DNA of 42,718 bases, taken from contig JAQTQQ010000011.1 of NCBI GenBank assembly GCA_028712175.1, forward strand, positions 1 through 42,718. The letters run 5' to 3'. This document shows, piece by piece, positions 1 through 42,718 of this stretch (its first letter is position 1; every line of letters begins with the position of its first letter). The translations under genes were made by a program, and so were the position numbers. The notes below the pieces were generated by a model. That model was given only the letters and a program-made list of their open reading frames with translations, was not told where the DNA came from and did no database searches. Origin of the DNA: Candidatus Omnitrophota bacterium (lineage in GTDB: Bacteria; Omnitrophota; Gorgyraeia; Gygaellales; Profunditerraquicolaceae).

Positions 1-370
1 CCTGCCCCTCTTCTAATACAACTTTTTCAAAAACCTCTTTACAAAGTTTGCGTGCGCCCGCTTCTTGCGGCATGAAAATTAACCCCGTACCGTATAATCC
101 CAAACCGGGCAAATCAATCCTATTGTCTTTGGCAACTCTTCTAAAGAAATCATCCGGGGTCTGAATTAAAATACCTGCACCATCACCGGTCCTAGGATCC
201 GCTCCGCATGCCCCGCGGTGAGAAAGCCTTCTTAAGACTTCCAACCCTTGTTTTATGATTTCATTACTTTTTACACCTTTTATATTGCAGACAAACCCCA
301 CCCCGCAGGCATCATGCTCAAAACCCGGATCATATAAACCTTGTTTTTGCGGAAAATGCGTATATCTCAT
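1..370 (-). CDS. gltB: Glutamate synthase large subunit, N-terminal part (cut by window edge)
   Basis: This is the first 123 codons of a glutamate synthase large chain, the enzyme that turns glutamine plus 2-oxoglutarate into two glutamates. The visible part is the class II glutamine amidotransferase domain. The translation carries the family hallmark LYDPxxEHDACGVGFV near residues 12-27, where the Cys becomes the N-terminal nucleophile after propeptide removal, followed by LSHRGACGADPRTGDGAGI. The ATG at 368-370 overlaps the stop of the upstream fis-type gene in an ATGA overlap, so translation is probably coupled. With glnA, glnK and amtB nearby it completes the GS-GOGAT route. The rest of the gene lies outside the window, so synthase and FMN/Fe-S domains cannot be checked. 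Confidence 0.95.
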   Translation of the reverse strand, partial: MRYTHFPQKQGLYDPGFEHDACGVGFVCNIKGVKSNEIIKQGLEVLRRLSHRGACGADPRTGDGAGILIQTPDDFFRRVAKDNRIDLPGLGLYGTGLIFMPQEAGARKLCKEVFEKVVLEEGQ

Positions 371-750
371 ATTCTTGTTTTCCAATTACTTACATCAATA
401 CCCAGTTTTTTGATTTTTGCGCGCATAGTGTTGCGGTTAATGCCAAGAATCCGCGCGGCCTTAAGCTGATTGCCTTCACAGCGCTCTAGGGCCTGCTCAA
501 GCAAAGGTTTTTCTATTGCCTCTAGGACAGATTTATATAATACACCTTTCTTCTCATCAAACAAAGATCTTTGGAGCTCCACCGCCCGGTCTTTGATAAA
601 AGCCAAATCCCTGATACAATCTTTCTTTACTAAGCGAATTACATCATTATTGCCCGTATTTAGAGATAAATCATACCCTTCCTGCGCTAACATCTTAGTC
701 AAAACCTCTTTTGCTTTAATTTCATCATCAGTTATCAATATTGTAATCAT
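367..750 (-). CDS. Short NtrC-like regulator: receiver remnant plus Fis DNA-binding domain, no AAA+ domain
   Basis: A 127-residue protein. Residues 1-45 look like the first part of a response-regulator receiver (ILITDDE, then an alpha-1-like helix), but the stretch that would carry the phospho-accepting Asp is absent. Residues 70-120 match the C-terminal Fis-type helix-turn-helix of NtrC, with LLEQALERCEGNQLKAARIL followed by GINRNTMRAKIKKLGI. The central AAA+ sigma-54 activator domain is missing, so it should bind DNA but not activate sigma-54 polymerase. I chose the internal ATG at 748-750 because the conserved fold starts there and the upstream extension falls in the terminator leader. Its stop overlaps the gltB start, which suggests it regulates or reports on gltB. 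Function is inferred from domain content only. Confidence 0.8.
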   Translation of the reverse strand: MITILITDDEIKAKEVLTKMLAQEGYDLSLNTGNNDVIRLVKKDCIRDLAFIKDRAVELQRSLFDEKKGVLYKSVLEAIEKPLLEQALERCEGNQLKAARILGINRNTMRAKIKKLGIDVSNWKTRI

Positions 751-782
751 TTTATGCCTAAAATTTATGCAGGTTGAGCCAG

Positions 783-828
783 AAAAAAAACGTTCACTTT
801 GGCAGAAAATGCCCGCCATCATGAACGT
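783..828 (-). terminator. Intrinsic terminator in the fis-gltB leader
   Basis: On the minus strand ACGTTCA (828-822) pairs with TGAACGT (796-790). An inner helix is formed by GGCGG (817-813) and CTGCC (805-801). A run of eight T follows at 790-783. It lies between the promoter motif and the fis start at 750, so it must be bypassed for expression. Its 5' arm shares bases 826-823 with hairpin P2. Confidence 0.85.
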
Positions 829-869
829 CTATGTTCTATTATTTATTTTATAAGCACTACAACGTGCCT
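823..869 (-). promoter_or_regulatory. Putative ANTAR-type P1/P2 antiterminator hairpins of fis-gltB
   Basis: P1 spans 852-869 with a six-base-pair stem (AGGCAC with GTGCTT, one G-U pair) and hexaloop GTTGTA, which has G at position 4 but G rather than A at position 1. P2 spans 823-836 with GAAC pairing GTTC around hexaloop ATAGAC, matching A1 and G4. P2 uses the same GTTC that forms the 5' arm of the terminator, so the two folds exclude each other. The 15-nt linker between P1 and P2 is longer than in the sigma-gene leader. Known ANTAR targets need paired hexaloops with A1 and G4. P2 fits fully and P1 partly. Confidence 0.6.
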
Positions 870-874
870 ATATA

Positions 875-904
875 TACAAGTAAAGAAAGTACTATTTTGG
901 TAAC
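875..904 (-). promoter_or_regulatory. Two-box promoter motif GTTACCA-N13-TTTACTTGTA (copy 1, fis-gltB)
   Basis: GTTACCA occupies 904-898 and TTTACTTGTA 884-875 on the minus strand, separated by exactly 13 bases. The same boxes and spacing recur before glnA (3410-3439) and the porin-amtB-glnK unit (6102-6131), while the bases between the boxes differ. It sits about 5 bases before hairpin P1. I read it as the promoter of this unit, perhaps for the ECF-like sigma factor encoded at 6131-6655. The promoter identity is inference. Confidence 0.65.
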
Positions 905-922
905 CTGATTTATTCGTTTAAA

Positions 923-1010
923 ACTTCGTGGTCGATGGACGATGGACGATAAAAATTTCATTAATGAATGATTTTATCGACTATCGTCTATAGACTATCG
1001 ACTATGAAGT
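923..1010. repeat. Imperfect inverted repeat with 7-8 base internal periodicity
   Basis: The left arm (923-954) contains GATGGACGATGGACGATAAA and the right arm (972-1010) reads TTTTATCGACTATCG, CTATAGACTATCG and ACTATGAAGT. The outer ends ACTTCG and GAAGT, and the TTTTATCG segments, are complementary. The arms are themselves built of short repeats of the GACTATCG kind. It lies just after the glnA stop and could form a long hairpin. It resembles dispersed intergenic repeats rather than a gene. Confidence 0.7.
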
Positions 1011-1017
1011 TTTTAAG

Positions 1018-3213
1018 CTACTTAATAAAAAGCATCTCGCGGTACTTAGGCAGATCCCAGGCATCATCAGAAACTACGCACTCCAGCTGATCCACATGCT
1101 TTCTAATATGCTCCATTAAAGGTTTAAGCTCGGAAAAATAAATCTCCGCCCGTTTTTCGTCGCTTGCCTTCTTGGCCTTTTCAAGCAATTTCAACATCTC
1201 TGTGGCATTCTTACGGACATAGTAAATTTTTGCCACTACGTCGCAGAGATGCTCTTTTTTGTCCTTTAATGCGTCCTGATTTACCCTAAGGCCTGCACTT
1301 TTCTTAAGCCTGAATAATTCATCTAAAGTAGAAGCAAGAAGTTTCTCGTATTTATAACCAGCCGGAACCACCGAAGCATTTACCATTTCGTTCAAGGTAT
1401 TAGCCTCAATTTCTAAGGTAAGATTATACATATGCATCCAGATATGATAACGCGCAATAAGCTCTTCTCGGGAAAAAACCCTATATTTCTCAAAAAGGAC
1501 AACATTCTCTTTTTTAGTCAAAGCCTCCAAAGACTCGTAAGTAGAGGCAACATTCGGGAGCCCGCGTTTTTTTGCCTCTTTAATCCATTCCTGCGCGTAG
1601 TTATTTCCCTCAAAACGGATAGCCTTAGTTTCTCTTACGATTTTAGAGATCACTTGCAAGACACTTGCGTTAAAATCCTTGCCTGTCGAGGTAGTTTTCC
1701 TAATCTGCTCGGAGACATAATCGAGGCTTTCGGCAATAATCGTATTAATTATCGCAATCGGAGTAGAAATATTCTGCGATGAACCTACGGCACGGAATTC
1801 AAACTTGGCCCCGGTAAATGCAAAAGGAGAGGTGCGATTCCGGTCAGTGGAATCTTTATTAAATTTAGGAAGGCGCCCAATCCCAAAATCCATGATATCA
1901 GATTTAGAGACTTTGGACTTAACCCCTTTTTCAATCATATCCAGAATCTTGGTTAATTGTTCACCCAGAAATACGCTAATAATTGCAGGAGGCGCTTCAT
2001 TAGCACCCAGCCGGTGCTCATTGCCTGCCAATGCCACAGATGCACGCAGAAGATCGCCATGCAGATAAACTGATCTTAATACGGCAGCTAAAACCGCCAG
2101 AAATTGCAGGTTATCTTCCGGAGTCTGCCCGGGATTAAGCAAATTATTGCCCTGGTTATCCGCCAACGACCAGTTCAGGTGTTTTCCGCTTCCGTTAATA
2201 CCGGCAAATGGTTTTTCATGCAAAAGACAAACCATTCCGTGCTTTAAAGCAATTTTTTTCATCAGCTCCATCAACAGCTGATTATGGTCAGCGGCAATAT
2301 TCGATTCCTCAAAAACCGGGGCAAATTCATACTGATGGGGGGCAACCTCATTGTGACGAGTCATTACCGGTATACCCAATTTATATGCCTCTTCGGCTAC
2401 TTCAAACATAAAATTAAGTACGCGTTCTTTGATCGTTCCGAAATATTGATCCTCCAATTGCTGCCCTTTAGGGCTGGGGGCCCCGACCAATGTGCGGCCG
2501 GTCATGATCAAATCCTGGCGCAGATTATAATAATTTTTGTCGATTAAGAAATATTCCTGCTCCGCTCCGCAAGTTGAGAAAACCTTTTTTACATCTTTAT
2601 GCCCGAATAATTTTAACAGGCCTATGGCCGCTCTATTTAATGCTTCATCCGAACGCAAAAGCGGTAATTTTTTATCCAATGCTTCGCCGTGATAAGAAAT
2701 AAATATTGTAGGGATACACAATGTTTTACCAAGTTTGCTTTCTACGATAAAAGCGGGGCTTGAAGGGTCCCAAGCAGTATAGCCTCGTGCTTCAAAGGTC
2801 GCGCGGATTCCGCCCGAAGGGAAGCTCGATGCGTCAGGCTCCCCCTGAATAAGCTTGTTGCCGGAAAATTTTTCGATAACTTTACCCGGCCCGGTAAGCG
2901 AAATAAAACTATCATGTTTTTCCGCGGTAAGCCCGGTCATCGGCTGGAACCAATGGGTATAATATGTAGCGCCCTTATTTATCGCCCAATCTTTCATTGC
3001 GCCGGCAATCTCATTTGCCTGGGCTAAAGAAATTGTTTTGCCTTCGGAAATCCAGGTCTTAAACGCCTCAAAGGTATTTTTCGAAATATGCTTCTGCATA
3101 GTTTCCGTACTGAAAGTATTATACCCAAAATAAGTAGAGACTTTTTTCGGTGCCTCTACCTTATCTAACGCCAAACTTTTAATGTTAAACAAAGCCCTCT
3201 GTCTTATGCTCAT
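1018..3213 (-). CDS. glnA: Glutamine synthetase type III
   Basis: ATP-dependent ligation of ammonium to glutamate. The 731-residue length and the sequence identify the large GSIII class rather than the ~450-residue GSI. Visible hallmarks are the N-terminal GSIII block with SFPSGGIRATFEARGYTAWD, the catalytic stretch EVAPHQYEFAPVFEESNIAA and the following HEKPFAGINGSGKHLNWSL. The start is the ATG at 3211-3213 because it follows a strong AGGGAGGA ribosome site. A longer open frame upstream runs through the leader hairpins and is rejected. It has its own leader, a two-box promoter motif and a terminator. It lies between glnK upstream and the fis-gltB pair downstream. Confidence 0.95.
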   Translation of the reverse strand: MSIRQRALFNIKSLALDKVEAPKKVSTYFGYNTFSTETMQKHISKNTFEAFKTWISEGKTISLAQANEIAGAMKDWAINKGATYYTHWFQPMTGLTAEKHDSFISLTGPGKVIEKFSGNKLIQGEPDASSFPSGGIRATFEARGYTAWDPSSPAFIVESKLGKTLCIPTIFISYHGEALDKKLPLLRSDEALNRAAIGLLKLFGHKDVKKVFSTCGAEQEYFLIDKNYYNLRQDLIMTGRTLVGAPSPKGQQLEDQYFGTIKERVLNFMFEVAEEAYKLGIPVMTRHNEVAPHQYEFAPVFEESNIAADHNQLLMELMKKIALKHGMVCLLHEKPFAGINGSGKHLNWSLADNQGNNLLNPGQTPEDNLQFLAVLAAVLRSVYLHGDLLRASVALAGNEHRLGANEAPPAIISVFLGEQLTKILDMIEKGVKSKVSKSDIMDFGIGRLPKFNKDSTDRNRTSPFAFTGAKFEFRAVGSSQNISTPIAIINTIIAESLDYVSEQIRKTTSTGKDFNASVLQVISKIVRETKAIRFEGNNYAQEWIKEAKKRGLPNVASTYESLEALTKKENVVLFEKYRVFSREELIARYHIWMHMYNLTLEIEANTLNEMVNASVVPAGYKYEKLLASTLDELFRLKKSAGLRVNQDALKDKKEHLCDVVAKIYYVRKNATEMLKLLEKAKKASDEKRAEIYFSELKPLMEHIRKHVDQLECVVSDDAWDLPKYREMLFIK

Positions 3214-3268
3214 TTCTTCCTCCCTTGCCTGCCGTCCTGCCTCAGGGCAGAAAAAACAGGTTTTGCAT

Positions 3269-3274
3269 ATTATA
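3269..3274 (-). promoter_or_regulatory. Possible second glnA promoter (-10 TATAAT)
   Basis: A perfect TATAAT lies about 55 bases before the glnA start, downstream of the leader terminator. The best -35 candidate is TGGTAA 18 bases upstream, a poor match. If real it would give terminator-independent basal glnA expression. A small CTGCC-CTGA-GGCAG hairpin follows at 3237-3250, immediately upstream of the ribosome site. Confidence 0.3.
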
Positions 3275-3304
3275 AGGAATACTTGACTTATTTTACCACA
3301 ATCA

Positions 3305-3344
3305 GAATAAAATAAAAGAGGCATTCTTAAGATACCAGAACGCC
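3305..3344 (-). terminator. Intrinsic terminator in the glnA leader
   Basis: GGCGTTCT (3344-3337) pairs with AGAATGCC (3327-3320) across a nine-base loop, with one G-U pair. It is followed by the T-rich tail TCTTTTATTTTATT. As in the other nitrogen leaders, the 5' arm contains GTTC, the 3' arm of the presumed P2 hairpin. Confidence 0.6.
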
Positions 3345-3403
3345 CGTCCACTACTGCTTTGGCGGGCTGTCCGACAACGCTTTAGTGGCGGACGCCCCTG
3401 TTC
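3338..3403 (-). repeat. glnA leader P2-like hairpin interrupted by a 52-base repeat
   Basis: GAAC (3403-3400) and GTTC (3341-3338) are the arms found in the gltB leader P2. Here they are separated by AGGGGC, then a 52-base GC-rich segment (3393-3342), which ends ACGGGC. Both AGGGGC and ACGGGC fit the A1/G4 hexaloop rule. Removing the 52 bases restores GAAC-AGGGGC-GTTC. The inserted piece is two hairpin units of about 26 bases (GTCCG with CGGAC, GCCCG with CGGGC) and is flanked by a GGGC repeat. No P1 hairpin is visible here. Confidence 0.5.
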
Positions 3404-3409
3404 TTTTAA

Positions 3410-3439
3410 TACAAGTAAAGAACCCGGGATTCTGGTAAC
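3410..3439 (-). promoter_or_regulatory. Two-box promoter motif GTTACCA-N13-TTTACTTGTA (copy 2, glnA)
   Basis: GTTACCA at 3439-3433 and TTTACTTGTA at 3419-3410 have 13 bases between them, identical boxes and spacing to the copies before fis-gltB and porin-amtB-glnK. It lies downstream of the glnK stop, 196 bases before the glnA start, and precedes the leader terminator. Confidence 0.65.
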
Positions 3440-3480
3440 TTAAGTTTTTCTTCACAGGAAAATTTGCTTGTCAGCAAACA

Positions 3481-3819
3481 TTATACGGCGTTATCCCCGT
3501 TTTCTCCCGTACGTATCCTTATAGCGTCTTCAACTGGATAAACAAATATTTTTCCGTCACCTATCTCCCCGGTTTTAGCGCTGTCAATAATGACTTTACT
3601 GATGCGCTTAAGATCTTCATCTTTAACAATAATCTCTATTTTGGTTTTTGGCAGCAGTTCAACTTTATACTTCTCACCCCTCCATTGCTGGACAACACCT
3701 TTTTGCTTACCGTGGCCTTCAATCCCGGAGATCATAATTCCGGTAACGCCTGCCAGACTGAGGGCATTACGGACACAATCAACGCTTTCGGGCCTTATGA
3801 TAGCTTCGATTTTCTTCAT
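3481..3819 (-). CDS. glnK: P-II nitrogen regulatory protein
   Basis: A 112-residue P-II signal protein that reads 2-oxoglutarate, ATP/ADP and often covalent state, and controls AmtB and other nitrogen targets. It begins MKKIEAIIRPE, and the T-loop KQKGVVQQWRGEKYKVELLPK carries Tyr51, the usual uridylylation site. Position 46 is Trp instead of the common Tyr. The B-loop and C-terminal region (TGEIGDGKIFVYPVEDAIRIRTGE) are intact. The start follows the amtB stop by 23 bases, and amtB-glnK pairing is the classic arrangement. It belongs to the porin-amtB-glnK unit. Confidence 0.95.
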   Translation of the reverse strand: MKKIEAIIRPESVDCVRNALSLAGVTGIMISGIEGHGKQKGVVQQWRGEKYKVELLPKTKIEIIVKDEDLKRISKVIIDSAKTGEIGDGKIFVYPVEDAIRIRTGENGDNAV

Positions 3820-3842
3820 TTTAGCCTCCTTAACATAAAATA

Positions 3843-5165
3843 TTATTCACCCTTAATGTCAATAAATGTATAAGCCGGTTTCCTGCCATAAAATTCAGGA
3901 TACGCGGAATTGCCGTGTTCACCGATATCAAGCCCCTCGATTTCCTCTTTTAGGGAAACCCTAATACCCATTGTGTATTTAAGTCCAAGCCAGAAAACAA
4001 GAGAAATCAAAAAGGTAAATACTCCTACTCCCAAAACACCGTATAGCTGAGCGATTAAAAGTTTTGTTCCTCCTCCATAGAACAAACCACTTCCGCTAGC
4101 GATCCCGGCTATCTTATCTTGCGAAAATAACCCCACGCAAACCGTACCAAAAACGCCGTTTACTAAATGCACTGAAAGCGCTCCCACAGGATCATCAAGC
4201 CTCAGCCTGTCAAACATAATAACAGCTAAAACAACGAGCATCCCGGCGGCAAAACCGATAATAAGCGAACTAGGAACACTTACAAAAGCACAAGATGCTG
4301 TTATGGCCACTAACCCGGCCAAACAGCCGTTCAAAGTCATGCCTAGATCCGGTTTACCTAACAATGCCCATGACAATAACGTAGCGCTAATAGTTGCCAT
4401 GGCTGCAGCCATGTTGGTAGTAATAGCAACATGGCTGATAGCTACAGGATCGGCCGACATTGTGGATCCGGGATTAAATCCGAACCATCCAAACCAAAGC
4501 ACAAAAGTTCCCAAGGTTGCCATTGATAAATTATGACCGGGAATTGGATTAACCCTTCTATTTACGTATTTCCCAAAACGCGGACCCAAGACCATAATAC
4601 CGGCCAAGGCCGCCCATCCTCCTACCGAATGCACAACAGTTGAGCCGGCGAAATCAAACATGCCTTTTAACTGCAGCCACCCTCCTCCCCAAATCCAATG
4701 GCCTACTATGGGATAAATAAACATAGCCATAATAAAGGAAAAAACTATGAATGAACCATACTTAATACGTTCAGCCACAGCACCCGAAACAATAGTAGCG
4801 GCTGTTCCACAGAAAACCAGCTGAAAGAAGAATTTTGCCCACATCGGAACCCCTGTCCAGGAAAGAGCGGAATAAACGCCTTTATAAGCTTCGCCGGTTG
4901 CCGGAGAATTATCTAAACCGCTGGCGAAGAAAAGCCCTTTTAAACCGATTAAAGGATTTCCATCTCCAAACATAAACCCCCAGCCAAGAAACAAAAAACC
5001 CAATGAAGATACCGCAAAAACCACGAAATTCTTAGAAAGAATATTTACGCAGTTTTTTGAACGGGCAAACCCTGATTCAACCATAGCAAAACCCAAGTTC
5101 ATGAAGAATACCATTTTTGCGGTTATTAAAACCCAAATTGTATCGATGATCACCTTCATATCCAT
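3843..5165 (-). CDS. amtB: Ammonium transporter
   Basis: A 440-residue inner-membrane Amt/MEP/Rh channel with about eleven transmembrane segments. Family motifs include GFAMVESGFARSKN near the N-terminus, the twin pore histidines in VVHSVGGWAALAG and SVHLVNGVFGT, and FVLWFGWFGFNPGS. The cytoplasmic tail EEIEGLDIGEHGNSAYPEFY is the stretch that meets P-II. There is no N-terminal signal peptide, as in many Amt proteins outside the proteobacteria. It starts 10 bases after the outer-membrane protein stop and is followed by glnK. Confidence 0.95.
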   Translation of the reverse strand: MDMKVIIDTIWVLITAKMVFFMNLGFAMVESGFARSKNCVNILSKNFVVFAVSSLGFLFLGWGFMFGDGNPLIGLKGLFFASGLDNSPATGEAYKGVYSALSWTGVPMWAKFFFQLVFCGTAATIVSGAVAERIKYGSFIVFSFIMAMFIYPIVGHWIWGGGWLQLKGMFDFAGSTVVHSVGGWAALAGIMVLGPRFGKYVNRRVNPIPGHNLSMATLGTFVLWFGWFGFNPGSTMSADPVAISHVAITTNMAAAMATISATLLSWALLGKPDLGMTLNGCLAGLVAITASCAFVSVPSSLIIGFAAGMLVVLAVIMFDRLRLDDPVGALSVHLVNGVFGTVCVGLFSQDKIAGIASGSGLFYGGGTKLLIAQLYGVLGVGVFTFLISLVFWLGLKYTMGIRVSLKEEIEGLDIGEHGNSAYPEFYGRKPAYTFIDIKGE

Positions 5166-5175
5166 AGCTGCCTCC

Positions 5176-5979
5176 TTAGAAATTAATATCTATTTGAAAT
5201 GTGACCGTATCGGTTAAGTTGCGATTATTGTAAATGTCATAGGCAACAAGCGCTGAGATATCCTTAGTAAAGCTCCAGGCAAAACCGGCGTTTAATGCTC
5301 CATAAGAAGACTGCGTCCCCTGATAATCAACGCATAGCCATAATTTTGGGCTTATCTCTGTCATAACGCGTTCCCAGGCTATCAGCGCCCCGGAGTTATC
5401 CCGCAGCCCTTCTTTATCCCGTAGCAATTTTCCATTCCCCACAAAATAGCCTCCTGAAACTCTTCCTAAATTGACCTTACCTATATTAACTGTCTTAGCA
5501 ACCCTGCCATACCAGAGGTTATAATTAGTCCTATTGGCCCTCGTACCCATGTCATAGGAACCCACGGCGACAGCAGGCATATACTTAAAATAAGCGTCCT
5601 CAGGTACGCCGAATTTAAAATTAAAATACCAGGGAGTTGAATCATAAAAAGAACCAAACCCTTTCTTATAATCAAAACCACTCTCTGCCATAACCTTCCC
5701 CAACGGCTTCCAAAACCTGCCTAAAAGGTTCTCTTCGGGATTATCCGATAATAAACTAAAAGTGAGCCCATAAACTTGCTGGACATAATTATGTTGATCA
5801 TAATTATCAACGCTGGTCCCCTTGGAAGTAGTGGGAGCATAAATATCCACCCCCACATGGATCCTTTTATATGGCTGGATATCTGTTGACGGCGCCCAGA
5901 TAAGCGTGGAAGGAGTAGCATATGCATTTGATAGAAAAAAGGTATAGCAAACCGCTAAAATCAATCCTAATCGTTTCAC
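5176..5979 (-). CDS. Outer-membrane beta-barrel protein of the ammonium-uptake unit
   Basis: A 267-residue exported protein. Residues 1-21 form a Sec signal peptide (MKRLGLILAVC...SNAYA). The rest alternates polar and hydrophobic residues with many aromatic girdle positions, and the chain ends in Phe, the usual barrel-assembly signal. I do not recognise a named family. The GTG start at 5977-5979 is chosen for the AAGGAG site 8 bases upstream and the signal peptide. As first gene before amtB and glnK it may be the outer-membrane entry for ammonium or amines, but this rests on context. Its leader carries a two-box promoter motif, hairpins and a terminator. Confidence 0.7.
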   Translation of the reverse strand: MKRLGLILAVCYTFFLSNAYATPSTLIWAPSTDIQPYKRIHVGVDIYAPTTSKGTSVDNYDQHNYVQQVYGLTFSLLSDNPEENLLGRFWKPLGKVMAESGFDYKKGFGSFYDSTPWYFNFKFGVPEDAYFKYMPAVAVGSYDMGTRANRTNYNLWYGRVAKTVNIGKVNLGRVSGGYFVGNGKLLRDKEGLRDNSGALIAWERVMTEISPKLWLCVDYQGTQSSYGALNAGFAWSFTKDISALVAYDIYNNRNLTDTVTFQIDINF

Positions 5980-6033
5980 TGTTTATCTCCTTTCTAATTC
6001 CGCCCGAAAATGTTAGCGAAAAGGCGTCTGGTT

Positions 6034-6063
6034 AAAAAAATAGCGCTCTATTTCTAGAACGCT
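6034..6063 (-). terminator. Intrinsic terminator in the porin-amtB-glnK leader
   Basis: AGCGTTCTA (6063-6055) and TAGAGCGCT (6050-6042) form nine base pairs (one G-U) closed by a GAAA tetraloop. An A and seven T follow at 6041-6034. It lies 55 bases before the porin start and is strong enough to block the operon unless bypassed. Confidence 0.9.
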
Positions 6064-6091
6064 GATGTTTAAATCTTACACTTCAATGTGT
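6055..6091 (-). promoter_or_regulatory. Putative ANTAR-type P1/P2 hairpins of porin-amtB-glnK
   Basis: P1 (6078-6091) is ACAC-ATTGAA-GTGT, a hexaloop with A1 and G4. P2 is weaker: AAC (6069-6067), hexaloop ATCAGC (6066-6061) and GTT (6060-6058), extendable past a bulged C at 6057. Its loop has A1 but A at position 4. The P2 3' arm GTTCTA lies inside the 5' arm of the terminator, so the two are exclusive. The core AACAT....GTTC resembles P2 of the gltB leader. Confidence 0.5.
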
Positions 6092-6101
6092 TTTACACCA
6101 T

Positions 6102-6131
6102 TACAAGTAAAAAATATCTCAGCCTGGTAAC
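6102..6131 (-). promoter_or_regulatory. Two-box promoter motif GTTACCA-N13-TTTACTTGTA (copy 3, porin-amtB-glnK)
   Basis: GTTACCA at 6131-6125 and TTTACTTGTA at 6111-6102 with 13 bases between. The first base of the motif is the last base of the sigma-gene stop codon, so the promoter is directly abutted to that gene. It is followed by P1, P2 and the terminator. Confidence 0.65.
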
Positions 6132-6655
6132 TAAATTTTATCTAAATACTTCTGAGCTTTGGCCCTGATCTTCTGCGTCATCTTTACAACACTGACATGA
6201 GAAATGCCCATATGCCTGCCTATTTCCCTGGTAGTCAAACCCTGGCTAAAATACTTAAACAGCTTTTTTTCTTTTGAATTAAAACCGTTATTTTGAATGT
6301 TTTGGGCCAGAAATTTATTATGCAGGTCAAACCGGCAATCCTCACAAGACCAATACTTGCCCAGAATATCCTCTATTGTTGCTTCTTCATTTACGCTTAA
6401 AGCCGCATCAATGCTAATAATATTGGAACGCTCATTTATCTTGCGAATATAATTTTTCAAGTGAAAATAACAACCCTGCAAAATATAGCTGTCTGTTTTA
6501 TCGCAAAGTTTACCTTTTACAAAATTGCTCCAAAGGTAGATTGACGCTTCCTGATACAGGTCATCATGGCTAAAGGAGCGAGAATGTCCGTTCAGGCGCC
6601 AGGCAATACGTTTTATGGTTGGAGATAACTTTTGGTGCAGCTCTTCAAAGCTCAT
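6131..6655 (-). CDS. ECF-like RNA polymerase sigma-70 family factor
   Basis: A 174-residue protein with the two-domain plan of a small alternative sigma factor. Residues 5-80 resemble region 2 (FSHDDLYQEASIYLWSNF, then LKNYIRKINERSNIISID). Residues 125-172 resemble region 4, with the helix-turn-helix LTTREIGRHMGISHVSVVKM. A CxxC pair (Cys104, Cys107) lies in the linker, so metal or redox sensing is possible. No anti-sigma gene is adjacent. The gene sits between its own leader-controlled promoter and the nitrogen units. The ATG at 6653-6655 follows an AGAGGAG site. I infer that it reads the GTTACCA/TTTACTTGTA promoters. A non-sigma helix-turn-helix regulator is the main alternative. Confidence 0.75.
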   Translation of the reverse strand: MSFEELHQKLSPTIKRIAWRLNGHSRSFSHDDLYQEASIYLWSNFVKGKLCDKTDSYILQGCYFHLKNYIRKINERSNIISIDAALSVNEEATIEDILGKYWSCEDCRFDLHNKFLAQNIQNNGFNSKEKKLFKYFSQGLTTREIGRHMGISHVSVVKMTQKIRAKAQKYLDKI

Positions 6656-6669
6656 CTTTAGTCTCCTCT

Positions 6670-6719
6670 AAAACAAAAACGTCCCCACCCCTTTAAAAGG
6701 GTAAAGGACGCCTTAGTCC
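6670..6719 (-). terminator. Second terminator-like hairpin just before the sigma gene
   Basis: CGTCCTT (6710-6704) pairs with GGGGACG (6686-6680), then two mismatches, then CCCTT with AAGGG, followed by TTTTTGTTTT (6679-6670). It ends just before the ribosome site. A hairpin GGAC-TAAGGC-GTCC (6719-6706), with a hexaloop having G4 but T1, overlaps its 5' arm, echoing the upstream P2/terminator pair. Confidence 0.6.
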
Positions 6720-6767
6720 AAATAACTCCGCAAGAAATAACTTATGCGGATTCGCCAGATTATGGCG

Positions 6768-6804
6768 AAAAAAAAGCCTTCCGGCAAAATAATCGCCAGA
6801 AGAC
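6768..6804 (-). terminator. Intrinsic terminator T1 in the sigma-factor leader
   Basis: GTCTTCTGGC (6804-6795) pairs with GCCGGAAGGC (6785-6776) over ten base pairs, two of them G-U. The loop is nine bases and eight T follow at 6775-6768. It sits about 60 bases after the promoter and 113 bases before the gene. Confidence 0.92.
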
Positions 6805-6832
6805 TTCTATGTCTTTACTACAACGCTGTAAT
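6800..6832 (-). promoter_or_regulatory. Dual-hexaloop ANTAR-type antiterminator (P1 and P2) of the sigma gene
   Basis: P1 (6832-6817) is ATTAC-AGCGTT-GTAGT. P2 (6815-6800) is AAGAC-ATAGAA-GTCTT. Both have five-base-pair stems and six-base loops with A at position 1 and G at position 4, and one base separates them. The P2 3' arm GTCTT is also the start of the terminator 5' arm, so P2 and terminator exclude each other. That is the layout of RNA sites bound by ANTAR proteins such as EutV and NasR. The GAF-ANTAR gene is immediately upstream. No function has been tested here. Confidence 0.85.
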
Positions 6833-6840
6833 CTGTTAAA

Positions 6841-6868
6841 AGTATACCATAACTCCAGCTGCTGTCAA
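6841..6868 (-). promoter_or_regulatory. Housekeeping promoter of the sigma gene
   Basis: TTGACA (6868-6863), a 16-base spacer and TATACT (6846-6841). It begins 13 bases after the GAF-ANTAR stop. Transcription should start near 6834, just ahead of hairpin P1. Confidence 0.88.
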
Positions 6869-6880
6869 GCAAAAATACGG

Positions 6881-7603
6881 CTATTTCTTAGTCTTTATGT
6901 CTTTTGCTAGAATAATTGCTTCAGCTACTTCACGCATAGACTTACGCATATCCATACTTTGCTTCTGTATCAGGCGATACGCCTCTGAAGGCAGAATGTT
7001 TGCATCCTGGGAAAGAATATCTTTTGCCCGCTCAACAAGTTTTCGCGTAGTAAGCGCCTCTTCTGCAGAACGAGCGCGTAAGTCCAGCTCCGCATTTTCT
7101 ATGGCAAGAGCAGCCTGATTAGCCAAAGCAGTCAAGAGGTCCAGTTCATGTTTGGAGAATTTATGTTTCTTTGAAGTATAACAATTGAGCACCCCGATAA
7201 CTCTTCCTTTCACCGCTAAGGGCACGCAAGCCAAAGAACATAACCCTTCTTTTTTAGCAATATCCTGGTTTAAATAACGCGCATCTTTCTTAATATCCAA
7301 AACACAAATTGCCTTATTATCCTTAGCAACTACGCCGGCCACGCCTTCCCCAAGCCGGATATTTAGTTTTTTATTGTAAGCCTCGGATATTGACTGAGTG
7401 GCTTTAACCACCAATTCTTTCTTCTCAGGGTCTAAAAGCATCAAGGAAGATATTTTTGAATTCATAATTTCGGCAGTCACTTGCACAACCAAACGCAATA
7501 ACTCCTCCAAGTACATACCGGAAGTAATCAGGTTCGCAACTTTTGAAATTGCCTCAATCTGCTTCACATAAACCTGAAATTTATCTTTTTTAGCCTTTGC
7601 CAT
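6881..7603 (-). CDS. GAF-ANTAR RNA-binding antiterminator
   Basis: A 240-residue cytoplasmic regulator. Residues 25-172 form a GAF sensor domain (LGEGVAGVVAKDNKAICVLD, ACVPLAVKGRVIGVLNCY, LANQAALAIENAEL). Residues 180-236 form an ANTAR domain with the three-helix signature TRKLVERAKDIL, SEAYRLIQKQS and MREVAEAII. ANTAR domains bind paired hexaloop hairpins and prevent terminator formation. There is no receiver domain, so the trigger is likely a ligand or redox change at the GAF domain. Its ATG overlaps the aminotransferase stop (TAATG), so it is co-expressed with that gene, asnC-type and nadE. The next leader downstream has the matching RNA motif, making the sigma gene its most likely target. 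Confidence 0.92.
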   Translation of the reverse strand: MAKAKKDKFQVYVKQIEAISKVANLITSGMYLEELLRLVVQVTAEIMNSKISSLMLLDPEKKELVVKATQSISEAYNKKLNIRLGEGVAGVVAKDNKAICVLDIKKDARYLNQDIAKKEGLCSLACVPLAVKGRVIGVLNCYTSKKHKFSKHELDLLTALANQAALAIENAELDLRARSAEEALTTRKLVERAKDILSQDANILPSEAYRLIQKQSMDMRKSMREVAEAIILAKDIKTKK

Positions 7604-8754
7604 TATCTTCTTTTCTCTAAAAACTTCTTTATTCTATTCAAAGCTTCCTTTAAATTATCCATGCTGGAAGCATAAGAAATCCTGATATATCCTTCTGCTC
7701 CGGGCCCAAAAGCTGTTCCCGGCACAACCGCCACCTTTTCTTCTTCCAATAATTTACGCGAGAAATCCATCGAGTTTAATCCCGAGCTTTTTATGGAAGG
7801 AAATGCATAAAAGGCCCCTTGCGGCCTTTGGCATTTTAATCCCAAAGAATTCAATTCAGCAATGATAAATTCCCTCCTACGGTTGTATTCGCGTTTCATC
7901 TGTTCTACCGATCTCCTGCCGCATGCCAAAGCCTCTGCTGCTGCCATTTGGCTTGTAATCGGAACACACATAATCGTATATTGATGAATTTTGGTCATTG
8001 CTGCAATGATCTCTTTCGGCCCGCAGGCAAAACCGACACGCCAGCCGGTCATTGCATATGACTTGGAGAACCCGTTAAAATAAACCGTATTATTCTTTGC
8101 CTTCGGCAATGTCGGAAAAGCAATATGCTTGAAATCATAAGTTAAGTCGCCATAAACTTCGTCGCTGATACAAAGTATTTTATTGTTTACTAAAACCCTG
8201 TTGATTTCTTCTAGCTCCTTACGGCGATAAGAAACACCTGTGGGGTTCGTTGGATAATTTAAAACAATTCCTTTAGTTTTTTTATCAATATGTTTTTCTA
8301 AAAGCTTTGGCGTAATTTTAAACCCATCTTTTGAAGTGTCAATATAAACGGGCGTGCCGCCGGTAAGTTCAGTAACCGGGCCATAAGAAACATAACTTGG
8401 CTGAGGAATTAATATTTTATCCCCGGGGTTGATTATCGACCGCAGGACAAGGTCAAGCCCCTCGCTTACGCCTACAGTAATCAATATTTCTTCCTCCGGA
8501 CAATAATCAAGCCCAAATTTATTTTTTAAATACCTATGGATACCTAAACGCAATTTATAGAGTCCCTTATTTGAAGTGTAACTGGTAAACCCCTCTTCAA
8601 GAGAATAAATTCCCGCTTCCCGGATTTGCCAAGGAGTAACAAAATCCGGCTCCCCCACACCCAGAGATATTACATCCTTCATCCCAAGCACTAAATCAAA
8701 AAATGCCCGGATCCCGGATGGCTGCATTTTTTCCACAACTTTTGATATTTTCAT
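7603..8754 (-). CDS. Class I/II PLP-dependent aminotransferase (aspartate aminotransferase family)
   Basis: A 383-residue fold-type I aminotransferase that moves amino groups between an amino acid and 2-oxoglutarate. Motifs seen are VGEPDF near residue 33, NYPTNPTG at 166-173, SDEVYGDLTY at 197-206 and the PLP-binding Lys231 in GFSKSYAMTGWRVG. The aspartate family is the closest match, but substrate (aspartate, alanine or aromatic) cannot be fixed from the sequence. It follows an Lrp/AsnC regulator and is coupled to the GAF-ANTAR gene by a one-base stop/start overlap, placing it in a nitrogen-metabolism operon. Confidence 0.88.
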   Translation of the reverse strand: MKISKVVEKMQPSGIRAFFDLVLGMKDVISLGVGEPDFVTPWQIREAGIYSLEEGFTSYTSNKGLYKLRLGIHRYLKNKFGLDYCPEEEILITVGVSEGLDLVLRSIINPGDKILIPQPSYVSYGPVTELTGGTPVYIDTSKDGFKITPKLLEKHIDKKTKGIVLNYPTNPTGVSYRRKELEEINRVLVNNKILCISDEVYGDLTYDFKHIAFPTLPKAKNNTVYFNGFSKSYAMTGWRVGFACGPKEIIAAMTKIHQYTIMCVPITSQMAAAEALACGRRSVEQMKREYNRRREFIIAELNSLGLKCQRPQGAFYAFPSIKSSGLNSMDFSRKLLEEEKVAVVPGTAFGPGAEGYIRISYASSMDNLKEALNRIKKFLEKRR

Positions 8755-8773
8755 TTTTCTTATAGTTTCCTAC

Positions 8774-8809
8774 GAGCTAAGAGCTGTGAGCTAATAGCTA
8801 ATTGCTATT
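8774..8809. repeat. Short AGCTA-type tandem repeat over the asnC-type stop
   Basis: A run of GAGCTAA, GAGCTGT, GAGCTAAT, AGCTAATT and GCTATT units with a period of 7-8 bases. It fills the gap between the Lrp/AsnC gene and the aminotransferase and reaches into the last codons of the former. Its short period resembles the repeat at 923-1010. Confidence 0.65.
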
Positions 8810-9276
8810 CTCTTATTTTCGGATTTATGCTTTAAAATCACTCCGTCTTCTTTATATTTCTTTAATAAAAAGTGTGTCGCTGTTCCGCGCACATGTTCCA
8901 AGCAGGAAAGCTTTTCTGCCACAAAGTTAGAAACCGTGTGCAGATTCTTGCCCTCCACCACGACCAATAAATCATAGGTACCGCTGATTAGATAACAACT
9001 GGTTACCTCGGGAAATGAATAAATGCGTTCGGCAATTTTATCAAAACCAAGGTCCTTTTGCGGGACTATGTTCACTTCGATTAAAGCCCTGACCTCCGAT
9101 TCGGTATCCCGGATCAAATCTTTATTGATAACGGCCTTGTATTTTAGAATCGCCCCCTCTTTTTCATATTTCTTAATCGCTTTTTTTACCGTATCGGGTG
9201 ATTTACGCAGCATTTTAGCGATATCTTCAACAGTTGCGCGGCCGTCCTTTTCCAGAATCTCTAATATTTCATCCAT
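8791..9276 (-). CDS. Lrp/AsnC family transcriptional regulator
   Basis: A 161-residue feast/famine regulator. Residues 1-50 hold the winged helix-turn-helix (LEKDGRATVEDIAKMLRKSP, then KKAIKKYEKEGAI). Residues 60-135 hold the RAM ligand domain (EVRALIEVNIVPQKDLGFDK, YLISGTYDLLVVVEG). Such proteins sense amino acids and often control the adjacent gene, here an aminotransferase. An AAAGGGAG ribosome site supports the start at 9276. The last five residues IAISY are written by an AGCTA-type intergenic repeat, so the tail is probably not functional. Confidence 0.9.
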   Translation of the reverse strand: MDEILEILEKDGRATVEDIAKMLRKSPDTVKKAIKKYEKEGAILKYKAVINKDLIRDTESEVRALIEVNIVPQKDLGFDKIAERIYSFPEVTSCYLISGTYDLLVVVEGKNLHTVSNFVAEKLSCLEHVRGTATHFLLKKYKEDGVILKHKSENKRIAISY

Positions 9277-9293
9277 TTTTTAGCTCTCCCTTT

Positions 9294-10013
9294 TTAATGA
9301 ATAGTGCATATTTGTGCGCCTTTTCGTTTATGTTCCGATTTTTTATGCATCCTCATTATTTTATCTACCTTAATCTTGCCAGCGGCCTGTTTATTTTTAT
9401 TGCAGAAATTATCTAAAATATTATCCAGCTCATTATAGGTTATACCCATCTCTCCTTCGTCGGTTTGCCCCTGCCAAAGTCCGGCAGTGGGAGGCTTAAC
9501 AATAATATTTTGAGGTATTCCTAATTCTTGGGCTAGTTTACGCACCTGGCGCTTGAATAAATCCGCTATCGGCAAGATATCCACTCCCCCATCCCCGTAT
9601 TTAGTAAAATAACCTACTAAAAGTTCGGATTTATTCCCTGTTCCGCAAACAAGATAATTCAATTTGTTAGCGAAATAATAAAGCGTGCTCATGCGCAGCC
9701 TCGGCTTAAGGTTGCCTCTGGCTAAACCGCCTGCTTTTGGCAGAATTCTTAAAAAATTATTATACAAACCGGACAAATCAATTAACTTTGATTTGAGCCC
9801 GAGAACTTTTGCGACTAATTTGGCGTCTTTTAAATCCTCTGCATGGCTATTACAAGGCATAAAAAGAACGAGTAAATTATTCTTCCCGACCGCTGCTTTG
9901 CACAATGCAGCAACTACGGCGGAATCTATGCCACCGGAAAGCCCCATAACAATACCTTTGGCCCCGGCATCCTTAACTTGCTGCTTAATCCATGAAATAA
10001 TCTTATTTTTCAT
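9294..10013 (-). CDS. nadE: NH3-dependent NAD+ synthetase
   Basis: Final step of NAD synthesis, amidating deamido-NAD with ammonia and ATP. It has the PP-loop motif GLSGGIDSAVVAAL near residue 25, the GTGNKSELLVGYFTKYGDGG block, and PPTAGLWQGQTDE. There is no glutaminase domain, so it depends on free ammonia, which links it to nitrogen state. I place the start at the ATG 10011-10013 (239 residues). An in-frame TTG at 10070 exists, but it lies inside the promoter spacer. It begins the nadE, asnC-type, aminotransferase, GAF-ANTAR operon. Confidence 0.92.
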   Translation of the reverse strand: MKNKIISWIKQQVKDAGAKGIVMGLSGGIDSAVVAALCKAAVGKNNLLVLFMPCNSHAEDLKDAKLVAKVLGLKSKLIDLSGLYNNFLRILPKAGGLARGNLKPRLRMSTLYYFANKLNYLVCGTGNKSELLVGYFTKYGDGGVDILPIADLFKRQVRKLAQELGIPQNIIVKPPTAGLWQGQTDEGEMGITYNELDNILDNFCNKNKQAAGKIKVDKIMRMHKKSEHKRKGAQICTIH

Positions 10014-10058
10014 ACTTAAATCACTGGAAGGAATTTCCCTGTTACGGATATTTGACTT

Positions 10059-10086
10059 ATAATAGCACAACTGGTAACAGGGTCAA
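10059..10086 (-). promoter_or_regulatory. Promoter of the nadE operon
   Basis: TTGACC (10086-10081), 16 bases, TATTAT (10064-10059). It lies between phoU and nadE and separates the phosphate operon from the nitrogen operon. Confidence 0.7.
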
Positions 10087-10102
10087 GGATATAATGGCGG
10101 GC

Positions 10103-10771
10103 CTATTTAAGTTCCTCCGGGTGGTGCTTGACTACTTTCGCCTCAACCATATAGATTACATCTTCGGCAATATTGGTAGCATGGTCACATATCCGCTCAA
10201 GGAACCTTGCTATAAGCAAAAGCGGCACAGCTCTTGGCGCGGTTTGGCCATCTTTAACCATATAATCTTCAATTAGCTCTTTTTGTATAGCATTTCTTAA
10301 ATTGTCGGCGTCAGAATCTAAAAGCATTATTTTTTTTGCTGTCTGGATATCCCTTTTAACAAAGGAATCTATCGCCATCTTAACCATACCCTGCGCAACA
10401 GAAGCAAGGCGCGGAATATCTACCAACGGCTTTAAAAGTGGCTTATCCGCAATCTCTGATACGCGCTGGCAGATATCGACAGCGATATCAATAATTCTCT
10501 CCAGTTCTGCATTTATCTTCATTCCCGTTGTTATAAACCTAAGGTCTCCTGCCATCGGTTGGTGCCGTGCAATCAAATCCAGGCACTTCTCGTCTATTAC
10601 TAACTCCAATTCATCAATCAACTTATCATTATTGATAACCTCTAATGCCTTATTCCTGTCCCGCTCTCTAAGCGACTCGATAGATTTAAATATCGCCTCT
10701 TCCGCAAAAGCGCCCATCTTTAATATCTGGTTATTTAAATCCTGTAACTCCTCATCAAAATGTTTTACCAT
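10103..10771 (-). CDS. phoU: Phosphate signalling protein PhoU
   Basis: A 222-residue all-helical protein with two PhoU repeats, each a three-helix bundle with acidic metal-binding motifs (ExxxD types such as ELERIIDIAVDIC and LERICDHATNIAED). PhoU couples the Pst transporter to the PhoR kinase and shuts off the Pho response when phosphate is ample. It follows arsC by 12 bases with an AGGAGG site and closes the pst operon, as in many bacteria. Confidence 0.95.
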   Translation of the reverse strand: MVKHFDEELQDLNNQILKMGAFAEEAIFKSIESLRERDRNKALEVINNDKLIDELELVIDEKCLDLIARHQPMAGDLRFITTGMKINAELERIIDIAVDICQRVSEIADKPLLKPLVDIPRLASVAQGMVKMAIDSFVKRDIQTAKKIMLLDSDADNLRNAIQKELIEDYMVKDGQTAPRAVPLLLIARFLERICDHATNIAEDVIYMVEAKVVKHHPEELK

Positions 10772-10783
10772 TATTCCTCCTGG

Positions 10784-11188
10784 CTACTCAGGCTTACTAT
10801 TGCCTATATCCTTGATCAGCCTTTTAACATGATCTGAGATACTATCTCTGGTTTTCCTGAAAAAATGAATATCTTTACCCTTAGGGTCATCTATCTTCCA
10901 CTCAATATGTTTATCCGCCGGGAAAAAAGGGCAAGTATCCTGACAGCCTAAAGTTATTACATAATCAAATTTATTCACAGCTAACGCATCAAATCCTTTA
11001 GAGGCGTTATTGGAAATATCTATACCTGCCTCCCTCATTACCTCTATTGCCATAGGATTGATGATTCCGGAAGGCTTAGAACCTGCGCTATAGGCCTCGA
11101 TTACTTTCTTGCCGAGCTCTTTAGCAATACCTTCAGCTATCTGGGAACGGCAAGAATTTTCAACGCAAACAAAAAGCACTCTTTTCAT
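10784..11188 (-). CDS. arsC: Arsenate reductase, thioredoxin-coupled low-MW phosphatase type
   Basis: A 134-residue ArsC of the low-molecular-weight tyrosine phosphatase fold, reducing arsenate to arsenite. The phosphate-binding loop is Cys8-ENS-Arg14 (CX5R, CVENSCRS), and two further cysteines, Cys82 and Cys86, sit in ITLGCQDTCPFFP, as needed for the thiol relay. The DPKGKD motif supplies the general acid Asp. A plain tyrosine phosphatase would lack the Cys pair. It starts one base after the pstB stop, with the GGGGAGG site inside pstB. No arsenite efflux gene is in the window. Confidence 0.87.
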   Translation of the reverse strand: MKRVLFVCVENSCRSQIAEGIAKELGKKVIEAYSAGSKPSGIINPMAIEVMREAGIDISNNASKGFDALAVNKFDYVITLGCQDTCPFFPADKHIEWKIDDPKGKDIHFFRKTRDSISDHVKRLIKDIGNSKPE

Positions 11189-11950
11189 TTATCCAAACCT
11201 CCCCGTTATATACGCCTCCGTCCTCTTATCCTTAGGGGCGGTAAATATATCCTGAGTTCTGCCGAATTCGATTAATTCTCCTAATAAGAAAAATCCGGTA
11301 TAATCCGATACCCTGGCTGCTTGCTGCATATTATGAGTTACTATAACAATAGTATAGTCCTTTTTCAACTCCAAAATAAGCTCTTCTATCTTGCCTGTTG
11401 AGATCGGATCCAAGCTTGCGCATGGCTCATCAAAAAGAATAACCTCTGTCTCTACGGCTAAGCAGCGGGCAATGCATAATCTCTGCTGCTGCCCTCCTGA
11501 CAAACCCAACGCACTCTCCTTAAGCCTGCATTTAACCTCTTCCCATAAAGCAGCCTTCTTAAGGGTTTGGACAACCTTTTCTTCAATAAAATCTTTATTC
11601 TTTATGCCGTTTACCCTCAAACCGTAGGCGATATTGTCAAAGATGCTTTTGGGAAAAGGATTCGGTTTCTGGAATACCATTCCAACCCTTCTTCGTATAT
11701 CGACTGCTTCAATGCAGGGAGAATTAATATCCTCCCCGTCAATATAAATTTTTCCCGTAAGCTTAGTGCCGGCGATTAATTCATTCATCCGGTTAAAAAG
11801 CCTGATAAATGTTGATTTCCCGCATCCTGACGGACCGATTAAGGCAGTAACCCGGTTACTGAATATATTCAAGTCCACAGACTTAAGCGCCTGCGTGTTT
11901 CCGTAAAAAAAATTAATTTTGTCTGCCTTCATTTTTATATCGTTATCCAT
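11189..11950 (-). CDS. pstB: Phosphate ABC transporter ATP-binding protein
   Basis: A 253-residue ABC ATPase energising high-affinity phosphate uptake. Walker A is GPSGCGKST near residue 40, the signature is LSGGQQQR, and Walker B is [13 protein letters not shown]. The PstB-specific segments [25 protein letters not shown] and NRMNEL are present. It overlaps pstA by eight bases and is followed directly by arsC. Confidence 0.97.
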
Positions 11951-12791
11951 GATAACTCCTCTGTCTTTGGCGTAAATATATCGCTATCCCTGAAATAAAT
12001 AAAACCAGAAAAAGCAAGATAAGGCTGCACCCATAGGCAATTGCCTTCTGTTTATCCGGATGCGTACCTTCGGTCATTAAGGCATATATATGATAAGGCA
12101 ACGCCATTACCTCGCTAAAAATACTCTTAGGATACCCCCGCTTATAGAATGCCGCGGCAGTAAATAAAATCGGGGCAGTCTCTCCTGCTGCCCTGCCGAT
12201 ACTTAAAATAACCCCGGTAAGTATTCCGGGTAAAGCAGTAGGCAGAACTATCCGTTTTATCGTCTCCCATTTACTTGCACCTAAAGAGAGTGAGGCCTCG
12301 CGGATTGAATGCGGCACTGCTAGTAAAGCCTCCTGCGAAGCAGAGATAATCAAAGGGAGTGCCAATATACCTAAAGTAAGGCTTCCGGAAAGTATTGAAA
12401 CTCCAAAATTCAGGAAATTTACAAATACTGCTAAACCAAAAAGCCCGAATACAACCGAAGGAACTCCGGCAAGATTATTAATACTGATACGGATGATATT
12501 TACTACTATGCTTTTCGGAGAATATTCACAAAGGTATATTGCACAGGCAAGCCCTAAAGGAACAGCAAAGATCATAGCTCCTAAAGTTAAATACAAAGTT
12601 CCCACAATTACCGGAGCAACCCCGCCTTCGGTCATTGCATTTCTGGGCGGCTGGGTTAGAAACTCCCACGAAATAATTTGCATTCCACGCGTAAAAATAA
12701 AATATATTATTGTGCCAAGAAAGAATAGCGTAGCTATAATACAGGCAAACAAAAGAAAGAATCCGATGTTTTGAGTAATATCTTTTTTCAT
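11943..12791 (-). CDS. pstA: Phosphate ABC transporter permease PstA
   Basis: A 282-residue inner-membrane permease with six predicted helices. The coupling-helix motif [26 protein letters not shown] lies around residue 165. The IYLCEYSP region and [11 protein letters not shown] are typical of PstA. It starts two bases after the pstC stop. Confidence 0.95.
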
Positions 12792-12793
12792 AC

Positions 12794-13684
12794 CTATCCG
12801 CTTAATCCTAACTTTATCCTGAACCTGCGCGAGATTATTTCAGCAATTATATTAAAAACAAAAGTAATTAAAAACAAAACCAGGGCAATCGCAAATAAAG
12901 CGTGGTAATGGTCGCCTCCCATAGGAGCTTCTCCCATCTCTGCGGCAATTGCCGCTGTCATTGGCCTGACCGGGCCTAAAAATGTTTTTGGAATTACTGC
13001 CGCACCACCTGCAACCATCAAAACCGTCATTGTCTCGCCTATTGCCCTGCTCATCCCTAAGATTATTGCCGTAGATATACCCGAACCTGCCGCAGGAATC
13101 ACTACGCGCGTTAAGGTCTGCCACCTGTTTGCGCCTACAGCAAAGGACGCCTCCCGGAATGAGCGCGGAACATAACTTAAGGCATCTTCAGCAATAGTGC
13201 ATACCGTAGGAGTCGCCATAAGCCCTAGGATTAGGCTTGCGTTTAAAGCGGTTAAGCCGGTAGGAAGATTAAATGTTTTTTGCAAGAAAGGTGTTACTAT
13301 GACCATTCCAAAAAAACCGTAGACAACCGAAGGAATGCTTGCCAATAACTCAATTATCGGTTTTAAAAACTGTCTCTGCCTGAAACCTGCAATTTCATTA
13401 AGGTATAAAGCGCTTCCTACTCCTAAAGGAACGCATACAATGATAGCTCCTGCAGTTACCCATATTGAGCCTAAAATAAGCGGCAAGATTCCGAAATCAG
13501 GAGGTTCGTGCGTTGGATACCATCTAGTCCCGAATAAAAACTTAAAAAACCCGACATCCTTGAATATCGGAGTACCTTCTTTAAATAACACAATCATTAT
13601 CCCCACCAGAAAAAATAATGAGGAAAAAGCCAGAACAGTGAATATCCACTTATAAATTTTTTCTTTTATACGCCTGTAATTCAT
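12794..13684 (-). CDS. pstC: Phosphate ABC transporter permease PstC
   Basis: A 296-residue permease partner of PstA. Motifs are PLGVGSALYLNEIA, EASFAVGANRWQTLTRVVIPAAGSGI (coupling helix) and SRAIGETMTVLMVAGG. No clear ribosome site precedes the ATG at 13682-13684. A stable hairpin separates it from pstS, which would favour high PstS and low PstC output. Confidence 0.95.
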   Translation of the reverse strand: MNYRRIKEKIYKWIFTVLAFSSLFFLVGIMIVLFKEGTPIFKDVGFFKFLFGTRWYPTHEPPDFGILPLILGSIWVTAGAIIVCVPLGVGSALYLNEIAGFRQRQFLKPIIELLASIPSVVYGFFGMVIVTPFLQKTFNLPTGLTALNASLILGLMATPTVCTIAEDALSYVPRSFREASFAVGANRWQTLTRVVIPAAGSGISTAIILGMSRAIGETMTVLMVAGGAAVIPKTFLGPVRPMTAAIAAEMGEAPMGGDHYHALFAIALVLFLITFVFNIIAEIISRRFRIKLGLSG

Positions 13685-13702
13685 TTTTTTAAGAAATGGA
13701 GG

Positions 13703-13729
13703 CGCGGCAGGCCTTTTAAACCTGCCGCG
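13703..13729 (-). repeat. Intercistronic hairpin between pstS and pstC
   Basis: CGCGGCAGG and CCTGCCGCG form a perfect nine-base-pair stem over a nine-base A/T-rich loop. There is no long T run, so it is more likely an mRNA-stabilising or processing element for pstS than a terminator. Confidence 0.7.
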
Positions 13730-13750
13730 TTTGCCGGAGTAAACGCTTAT

Positions 13751-14566
13751 TTACTTTAACCCGACATAACCTTGAACCTCAACTAAGTCCTGCCCTCTTT
13801 TACTCTTTATAAAATCAAGGTACTCTTTAACTATACCCTGGGGCTTACCGTTTGTGTACATAAATAGCGGGCGGCTTACCGGATATTTCCCCGAAAGAAC
13901 AGTTGCGTTTGAAGGCATTACGCCGTCAACCTCAACCGCTTTAAGCTCACCGGACATAAAACCTAATCCCACATAACCTATAGCATTTGGCGTTTGGCCG
14001 ATTATCTGAGCAACTGCCTGATTAGAAGCCTGCATTAAAGCAGAAGGAACAACTTTTTCCTTATTCATTATCAGTTCACCGAATGCCTCAAAGGTCCCGC
14101 TTGCCGTATCGCGGGAAACAACTACGATCTTCCCGGGCTTTCCGCCAGCCTGCGACCAATCAGTTATCTTGCCAGTATAAATATCCCTTACCTGCTTTTT
14201 CGAAAGCTTGGATACGGGATTTGACTTATTTACTACTACCGCAATTCCATCCATTGCTACGATATGCGCAACCGGGTCCCGTCCGCGGGAAGCTGCCTTT
14301 TGTATCTCAACATCCCTGATTGACCTTGAGGAATTGGCAATATTGCAGTTTCCGTCAATTAGCGCAGTAATGCCGACACTTGATCCTCCGCCGCGCACGC
14401 TTATATCAACTCCGGAATTTTCATCCATAAATACTTCTGCTGTCTTCTGTGCAATAGGAAGAACGGTTGTTGAACCCGCTACTACTATCTTTTCGGCAAA
14501 ACAGGTGCCTGCGGCTAAGTTTAGTGCCGTTATCCCTGCTACCATCATCATTGCTAACTTTTTCAT
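13751..14566 (-). CDS. pstS: Phosphate-binding periplasmic protein
   Basis: A 271-residue periplasmic phosphate receptor with a Sec signal peptide (residues 1-24, ending CFA). The ligand loops are visible: AGSTTVLPIA near residue 31, GGGSSVGITALIDG near 60, SRSIRD and SRDTASGTFEAF near 152. It delivers phosphate to PstCA. An AAGGAGGG ribosome site precedes the start, and a leader hairpin separates it from the porin gene. Confidence 0.96.
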   Translation of the reverse strand: MKKLAMMMVAGITALNLAAGTCFAEKIVVAGSTTVLPIAQKTAEVFMDENSGVDISVRGGGSSVGITALIDGNCNIANSSRSIRDVEIQKAASRGRDPVAHIVAMDGIAVVVNKSNPVSKLSKKQVRDIYTGKITDWSQAGGKPGKIVVVSRDTASGTFEAFGELIMNKEKVVPSALMQASNQAVAQIIGQTPNAIGYVGLGFMSGELKAVEVDGVMPSNATVLSGKYPVSRPLFMYTNGKPQGIVKEYLDFIKSKRGQDLVEVQGYVGLK

Positions 14567-14589
14567 CTTTAAAACCCTCCTTGTCTACG

Positions 14590-14630
14590 AAGACAACACC
14601 TGCGCAATTCCGCTAGGCGCGGGGTGTCTT
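14590..14630 (-). repeat. Intercistronic hairpin between porin and pstS
   Basis: AAGACACC (14630-14623) pairs with GGTGTTGTCTT (14600-14590) with a two-base bulge. A smaller GTCT-TCGT-AGAC hairpin overlaps its end, just before the pstS ribosome site. There is no T run, so it is probably a processing or stability element. Confidence 0.5.
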
Positions 14631-14643
14631 GTTAGTTATTTCA

Positions 14644-15921
14644 TCAGAACTTCATATTCCAGTCAACCTGAATTAGTGTTTCAGGTGCTTTCCTTGTGCT
14701 TGCTATATTCCAAGAGCGATAAACGTCAAAACCTAGCCACGTATTCTTTCCTAATCCGTACTGTAACTCCAATTCATGGCTTCTGATCCCTGTTTTTCCT
14801 CCATAACGGTCAGAATCAGGAGTTGTATCCATAACCGCATCACTCTCAAGCATAGCGTAAATGTATTTTAACTGCCAATCGCCCCATTTCTCTATCTTTT
14901 CATTACCTGTCCTAAACCCTAATGCAAAACCGGTATTCTTATCCGGGGCTGCCAGGTTATTCACATACTCTCCCATGAACCTGATGCTCTCTACATTAAG
15001 ACCAACTCCCTTAAACGGCTCTTTTATGCTTAACTCCAAAGCAGGGCTGATAATTCTATAATCGTATTTCCAGTTTGAACCCACCCTGGAATTAGTACTG
15101 CCTGACCAGGTAGAAGCAGCTGTGCCCTTTACATTACTGAAATTAGTATAGGAGAACGCACCCTTTAATGAAACATTATCATTAAACTTATAGGTTGCTC
15201 CGGGCTGTAAAAGATAGGTCATTATAGGATCGGCATTTGAACTTGTATCAGCAGTTTGGACCGTTACAGCAGTGTTCATAAATAACTTGGTTTTATCTCC
15301 TACATCCTTACTTAGAACGATTACGCCTCCTTCAGGAGTAATATCAGTATCCCAAACCAAATCTGTTGGCTCCCAAAGAACATCCTTTAAAAGCATCTTA
15401 CCGCCGGTAAGTCTTAACCAGGGAAGAGGGTCATACATTGCATAGGCATAATCAAGCCTGATCTGGAATTTAGAAGAAGATCCTCCATCCTCAGCCCCGA
15501 AAGTAATATTAGTTGAGCGTGGATCACCATTCTTATTAGTGGCTATACCGATACCAGCCATAAGCTTCTCATTAATCTTGGCCTCTAAACCAAGGCGTGC
15601 GCGTATACGGCCAACATGAGTATCTCTCGTTATATCATTATCATACTTATCATGTTTATACTGATACCTCAAACGTAAATCTCCCTTTAATTTCATATTC
15701 TGCACCCATGCAGGCAACATGGAGTATTTGCCGGTTGCTATTTCCTTTTTCACTGTTTCCTGTGTTTCATACTTAATCTGCTGCGCTTCTGCACCCGTTA
15801 AAACCCCCTTATCTACTAATTTTTCTAACAACAAATCAATTTCGCCTGCGTATAAAGCTTGAATACCGAAACTCACAAAACATAATATTACTAATAACAT
15901 TATGCTCCAAAATCTTTTCAT
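14644..15921 (-). CDS. Putative outer-membrane porin of the phosphate-uptake operon
   Basis: A 425-residue exported barrel. A signal peptide (about residues 1-25) is followed by a short helical segment (LLEKLVDKGVLTGAEAQQI) typical of putative porins with a periplasmic coiled segment. Then come many amphipathic strands (GDLRLRYQYKHD, GRIRARLGLEAKI), ending in Phe (VDWNMKF). An AAGGAGGG site supports the start. First place in the pst operon, downstream of a Pho-box promoter, suggests anion or phosphate passage, but the substrate is not shown by sequence. Confidence 0.82.
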   Translation of the reverse strand: MKRFWSIMLLVILCFVSFGIQALYAGEIDLLLEKLVDKGVLTGAEAQQIKYETQETVKKEIATGKYSMLPAWVQNMKLKGDLRLRYQYKHDKYDNDITRDTHVGRIRARLGLEAKINEKLMAGIGIATNKNGDPRSTNITFGAEDGGSSSKFQIRLDYAYAMYDPLPWLRLTGGKMLLKDVLWEPTDLVWDTDITPEGGVIVLSKDVGDKTKLFMNTAVTVQTADTSSNADPIMTYLLQPGATYKFNDNVSLKGAFSYTNFSNVKGTAASTWSGSTNSRVGSNWKYDYRIISPALELSIKEPFKGVGLNVESIRFMGEYVNNLAAPDKNTGFALGFRTGNEKIEKWGDWQLKYIYAMLESDAVMDTTPDSDRYGGKTGIRSHELELQYGLGKNTWLGFDVYRSWNIASTRKAPETLIQVDWNMKF

Positions 15922-16157
15922 TCTAATCCCTCCTTTTTTGTTAACCTTCTACGCATAACTTGCGCCTTGCGCATGCAGCGTATATCAAATCCACCTCTCT
16001 TAAGTGAATCACTGAGAGATGCGCCATTAAATAACCTCTTCTCATCTATATTATTTAAAATACTGCTTAAGAATGCCAACTGCTTCTTGAAATTACTGGC
16101 TAAAAAATACTTACATATAGACGAGATAACACTCAATTTTAATCCTATCGGCATCAC
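15922..16157 (-). other. Long 5' leader of the porin-pst operon, possibly holding a small reading frame
   Basis: About 236 bases separate the predicted start point from the porin ATG. A frame starting GTG-ATG at 16157 stays open for about 79 codons and ends by overlapping the porin ATG as ATGA. It is Lys/Arg-rich, has no recognisable domain, and its GTG has no ribosome site. I treat the region mainly as untranslated leader. A small coupled peptide cannot be excluded. Confidence 0.35.
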
Positions 16158-16163
16158 AATGTA

Positions 16164-16217
16164 ATATTACATTCTTTATGTTGATTCTAAATTAAGAAAA
16201 GGTAAAATCTGGGTAAA
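16164..16217 (-). promoter_or_regulatory. Pho-box promoter of porin-pst-arsC-phoU
   Basis: TTTACC repeats occur at 16217-16212 and 16206-16201, 11 bases apart, the direct-repeat geometry of PhoB/PhoP sites. A second degenerate pair lies one to two turns downstream, and a TAATAT -10 sits at 16169-16164. The distance from the first repeat to the -10 is identical to that in the promoter at 16753-16806. Confidence 0.75.
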
Positions 16218-16223
16218 TTATGT

Positions 16224-16628
16224 TTATTTCAATTTTACTAAAAACTCTTTATCCAGATTTGCGCTTATCTGTCTTACCGTGCTTAATAAATCAACCAAAT
16301 TAAACGGCTTGCTTAAGTAATAATTTGCCCCTAAAAGGTGGGCATATAATTTATCCTGTTGGCAAGACTTAGCGCTTATTACTATAATAAAGGTGTTAAA
16401 ATTACGCGGGTCATCTTTTATCATTTTGCATACATCAAACCCATTTATGCCGGGAAGCATAATATCAAGCACGACAATATTAAAACTCTCTTTTTTTAAT
16501 TTCTCCTGCGCGCTCAACCCGTCAAAAACCTGCTCGATATTAAAACCTTCTTTTTGTAAGTTATAGGCAATAAGGTTATTTATATCCGGATCATCCTCTA
16601 CGATTAATACCTTCTTCTCACCAAACAT
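16224..16628 (-). CDS. Stand-alone response-regulator receiver
   Basis: A 134-residue single-domain receiver. Acidic pair Glu11-Asp12, phospho-acceptor Asp55 in VVLDIMLPGING, the Ser in IVISAKS and the Lys in YLSKPF are all present, so phosphorylation should work. No output domain follows. Lying between two Pho-box promoters and next to phoR, it may receive phosphate from PhoR as a sink, or interact with another partner. That role is inference from context. Confidence 0.85.
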   Translation of the reverse strand: MFGEKKVLIVEDDPDINNLIAYNLQKEGFNIEQVFDGLSAQEKLKKESFNIVVLDIMLPGINGFDVCKMIKDDPRNFNTFIIVISAKSCQQDKLYAHLLGANYYLSKPFNLVDLLSTVRQISANLDKEFLVKLK

Positions 16629-16752
16629 ATTAACTCCCCCTTATTCATAATGCGCCTAAAATATACCAACCCTAGGACTGATTATCAATAATCCGTCTCG
16701 GTGCCCGCACCAAGGACTGTATTGCTGCTTTTGTTTTCCCAATCATGGTTAA

Positions 16753-16806
16753 AGTATAAAAGAAAGAAGTTAAATCTGCTTCAAGGGAAGGTAAAATCTG
16801 GGTAAA
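16753..16806 (-). promoter_or_regulatory. Pho-box promoter of the receiver gene
   Basis: TTTACC at 16806-16801 and at 16795-16790, 11 bases apart, with the same intervening CAGAT as the pst site. A weaker TTGAAG-CAGAT-TTAAC copy follows, then TATACT at 16758-16753. The 48-base offset from the first repeat to the -10 equals that of the pst promoter. Confidence 0.75.
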
Positions 16807-16833
16807 ATAAAAGCGCTCTTCTAAGAGCGCTTT
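16804..16833 (-). terminator. Intrinsic terminator after phoR
   Basis: AAAGCGCTCTT (16833-16823) and AAGAGCGCTTT (16820-16810) form an 11-base-pair stem with a two-base loop, followed by TATTTT. The T-rich tail runs into the first Pho repeat of the next promoter. Confidence 0.85.
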
Positions 16834-16856
16834 AGATTAAATTAACAGCTTATTTA

Positions 16857-18641
16857 TTAAGAGTTCTTTTGGGGGACAATAAAGAAGAACTTTGAGCCCA
16901 AGCCTTCGATACTTTCAACGCCAACTGAACCGGAGTGAAGCTCAATGATATGCTTAACAATGGAGAGGCCAAGGCCGGTACCTCCAAGCTCGCGCGAACG
17001 CGCTTTATCCACCCGGTAAAACCTCTCAAAAATACGGGGTACATCTTTTTGCGGTATTCCGATTCCGGAATCTTCTATTATGACTTTAATAGCCTCTTCT
17101 GATATTTCACTGCATATCTTGATAAACCCTTTTTCTTTGTTAAATTTTATAGCATTACCAATCAAATTAACCAAAACTTGATGCAGCCTTTCCTTATCGG
17201 CAATAATAAAAAGCTCCTGCGGCAATTCATTAACGGCCTTAATGCCTGCGGAATCAAGCTGCAACCTAAACCCCCTGAGTACCTCTTTTACCTGCAGGCT
17301 TAAATTAAAATTAGCCTTATTAATTGTTATCCCCTTTGATTCAAGGTGCGACAAAGACAATAAATCATTAACAAGGGTATCAAGCCTATCAGCATGGCCT
17401 TGAATTATCTTAAGAAAATTGCGGTTATTTTCTTTGTCCTCCAAAGCCCCCTCAAGTAAAGTTTCTACAAAACCTTTGATTGCAGTCAACGGAGTTTTTA
17501 ACTCATGCGAAACATTTGCTACAAAATCCCTGCGCATAACCTCCAGCCGCCTTATCTCTGTTATATTATGTATAACCAAAAGAGCGCCATTTACTCCATC
17601 TTGGCTCAAAATTGGGGTGGCGTTTATTTCAAATATACGCTGCACAGGAAAAAATAAATCTATCTCTTTTGAAATAGGTTTGCAGTCGTTTAATATAGAA
17701 TCAACGATATCGGAAATCTCTTTATTGCGTATTGCCTCCAAGAACACTTTCCCCTTAACCGTTTGCATAGTTACTTCAAATACCTTTTCAACTGCCTGGT
17801 TAATAGAAACAACCCTTCCTGCCTTATCAGTAACAATAACCCCCTCAACCATACTGTTAAAAATAGCCTCCAAGTGCTGGCTCTTTGTAGCTATTTCGCG
17901 TATTTTATCTTCAATATCCTGCGCCATTTTATTTAAAGTGGCGGCAAGCTCTCCTATTTCATCATTAGAATCTTCAAGGATCCTGTGAGAAAAATCGCCT
18001 TTAGCAAAATTTAAAGAAGCATTAATAATCCGGCTGATTGGCCTAATCAATACATTTGTTAGTAATAATCCTAAAAAGGTTGCCAATACCAAAGCCAGCA
18101 GCAGCCCTATTAAGATAACCTTTCTTGCGGTAGAATGAACTTTTTGAACACTAATTAATGGTAAAGCCAACCTTAATATCCCTGCAACTGCGCCGTTTTC
18201 TATAATGGGGAGCGCCAAATACAACATATCTATTTTTAAGGTAGAAGAATACCTAATCTCCCGGCCTAATTTACCGTCTAATGCACTGGATACTTCCGGC
18301 CTTTTATAAAGGTGGTTTTCAAGTCCGGATAGGCTCTCCCTGGGCACTTCTGAATCCGCAAGAACTTCCCCGTTAAGGCCAATAACAGTAACGCGTGCTC
18401 CGATCTTCTGCCCCAGTTTCTTGCTTAGTTCATCCAGCAACTCGGCATTATTAAAAGGGCCGGATAAAGCGGATATTCTGCTTTCTATAAGATATGCCTG
18501 ATTGGTCAGCGATTGCGTTATTTCCTGGAGTGTTTTTTGATGGAGATTATTATCTAAGAAAACTAAAACAAAACCTAATGATACTGATATAAGAAAAAAA
18601 TAGGAGAGTATTAATTTAAGCTTAAAACTGCACTTGGCCAT
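16857..18641 (-). CDS. phoR: Phosphate-regulon sensor histidine kinase
   Basis: A 594-residue membrane kinase. The layout is a first membrane helix near residues 8-28, an extracytoplasmic segment, a second helix near 172-195, HAMP (IRPISRIINASLNFAKGDFS), PAS (VEGVIVTDKAGRVVSINQAV), HisKA with the phosphorylated His in FVANVSHELKTPLTAIKG, and HATPase (NLIGNAIKFN, DSGIGIP, GGTGLGLSIV). It is larger than E. coli PhoR because of the periplasmic sensor, as in Gram-positive PhoR. It is the last gene of the mnmG-queG-like-phoB-cotransporter-phoR run. Confidence 0.92.
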   Translation of the reverse strand: MAKCSFKLKLILSYFFLISVSLGFVLVFLDNNLHQKTLQEITQSLTNQAYLIESRISALSGPFNNAELLDELSKKLGQKIGARVTVIGLNGEVLADSEVPRESLSGLENHLYKRPEVSSALDGKLGREIRYSSTLKIDMLYLALPIIENGAVAGILRLALPLISVQKVHSTARKVILIGLLLALVLATFLGLLLTNVLIRPISRIINASLNFAKGDFSHRILEDSNDEIGELAATLNKMAQDIEDKIREIATKSQHLEAIFNSMVEGVIVTDKAGRVVSINQAVEKVFEVTMQTVKGKVFLEAIRNKEISDIVDSILNDCKPISKEIDLFFPVQRIFEINATPILSQDGVNGALLVIHNITEIRRLEVMRRDFVANVSHELKTPLTAIKGFVETLLEGALEDKENNRNFLKIIQGHADRLDTLVNDLLSLSHLESKGITINKANFNLSLQVKEVLRGFRLQLDSAGIKAVNELPQELFIIADKERLHQVLVNLIGNAIKFNKEKGFIKICSEISEEAIKVIIEDSGIGIPQKDVPRIFERFYRVDKARSRELGGTGLGLSIVKHIIELHSGSVGVESIEGLGSKFFFIVPQKNS

Positions 18642-18656
18642 ATTTCTTATTACGGG

Positions 18657-20279
18657 CTAATTGTTATCCCACTGTAAGCCTTCGATAACTGCCTGAGCTA
18701 CATTATTAAGATGGTCACCTATCTTTTCGAGGTTACTGATAATATCGAGAAAAATCACCCCCGAAAGGACATTACACTTTCCTCCCTCCAGGCGCTTTGT
18801 ATGATTACTTTTAAGCCTATCGCGCATAACATTAATCTGGCACTCTTCCTCCATAACAACCTTGGCCTCATTTGCGTCATTCTGCTGGAGTGCTTTTATA
18901 GAGCAATCGATCATGCTACTTATCTCATCATACATCCTTTGTATCTCTTCAATTGCCAAAGGAGAAAATGGAAGGCGGTTTTCTATTTTTTGTTCCGCAA
19001 GATCACGCAAATTCTCTGCGTGATCCCCTATTCTTTCTACATCATTTATCGCATGTATAAGCGGAGGAATTTTCTTTGATTCATCCGGGCTAAGTTCGCG
19101 CTGCATCAACTGAACCAGATAATTAGTAATTGCCTCTCTTAAGGAATCAACTGCCTCCTCCCTGCGGGTTATCTTTTCTAAAGACCTTAAATCATTGCTC
19201 ATAAAGCTGTTTATGGCAATCCAAACCATTTTCTTAGTTAACCCCAGTGTCCTGACTATCTCTTTAATCGCCGCCTCAATAGCAATAGGGGGGGTATTTA
19301 AGAGGTGTTTCTCAAGATACTTGGGCAGATATTCAACCTCTTCTTCTTCCTTGCCTTTGATAATAAAAGTAAGGAATTTAGCAAATAGCGGGATTAAAGG
19401 TATAAAAATTAATGTATTTATAACATTAAACAAAGTATGTGCGTTGGCAATTTCCCTGGTAACATCAGCAGAAGTAAAAGAGACGAGCCTTCTAAACAGA
19501 CCCAAAAACGGCAAAAATATCAATACTCCCACAATATTAAATATAACATGCGCAACAGCCGCCCTTTTTGCCCCAATACTGGCCCCATAAGAAGCAATGA
19601 TCGCCGTAATACAAGTTCCGATATTACAACCGAGAATAAGGGGCAAAGCTGCTCCTAAATCAATAAGCCCAGCCATAGACAAACCTAAAATCATACCAGT
19701 GGTTACTGAGCTGCTTTGGAATATAGCGGTTACAAGCGCCCCTGCAAAAATGCCCAGCAACGGATTAATGCTGAAATTAACCAGCATATCCTTAAATACC
19801 GGAGAATCACCCAGGGGTTTTATAACCTGGGTTAAAATGCTCAAACCTAAGAAAAGTATTCCGAATCCCAGAAGAAACTCTGCTATATTCTTATATAACT
19901 TCCGTTTTGCCGCAATAGACATAATCATACCTATTCCGATAATCGGTAAGGCATAATCAGTAAGCTTAAAAGCAATTAACTGGGCAGTTATAGTTGTACC
20001 TATGTTTGCTCCAAAGATAACGCCTAAAGACTGCGTAAGGGTCATAAGCCCGGCATTTACAAAACCAACAACCATAATGGTCGTAGCAGAAGAGGATTGA
20101 ACCAAAGAAGTTATGCCTGCGCCTACTAAAACTCCTCTTTTAGGGCCGCCGGTAAGAGAATGCAGCACCTTGCGCATCTTCTCTCCGCTAGCTTTATGCA
20201 GCCCTTCGCTCATTTCACGAATTCCGTAAATAAAAAGCCCTAACCCGCCTAATACGCCAAAAATAATCTCATGAACCAT
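18657..20279 (-). CDS. Na+/phosphate cotransporter with C-terminal PhoU-like domain
   Basis: A 540-residue membrane protein of the NptA/YjbB type. Two inverted repeats carry the hallmark QSSSATT (GITSLVQSSSATTIMVVGF near residue 60) and QSSSVTT (near 190). About eight helices are predicted up to residue 310. The last 200 residues form a cytoplasmic PhoU-like helical bundle (NDVERIGDHAENLRDLAEQKI, SNLEKIGDHLNNVAQAV). It gives low-affinity phosphate transport or export. It is set between phoB and phoR with gaps of 4 and 15 bases. Confidence 0.92.
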   Translation of the reverse strand: MVHEIIFGVLGGLGLFIYGIREMSEGLHKASGEKMRKVLHSLTGGPKRGVLVGAGITSLVQSSSATTIMVVGFVNAGLMTLTQSLGVIFGANIGTTITAQLIAFKLTDYALPIIGIGMIMSIAAKRKLYKNIAEFLLGFGILFLGLSILTQVIKPLGDSPVFKDMLVNFSINPLLGIFAGALVTAIFQSSSVTTGMILGLSMAGLIDLGAALPLILGCNIGTCITAIIASYGASIGAKRAAVAHVIFNIVGVLIFLPFLGLFRRLVSFTSADVTREIANAHTLFNVINTLIFIPLIPLFAKFLTFIIKGKEEEEVEYLPKYLEKHLLNTPPIAIEAAIKEIVRTLGLTKKMVWIAINSFMSNDLRSLEKITRREEAVDSLREAITNYLVQLMQRELSPDESKKIPPLIHAINDVERIGDHAENLRDLAEQKIENRLPFSPLAIEEIQRMYDEISSMIDCSIKALQQNDANEAKVVMEEECQINVMRDRLKSNHTKRLEGGKCNVLSGVIFLDIISNLEKIGDHLNNVAQAVIEGLQWDNN

Positions 20280-20283
20280 TTAC

Positions 20284-20982
20284 TTAATCCTCCCCTTCGA
20301 ATTTAAACCTGTAACCGTAATTCTTAACTGTAATAATCCTTTTTGCCTCAGAGTGCAACTTTTTACGCAAAGTCCTTATATGTACGTCTACCGTACGGGT
20401 TTGGATCTCCATAGCATGATCATAACCCCAAATGGCATCCAGAAGATAATCCCGCGACAAAACCCTGCCTTTAGCCTTCAGTAAAGTCTTAAGCAGCTCA
20501 AATTCTTTAGAGGTAAGCTCAACCGGCTTACCCTTAACATTCACAGATATTCTAGCAAAATCTATTCTTAACCCGCCCGACTGGAAAACTTCGGAAACTT
20601 TCTCTTTCTCATCTGCCCTGCGCAACACTGCTTTTATGCGCGCAATTAATTCCCGCGGGCTAAATGGCTTAGTAATATAGTCGTCCGCGCCCAGCTCAAG
20701 CCCTACCACTTTATCCGATTCCTGGCTTTTTGCGGTAAGCATAATTATTGGAATTAAAGCAGTTTTAGCTGTTTTCTTTAAAGCTTTACATACCTCTAAA
20801 CCATCTATTCCGGGAAGCATTAAATCCAGCAAAATGAGGTCTGGATGCTCGCCTACAGCAAGGTCTAAAGCATCCTCTCCGTCTCTGGCATCAATAACCC
20901 TAAAGCCTTCCTTTTTAAGGTTATAATCAAGCATCTTAATAATATCTTTTTCATCTTCAACGATTAATATTTTTTCTTTCAT
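20284..20982 (-). CDS. phoB: Phosphate-regulon response regulator
   Basis: A 232-residue OmpR/PhoB-family regulator. The receiver has Asp53 in LLDLMLPGIDG and the Lys in DDYITKPFSPREL. The winged helix is at about residues 135-230 (LTSKEFELLKTLLKAKGRVL, RTVDVHIRTLRKKL, TVKNYGYRFK). I use the ATG at 20980-20982, which overlaps the upstream stop as ATGA. An upstream in-frame start would add 13 non-homologous residues. It is probably the protein that binds the TTTACC boxes at 16201 and 16790. Confidence 0.92.
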   Translation of the reverse strand: MKEKILIVEDEKDIIKMLDYNLKKEGFRVIDARDGEDALDLAVGEHPDLILLDLMLPGIDGLEVCKALKKTAKTALIPIIMLTAKSQESDKVVGLELGADDYITKPFSPRELIARIKAVLRRADEKEKVSEVFQSGGLRIDFARISVNVKGKPVELTSKEFELLKTLLKAKGRVLSRDYLLDAIWGYDHAMEIQTRTVDVHIRTLRKKLHSEAKRIITVKNYGYRFKFEGED

Positions 20983-21653
20983 TTTCTTTTTCCCCGGCAG
21001 ATATTCACGCATACACCGCAAACAAATTGTTCCACTTGCCGTTGTGATTGAAAGCTTTTGAGTTTCTCAAAACATTTAATATGGTCAAAATCAATAGGGT
21101 TTTCCTTAATTGCCCCTGCCGGACATATCTTAACACAAAGCGAGCATTTCCCGCAATTTTTTTCAAGAGGCTTATCTATTTTTAACGGCATGTTGGTTAG
21201 AATAGATGTCAGGCGGAATTGGCTGCCAAACTTTTCATTTACTAAAAGATTATTCCGCCCTATCCAGCCTAAACCAGCTAAAACACCTAACCTTCTATGC
21301 GAAAGATGCCCGATATTTTTCTCCCAATCGATAATCTGCGTGGCCGGAATCGCCAAGGCCAGAAAACCTTTTTTCTGGATTATATTGCACAACCTTAGGG
21401 CTATGTGGTCTAAAAAAGAATTTACTATTTTATAATGATGGAAATATAGCTTGGTAGGGACTATATCTATTTCAGAGAGCACAGCTCCTGAAAGCATAAC
21501 CCCTATACAGATAGCTTTATCTAAGCTCAGCGAAACTTTGGAAGAAATTTTAAATTCATCTCTTATCCGGGTTATACCCCCTACCCCAAAAAGATCAATT
21601 CCTTCATCAAGACAGAATTTCTTTAGCGCTGAATAATTCTTAAGCTTATCCAT
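20979..21653 (-). CDS. QueG-like 4Fe-4S protein, short form
   Basis: A 224-residue protein of the epoxyqueuosine reductase-related family (COG1600-like). The block SHRRLGVLAGLGWIGRNNLL and FRLTSILTNMPL are family hallmarks. A ferredoxin Cys motif CGKCSLCVKICPAGAI, with further Cys in CFEKL and CGVCVNICRG, provides two 4Fe-4S clusters. Full QueG is usually over 300 residues with a C-terminal HEAT-like part that is missing here, so tRNA activity is uncertain. It overlaps mnmG by eight bases and phoB by four. The mnmG neighbour fits a tRNA-modification role. Confidence 0.75.
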   Translation of the reverse strand: MDKLKNYSALKKFCLDEGIDLFGVGGITRIRDEFKISSKVSLSLDKAICIGVMLSGAVLSEIDIVPTKLYFHHYKIVNSFLDHIALRLCNIIQKKGFLALAIPATQIIDWEKNIGHLSHRRLGVLAGLGWIGRNNLLVNEKFGSQFRLTSILTNMPLKIDKPLEKNCGKCSLCVKICPAGAIKENPIDFDHIKCFEKLKSFQSQRQVEQFVCGVCVNICRGKRK

Positions 21654-23466
21654 TGGCCTTTCTTAGATAAACCATCAAAAGAGATATTGCCGCAGGAGTT
21701 ATACCTGAAATCCGCGAGGCCTGCCCCAGATTAAGCGGCTTAAATTCTGCCAGTTTCTCCCTTATCTCCCGGGATATCCCGGATAAACTACTATAATCAA
21801 AATCTAAAGGTAATTTAATCTTTTCCAGATGCTCAAATCGCTCTACATCTTTTAGCTGTCTTTGAATAAATCCAGCATATTTTACCTCGATTTGAACCTG
21901 CTGCCAAGCGGATTCAGGTATTCCGGGCTTTAATTTATACATCTTTCTTAAGCCTTTAATACTTATCTCCGGGCGTTTTAATAATTTTTCTAGTGTCACC
22001 AGCTTATTAAAAGGACCGTAATTAACCCGCGTTTTTCTTAAAAAACCCAAACCATCTTTTATCCCATCCGCCTTTTTTTGCACTGTTCGGTAACTACTTT
22101 TTTTTACCAGCCCCAAATCAAAACCAAATTTTGCCAGCCGTAAATCCGCGTTATCTTCGCGAATAATCAGCCGGTATTCAACGCGCGATGTAAACATGCG
22201 ATACGGCTCAATAGTCCCCTTGGTAATCAGGTCATCGATCAATACTCCGATATAACTGCTTGCCCGATCTAAGATAAAAGGCCCTTTATGGCGGATTCCA
22301 AGTGCGGCATTTATCCCTGCGACTAACCCTTGAGCAGCTGCCTCTTCATAACCTGTTGTGCCGTTAATTTGCCCCGCAAGGAACAAATTCTTAATAAGTT
22401 TTGTCTCTAACGTTGGATAAAGCTGGGTAGGCTCGACGACAATATGTTCAATACCATATCCAAAACGGATAACTCTTGCTTTTTCAAGGCCAGAGATCGA
22501 GTGAATTATTTTAAGCTGCACATCTTCTGGAAGGCTGGTAGATATACCGTTAGGATATACCTCATCAACCCTTAAACCTTCAGGCTCAAGAAATACCTGG
22601 TGCCGCTCTTTATCCGCAAATTTAACAATTTTATCTTCGATTGACGGGCAGTACCTGACACCCGTAGCCTTAATAACCCCGGCATAAAGCGGTGAACGAT
22701 CCAGGTTAGAACGAATCAGTTCGTGTGTATTTTTATTGGTATAAGTAATATGGCAGCAAATTTGTTTTTGCTTAATACTTCGAGTTGAGAAAGAAAACGG
22801 CTTAATAACTGCATCCCCGTTTTGCTTGATAAGCTTAGAAAAATCAATTGAATTTTTGTTAATACGCGGGCAAGTCCCTGTTTTAAAGCGTAAAAGTTTA
22901 AAACCTAAATTTCTTAAGTTGCCCGCAAGCCCGATAGAAGCCCTCTCATTCATCCTCCCGCCGCTAAAATTCTTCAAACCTACATGAATCGTGCCATCTA
23001 AAAATGTTCCCGGGCATATTATTACGCATTTAGCACGGATCTCACCCTGTTTATCCGTAACAACACCTAAAACCTTGCCGTCTTCGACTATTAATTTCTT
23101 TACCTCTGCTTCTTTTACCGTCAAATTTTTCTGACCTGAAACAAGGTTACTCATATAGCGGCTATATTTATGCATATCAATCTGCGCACGCGAAGATTGC
23201 ACAGCCGCCCCCTTAGAAGCGTTAAGGATGCGGAATTGAATTGCGCAAGCATCTGCCGCTAGGGCCATCGCCCCGCCCAAAGCATCAATCTCTTTTACCA
23301 GCTGGCCCTTGCCTACACCGCCGATAGCCGGATTACAACTCATCCTCCCAATAGAATTAATTTCCATGGTAAACATAAGAGTTTTAGCGCCTAAGCGTGC
23401 GCACGCAAGGCTAGCTTCGATGCCTGCATGTCCGGCACCGATAACTATGACTTCAAAGTTTTTCAT
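21646..23466 (-). CDS. mnmG: tRNA uridine-34 5-carboxymethylaminomethyl modification enzyme
   Basis: A 606-residue FAD enzyme working with MnmE on wobble uridines. The FAD motif is VIGAGHAGIEASLA near residue 8. Further family blocks are SCNPAIGGVGKGQLVKEIDALGG, SSRAQIDMHKY and TGYEEAAAQGLVAGINAA, and the helical C-terminus ends in LGQASRISGITPAAISLL. No ribosome site is evident before the ATG, and a perfect inverted repeat lies 15 bases upstream. Confidence 0.96.
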   Translation of the reverse strand: MKNFEVIVIGAGHAGIEASLACARLGAKTLMFTMEINSIGRMSCNPAIGGVGKGQLVKEIDALGGAMALAADACAIQFRILNASKGAAVQSSRAQIDMHKYSRYMSNLVSGQKNLTVKEAEVKKLIVEDGKVLGVVTDKQGEIRAKCVIICPGTFLDGTIHVGLKNFSGGRMNERASIGLAGNLRNLGFKLLRFKTGTCPRINKNSIDFSKLIKQNGDAVIKPFSFSTRSIKQKQICCHITYTNKNTHELIRSNLDRSPLYAGVIKATGVRYCPSIEDKIVKFADKERHQVFLEPEGLRVDEVYPNGISTSLPEDVQLKIIHSISGLEKARVIRFGYGIEHIVVEPTQLYPTLETKLIKNLFLAGQINGTTGYEEAAAQGLVAGINAALGIRHKGPFILDRASSYIGVLIDDLITKGTIEPYRMFTSRVEYRLIIREDNADLRLAKFGFDLGLVKKSSYRTVQKKADGIKDGLGFLRKTRVNYGPFNKLVTLEKLLKRPEISIKGLRKMYKLKPGIPESAWQQVQIEVKYAGFIQRQLKDVERFEHLEKIKLPLDFDYSSLSGISREIREKLAEFKPLNLGQASRISGITPAAISLLMVYLRKANG

Positions 23467-23481
23467 CTTGGGATAATAAGA

Positions 23482-23545
23482 AAAATGGGGTCAGAATTAT
23501 TTTATCTAGAATTAAGCTGGGATAAAATAATTCTGACCCCATTTT
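23482..23545. repeat. Perfect 25-bp inverted repeat with GGGGTCAGAATTATTTTATC arms
   Basis: Arms at 23482-23506 and 23521-23545 are exact reverse complements separated by 14 bases. On the minus strand the hairpin is followed by TTTTT, so it could also end nrdJ transcription. The GGGGTCAGAATT type sequence resembles REP-like elements mobilised by Y1 transposases, one of which is encoded at 40728-41219. That link is inference. Confidence 0.85.
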
Positions 23546-23560
23546 ATTGATAAAACCAAA

Positions 23561-25858
23561 TTAACACTTAGAGTAACCGCAGCCATGGCACTTAACACAA
23601 CCTTCCTCATGGCGTAGAGCACCTCCGCAATCAGGGCACATTCCGACGATGTTTACCTGCTCATCCAGATCCGAGACCTGCAACTGATCGTCATGAGAAT
23701 GTTTCATAGGGATAGCTACCGATTCTGCTCCGACCATAACAGCAGGTTGAATGTTTACCAAGCGGCGCTCTATAACGCGGGCAATGGCGTCGGCACAAGA
23801 GAATATCCTTTGGCCCTTTTCCCAGGAGGGAGACGGACAGCGAATATTACGTAATTGTTCGATAATTGATTTTACTTCGATATTTGCGCGAAATGCTAAA
23901 GAAACAAGCCTGCCGGTGGCCTCAAGCTGGCTGGCTGCACAACCGCCTGCTTTACCCATTTGGGTAAACAATTCAAATGGCTTGCCGTCTTCGTCAATAT
24001 TTATAGTTACATAAAGATTGCCGCAGCCTGTTGAAACCTTAGTAGTAGTACCAATAATTACTTCCGGCCTGGGCCGGGGAGCGATTTCTTTCTTAACCTC
24101 ATGAATAACCTTTGCCTCCTGCTTGTCCTTAGGCTTACCGACATTTAATACCTGTTCTTCGCGGCTCCTGTCGCGGTAAATAGTTATGCCTTTGCAGTTT
24201 AAATCAAATGCCATCACATAAGATTTACGCACCTCATCTACAGTGGCCTCATGAGGGAAATTAACGGTTTTGCTTGTGGCATTATGCACATATTTCTGGA
24301 AAGCTGCCTGCATACGCACATGCCACTCGGGAGAAATATCGTGGCTTGTCACAAAGACCCTGCGCACATCTTCGGGGATTTCTTTAATATCTTTTATCGA
24401 GGCGCTCTCAGCGATCTTCTCCATCAGCTGACGGCTATAAAATCCTCTTTGGCGGGAAACCTGTTCAAACAACGGCTCTACTTCCACCAACTTATCATTA
24501 TCCATAACATTGCGGTAATACGACAACGCAAACAAAGGCTCAATTCCGCTCGAGCAAGGCCCCGCAATAATACTAATTGTGCCCGTAGGGGCGATAGTTG
24601 TCAACGTAGCATTGCGCATCTTGGTTGAGCCGTCTTTTTTATCGTAAATACTACCCTTAAAAGCCGGGAATACACCCTTAGTTTTACCTAATTCAAGAGA
24701 TTTCTTATTTGCTGCTTCTAAAATAAATGACATTACTTTTTCGGCTAAAGCCACTGCCTCTTCGCTATTATAAGGAATATTAAGGCGGATTAATAAGCTT
24801 GCCCAACCCATAACCCCCAACCCTACTTTACGGGTAGCTTTAGTCGCTTTCTCAATTTCCGGAAGGGGGAATTTATTCACATCAATTAAATTATCTAAGA
24901 AATGCACTGCCAATGCGGTCACTTCTTTTAGCCTGTTCCAATCAATTTCACAACGAGCTCCTGCCTTCTTACACATCTGATCTAAGTTTATTGAGCCTAA
25001 ATCACAACTTTCATAAGGCAATAACGGCTGCTCTCCGCAAGGATTGGTGCTTTCGATCATACCCAGCTTTGGAGTAGGATTATATTGATTAATACGGTCG
25101 ATAAAAATAATTCCTGGCTCTCCGTTCTTGTGTGCCTGTTTAACGATCAGGTTAAAAACATCTTTACTATTAATCTTCTGAACCGGCCTATGCGTATGCG
25201 GGTCGATTAAATCATAATCTTCGCCGCCAGACAGCTTTTGCATAAACTCATCTGTAATCGCAACAGAGATATTAAAATTGGTAATATGGTTATTATTTTC
25301 TTTGCAAGTAATAAACTCCATTATATCCGGGTGATCTACTCTTAAGATCCCCATATTTGCTCCGCGGCGGGTGCCTCCCTGTTTAACTGCTTCAGTTGCC
25401 GCATCATAGACGCGCATAAATGAAATCGGACCCGAAGCTACCCCGCCGGTAGTTTTAACTACTGCATTCTTAGGACGCAGGCGGGAAAAATTAAATCCTG
25501 TTCCTCCCCCGGATTTATGAATAAGGCTGGTAGTTTTTAAAGTTTCAAAGATTGATTCCATAGAATCTTCAATGGGCAGGGTAAAACAGGCGGAAAGCTG
25601 TCCTAATTCTTTTCCGGCATTCATTAAGCACGGAGAGTTCGGCAAGAATTCCAAATTGGCCATCATTTTAAAAAAGGAGTCTTCCAGTTTCCTTATATCC
25701 TGCTCCGTTGCCCCATATTGCTTGTCCGCAATAGCAATAGCATTGGCAACACGAACAAACATCTGCTCCGGGGTTTCAATAAGCTTGCCATCCTGATCTT
25801 TACGCAGATACCTGCGTTCAAGAACCTTAATGGCATTTGGGGATAATTTTAAATCCAT
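23561..25858 (-). CDS. nrdJ: Vitamin B12-dependent ribonucleotide reductase (class II)
   Basis: A 765-residue adenosylcobalamin-dependent reductase converting ribonucleotides to deoxyribonucleotides without oxygen. It shows GGTGFNFSRLRPKNAVVKTT, GGTRRGANMGILRVDHPDI, the catalytic NPCGEQPLLPYESC around residue 275 (Asn-Cys-Glu radical/redox set), and APTGTISIIAG. A TSCPD-type segment and zinc ribbon with paired CxxC motifs (CPDCGG, CHGCGYSKC) close the protein, as in the standard NrdJ form. It is a monocistron with its own promoter and hairpins at both ends. It implies a B12 supply. Confidence 0.96.
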   Translation of the reverse strand: MDLKLSPNAIKVLERRYLRKDQDGKLIETPEQMFVRVANAIAIADKQYGATEQDIRKLEDSFFKMMANLEFLPNSPCLMNAGKELGQLSACFTLPIEDSMESIFETLKTTSLIHKSGGGTGFNFSRLRPKNAVVKTTGGVASGPISFMRVYDAATEAVKQGGTRRGANMGILRVDHPDIMEFITCKENNNHITNFNISVAITDEFMQKLSGGEDYDLIDPHTHRPVQKINSKDVFNLIVKQAHKNGEPGIIFIDRINQYNPTPKLGMIESTNPCGEQPLLPYESCDLGSINLDQMCKKAGARCEIDWNRLKEVTALAVHFLDNLIDVNKFPLPEIEKATKATRKVGLGVMGWASLLIRLNIPYNSEEAVALAEKVMSFILEAANKKSLELGKTKGVFPAFKGSIYDKKDGSTKMRNATLTTIAPTGTISIIAGPCSSGIEPLFALSYYRNVMDNDKLVEVEPLFEQVSRQRGFYSRQLMEKIAESASIKDIKEIPEDVRRVFVTSHDISPEWHVRMQAAFQKYVHNATSKTVNFPHEATVDEVRKSYVMAFDLNCKGITIYRDRSREEQVLNVGKPKDKQEAKVIHEVKKEIAPRPRPEVIIGTTTKVSTGCGNLYVTINIDEDGKPFELFTQMGKAGGCAASQLEATGRLVSLAFRANIEVKSIIEQLRNIRCPSPSWEKGQRIFSCADAIARVIERRLVNIQPAVMVGAESVAIPMKHSHDDQLQVSDLDEQVNIVGMCPDCGGALRHEEGCVKCHGCGYSKC

Positions 25859-25905
25859 TTTTCACCTCGATAGTATTAGGAAGGTTAATTAGAAATTACT
25901 GCTGC

Positions 25906-25934
25906 ACTATAACAAAACAGGTACTACTTGTCAA
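25906..25934 (-). promoter_or_regulatory. Promoter of nrdJ
   Basis: TTGACA (25934-25929), a 17-base spacer and TATAGT (25911-25906), close to the ideal housekeeping form. The leader is about 40 bases with a GAGGTG ribosome site. I see no B12 riboswitch between promoter and gene. Confidence 0.88.
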
Positions 25935-25988
25935 CCCCGTTGCAAATTTCATATATGCAAAACATTGTATCATAATTTGCAACGGGGT
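25934..25988. repeat. 15-bp inverted repeat directly upstream of the nrdJ promoter
   Basis: ACCCCGTTGCAAATT (25934-25948) and AATTTGCAACGGGGT (25974-25988) are exact complements around a 25-base AT-rich centre. The repeat abuts the -35 box, so a regulator site is possible, but the GGGGT-ended arms also resemble the REP-like element at 23482. Confidence 0.75.
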
Positions 25989-26054
25989 CAATAAATAAAT
26001 TTACAAGATATGGTGTAAATTTTATTACGATATACTACTGATTGTATTAAGAGC

Positions 26055-27086
26055 TTATCCGCCGGTAAATGGCTTACAGGACTCCCGGATAACTAATTCT
26101 GCGGGAAGCAGAATTTTTTTTAGTGAATTTTTCTTTAAAAGTATCAAGCGATTTAATTCTTTGACGCTTTCTTCAGCCATGCGGATCAACGGCTGGCGTA
26201 CTGTGGTAAGGCCGACCGGCCCATATAGCCCTGAAGGGTTATCATCAAAACCAACGATCGATAAATCATCCGGAATATTTTTGCCCAATTCGCGCGCCAC
26301 TGCCATTACTTCAAGCGCCATGGCATCAGAGGCAACAAATACAGCAGTTGCAGGGTCAGACGACTTAATTAATTTCTCAGCCGCGCTTCGGGCTTGCCCA
26401 CGGGAATAATCAGTTTCAAAGATATAATCCTTTCTTAATTTAATGTTATTTTTTTCAAGCGCCCTCCTATAGCCCTCTAAGCGTTTTGCGGCTGCCTGAG
26501 TCATTATGTCACCGGTAATATGCGCTATTTTTTTATGCCCCAATCCAATCAAATAATTGACCGCGCTTTCTGCGCCTCCGGCATTATCTATTGCAATACA
26601 TGAAACATCCAAATCGTCCACGTAGTAATTAATAACTACGCTCGGTATACCGCGCGCCAGGCTCTCCTCTAACTGCGCGCGGTTTCCGATAATATCAGAA
26701 AAAATTATCCCCCCTACCCCGCGCATAGATAAAGGGCCGTGCGCATCGGTAAGATGCAGAAGTAAATCCAGCTTTAAGGCTTCGCACATCGTACCCACGC
26801 CGCGGATAAGCTCTAAAGCATAAAAAGAATAGAACACTCCTTCATAACGCGGAATAACAAGGGCGACAACATTGCTTTTCCCGGTTGCGAGGCGCTGGGC
26901 AAAAACAGAAGGTTGAAATTTTAAATCCTTGATTGTATTGTTTACTTTTATGCGGTTGGATTCTTTTACCGTGCCGATTTTATTGATAACACGAGAAACG
27001 GTAGCGATGGATACGCCGCTTGTTTTGGCGACATCCACAATAGAGATATTCTTTTCGGAAGAAGGCTTCTTATTACGACGCGTCAT
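26055..27086 (-). CDS. LacI family transcriptional regulator
   Basis: A 343-residue repressor. The N-terminal helix-turn-helix is ISIVDVAKTSGVSIATVSRV at about residues 15-34. The hinge is around FAQRLATGKSNVVALVIP, followed by a periplasmic-binding-protein-like sugar domain (GHKKIAHITGD, AVFVASDAMALEVM, SIVGFDDNPSGLY). The N-terminus is extended by basic residues. It likely senses a sugar and controls the carbohydrate module upstream. It lies 16 bases after the coiled-coil gene. Confidence 0.92.
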   Translation of the reverse strand: MTRRNKKPSSEKNISIVDVAKTSGVSIATVSRVINKIGTVKESNRIKVNNTIKDLKFQPSVFAQRLATGKSNVVALVIPRYEGVFYSFYALELIRGVGTMCEALKLDLLLHLTDAHGPLSMRGVGGIIFSDIIGNRAQLEESLARGIPSVVINYYVDDLDVSCIAIDNAGGAESAVNYLIGLGHKKIAHITGDIMTQAAAKRLEGYRRALEKNNIKLRKDYIFETDYSRGQARSAAEKLIKSSDPATAVFVASDAMALEVMAVARELGKNIPDDLSIVGFDDNPSGLYGPVGLTTVRQPLIRMAEESVKELNRLILLKKNSLKKILLPAELVIRESCKPFTGG

Positions 27087-27102
27087 TATTTATAAAGACA
27101 AG

Positions 27103-28275
27103 TTACTTAACGTTATCGCCAATTTTTAAAGCAGTGTTGACCCTTTTTATATCACAAGCAGAAATACTATCTCTTACCTGAATCGCAGTAATAGACCCGA
27201 CGAATTTACCTTCGCGGTAAACATTAAATTGGTCTCCAACAGTTACGCCTGAGGAAACGCCTAAATCTATAACCACAAAGTTATTGTCGGTATTTACGGC
27301 CAGGATCTTGCCTAAAAATTCAGGTATCTCTGCTTGATCCCTTGATGAAGAAGGAGAAGAACGTACTACTATCGCCGGCAGCTCCACTGCCTCCCTTTTT
27401 CTGTCCGAAACAACACCAGGCTTACCGCTCCTTATCAGATCTAATTCGTTTTTAAGTGAATCTATCTGCGAAATCTTATCGGCGAGCATTGCCTCCATTT
27501 CACTTAAGCGCTTATCCACCGTAGATTTTCCTTCCTGGAGTTCCTGGACTTTTTTATCTAAAGTTTCTTTTCGGCTATTTAGACTCTTTAGCTGACGGCT
27601 AAGAAGGTCATTTTCCGCTTTTACTGTTTTAAAATTATCCCGAATTGCCACTTTATCATTTTTCTCCCGGACTACTTCCTGAGACATACTGTCTAGGAGT
27701 TTCTGATTATAATCAAGCTGCCTTAAGAGATCCTTCTTCTCGTTATTCAACCTGCTAACATCTATTTCTAAAATATTCTTCTGCCTCTGCAATGATTCAT
27801 TGCTAATCTGCAGTTTTCTTAGTCCTTCCTGCATGCTGGTCAGCTGCATTTCCAAATCCGTTTTTGACTTAAGTATAGAACCCCAGTAAGCATCGGTATT
27901 CTCAGGAGCAACAGCCACAACCTGCTGCTGTTGCTGGTTATTTATTGCTTCATGGCGCTCTCGACTCAATTTTCTTAGCTTTTCAACCAACTCATCCCTA
28001 GATTTACTTATTAAATCAAGCTTGCTTTGTAAATCCTTAAGTATCTGGGCGCCTTTATCTCTCTCTGTCCTGATAGAATCGATCTTACCCTGGTTATCCT
28101 TGAGTTCATTTTCAAGCTGTGTAACCTTATTCATAAGAGTCGTATTCTCGGTCTTTAAGTCGTTGGTTTCCCTAAGCAATGTCTGCTGCTGGCTTGTTGC
28201 CTGCATAAAAAGAAAAAGGCAAATAACAGAAAAAACTATTAGGCCGATCACAACGAATTTCATCTTTTGATCCAT
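27103..28275 (-). CDS. Membrane-anchored coiled-coil protein with C-terminal beta domain
   Basis: A 390-residue protein of unknown function. Residues 6-25 are one membrane helix. Residues 30-285 are heptad-rich coiled coil (TLLRETNDLKTENTTLMNKV and similar), interrupted near 113-130 by a Gln/Val/Ala linker (NNQQQQQVVAVAPEN). Residues 315-390 form a compact beta-rich domain (FLGKILAVNTDNNFVVIDLG, VTVGDQFNVYREGKFVG) like those found at the end of envelope coiled-coil proteins. It may span the periplasm. It sits between the ROK and LacI genes. Confidence 0.7.
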   Translation of the reverse strand: MDQKMKFVVIGLIVFSVICLFLFMQATSQQQTLLRETNDLKTENTTLMNKVTQLENELKDNQGKIDSIRTERDKGAQILKDLQSKLDLISKSRDELVEKLRKLSRERHEAINNQQQQQVVAVAPENTDAYWGSILKSKTDLEMQLTSMQEGLRKLQISNESLQRQKNILEIDVSRLNNEKKDLLRQLDYNQKLLDSMSQEVVREKNDKVAIRDNFKTVKAENDLLSRQLKSLNSRKETLDKKVQELQEGKSTVDKRLSEMEAMLADKISQIDSLKNELDLIRSGKPGVVSDRKREAVELPAIVVRSSPSSSRDQAEIPEFLGKILAVNTDNNFVVIDLGVSSGVTVGDQFNVYREGKFVGSITAIQVRDSISACDIKRVNTALKIGDNVK

Positions 28276-28283
28276 AATCCCCC

Positions 28284-28368
28284 CTTATGGCTTTGCTTAT
28301 TGGAGAGCAAACCATTGTCTTTCCGACTTATGGCTTTGGCTAGTGGAAGCCAAACCATCGCCTTGCGG
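28284..28368. repeat. Two tandem 42-43 bp hairpin units
   Basis: Two copies start with CTTATGGCTTTG, at 28284 and 28327, and a third CTTAT starts at the ROK stop. On the minus strand each unit contains a small palindrome, TTTGGCT-TCCACT-AGCCAAA in one and TTTGCT...AGCAAA in the other. They lie between the ROK gene and the coiled-coil gene. Confidence 0.75.
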
Positions 28369-28369
28369 C

Positions 28370-29599
28370 TTATAATTGGGCGAATACTCTTTCTAAAACT
28401 AAACTCGCCGCGCCCATGGCAACGGCATTTTCTCTTAATTGAGAATAAACGATTTTTAACTCAGCAGTAACTTCCCTAAAAGCCCAGTCGCTAACCGTGC
28501 TTCTTACTGTATTTAAAAACTCTTCTCCTGACTCTTCAAAACCGCCGCCGATAACTACCACCTGCGGATTAAGCAGATTAACCAAAAAGGCAATTTTAAT
28601 TCCTAGCCTTTTGGCTGCCCTGCCTAAAACATGCAAGGCTAACTCATTCTTTAGGCGGGCGGCGTAAAAAATACTTTTTAAATCCAGGCTGTCTATATTT
28701 GTTGAGGCAACCTTAAAAAAATCGGCTGCCTTGTTCTTTTCCTTAAGCAGGATTGACTTTAACTCATCAACAATCCCTAAATCCATATCCCAACGCTTGA
28801 TAAAACAAGTAGAACCGCTTGCACAGTTAAAAAGATCCTGTTCCTTATAGTTATAAACACTGACTTCTCCGGCGTAACCATGGGCGCCGCGGTAAAGCTC
28901 TCCGTTAAGCATGATCCCGCAGCCGACTCCGGAAAACATATAAAGAACATTTTTATAACCTTCCAAGCTAAGCCAATGCTCGCCGAAGCATGCGCTGGTT
29001 GCGTCATTCTCTATTAAGGCTGGCAGATTAAACTCTTTTTCAATCAACCCTTTTAACGGAAGATCCACAGAGGCATAGGTGTAATAATGATCCATCTTTT
29101 GCGGCCAATGGATTGAGCCGTCTTTTTTATTTATTAATCCGGCAACACCTACGCCGATTCCCTTGATATTTTCAACGTACCCCTTAGAGCGCCTTAAAAT
29201 TTCACGAACAATTTCTAAGAGGCATTCGGCAACTTCTTTTACTGACGCACCGGGCCGCGCAATTTGAGTTTTAGTAATAATATTTCCATCTAGGTCGATA
29301 AGCAGGCCGACCATATGCATAAGATTTAATCCTACGCCAATAGCATATCCTGCGCGCGGGTTTAAATCAAGCAATACCGGCCTGCGGCCGCCTTCAGACA
29401 CATCAAGCTCTTTCTCATAGACTAAATTACATTTGATAAAGTCATCAACATAATTAGAGATGCTTACTACGTTAATTCCCATCTCCTGAGAAATATCCGA
29501 GCGGCTGACCGGACCGCGCCTCCTTAGTATGCCTAGAATTTCAATATTGCGTTTTTCTTTTTCGCTAAAATTTTCTTTTTGTAAATCAAATGATTGCAT
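28370..29599 (-). CDS. ROK family transcriptional regulator
   Basis: A 409-residue NagC/XylR-type regulator. Residues 15-70 form a winged helix-turn-helix (RGPVSRSDISQEMGINVVSI). The rest is the ROK fold with GVGVAGLI, ALIENDATSACFGE and GGGFEESGEEF. The phosphate-binding DxGxT loop is degenerate (GVGLNLMHMVGLL), which fits a regulator rather than a kinase. The zinc motif normally CxCGxxGC is reduced to CASGSTC. It has its own promoter and probably controls the glycan module together with the LacI protein. Confidence 0.9.
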   Translation of the reverse strand: MQSFDLQKENFSEKEKRNIEILGILRRRGPVSRSDISQEMGINVVSISNYVDDFIKCNLVYEKELDVSEGGRRPVLLDLNPRAGYAIGVGLNLMHMVGLLIDLDGNIITKTQIARPGASVKEVAECLLEIVREILRRSKGYVENIKGIGVGVAGLINKKDGSIHWPQKMDHYYTYASVDLPLKGLIEKEFNLPALIENDATSACFGEHWLSLEGYKNVLYMFSGVGCGIMLNGELYRGAHGYAGEVSVYNYKEQDLFNCASGSTCFIKRWDMDLGIVDELKSILLKEKNKAADFFKVASTNIDSLDLKSIFYAARLKNELALHVLGRAAKRLGIKIAFLVNLLNPQVVVIGGGFEESGEEFLNTVRSTVSDWAFREVTAELKIVYSQLRENAVAMGAASLVLERVFAQL

Positions 29600-29605
29600 A
29601 AGATA

Positions 29606-29647
29606 GACTTATTTTATTAAAAAAATTAAATATTTGTCTTATTTATA
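29606..29647. promoter_or_regulatory. Candidate operator repeats at the ROK promoter
   Basis: Two direct repeats, GACTTATTTTAT at 29606 and GTCTTATTTATA at 29636, are 30 bases apart (about three helical turns). They flank an AT-rich stretch downstream of the -10. The position suits autorepression by the ROK protein, but no binding is shown. Confidence 0.35.
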
Positions 29648-29670
29648 CTACTAAAGAAGCCTTAAGTCAA
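29642..29670 (-). promoter_or_regulatory. Promoter of the ROK gene
   Basis: TTGACT (29670-29665), a 17-base spacer and TATAAA (29647-29642). It lies in the 84-base gap after the helical-repeat gene and probably serves ROK, coiled-coil and LacI genes. Confidence 0.78.
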
Positions 29671-29683
29671 GTGTTTTCAGTAA

Positions 29684-31261
29684 TTAGTAGACATCCATCA
29701 TTACAAATGATCGGTCTATGGTTCCGGCAGGAGAAATTATAACTACATTAACTTCTTTTGTTCCTGTATCAGGATAGGCACCTTCAAAATTACTCTGCTC
29801 TACTCCGGGATCGGCACCGCCTAAATCACCGCTCCATAAAAACTGTAATTGGACCTGATTACACCCGCTCTGCGGCATGCTTACCAAAGAAGAAGCAGTA
29901 AATTCTTTATTTTTCACTAACATATAGCTGGACGATTTTAATTCCGCCTTACCGAGCTCAATAAGGGAGCTATCGCTCTTTAAGGACAAATCGAGAAAAG
30001 TTTTTAAATTATACTCCATCTCTTTATTCTCTTCTATTTCTTTAAGCCTCTCTCTGGCTTGCGATGTTATCGAAGGATAGCTATCCGCGGCATTCTTTAG
30101 CAACAAGCTGTAATAATCTTTGGCAATAGCATTATCCCCCTCCCATTGCGCAAAAAGGCCAAGATGATAAAAACTTTTGATAACCTGAGGGGTAAATACG
30201 GTTTTAGAAGCAAGCAGCCCCAAATATTTTCTTGCTTCGGCCAAATTTGCCGGTGCCGGCAGCAAAGCGTAGGCATTAATCATGGCGATTTTATAAACAG
30301 CTTCGTCATAATGCTTGGTTTCCGGATATAATTCGATCAGTTTTAAATAAAGCCCGCCCGCTTTCTGGTATTCTTTGTATTTCTCTAAGTTGAAGGCGCG
30401 CAAGTATATTTCTTCCTGGCCAAAGGCATCCTTCGGCACTATTTGTTCTATCTTTGAATATATATTCTCCGCATAAGCCATATCAAATAATCCTTCGGCC
30501 TTATAAACAAAGAGGCCTGCGATTTCAAATAACTCAGGCACCAGCTTATCCTGAGGCAGCTCTTTAGTAATCTTCTCTATATAAATATCATATACGGTTT
30601 GGGCCAAATCTAAATTACCATCTTTGTAAAATTCAGCGCCAATATCTTTTAACTCTGAAAGGCTTATCCGGCCCTTAACAAGCTGGTTTACATAAAGCTT
30701 ATAAATTTCGCGCGAGCCGGGCTTTTCATTGTATTCTAAAAGTTTATCGGCAACTTTTTTAATCAACGCGGGATCATTAGCTTCTTTTGCATAACTGCCG
30801 GAATCAGTAATCAAATCATCCAAAGCCTGTTGAGTAAAAGTACTCTGCTGGTCAAAATAAAACTGCCAGAGCAGGAGCCTGCTTTGCGGCCTCAGGCAGT
30901 TAGCATTATCCACAGAAGAGATTACCTTCTTTGCATTACTCTCTATTTGATCGCGGTAAGTATTGCCGTTGGTAAAATAATCATCCCATAATTGTTTTTC
31001 TTCCAAATATTTAAGCTGCGCGTAGCGGGCGAACGCCTTATAATAATTAACACAATTCTGGGAGGTTTTATCCTTGGATTTATGGAGAAATTCAACAAAC
31101 TCGTTATACTGGTTGTTTTTGAGATATTTTATTTTCAATTCCTCAAGCTCTGCGCAGCAAACATGAACTGCTTTAGGCGCTGCGGCAGTCGTTTGAGAAA
31201 AAACAGGAGTCCATAAAAATACCCCGAGAACAGCAGAGATAAACCATAAATTCCTCAACAT
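29684..31261 (-). CDS. Exported helical-repeat (TPR-like) protein of the glycan module
   Basis: A 525-residue protein with a Sec signal peptide (about residues 1-22, ending FSQ). Residues 35-430 are helical hairpins of TPR/Sel1 flavour (EKYKEYQKAGGLYLKLIELYPETKHYDEAVYK, YHLGLFAQWEGDNAIAKDYY). A beta-type tail (VNVVIISPAGTIDRSFVMMDVY) ends the chain. I do not recognise a family. An AGGAGGC site supports the start. Last in the SBP-permease-hydrolase run, it may organise or scaffold the exported proteins. Confidence 0.65.
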   Translation of the reverse strand: MLRNLWFISAVLGVFLWTPVFSQTTAAAPKAVHVCCAELEELKIKYLKNNQYNEFVEFLHKSKDKTSQNCVNYYKAFARYAQLKYLEEKQLWDDYFTNGNTYRDQIESNAKKVISSVDNANCLRPQSRLLLWQFYFDQQSTFTQQALDDLITDSGSYAKEANDPALIKKVADKLLEYNEKPGSREIYKLYVNQLVKGRISLSELKDIGAEFYKDGNLDLAQTVYDIYIEKITKELPQDKLVPELFEIAGLFVYKAEGLFDMAYAENIYSKIEQIVPKDAFGQEEIYLRAFNLEKYKEYQKAGGLYLKLIELYPETKHYDEAVYKIAMINAYALLPAPANLAEARKYLGLLASKTVFTPQVIKSFYHLGLFAQWEGDNAIAKDYYSLLLKNAADSYPSITSQARERLKEIEENKEMEYNLKTFLDLSLKSDSSLIELGKAELKSSSYMLVKNKEFTASSLVSMPQSGCNQVQLQFLWSGDLGGADPGVEQSNFEGAYPDTGTKEVNVVIISPAGTIDRSFVMMDVY

Positions 31262-31273
31262 AGCTTTTGCCTC

Positions 31274-32566
31274 CTAATAAATCTTTTTGCCGCGAACTTT
31301 TTTTAAGACCGGGTTCTTCCAAAACTCTCTAATTACATAATATGCCTTGCGCGGTATACGCTTGTTTATACCCTGCTCTAACTCCGGGTCCAATGCGACA
31401 ATTCCAAACCATTCTTCGTTCATGTTCATATTTTTTTCCGCGCGTATATCAAAATAGTAACTTCCGTTTGACCAGCCGCCTTCGGTGTCATGTACCGACC
31501 AGCCTTCCGGGTTATCCGGATTGTGCTTCCACCACTCATCCGTCCACTCAAAGACCGTACCCCCGATGCAATTGCCCTCGCCAATCTTATTATTGGCAAG
31601 ATTCTCATAAATCTGGTTCCACTGAGATTGCAGGAAAAATGCCTGCATATCCTGATCCTCTCTTTTTAAATAAGCGTCATAAGAATCCGCGCCGAACTCC
31701 GCTAACAATACCGGTTTATCAAATGTAGCCCTAAGGGATTTAAAAAGATTGCCGAAGGTCTTCCCGCGGTAAATTATACACGCTACAAAATCGACATCCT
31801 GGCAAAATTCATTGGCAGAATCTAAACCTACCAGCTCTCCGTTGCCCAGCCCCACCGGGTGGTTAGGGTCTACCTTGTGCACCTCCTTTGAGATCTCATT
31901 TACAAAAGAATAATAAATTTGCGCGCGCATCTTTTTTTGTTTCTGTGGGTCAGGCTCAAGGTCTATTTCCGGGCTTGACCACGGATTAACATGGCCAAGG
32001 CAGGAATAATTATTTTCATTCCCTAAAATCCAACCAAGCAGCCCCGGCTCATCTTTATAGAGCATGACCATATCTATTACCTGCTTTTTTACTTTATCCT
32101 GAAATTTCTTATCTCCGTAAAAAGGGCAGGGGTATTCCCAAAATCCAAGCCAGTCTCCAAGTAAAGTGCGTATTCCGTATAAATTATATAAATCCCTGAT
32201 TACCTGCTTCACTGCATCGGAATTCTCATGGACTTGATAAAGACGAACAGTATTCACTCCCATTGCCTTCATAAGCTTACCGTCAGCAATCCACGGCTTG
32301 GCCGGATCACTCCACCAGTCATATTCGTGATTTTCACCGATAGGAATTGGATTGTAACAAACCCCCTTTACAATATACGGCCTACCTTCAACCATAAGGC
32401 GGTAATGCTGATTTTCTAATTTCTGGATATAAACACCGGTTCTAATTTGGCAGGCAGACAGAAGGAACAAAAACAAAAAGCTGCAGGCTACAAGCAAAAA
32501 TCGCTTGTAACCTGCAGCTCTGTATTGCGGATTTTTTTTATTTTTTTTACTCGAACTTAATTTCAT
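31274..32566 (-). CDS. Lipoprotein glycoside hydrolase, clan GH-A-like
   Basis: A 430-residue predicted lipoprotein: a basic N-region, a hydrophobic stretch and lipobox LLSAC with Cys39. The (beta/alpha)8 hydrolase signs are NTVRLYQVHE, the acid/base Glu184 in WILGNENNYS, and the nucleophile Glu290 in LLAEFGADS, spaced as in clan GH-A (GH2/GH5-like). It resembles the C-terminal half of the hydrolase at 33715-36012. I use the ATG at 32564-32566, overlapping the upstream gene by 20 bases. Earlier starts lie deeper in that gene. Codons 15-35 also encode a strong terminator hairpin. Substrate is unknown. Confidence 0.8.
   Translation of the reverse strand: MKLSSSKKNKKNPQYRAAGYKRFLLVACSFLFLFLLSACQIRTGVYIQKLENQHYRLMVEGRPYIVKGVCYNPIPIGENHEYDWWSDPAKPWIADGKLMKAMGVNTVRLYQVHENSDAVKQVIRDLYNLYGIRTLLGDWLGFWEYPCPFYGDKKFQDKVKKQVIDMVMLYKDEPGLLGWILGNENNYSCLGHVNPWSSPEIDLEPDPQKQKKMRAQIYYSFVNEISKEVHKVDPNHPVGLGNGELVGLDSANEFCQDVDFVACIIYRGKTFGNLFKSLRATFDKPVLLAEFGADSYDAYLKREDQDMQAFFLQSQWNQIYENLANNKIGEGNCIGGTVFEWTDEWWKHNPDNPEGWSVHDTEGGWSNGSYYFDIRAEKNMNMNEEWFGIVALDPELEQGINKRIPRKAYYVIREFWKNPVLKKVRGKKIY
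32469..32519 (-). terminator. Intrinsic terminator inside the hydrolase signal-peptide codons
   Basis: AGCTGCAGG-T-TACAAGC (32519-32503) pairs with GCTTGTA-G-CCTGCAGCT (32495-32479) over 17 base pairs (one G-U), with a seven-base loop and TTTTGTTTTTG after it. It lies 28 bases after the stop of the carbohydrate-binding-like gene, but within the reading frame of the next. Confidence 0.85.
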
Positions 32567-33695
32567 CCAAATAGAATGTAGCGCCTTCCGGGTTGTTATC
32601 AACATTGGTTGACCAGGCAAAACCGCCGATAATATACGACATATCTTTGCCTTTTAAGTCAATAGTGTATTGCGTCCATTCTTTATTCAGGATAACCGGA
32701 CCGATAGTTGCGCTATCTGAATCCGAGAACTCCCCCATAATACCGCCAACCTTAAACTCTTCAATACGCTCGCCGCCTTTTGCGCCGCGCGCCCAAAAAG
32801 TAAGTTTGGTAGCCTTGGAAAGGTCAAAACCTGCATCAACACCACCCCAGTTGTTTGCCGGATTCTGCCAGAAAATTCCCGCCCAGCGCGCGCCTTGAGT
32901 AGCTTTCCCACTATACATTATCTTAACACAGGTATCGCCTAAATATGCATCTTCTTTGGAAGCACCATCATATTTTATATCGCCATAATCACCCATCCAG
33001 CCGCTAGGTATAAAATGATTAGCTGCGGTTGAACGGTCTGCATAAATATAAAATGGCATGGCCTGCTGTTTTTTACCTTCGGGTTTTAAATCCGGGTCAG
33101 ATTCGAATTTTATATCATCCATAAAAAAAGTAGCTCCGTCCGGATTTAAATCCGCGGTAGTGGTCCAGCCAAAACCGCCGTTAATATAAGAAAGGTCTTT
33201 TCCTACCAAGTTAACCGTATACTGTTTCCATGTATCGGTCAATTCAATAGGGCCCATTTCAACTGATGCGGTATCAGGATACGTTCCCTTGATTCCGCCG
33301 ACCATTACTTTCTGAATCACTTCGCCGCCTTTTGCGCCGCGCGCCCAGAAAGTAAGCTTGGTCATCCCGGTCAGGTCAAACCCTCCCTTTTTATTGCCCC
33401 AGTTATTTGATGGGTTCTGCCAGTAAACTCCTGCCCAACCCTGATTTTGTGATTTTTTAGCGCTGTAAACAAACTGAATGCTGCTTGTTCCGGTATGCGG
33501 ATTATCCGCTGCCTGATCATTCATTTTTATATCGCCATAATCACCCATCCAGCCTGAAGGAATATAGTGATTGTCCCTGGCGTTTTTATCCAAGAAGACC
33601 ACAAATTCCTTAGGGCCTGCGGCTTTTTCTTCGCTCGCGGCAATTGCCGGGACCAAAAAACTTAAAGCCAACATCACCACTAATAGTTTCTTCAT
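32547..33695 (-). CDS. Exported protein of two tandem carbohydrate-binding-like domains
   Basis: A 382-residue secreted or surface protein with a clear signal peptide (MKKLLVVMLALSFLVPAIAA). Two copies of a ~165-residue beta-sandwich-like domain follow, each starting NHYIPSGWMGDYGDIK or NHFIPSGWMGDYGDIK and each with GWAGVYWQNPSNNWG/RWAGIFWQNPANNWG, KLTFWARGAKGGE and a closing ATF(F/Y)(M/L)D(D/E)IKFE. The Trp/Tyr content and jelly-roll look fit carbohydrate binding. I cannot assign a CBM number. The start is set by a GGGGGAGG site. It lies between two hydrolases and is followed by a terminator, so it is probably made in excess. Confidence 0.82.
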   Translation of the reverse strand: MKKLLVVMLALSFLVPAIAASEEKAAGPKEFVVFLDKNARDNHYIPSGWMGDYGDIKMNDQAADNPHTGTSSIQFVYSAKKSQNQGWAGVYWQNPSNNWGNKKGGFDLTGMTKLTFWARGAKGGEVIQKVMVGGIKGTYPDTASVEMGPIELTDTWKQYTVNLVGKDLSYINGGFGWTTTADLNPDGATFFMDDIKFESDPDLKPEGKKQQAMPFYIYADRSTAANHFIPSGWMGDYGDIKYDGASKEDAYLGDTCVKIMYSGKATQGARWAGIFWQNPANNWGGVDAGFDLSKATKLTFWARGAKGGERIEEFKVGGIMGEFSDSDSATIGPVILNKEWTQYTIDLKGKDMSYIIGGFAWSTNVDNNPEGATFYLDEIKFE

Positions 33696-33714
33696 AGCCA
33701 CCTCCCCCTTTTTT

Positions 33715-36012
33715 CTATTTCCATTTTTTTTGATACATGTAATAAGCTTTGCGCAACTGGCGTAAAAACGGGCTTTGTTTTCCGTCTCCCTGTCCGCTAA
33801 GGCCAAGCCACTCCTCATGCATATATCCGTCAGGAAACGGCCCTGCCCAAAGCCCCTTGGTATCATGAATCGCCGGCTCATACGCCTTCCACCATTCATC
33901 CAGCCATTCAAACACTACCCCGCCTAAAGCGCTGCCTGCTCCGCCGCTAAATGCCATATTGTTCTGGATGTCCTCCCATGAACCAAGATGGTATTGTGCC
34001 TGAAGCTCTTCGGATTCATCAACGCTTTTTCCTTCAGCATATGCAGGGCAACCGAACTCCGTAATAAAAGCCGGCTTGCCGGTAATTTCTCTAACCTGCC
34101 TCCAGAAAGCGCCAAAACCATAATCCCCGCGATAAGCGTTAGTGCCAAAAATATCTATGTCCGGTGCATTCTTGCCAAACTTATCCAAAAATAAAATATC
34201 GCCGCTGCATATGGCTACCGGATGTTCCGGGTCGATTGCCTTAATTACTTTAGCTGCTTCATTGGCAAATTTAAAAAACGCCTCCGGCTCTTCATCCGCG
34301 TTACAGGCATAACCATAAACATTTTCATTGCCAAGAAGCCAAAACAAGACATACGGCTCATCCTTGAATTCATTGACCATTTTCTTGACCGACTCGATCA
34401 TATTCTTTTTATGCTGCTCATTATTATAATCTGTTCCGGGGTTCCATGGTGCTCCGGAGCCAATGGCATATTTACCCAAAAAATCACCTATAATTACACG
34501 AATCCCGTAATCCTTATACATCTGGCGCATCAATTCTTTATTTATTTTCAAAGGGTGATGATAAAGACGGATGGTATTAACTCCCATATCATGCATTAAT
34601 TTAAAATCCCCTACCGCAGGCTCATCAGCATCCTGAATATTGTTCCTGTTCTTATCCACAAATGAATCAAACGGCCCGTCGATTTTTCCGTTTTTATTAA
34701 AATCTTCCTCCATCCAATTTCCCTGTGTGCCGTCATCCGGAGACTGCCCTACCTTAGTGGGGGCATAAGTAATTCCCTTAATAATATAAGGCTTATTATC
34801 GACCAAAAGCTGCCAATCATCATTTTCATACTGGACCAAACGCACTCCTCCGGAGCCAACCTTTTTCTTAATTTTCAAGGTATCGGCGGAAGGCTTAACC
34901 TTAGCAGCTTCCTCGGCCAAATTGACTTTCACAAATTTACCGGGGTTGGCAATGGCAATATCATTAGAAATATCATTGTCGAAACCATTAATTATGTCAA
35001 TCTGCGCGCCTTCCAATTTATAGCCTAACTGCGGATTACGCGCCAGGAGGAAATTTATTTTGGCAAGCGCGGCCTGCCCTACATACCAAGGCGTGTGCCA
35101 ATAAGTCCAACCGTAACTGCCGGGAAAATGCACGATAATTGAATAATAACATTTAATTGCCTGATTAACTAAGCCGGCTCTTTCAAGAATCAAACCGGTG
35201 CAGAATAATCTCACCCCCTGCGGCTCGCTAGAGGTAGTCCACTTAACAAATGCCGCTTCTAAATCCGGAGAATAAAGAAATTCCCAAACATCTCCCTCCA
35301 GCCGCTTATCTTTAATTACCTGCTTGAAAATCGGATTCCTTCTGACGGCGATATTATTGGGATAAACACCTTCTCCGACTGCTGCGATCAGGCCTTCTTG
35401 ATCAGTAATAATATACTTATAATCCTTGGTCCCGACATCTTTAAATTCGCCGTATTTGGCATAATCAACAAATTCTTCCTTGCCCGGATCAGCTAAAACT
35501 AATTTCGTCACCAGCTGGCTGACCTTTTTCTTGGTCTCTACTTCAATGGAACCGGTTTCGATCTTTTTAATACTCTGCTCCGCAGCCAGCCTGATAGACC
35601 AGAACCAACCCCGGGGGTCCCATGCTTGGCCATAAGAATACTTATCGATAATCAATTTAAATATTTTCTTAGCCTCTTCGTTTTTTTCCTGGCGCATCAG
35701 GCCTTCTGCCTGGATAAAATAACAGGTAGCCACATCATTAAGCGTCTGCACCGCTTCAATTTCTTTTTTACTTTTAGGCAGGGCCGATAAGGATGCCTGT
35801 TCTTTTTCAGCCTGATCTTTGTATAGATCAATACACTCTTGAGTATATTTTTTTGTAGCCTCAATGTCGCGTTTGCCATGGGCAATCCAGGATTTATTGG
35901 TAAGCTCACCCGAAGAAGGTTTGATTGCGGGAACAGGTTCAGCAGCAAACAAACCGGCATACTGGCATACCGAGATCAAAATAAGGATCAATTTTGCAAG
36001 TTTAAACTTCAT
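33715..36012 (-). CDS. Exported multidomain glycoside hydrolase, clan GH-A-like
   Basis: A 765-residue secreted protein. The signal peptide is residues 1-23. Residues 40-330 are helical, TPR-like. Residues 390-765 form a (beta/alpha)8 hydrolase with acid/base Glu563 (WLLGNENVYG) and nucleophile Glu652 (FITEFGCPA). Between its first strand and the NTIRLYHH strand, residues 437-462 hold two calcium-loop-like stretches (DFNKNGKIDG and DKNRNNIQDADE), as seen in EF-hand or dockerin loops. It begins one base after the permease stop, so it is translated with the transporter. Substrate is unknown. Confidence 0.82.
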   Translation of the reverse strand: MKFKLAKLILILISVCQYAGLFAAEPVPAIKPSSGELTNKSWIAHGKRDIEATKKYTQECIDLYKDQAEKEQASLSALPKSKKEIEAVQTLNDVATCYFIQAEGLMRQEKNEEAKKIFKLIIDKYSYGQAWDPRGWFWSIRLAAEQSIKKIETGSIEVETKKKVSQLVTKLVLADPGKEEFVDYAKYGEFKDVGTKDYKYIITDQEGLIAAVGEGVYPNNIAVRRNPIFKQVIKDKRLEGDVWEFLYSPDLEAAFVKWTTSSEPQGVRLFCTGLILERAGLVNQAIKCYYSIIVHFPGSYGWTYWHTPWYVGQAALAKINFLLARNPQLGYKLEGAQIDIINGFDNDISNDIAIANPGKFVKVNLAEEAAKVKPSADTLKIKKKVGSGGVRLVQYENDDWQLLVDNKPYIIKGITYAPTKVGQSPDDGTQGNWMEEDFNKNGKIDGPFDSFVDKNRNNIQDADEPAVGDFKLMHDMGVNTIRLYHHPLKINKELMRQMYKDYGIRVIIGDFLGKYAIGSGAPWNPGTDYNNEQHKKNMIESVKKMVNEFKDEPYVLFWLLGNENVYGYACNADEEPEAFFKFANEAAKVIKAIDPEHPVAICSGDILFLDKFGKNAPDIDIFGTNAYRGDYGFGAFWRQVREITGKPAFITEFGCPAYAEGKSVDESEELQAQYHLGSWEDIQNNMAFSGGAGSALGGVVFEWLDEWWKAYEPAIHDTKGLWAGPFPDGYMHEEWLGLSGQGDGKQSPFLRQLRKAYYMYQKKWK

Positions 36013-36013
36013 C

Positions 36014-36862
36014 TTATCCCACTATCGCTCCCTGTGTAACACCTTTAATAATGTACTTCTGCATCAATAGGTATACTAAAATAATAGGTAAAGCAGTGAT
36101 AGTCAGCCCTGCCATCAATAAAGGATAATTGGTAACAAATTCGCCCTGAAAAGATTGTAATGCCACCTGAAGCGGCATGAATTTACGATTATCAAAAATA
36201 ATCAGGGCTAAAATATATTCATTCCATACTGCAAGGGCATTAAAAACAACAACCACCGCTAAAACCGGCTTAGCCAGCGGTAGGGCAACATGCCACCAGA
36301 TCCCGATTTTAGAGCATCCGTCAATACGCGCGGCATCCTCTAATTCTTTAGGCATCTTGTCAAAAAATGTCTTAAGCAGGAATATACTTGTAGATAGCCC
36401 AACGTTAATCATACACAAAATATAACCAATAGGGGTATTTCTCAAATGCAGTTTATTCAACAAAACATAAAGCGCGACAAAACTGCCCGGGATTGGGATC
36501 ATCATCGCAGCCATGAATATAATGAATAGGAACTTACTTCCTACAAAACGTAACCGGCTAAACGCATATGCCGCCATAGAAGAAATAATGACTATCCCAA
36601 AAACCACGGAAACGGTATAAATAATGCTGTTAAAAAAGTTACGCCCGAAACCTCCCTCTTTCCAGGCTAAAACATAATTCTCCAGACGGAACTGATTCGG
36701 AATTAAAGAAATATCTTTAAAAATCATATCCTGGGTTTTTAAGCTTGAGGAAATCATCCAGAGAAGCGGATATAAACAGGTTATCGCCACGCTGATCAAA
36801 AAAAGATGTATTAGCGTATTAACAACTATTTTCTTACTTTTGTAATAAAATACATGTTTCAC
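36014..36862 (-). CDS. Sugar ABC transporter permease, MalG type
   Basis: A 282-residue inner-membrane permease with six helices. The EAA coupling motif is ELEDAARIDGCSKIGIWWHVALPLAKP near residue 190. The C-terminal MQKYIIKGVTQGAIVG is typical of carbohydrate uptake permeases (CUT1). I prefer the GTG at 36860-36862, which has AGAGGA nine bases upstream. An ATG at 36871 would have the ribosome site touching it. It partners the MalF-type permease upstream. No ABC ATPase gene accompanies it in the window. Confidence 0.92.
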   Translation of the reverse strand: MKHVFYYKSKKIVVNTLIHLFLISVAITCLYPLLWMISSSLKTQDMIFKDISLIPNQFRLENYVLAWKEGGFGRNFFNSIIYTVSVVFGIVIISSMAAYAFSRLRFVGSKFLFIIFMAAMMIPIPGSFVALYVLLNKLHLRNTPIGYILCMINVGLSTSIFLLKTFFDKMPKELEDAARIDGCSKIGIWWHVALPLAKPVLAVVVVFNALAVWNEYILALIIFDNRKFMPLQVALQSFQGEFVTNYPLLMAGLTITALPIILVYLLMQKYIIKGVTQGAIVG

Positions 36863-36985
36863 TCCGCACATCCTCTCTTGCTCAAAGCTGCCGAGGTTAT
36901 GATAATATCTTGTATAGCTATCCCTTCCTTAATCTTAGACAAAATTAATCCGGCAAAAGTTCCTCATTAAGGCTACTGTTTATGG

Positions 36986-37864
36986 TTACTGGCCCTTTTT
37001 TGAGAAACGGTATTGGATAAAAGATATTATAATTAATACCATACCAAAAGTGATTCCCTGTGCGCAGGCGTAACCGAAACGCGAAGAGCCGCGCATAGAA
37101 GCCAATATCCTTAAAACCGGAACCGAAGTATGCCCGGCAAATTCTCCGCCCACCAAACTGACAATTAATACAAATACCTGCATAGTGCCAAGCACCGTAA
37201 GAATAGCCACCAAAACCATAACCGGGATCATTAACGGTATGGTTATCTTTTTAAAGGACTGCCAAGCACTTGCCCCGTCTACGCGCGCCGCCTCATAAAG
37301 TTCACGCGGTATAGTCTGCAAGCCGGCCAGAAATATGAGAAACCCCCAGCCAAAACCTTTCCAGCAGTGTATCACAGCGACCGTCGAAAGTGCGGTATTG
37401 GGATCCGATAACCAATTATGCGTAAAATTCGACAGGCCTATTTGAGTAAGCATACGATTGATTACGTTGGCCCCGTCAATATCATTGATAATAAAACGCC
37501 AAGCCATGCCTACGACTACTTCCGATAAAACCGGCGGAATAAAGAAAATCACCCGGTAAAAATTCTTCATCCTGATTTCACGGTCGCATGCCCAAGCAAG
37601 CATAAAAGCCATGATATTCTGAAATGTCAATGCGATCAGGGTAATATAAGAGGCGTTCCACATTGACTGCCACCAATTTCTATCCTGAAAGAATATTTCT
37701 TTAAAATTCTGCAGGCCCACGAACACCTTAGTGAAAGAAATACCGTCCCACTCGAAGAGCCCTAACTGAAAGACCCAAATAAAAGGAATAACATAAAATA
37801 TGGAGAATATTGTTACTGCCGGAAGAACAAAAGTATAATTCTCTAGCGTATCCTTGATCTTCAT
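36986..37864 (-). CDS. Sugar ABC transporter permease, MalF type
   Basis: A 292-residue CUT1 permease. The N-terminal helix starts around residue 12 (YTFVLPAVTIFSIFYVIPF). The coupling loop ELYEAARVDGASAWQSFKKITIPLMIP lies near 195, and GSRFGYACAQGITFGMVLIIISFIQYRFS closes the chain. I use the ATG at 37862-37864, 13 bases after the binding-protein stop. An open frame extends upstream into that gene, but it adds only a basic, non-homologous stretch. Confidence 0.92.
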   Translation of the reverse strand: MKIKDTLENYTFVLPAVTIFSIFYVIPFIWVFQLGLFEWDGISFTKVFVGLQNFKEIFFQDRNWWQSMWNASYITLIALTFQNIMAFMLAWACDREIRMKNFYRVIFFIPPVLSEVVVGMAWRFIINDIDGANVINRMLTQIGLSNFTHNWLSDPNTALSTVAVIHCWKGFGWGFLIFLAGLQTIPRELYEAARVDGASAWQSFKKITIPLMIPVMVLVAILTVLGTMQVFVLIVSLVGGEFAGHTSVPVLRILASMRGSSRFGYACAQGITFGMVLIIISFIQYRFSKKGQ

Positions 37865-37877
37865 TTTTATTAGTAGA

Positions 37878-39176
37878 TTACCGCGCCTTTTTCTTGGCCA
37901 TTTCGCGTTCTTTAATCTTTTGAACCTCAATAGCTACGGCTTCGGGAGTTTTCTCTCCTATAATAATAGATTGGATACCACGGTCCAAAGCTTCTATAAC
38001 CGGAGAAAACTCTGAAACTCCCCAGATATTCGGATGAGTGGCATAATCCATGCCACGGGAGAATTGAGCGAGTATATCGGGTATTTTAGATAAACTGTTT
38101 TTATTGGCAGGCAGATTATTCGTAGCCTGCGCCAGGTATGCCTGCTGGTCCTGACCGGTTAACCAAACCAAAAACTTAACTGCTTCTTCTTTATTTTTAG
38201 AACGCGCATTTACCATAAAAGAAGAACCTGCCCCGCCCCAAATAGCCATTGGGTATTTTTCAGATGCCTGCGGCGGAAGCATTGCTCCATATTCAAGTCC
38301 AGGGTTCATTCCTTTATAAACATTTACACACCATGAGCCGTTAAAAGCAAAAACTGCTTTCTCGTTGGCAAAAAGCTGTTCTGCGCTTTTATTAATCATC
38401 GTTACCAAACCTTGGGCAAAAATACCAGACTCCTTCATCTGTTTGAAAATAGAAAGTACGGTAATCCAATCCGGGTCGGTATAAGGAACCTGCCCTTTTA
38501 TCGTAGCCAGCACCTTATCTTTGCCCATAATATTAAAAGCGTAATTATTCGCAATGCAATCGATCATCCAGACCTCTCCCCATCCGGAAACCAAACCCTG
38601 CATACCTGCTGCCTGGATCTTGGCTCCAATCTCTAAAAATTCCTTAATTGTTTTGGGCGGCCGGTTGGGATTTAGGCCTAACTGAGAGAAGAGTTTTTTA
38701 TTATAGACCATCTGAATGGTCATTATATCTATAGGCACCCCGAATATGCCGGGGTTTATCCCGTAGCTATTGCCCGGAGCAAATTCATTTACCGCAAGTG
38801 CCTTGGGGAAAAAATTGTTTTTCCAGTTATTATTGTTGGCCTCCATATAAGAGGTAAGCTCTAAAATGTGGCCGGCCTTAATAAAAGAGGCGAAATCCCT
38901 TTTCTCTCCCAAAATACCGAAAACATCCGGGAGATTAATCCCTTGCGCAGCTGCGCGGATTTTCTGGGAATAAGCATCCGAGGGAGCATAAAGCTCGAAA
39001 CTTACCTTTACGCCAGTAAGAGTTTCATATTTTTCTGCTAGTTCCTGAAAGGTTGCGTCACGGTCAGTCATCCAGTGCCAAATAGTAATTGCGGGTTTTA
39101 AATCGCATTTTTGGCCCGAACAACCTAAAACTGAAAAACAGAAAAATACACCCAAAAGCACGTTCTTAAATAACAT
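37878..39176 (-). CDS. Extracellular sugar-binding lipoprotein of the ABC transporter
   Basis: A 432-residue family 1 solute-binding protein with a lipoprotein signal (MLFKNVLLGVFFCFSVLGC, Cys19). Family features are ITIWHWMTDRDATFQELAEKYE, LPDVFGILGEKRDFASFI, VPIDIMTIQMVYNKKLFSQLG and the aromatic-rich AVFAFNGSWCVNVYKG. It captures an oligosaccharide and hands it to the two permeases. It is the first gene of the glycan run, behind its own promoter and a palindrome. The ligand is unknown. Confidence 0.92.
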   Translation of the reverse strand: MLFKNVLLGVFFCFSVLGCSGQKCDLKPAITIWHWMTDRDATFQELAEKYETLTGVKVSFELYAPSDAYSQKIRAAAQGINLPDVFGILGEKRDFASFIKAGHILELTSYMEANNNNWKNNFFPKALAVNEFAPGNSYGINPGIFGVPIDIMTIQMVYNKKLFSQLGLNPNRPPKTIKEFLEIGAKIQAAGMQGLVSGWGEVWMIDCIANNYAFNIMGKDKVLATIKGQVPYTDPDWITVLSIFKQMKESGIFAQGLVTMINKSAEQLFANEKAVFAFNGSWCVNVYKGMNPGLEYGAMLPPQASEKYPMAIWGGAGSSFMVNARSKNKEEAVKFLVWLTGQDQQAYLAQATNNLPANKNSLSKIPDILAQFSRGMDYATHPNIWGVSEFSPVIEALDRGIQSIIIGEKTPEAVAIEVQKIKEREMAKKKAR

Positions 39177-39241
39177 CCTTATGCTCCTTCCGTTTGTCGT
39201 GGGAGATTGATCCCAATAGGAATAGATGATAAAAAGACGTA

Positions 39242-39258
39242 ATGTTAAAATCTAACAT
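39242..39258. promoter_or_regulatory. Palindromic operator candidate at the transporter promoter
   Basis: ATGTTA (39242-39247) and TAACAT (39253-39258) form a 17-base palindrome with a five-base centre. It covers the -10 box of the promoter before the binding-protein gene, a position expected for a repressor such as the ROK or LacI protein encoded downstream. Confidence 0.5.
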
Positions 39259-39277
39259 ATTTTAAGCAACAGGTCAA
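39249..39277 (-). promoter_or_regulatory. Promoter of the glycan-uptake operon
   Basis: TTGACC (39277-39272), a 17-base spacer and TAGATT (39254-39249). The 73-base leader ends in GGAAGGAG before the binding-protein ATG. Confidence 0.72.
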
Positions 39278-39293
39278 GTTTTTTTGTTTGTTT

Positions 39294-40004
39294 TTAACGG
39301 TTAAACCGGGCACGCAACAAGCGTGAAATTCCCATAAGGTCAGCCCTTTCCAGCTCAATCCCGGAATGCCAGCCTTTAGACCCTTCGGGCTTGGACCAAA
39401 CAACCTGACCCCTTGTATATACAGGGTCAGTACTGCCCGGAACATCCAGCCAAATCTCTAAAGGAGCCTGTGATTCCAATTTATGGTTAGTAGATAGCCC
39501 TAATCCTTTTGCACTCACATCAATAGTCTGCGCTAACCCTTCTTTTCCGTCAAAACCTATAAATCGCGCGGAAAATTCCCTTCTGAATCTTTCAAAAATC
39601 CGATAGTCATTCACATCCTCACCCCCTTTCCTGTTTTGATCTTCATTTTTCCCTAACCACAATATGCTGCTTGGACCGCTATCAGGATAAAAACTGCTGA
39701 TAAATTTATTGATTTTATCTTTATCCGCATTACTTATCTGACTAAAATAAAAACCGTAATGATTACTGCCATTAAACACCTTATGCCAACTGGTCCAAAC
39801 TTTTGCTTCAATAGTGCAGTTTTCGCAAAGCCGCAGTTGTATCCTGAAAAAATTACCCGAAGGCAATTTTGGGTTGAGAGCGATTTGAACACCCGTGCAA
39901 TTAATATCCTTAATTTGACAGATAAAATCTTTTCCGGACCCGGAAGGCTTAATCCCGGCGTTTTTATTTATCTGCCATCTGGTCAAATTCCTGCGTTCCG
40001 TCAT
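39294..40004 (-). CDS. Tandem PilZ-domain protein
   Basis: A 236-residue cytoplasmic protein with two PilZ-like barrels. The first (residues 3-115) has RRNLTRW and DINCTGVQIAL. The second (about 135-236) has FRREFSARFIGFDGKEGLAQTIDVSAKGLGL. The DxSxxG motif is intact only in the second, and the first has Cys for Ser. PilZ domains bind cyclic di-GMP and control motility, envelope or polysaccharide functions. It overlaps the preceding PilZ gene by 41 bases. Confidence 0.8.
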   Translation of the reverse strand: MTERRNLTRWQINKNAGIKPSGSGKDFICQIKDINCTGVQIALNPKLPSGNFFRIQLRLCENCTIEAKVWTSWHKVFNGSNHYGFYFSQISNADKDKINKFISSFYPDSGPSSILWLGKNEDQNRKGGEDVNDYRIFERFRREFSARFIGFDGKEGLAQTIDVSAKGLGLSTNHKLESQAPLEIWLDVPGSTDPVYTRGQVVWSKPEGSKGWHSGIELERADLMGISRLLRARFNR

Positions 40005-40362
40005 TGATCTCTTCCTTCCACCAGTGCCTTACTATTTGCTCACGAAAATTTCTTTTAATATACTGGTCAATATCTTCTTTGGCCGAATCATCAATCCGGT
40101 TAAATGAAAGCGCGTAAATATTTCTTTCATATTGTTGCTCGCGCCGGACAACCTGGGCTCCGACATTTAACTTTAATTCATCAGCTAAATCCAACTTAAA
40201 ATTCAAGAAAACTTCATCAAATAAATCTCTTACCAAAGAAATGCGCATACCCCCTAAGCTTATATCCTCCACAAAGCAGGGAATTGCCCTAACCCCATTT
40301 TCAACAGTCAGTTCAGCGCGTTGGTTAATCAGCCATCTTGGCTTAATCCTACGCTCATCCAT
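39964..40362 (-). CDS. Single PilZ-domain protein
   Basis: A 132-residue protein with an N-terminal ERRIKPRW and DISLGGMRISL, the RxxxR plus DxSxxG pair that binds cyclic di-GMP. The rest is a small barrel ending in a helix (DIDQYIKRNFREQIVRHWW). The start has a GGGGAG site. It is the first of two overlapping PilZ genes with a shared promoter. Confidence 0.85.
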   Translation of the reverse strand: MDERRIKPRWLINQRAELTVENGVRAIPCFVEDISLGGMRISLVRDLFDEVFLNFKLDLADELKLNVGAQVVRREQQYERNIYALSFNRIDDSAKEDIDQYIKRNFREQIVRHWWKEEINDGTQEFDQMADK

Positions 40363-40727
40363 TTAAGTCTCCCCGGCTAACTGGCTGGTAAGCTAGCTCT
40401 AACCTGCTGACATAAGTTAAGTTACACATTATTATCTCCCATTTTCTAAATTAATCAAGGAAAAAATGAATTAATCTTCCAAAGGATATTTATTCCAAAC
40501 CTTTATAATACAATAGTTTACGAAATCAATATTTAGAAAGCTTATCATAAATTATTTAAAAAACATAATAATTCTTTTAATAAATTCTCACTGCTCATTT
40601 ACTTTAACTTTATATCCTGCGCAAGGTTATGATTTTTCATAAAGTACACTACTTGTTCAAAAAATCCCAGACCGTTTCTGCCTTATCATTACTACCTCAA
40701 TAGCTTCCGTTAGAAATGTCCCTGCAG
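40363..40727 (-). other. 365-base AT-rich intergenic region before the PilZ genes
   Basis: No reading frame with support on either strand. It holds the PilZ promoter at 40431-40458 and a short GC-richer leader (about 40363-40425) that can form small hairpins around CTAGC and GCTGG. I looked for a cyclic di-GMP riboswitch core and did not find one. The remainder is AT-rich and featureless to me. Confidence 0.5.
40431..40458 (-). promoter_or_regulatory. Promoter of the PilZ pair
   Basis: TTGATT (40458-40453), a 16-base spacer and GATAAT (40436-40431), followed by a leader of about 65 bases. Confidence 0.6.
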
Positions 40728-41219
40728 TTAAAACTTAAGAGTATCTACGGTTACCATATTCTTTAATGCCGAATCTTCGTTAGCGTGGCTATGATAACTA
40801 GACCAAAAATAATCCTTCGCCTCATAAACTATACCTGCCCTGACAGGATTATTATGTATATAATTCAAGCATCCTAAGATATAATTATCTCCATCTATTA
40901 CCTGACTTTTAAATCTACCTTGCCAGACATAGCCGGTGTAATAATATTTATTCCTGAATTTTTGGCTATAAGACAAAGTGATTGCCTGCATAACTCTTGA
41001 AATATTATTATTGTTATCCGTTTCCAAAACAAGATGCGCATGATTATCCATTATTACGAAACCATAAAGCTTAAAACCAAAACGTTTTTTGTACTTATTT
41101 AAAGTCTCCAAAAATGCTGCCTTGTCCTGTTCTTCTCTCAAAATCATCTGTCTATTATTGCCCCTAATGCAAATATGATACACTCCCCTCACAAAATAAA
41201 CTCTTTTTACCCTGCCCAT
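40728..41219 (-). CDS. REP-associated Y1 (HUH) transposase
   Basis: A 163-residue IS200-like RAYT/TnpA_REP protein. The metal-binding HUH motif is His60-Ala-His62 in GFVIMDNHAHLVLE. The nucleophile Tyr lies in the conserved stretch DNYILGCLNYIHNNPVRAG (Tyr113, with Tyr120 also conserved). The GYVWQGRFKSQVID block is typical of this family. These single-copy enzymes act on palindromic REP DNA rather than on their own ends. A strong AAGGAGGG site supports the start. The perfect inverted repeat at 23482-23545 is a candidate substrate relative. Confidence 0.9.
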   Translation of the reverse strand: MGRVKRVYFVRGVYHICIRGNNRQMILREEQDKAAFLETLNKYKKRFGFKLYGFVIMDNHAHLVLETDNNNNISRVMQAITLSYSQKFRNKYYYTGYVWQGRFKSQVIDGDNYILGCLNYIHNNPVRAGIVYEAKDYFWSSYHSHANEDSALKNMVTVDTLKF

Positions 41220-41298
41220 TATTACGCCCTCCTTTTGTGTTAATAGACGTAATCGGACAGGCCATCTAACGCATTTTCTTTACAAAACTATACCAGTT

Positions 41299-41328
41299 CT
41301 ATCAAAACCCGATAGATCACATAGGGTT
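41299..41328. repeat. Small palindromes upstream of the Y1 transposase
   Basis: CTATC-N7-GATAG (41299-41315) and AACCC-N13-GGGTT (41306-41328) overlap in the 138-base gap upstream of the transposase. They could be a REP-like substrate hairpin. The stems are only five bases and the case is weak. Confidence 0.3.
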
Positions 41329-41357
41329 ATTTAGAAACGGTCTAGGGATCTTCAAGC

Positions 41358-41747
41358 CTATTTGTCAAACATCCGCCGCGTTGAAGGAATTAAGAAATAA
41401 ATTATAAAACTTACGGAAAATATAAGCAAACTGACCTGATAGAAATTCAATACAAAATGTTTTTTTGTAAAACTATATATATAAATATAGATATATAATA
41501 AAAACAATGCGGATACCATAGTCATTATAAAAAACACCCAATAGGCCCATTTCTTTAATCTGCATAAACCTACAATAGATGAAATAAATAGTGTCAGAAT
41601 TGATACCACTAAAAATAGCAACAACCACGGCGATAGATAATAGCCTATCGGCATAGCAAACATTAGAAGTAAAACATACCCCGCATAACAATCAACGCAG
41701 ATTGCTATTAGGCTTATTGTTGCCAGTAGGAATAGATTTATTTTCAT
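41358..41747 (-). CDS. Small four-helix membrane protein of unknown function
   Basis: A 129-residue very hydrophobic protein with about four membrane helices (LFLLATISLIAICVDCYAGY; YYLSPWLLLFLVVSILTLF; YWVFFIMTMVSALFLLYIYI; VSLLIFSVSFIIYFLIP) and a basic C-terminus. It is AT-rich compared with its neighbours. An AAAGGAG site precedes the ATG, 12 bases after the upstream stop. No family recognised. Confidence 0.6.
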   Translation of the reverse strand: MKINLFLLATISLIAICVDCYAGYVLLLMFAMPIGYYLSPWLLLFLVVSILTLFISSIVGLCRLKKWAYWVFFIMTMVSALFLLYIYIYIYSFTKKHFVLNFYQVSLLIFSVSFIIYFLIPSTRRMFDK

Positions 41748-41759
41748 TTGTTCTCCTTT

Positions 41760-42718
41760 CTAAGGCCAATTGCTAAATCCTGAATTAAAACTAGACGGCG
41801 AATAAGATGGCATAGTCGCTGCCGGGCTTTTATAATAATTATCCGGGGCGCGGAATTGCTGCATGGAACTAAGAGACCGTTGTAAATAATAATTTGCTGG
41901 AGCAACCGGAACATACTGATATGTCCTTGATCCATTGGACATAGAATTAAATATTGGGCTATACTGCTGAATGGGTTGAATATTGATGTTAGGAATGGTT
42001 GAAAATGTAATTCTTGATATATCAATTACTGGAGACAGCTGAAATTGATTTTGCTGTAAATAAAAAGTATCTGGGGCGCGGAATTGCTGCATAAATCCTA
42101 ATGATGGCGCAACGTTTATATTCCCTGTTTGGCGGAAATAATCCGGTGGAGCAAAACTGCTAAAGTTATAGCTACTTGACCAACTTCCGGAATATGGTGT
42201 ATATTTCCAACCAAACATATAATATCCTACCCTTGAGATAGTTGTTTGATTATTGTATGCAAAATGTGATAGCTTAGGAGTGCTTATGTCGTGTTCCTTT
42301 GGCCAAGGCATTACTGAAAGCATAGAAATTGGATCAGTTAAGGACCAGACATTAACCCAATTAGAATCTAACAAGCCAAAGTCTTTAAAAGAAGGGTTGC
42401 CCAAGCTAATAATATGAATTCTGTTGGCAGCCAAAGCCTCCTTTATTGTCGGACTTAAAGTGGGCTCAAATAATCTTTCGGCAACATAATTCCCCCCGCT
42501 ATAAGGAATAATTCCAATTCTGCCCGTTTGAGATAAATTTAAAGCCTGATCTATGGTATCATCCAAACTCAACTGAGCATCTCTAAAACTTCTTACTAGT
42601 AGATTACCTTCCCAATGATGTTCAATTACTTTTACTCCGCCTGCTTCTAATATGCTTCTTAAGCGCCAATTGCTCCAGATAGATTCATCTAAAGTTGAAG
42701 AACGTTGAGTGTAAAAAG
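41760..42718 (-). CDS. Protein of unknown function, 5' end outside the window
   Basis: The reading frame is open from the window edge to the TAA at 41760, giving at least 318 residues, with no start needed inside. The first part contains RIGIIPYSGGNYVAERLF, which could be a weak alpha/beta-hydrolase nucleophile elbow (Ser after Tyr, but Pro where Gly is usual). The last 130 residues are Ser/Tyr/Gln/Pro-rich and contain two copies of MQQFRAPD followed by an aromatic, plus FAPPDYF. That composition looks like a surface or secreted tail. No family is recognised. Confidence 0.55.
   Translation of the reverse strand, partial: FYTQRSSTLDESIWSNWRLRSILEAGGVKVIEHHWEGNLLVRSFRDAQLSLDDTIDQALNLSQTGRIGIIPYSGGNYVAERLFEPTLSPTIKEALAANRIHIISLGNPSFKDFGLLDSNWVNVWSLTDPISMLSVMPWPKEHDISTPKLSHFAYNNQTTISRVGYYMFGWKYTPYSGSWSSSYNFSSFAPPDYFRQTGNINVAPSLGFMQQFRAPDTFYLQQNQFQLSPVIDISRITFSTIPNINIQPIQQYSPIFNSMSNGSRTYQYVPVAPANYYLQRSLSSMQQFRAPDNYYKSPAATMPSYSPSSFNSGFSNWP

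Follow-up and report, generated by a model that had tools for sequence, protein, structure and literature searches.

Antitermination is known to control nitrogen genes in Geobacter, where the regulator is GnfR. The closest described relative of the locus reported here is the EutV/eutP system of Enterococcus faecalis, in which two hairpins with A at position 1 and G at position 4 of a hexanucleotide loop (A1 and G4) are arranged so that the second hairpin, P2, overlaps an intrinsic terminator, with an ANTAR gene nearby and nitrogen-related targets (PMC3369931, PMC8934654). EutV needs both P1 and P2, an A1 to U exchange lowers induction, and the linkers in the E. faecalis eut genes measure 5–12 nt, while a 3-nt linker failed (PMC3369931). 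In the EutV-RNA structure, Tyr164 stacks on G4, and A1 is without protein contact (PMC8934654). Regulons with many ANTAR elements on amtB, PII, glutamine/glutamate synthase or nitrogenase genes were described for Pelobacter carbinolicus and for Desulfotomaculum acetoxidans, the latter with 13 elements in six units (PMC3369931). Walshe et al. 2022 regarded a single hexaloop with a contacted G4 as the minimal ANTAR binding motif and suggested it for settings without a transcription time limit (PMC8934654).

The locus described below resembles these systems in its hexaloops, its terminators and its nitrogen-related genes. It differs from EutV/eutP in that a GAF domain replaces the phosphorylated receiver, a single-hexaloop switch follows the dual one, and the target is a sigma-factor gene. 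For the D. acetoxidans and P. carbinolicus regulons, no dedicated sigma factor or common promoter motif was described, and their elements were defined as dual hairpins; the single hexaloops reported here sit on terminators, in contrast to the settings suggested by Walshe et al. Multi-element ANTAR nitrogen regulons (PMC3369931) and the proposed single-hexaloop binding (PMC8934654) are thus already known. Our literature search found no description of an ANTAR or ECF sigma nitrogen regulon in Omnitrophota, nor of the sigma-factor layer, the promoter motif or tandem dual-plus-single hexaloop terminators.

The nitrogen locus and its GAF-ANTAR protein

The window, a stretch of 42,718 nucleotides from a Candidatus Omnitrophota bacterium, carries on its minus strand, in this order, a GAF-ANTAR gene, a leader, a sigma-factor gene, a gene for a 267-aa protein, amtB, glnK, glnN, a further leader, a gene for a Fis-like protein and gltB, which begins at 370 and continues beyond the window edge (Table 1). 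The likely start of glnN is the ATG at 3213. Family searches with the 267-aa protein gave no match; guessing from its sequence, it is a probable outer-membrane/beta protein (OMP in the following).

Table 1. Features of the nitrogen locus, in the order of transcription
Feature	Position	Strand	Evidence or remark
GAF-ANTAR gene, 240 aa	6881..7603	minus	probable antiterminator protein; Pfam
Sigma-70 type promoter TTGACA-N16-TATACT	6841..6868	minus	11/12 consensus bases
P1 hairpin ATTAC-AGCGTT-GTAGT	6817..6832	minus	sequence and covariation
P2 hairpin AAGAC-ATAGAA-GTCTT	6800..6815	minus	3' arm common to T1
Intrinsic terminator T1, 10-bp stem and eight T	6768..6804	minus	fold; consensus stem with covariation
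Second switch E2, GGAC-TAAGGC-GTCC (6719-6706) overlapping terminator T2	6673..6723	minus	model R2, covariation
Sigma-70-type (ECF-like) sigma factor, 174 aa	6131..6655	minus	NCBIfam, Pfam in relatives, PDB fold
GTTACC-N16-TACTTGTA before OMP/amtB/glnK	6102..6131	minus	0 mismatches; candidate sigma promoter
Third switch, P1 ACAC-ATTGAA-GTGT, P2-like AAC-ATCAGC-GTT, terminator	6034..6091	minus	sequence, fold
267-aa protein (OMP)	5176..5979	minus	syntenic in relatives
amtB ammonium transporter	3843..5165	minus	Pfam, 400 bits
glnK / PII	3481..3819	minus	Pfam, 101 bits
GTTACC-N16-TACTTGTA before glnN	3410..3439	minus	motif search
glnN type III glutamine synthetase	1018..3213	minus	Pfam GSIII_N, 252 bits
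GTTACC-N16-TACTTGTA before fis-like/gltB	875..904	minus	motif search
Fourth switch, P1 GCAC-GTTGTA-GTGC (867-854), P2 GAAC-ATAGAC-GTTC (836-823), terminator	783..867	minus	fold
Fis-like HTH protein	370..750	minus	Pfam HTH_8

Nearly all relatives recovered by aligning the sigma protein were Candidatus Omnitrophota MAGs. The family set comprised 107 genomes; the genomes compared are nearly all MAGs, and each was counted as independent. A second contig of the same assembly (C12, L003, 9.7 kb) displays the order pstB-phoU-nadE-asnC-aminotransferase-ANTAR-sigma-OMP-amtB-glnK as in the window, with a protein identity of about 80–95%. Given the synteny at this identity, which includes nadE, phoU and pstB, we rejected a paralogous copy; the contig probably belongs to a related strain that was binned together, rather than being a true duplication, and was used solely as a homologue.

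The protein encoded directly upstream of the sigma leader scores 82 bits with GAF_2 and 61 bits with ANTAR (PF03861, cut-off 27.3), and therefore qualifies as an ANTAR-domain protein. In an alignment with EutV (6wsh; residue numbers follow PMC8934654, the 6wsh chain numbering is 2 higher), the equivalents of R142, K143, E146, K149, Y164 and M172 are retained, among them the tyrosine that corresponds to Y164 and the methionine plug. At three further contact positions we found substitutions (K147 to R, E160 to P, R168 to Q). Some loci (L168-L176, e.g. L169:1884-2669) encode a second, higher-scoring type of GAF-ANTAR protein (77–82 bits) behind a hexaloop-terminator leader of its own, AGAAC-GATGGC-GTTCT, which suggests that this type may be autoregulated.

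Two hexaloop switches in front of the sigma gene

The sequence-only reading had described a promoter, P1, one base, P2 and a 10-bp terminator with eight T at 6868-6768 of the minus strand. All of these parts are present, and A1 and G4 can indeed be read in both hexaloops. The promoter is the best match of the region and is retained in relatives. The two stems of this element (E1) have 5 bp each and the loops 6 nt, as in dual-hexaloop ANTAR RNAs, for which stems of at least 3 bp and hexanucleotide loops are expected; likewise, P2 overlaps an intrinsic terminator, its GTCTT being the start of the 5' arm of T1 (stem 6804-6776, T run 6775-6768). The linker is 1 nt in the window, with 5-bp stems, and 1–5 nt in relatives, to be compared with a range of 5–12 nt in E. 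faecalis eut, where every linker is longer than 1 nt, and of 2–25 nt in actinobacteria. RNAfold gave T1 a folding energy of -26.8 kcal/mol (z -5.0), which 0 of 200 shuffles equalled. The isolated P1 and P2 piece folded into two hairpins at the expected places (-7.0), with the P1 loop narrowed by the program to four bases.

The conservation of E1 carries most of the weight. Among 29 aligned leaders of relatives, P1 displays two-sided compensatory changes at four of its five pairs, and the P2 stem is unchanging at four of five. The loop bases differ between relatives, with A1 and G4 mostly retained (each in 26 of the 29 P2 loops). In a covariance-model search, model R3, built from 13 leaders that all come from other genera, matched exactly E1 (6838-6770, 60.4 bits, E 6.4e-15, model E-values being rough), with a runner-up at 13.6 bits. 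A model that includes the genus found E1 in 59 of the 107 family genomes, and its strong matches lie mostly upstream of the sigma gene. No Rfam family, riboswitches included, was matched at gathering score.

We class E1 among the dual-hexaloop ANTAR RNAs, for which its linker is unusually short. An ANTAR antiterminator in front of a sigma gene, as originally proposed, is borne out by the R3 match, the GAF-ANTAR gene directly upstream, the conservation in the family and the compensatory changes in P1. The label "textbook" overstates the case, given the 1-nt linker and the loss of P1 in several distant leaders. The same leaders bear on another point: hexaloops lost from leaders that keep the terminator had been named as evidence against the proposal, and this was found in part, with P1 absent or degenerate and P2 and T1 retained. 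"EutV-type" is adequate for the RNA switch but not for the signalling, as the regulator has a GAF and no response-regulator domain. Finally, a single antiterminator is an incomplete picture, since E1 is real but is accompanied by further switches at 6723-6673, 6091-6034 and 867-783.

The first of these, E2, is associated with a terminator, T2, at about 6714-6669 between T1 and the sigma start (fold z -4.3). An upstream GGAC is able to pair with the GTCC of the 5' arm of T2, which results in a GGAC-UAAGGC-GUCC hexaloop. Its loop starts with U and has G4, and there is no P1 partner; E2 is therefore ANTAR-like and not a member of the dual-hexaloop class. Model R2 matched E2 with 50 bits and also picked up P2/T1 of E1 (E 0.0008), although the training sets of R1 and R2 partly contain the sequences they retrieve. 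E2 is kept family-wide. In 42 leaders, 90% of the cells of its helix are paired, compared with 39–47% when the helix is slid, and there are 10 two-sided changes versus 4.1 in shuffles.

It could be argued that only E1 is an ANTAR element, and that T2 is an ordinary safety terminator with an incidental hexaloop. E2 has no P1 and carries U where EutV needs A (PMC3369931), and the conservation of its loop could partly stem from the terminator, because the AAGGC bases also pair within T2. However, the GGAC arm is conserved and covaries with GTCC, although it is not part of the predicted T2 stem. Beyond the training set, both stem arms change jointly around the same class of loop (L250, AAGCAC-TTAGGC-GTGCTT; L264, GGAAC-TATGGC-GTTCC), and the cross-detection of P2/T1 by the E2 model links the two elements. 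Single-hexaloop terminators like E2 also occur in the leaders of the second ANTAR type and of amtB, after sigma, and before gltB, and they track ANTAR genes: they were found in 73 of 91 genomes with an ANTAR gene versus 4 of 16 without (p=3e-5), and among sigma-less genomes in 16 of 29 versus 0 of 12 (p=0.001), both values ignoring kinship and MAG incompleteness. We therefore consider the safety-terminator explanation rather unlikely, and favor E2 as a second ANTAR-type switch.

A REP-like repeat hairpin at 6723-6673 was also considered and dropped, because the distinctive part of this hairpin, GGGGACGTTTTTG, is found only once in the window, and because the related hairpins are located in leaders of nitrogen genes. 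In another group of Omnitrophota, the pre-sigma leaders (L244, L246, L251, L256, L262, L267, L270, L271) carry AAGGAC-NNNGNN-GCCCTT-like hairpins before terminators, several of them with an A-C mismatch; these may represent yet another form of the hexaloop switch.

The sigma factor and a shared motif upstream of nitrogen genes

The gene behind both switches encodes a two-domain, sigma-70-type, ECF-like sigma factor. The protein scores 43.4 bits with NCBIfam sigma70-ECF, just above the cut-off of 42.9. With Pfam the window protein itself stays below the cut-off, but among 25 relatives region 2 was recognized in 18 and region 4 in 12. Its fold matches in the PDB are sigma factors, with low TM-scores across both domains. 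The presence of regions 2 and 4, the absence of region 3 and the sigma fold are what is expected of an ECF-type factor and are shared with SigL, AlgU and sigmaE, as is a candidate bipartite promoter with fixed spacing. Unlike in those systems, no anti-sigma gene was recognized beside the sigma gene, and control would be exerted by antitermination of the sigma gene itself.

The candidate promoter is GTTACC-N16-TACTTGTA. It is present in three copies in the window, a number reached in 0 of 100 shuffles even when two mismatches were allowed. Relatives show strong conservation in the gap behind the sigma gene; this gap opens with GTTACCA...TTACTTGTA. In the 107 family genomes, we found 161 exact copies as opposed to 2 of the reversed pattern. 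The motif and the sigma gene occur together in 64 of these genomes and are both missing in 34, with 2 + 7 discordant cases (p=1e-18, kinship and MAG incompleteness ignored); the two are also associated in the remainder of the phylum (p=2e-6, kinship ignored). Outside the family, the exact motif is missing from many sigma-bearing genomes, which is what drifting boxes would lead one to expect. Seven genomes carry the motif but lack a complete sigma gene.

The distribution of the motif is a correlation, and since regulators of the Lrp/AsnC type and a Fis-like protein are encoded nearby, the motif might be the binding site of an activator or repressor instead of a promoter of the 174-aa sigma protein. 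This we judge unlikely. The motif consists of two dissimilar half-sites with a fixed spacing, exactly 16 in 120 of 139 loose matches, and it precedes the first hexaloop of the leader by a median of 23 nt, just as -35 and -10 boxes would. Moreover, it tracks the sigma gene, and it adjoins sigma remnants in G075 and G095, the former being one of the seven genomes mentioned above. Judging from these sequence patterns, the sigma factor probably reads GTTACC-N16-TACTTGTA promoters. In genomes of the Syntrophus/Syntrophorhabdus type (L266, L268, L269, L272, L276, L277), the sigma homologue directly follows the end of a nadE-like gene, with neither such a leader nor the exact promoter motif; these genomes may use a different promoter.

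The genes downstream of the motif are mostly amtB, glnK, glnN, OMP and fis/gltB, and their leaders contain hexaloops as well. An AC-NNNGNN-GT hexaloop follows within 150 nt in 104 of 120 distinct copies of the motif, compared with 0.9% in shuffles, and the enrichment is strongest for a loop size of 6. In 164 such AC..GT-closed hexaloops, G4 is found in 98% and A1 in 62%. In the window, the P2-like loop of the third switch has lost the G4 that is retained in relatives, and the fourth switch folds with -33.7 kcal/mol (z -6.3) and is matched by R2 at 840-784. The glnN leader (3391-3344, minus) has a hexaloop, GAAC-AGGGGC-GTTC in relatives, that is interrupted by an insert of ~48 bp with inverted repeats CGTCCGCCACT...AGTGGACGG. 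Elsewhere in the window, a long inverted repeat (AAAATGGGGTCAGAATTATTTT..., 23551-23480, minus) that is also present upstream of the L020 sigma leader looks like a dispersed repeat family.

With loop position 1 looser than in known ANTAR targets, one might propose that another RNA-binding protein or ligand, for example a glutamine-sensing RNA, acts on the hexaloops, and that their linkage to ANTAR genes is coincidental. A relaxed A1 with a fixed G4 fits ANTAR binding, however, because it is G4 on which Tyr164 of EutV stacks, whereas A1 is uncontacted (PMC8934654). The loop size and the closing AC/GT complete an ANTAR signature, ANTAR genes adjoin the elements and are themselves preceded by hexaloop-terminators, and no riboswitch family was matched, so that we regard this explanation as very improbable. 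That P1, P2 and the terminator are a chance arrangement is refuted: the bare pattern of two A1/G4 hexaloops and a T-run is common in shuffled windows under lenient settings (0.26 per window, in 21 of 100), but E1 stands above chance by its covarying conservation in dozens of genomes and by its match to the genus-independent model R3.

A possible two-layer circuit for nitrogen control

As judged from the sequence features and their conservation, covariation, linkage and co-occurrence, the binding of the protein, the direction of the switches, the recognition of the motif by the sigma factor and the signal would fit together as follows. The GAF-ANTAR protein would be a nitrogen-responsive antiterminator, with 2-oxoglutarate or another nitrogen signal perhaps sensed via GAF. 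When it is inactive, transcripts from the promoter at 6868 would halt at T1 and escapees at T2, and little sigma factor would be made. The active protein would bind the hexaloops in the order of their emergence, P1 and P2 first and last the single hexaloop before T2, which we infer to act by antitermination; by holding the 5' arms of the terminators, the protein would permit the polymerase to reach the ECF-like sigma gene. The sigma factor would then initiate at GTTACC-N16-TACTTGTA before OMP/amtB/glnK, glnN and fis/gltB. Since the leaders of these genes also start with ANTAR-type hexaloops over terminators, their expression would require both the sigma factor and active ANTAR protein, i.e. 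a coherent feed-forward (AND) circuit.

We consider it fairly probable that such a two-layer circuit operates here, in which GAF-ANTAR antitermination controls the sigma gene and the sigma factor controls nitrogen operons with ANTAR-type switches of their own. Several points speak against it: E2 is without P1 and has mostly U1, unlike the need of EutV for P1 and P2 (PMC3369931), the E1 linker is only 1 nt, P2 of the third switch is without G4, and the glnN switch is interrupted. A broader proposal extends to Omnitrophota and a few Elusimicrobia- or proteobacteria-labelled genomes. There, a dedicated ECF-like sigma factor acting on GTTACC-N16-TACTTGTA would run nitrogen assimilation, and an ANTAR attenuator would be joined to most of its promoters. 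Control of the sigma gene would fall to the same GAF-ANTAR protein, acting on a dual and a single hexaloop terminator in tandem, so that a single hexaloop with a free position 1 would suffice for antitermination. To this wider statement we attach even confidence for and against.

The locus raises the question of whether one ANTAR hexaloop can drive antitermination, for which the EutV data argue in the negative as far as EutV is concerned. For an uncultured phylum, it provides a concrete and testable nitrogen-control circuit, including a sigma factor for which a promoter with 14 fixed bases is predicted.
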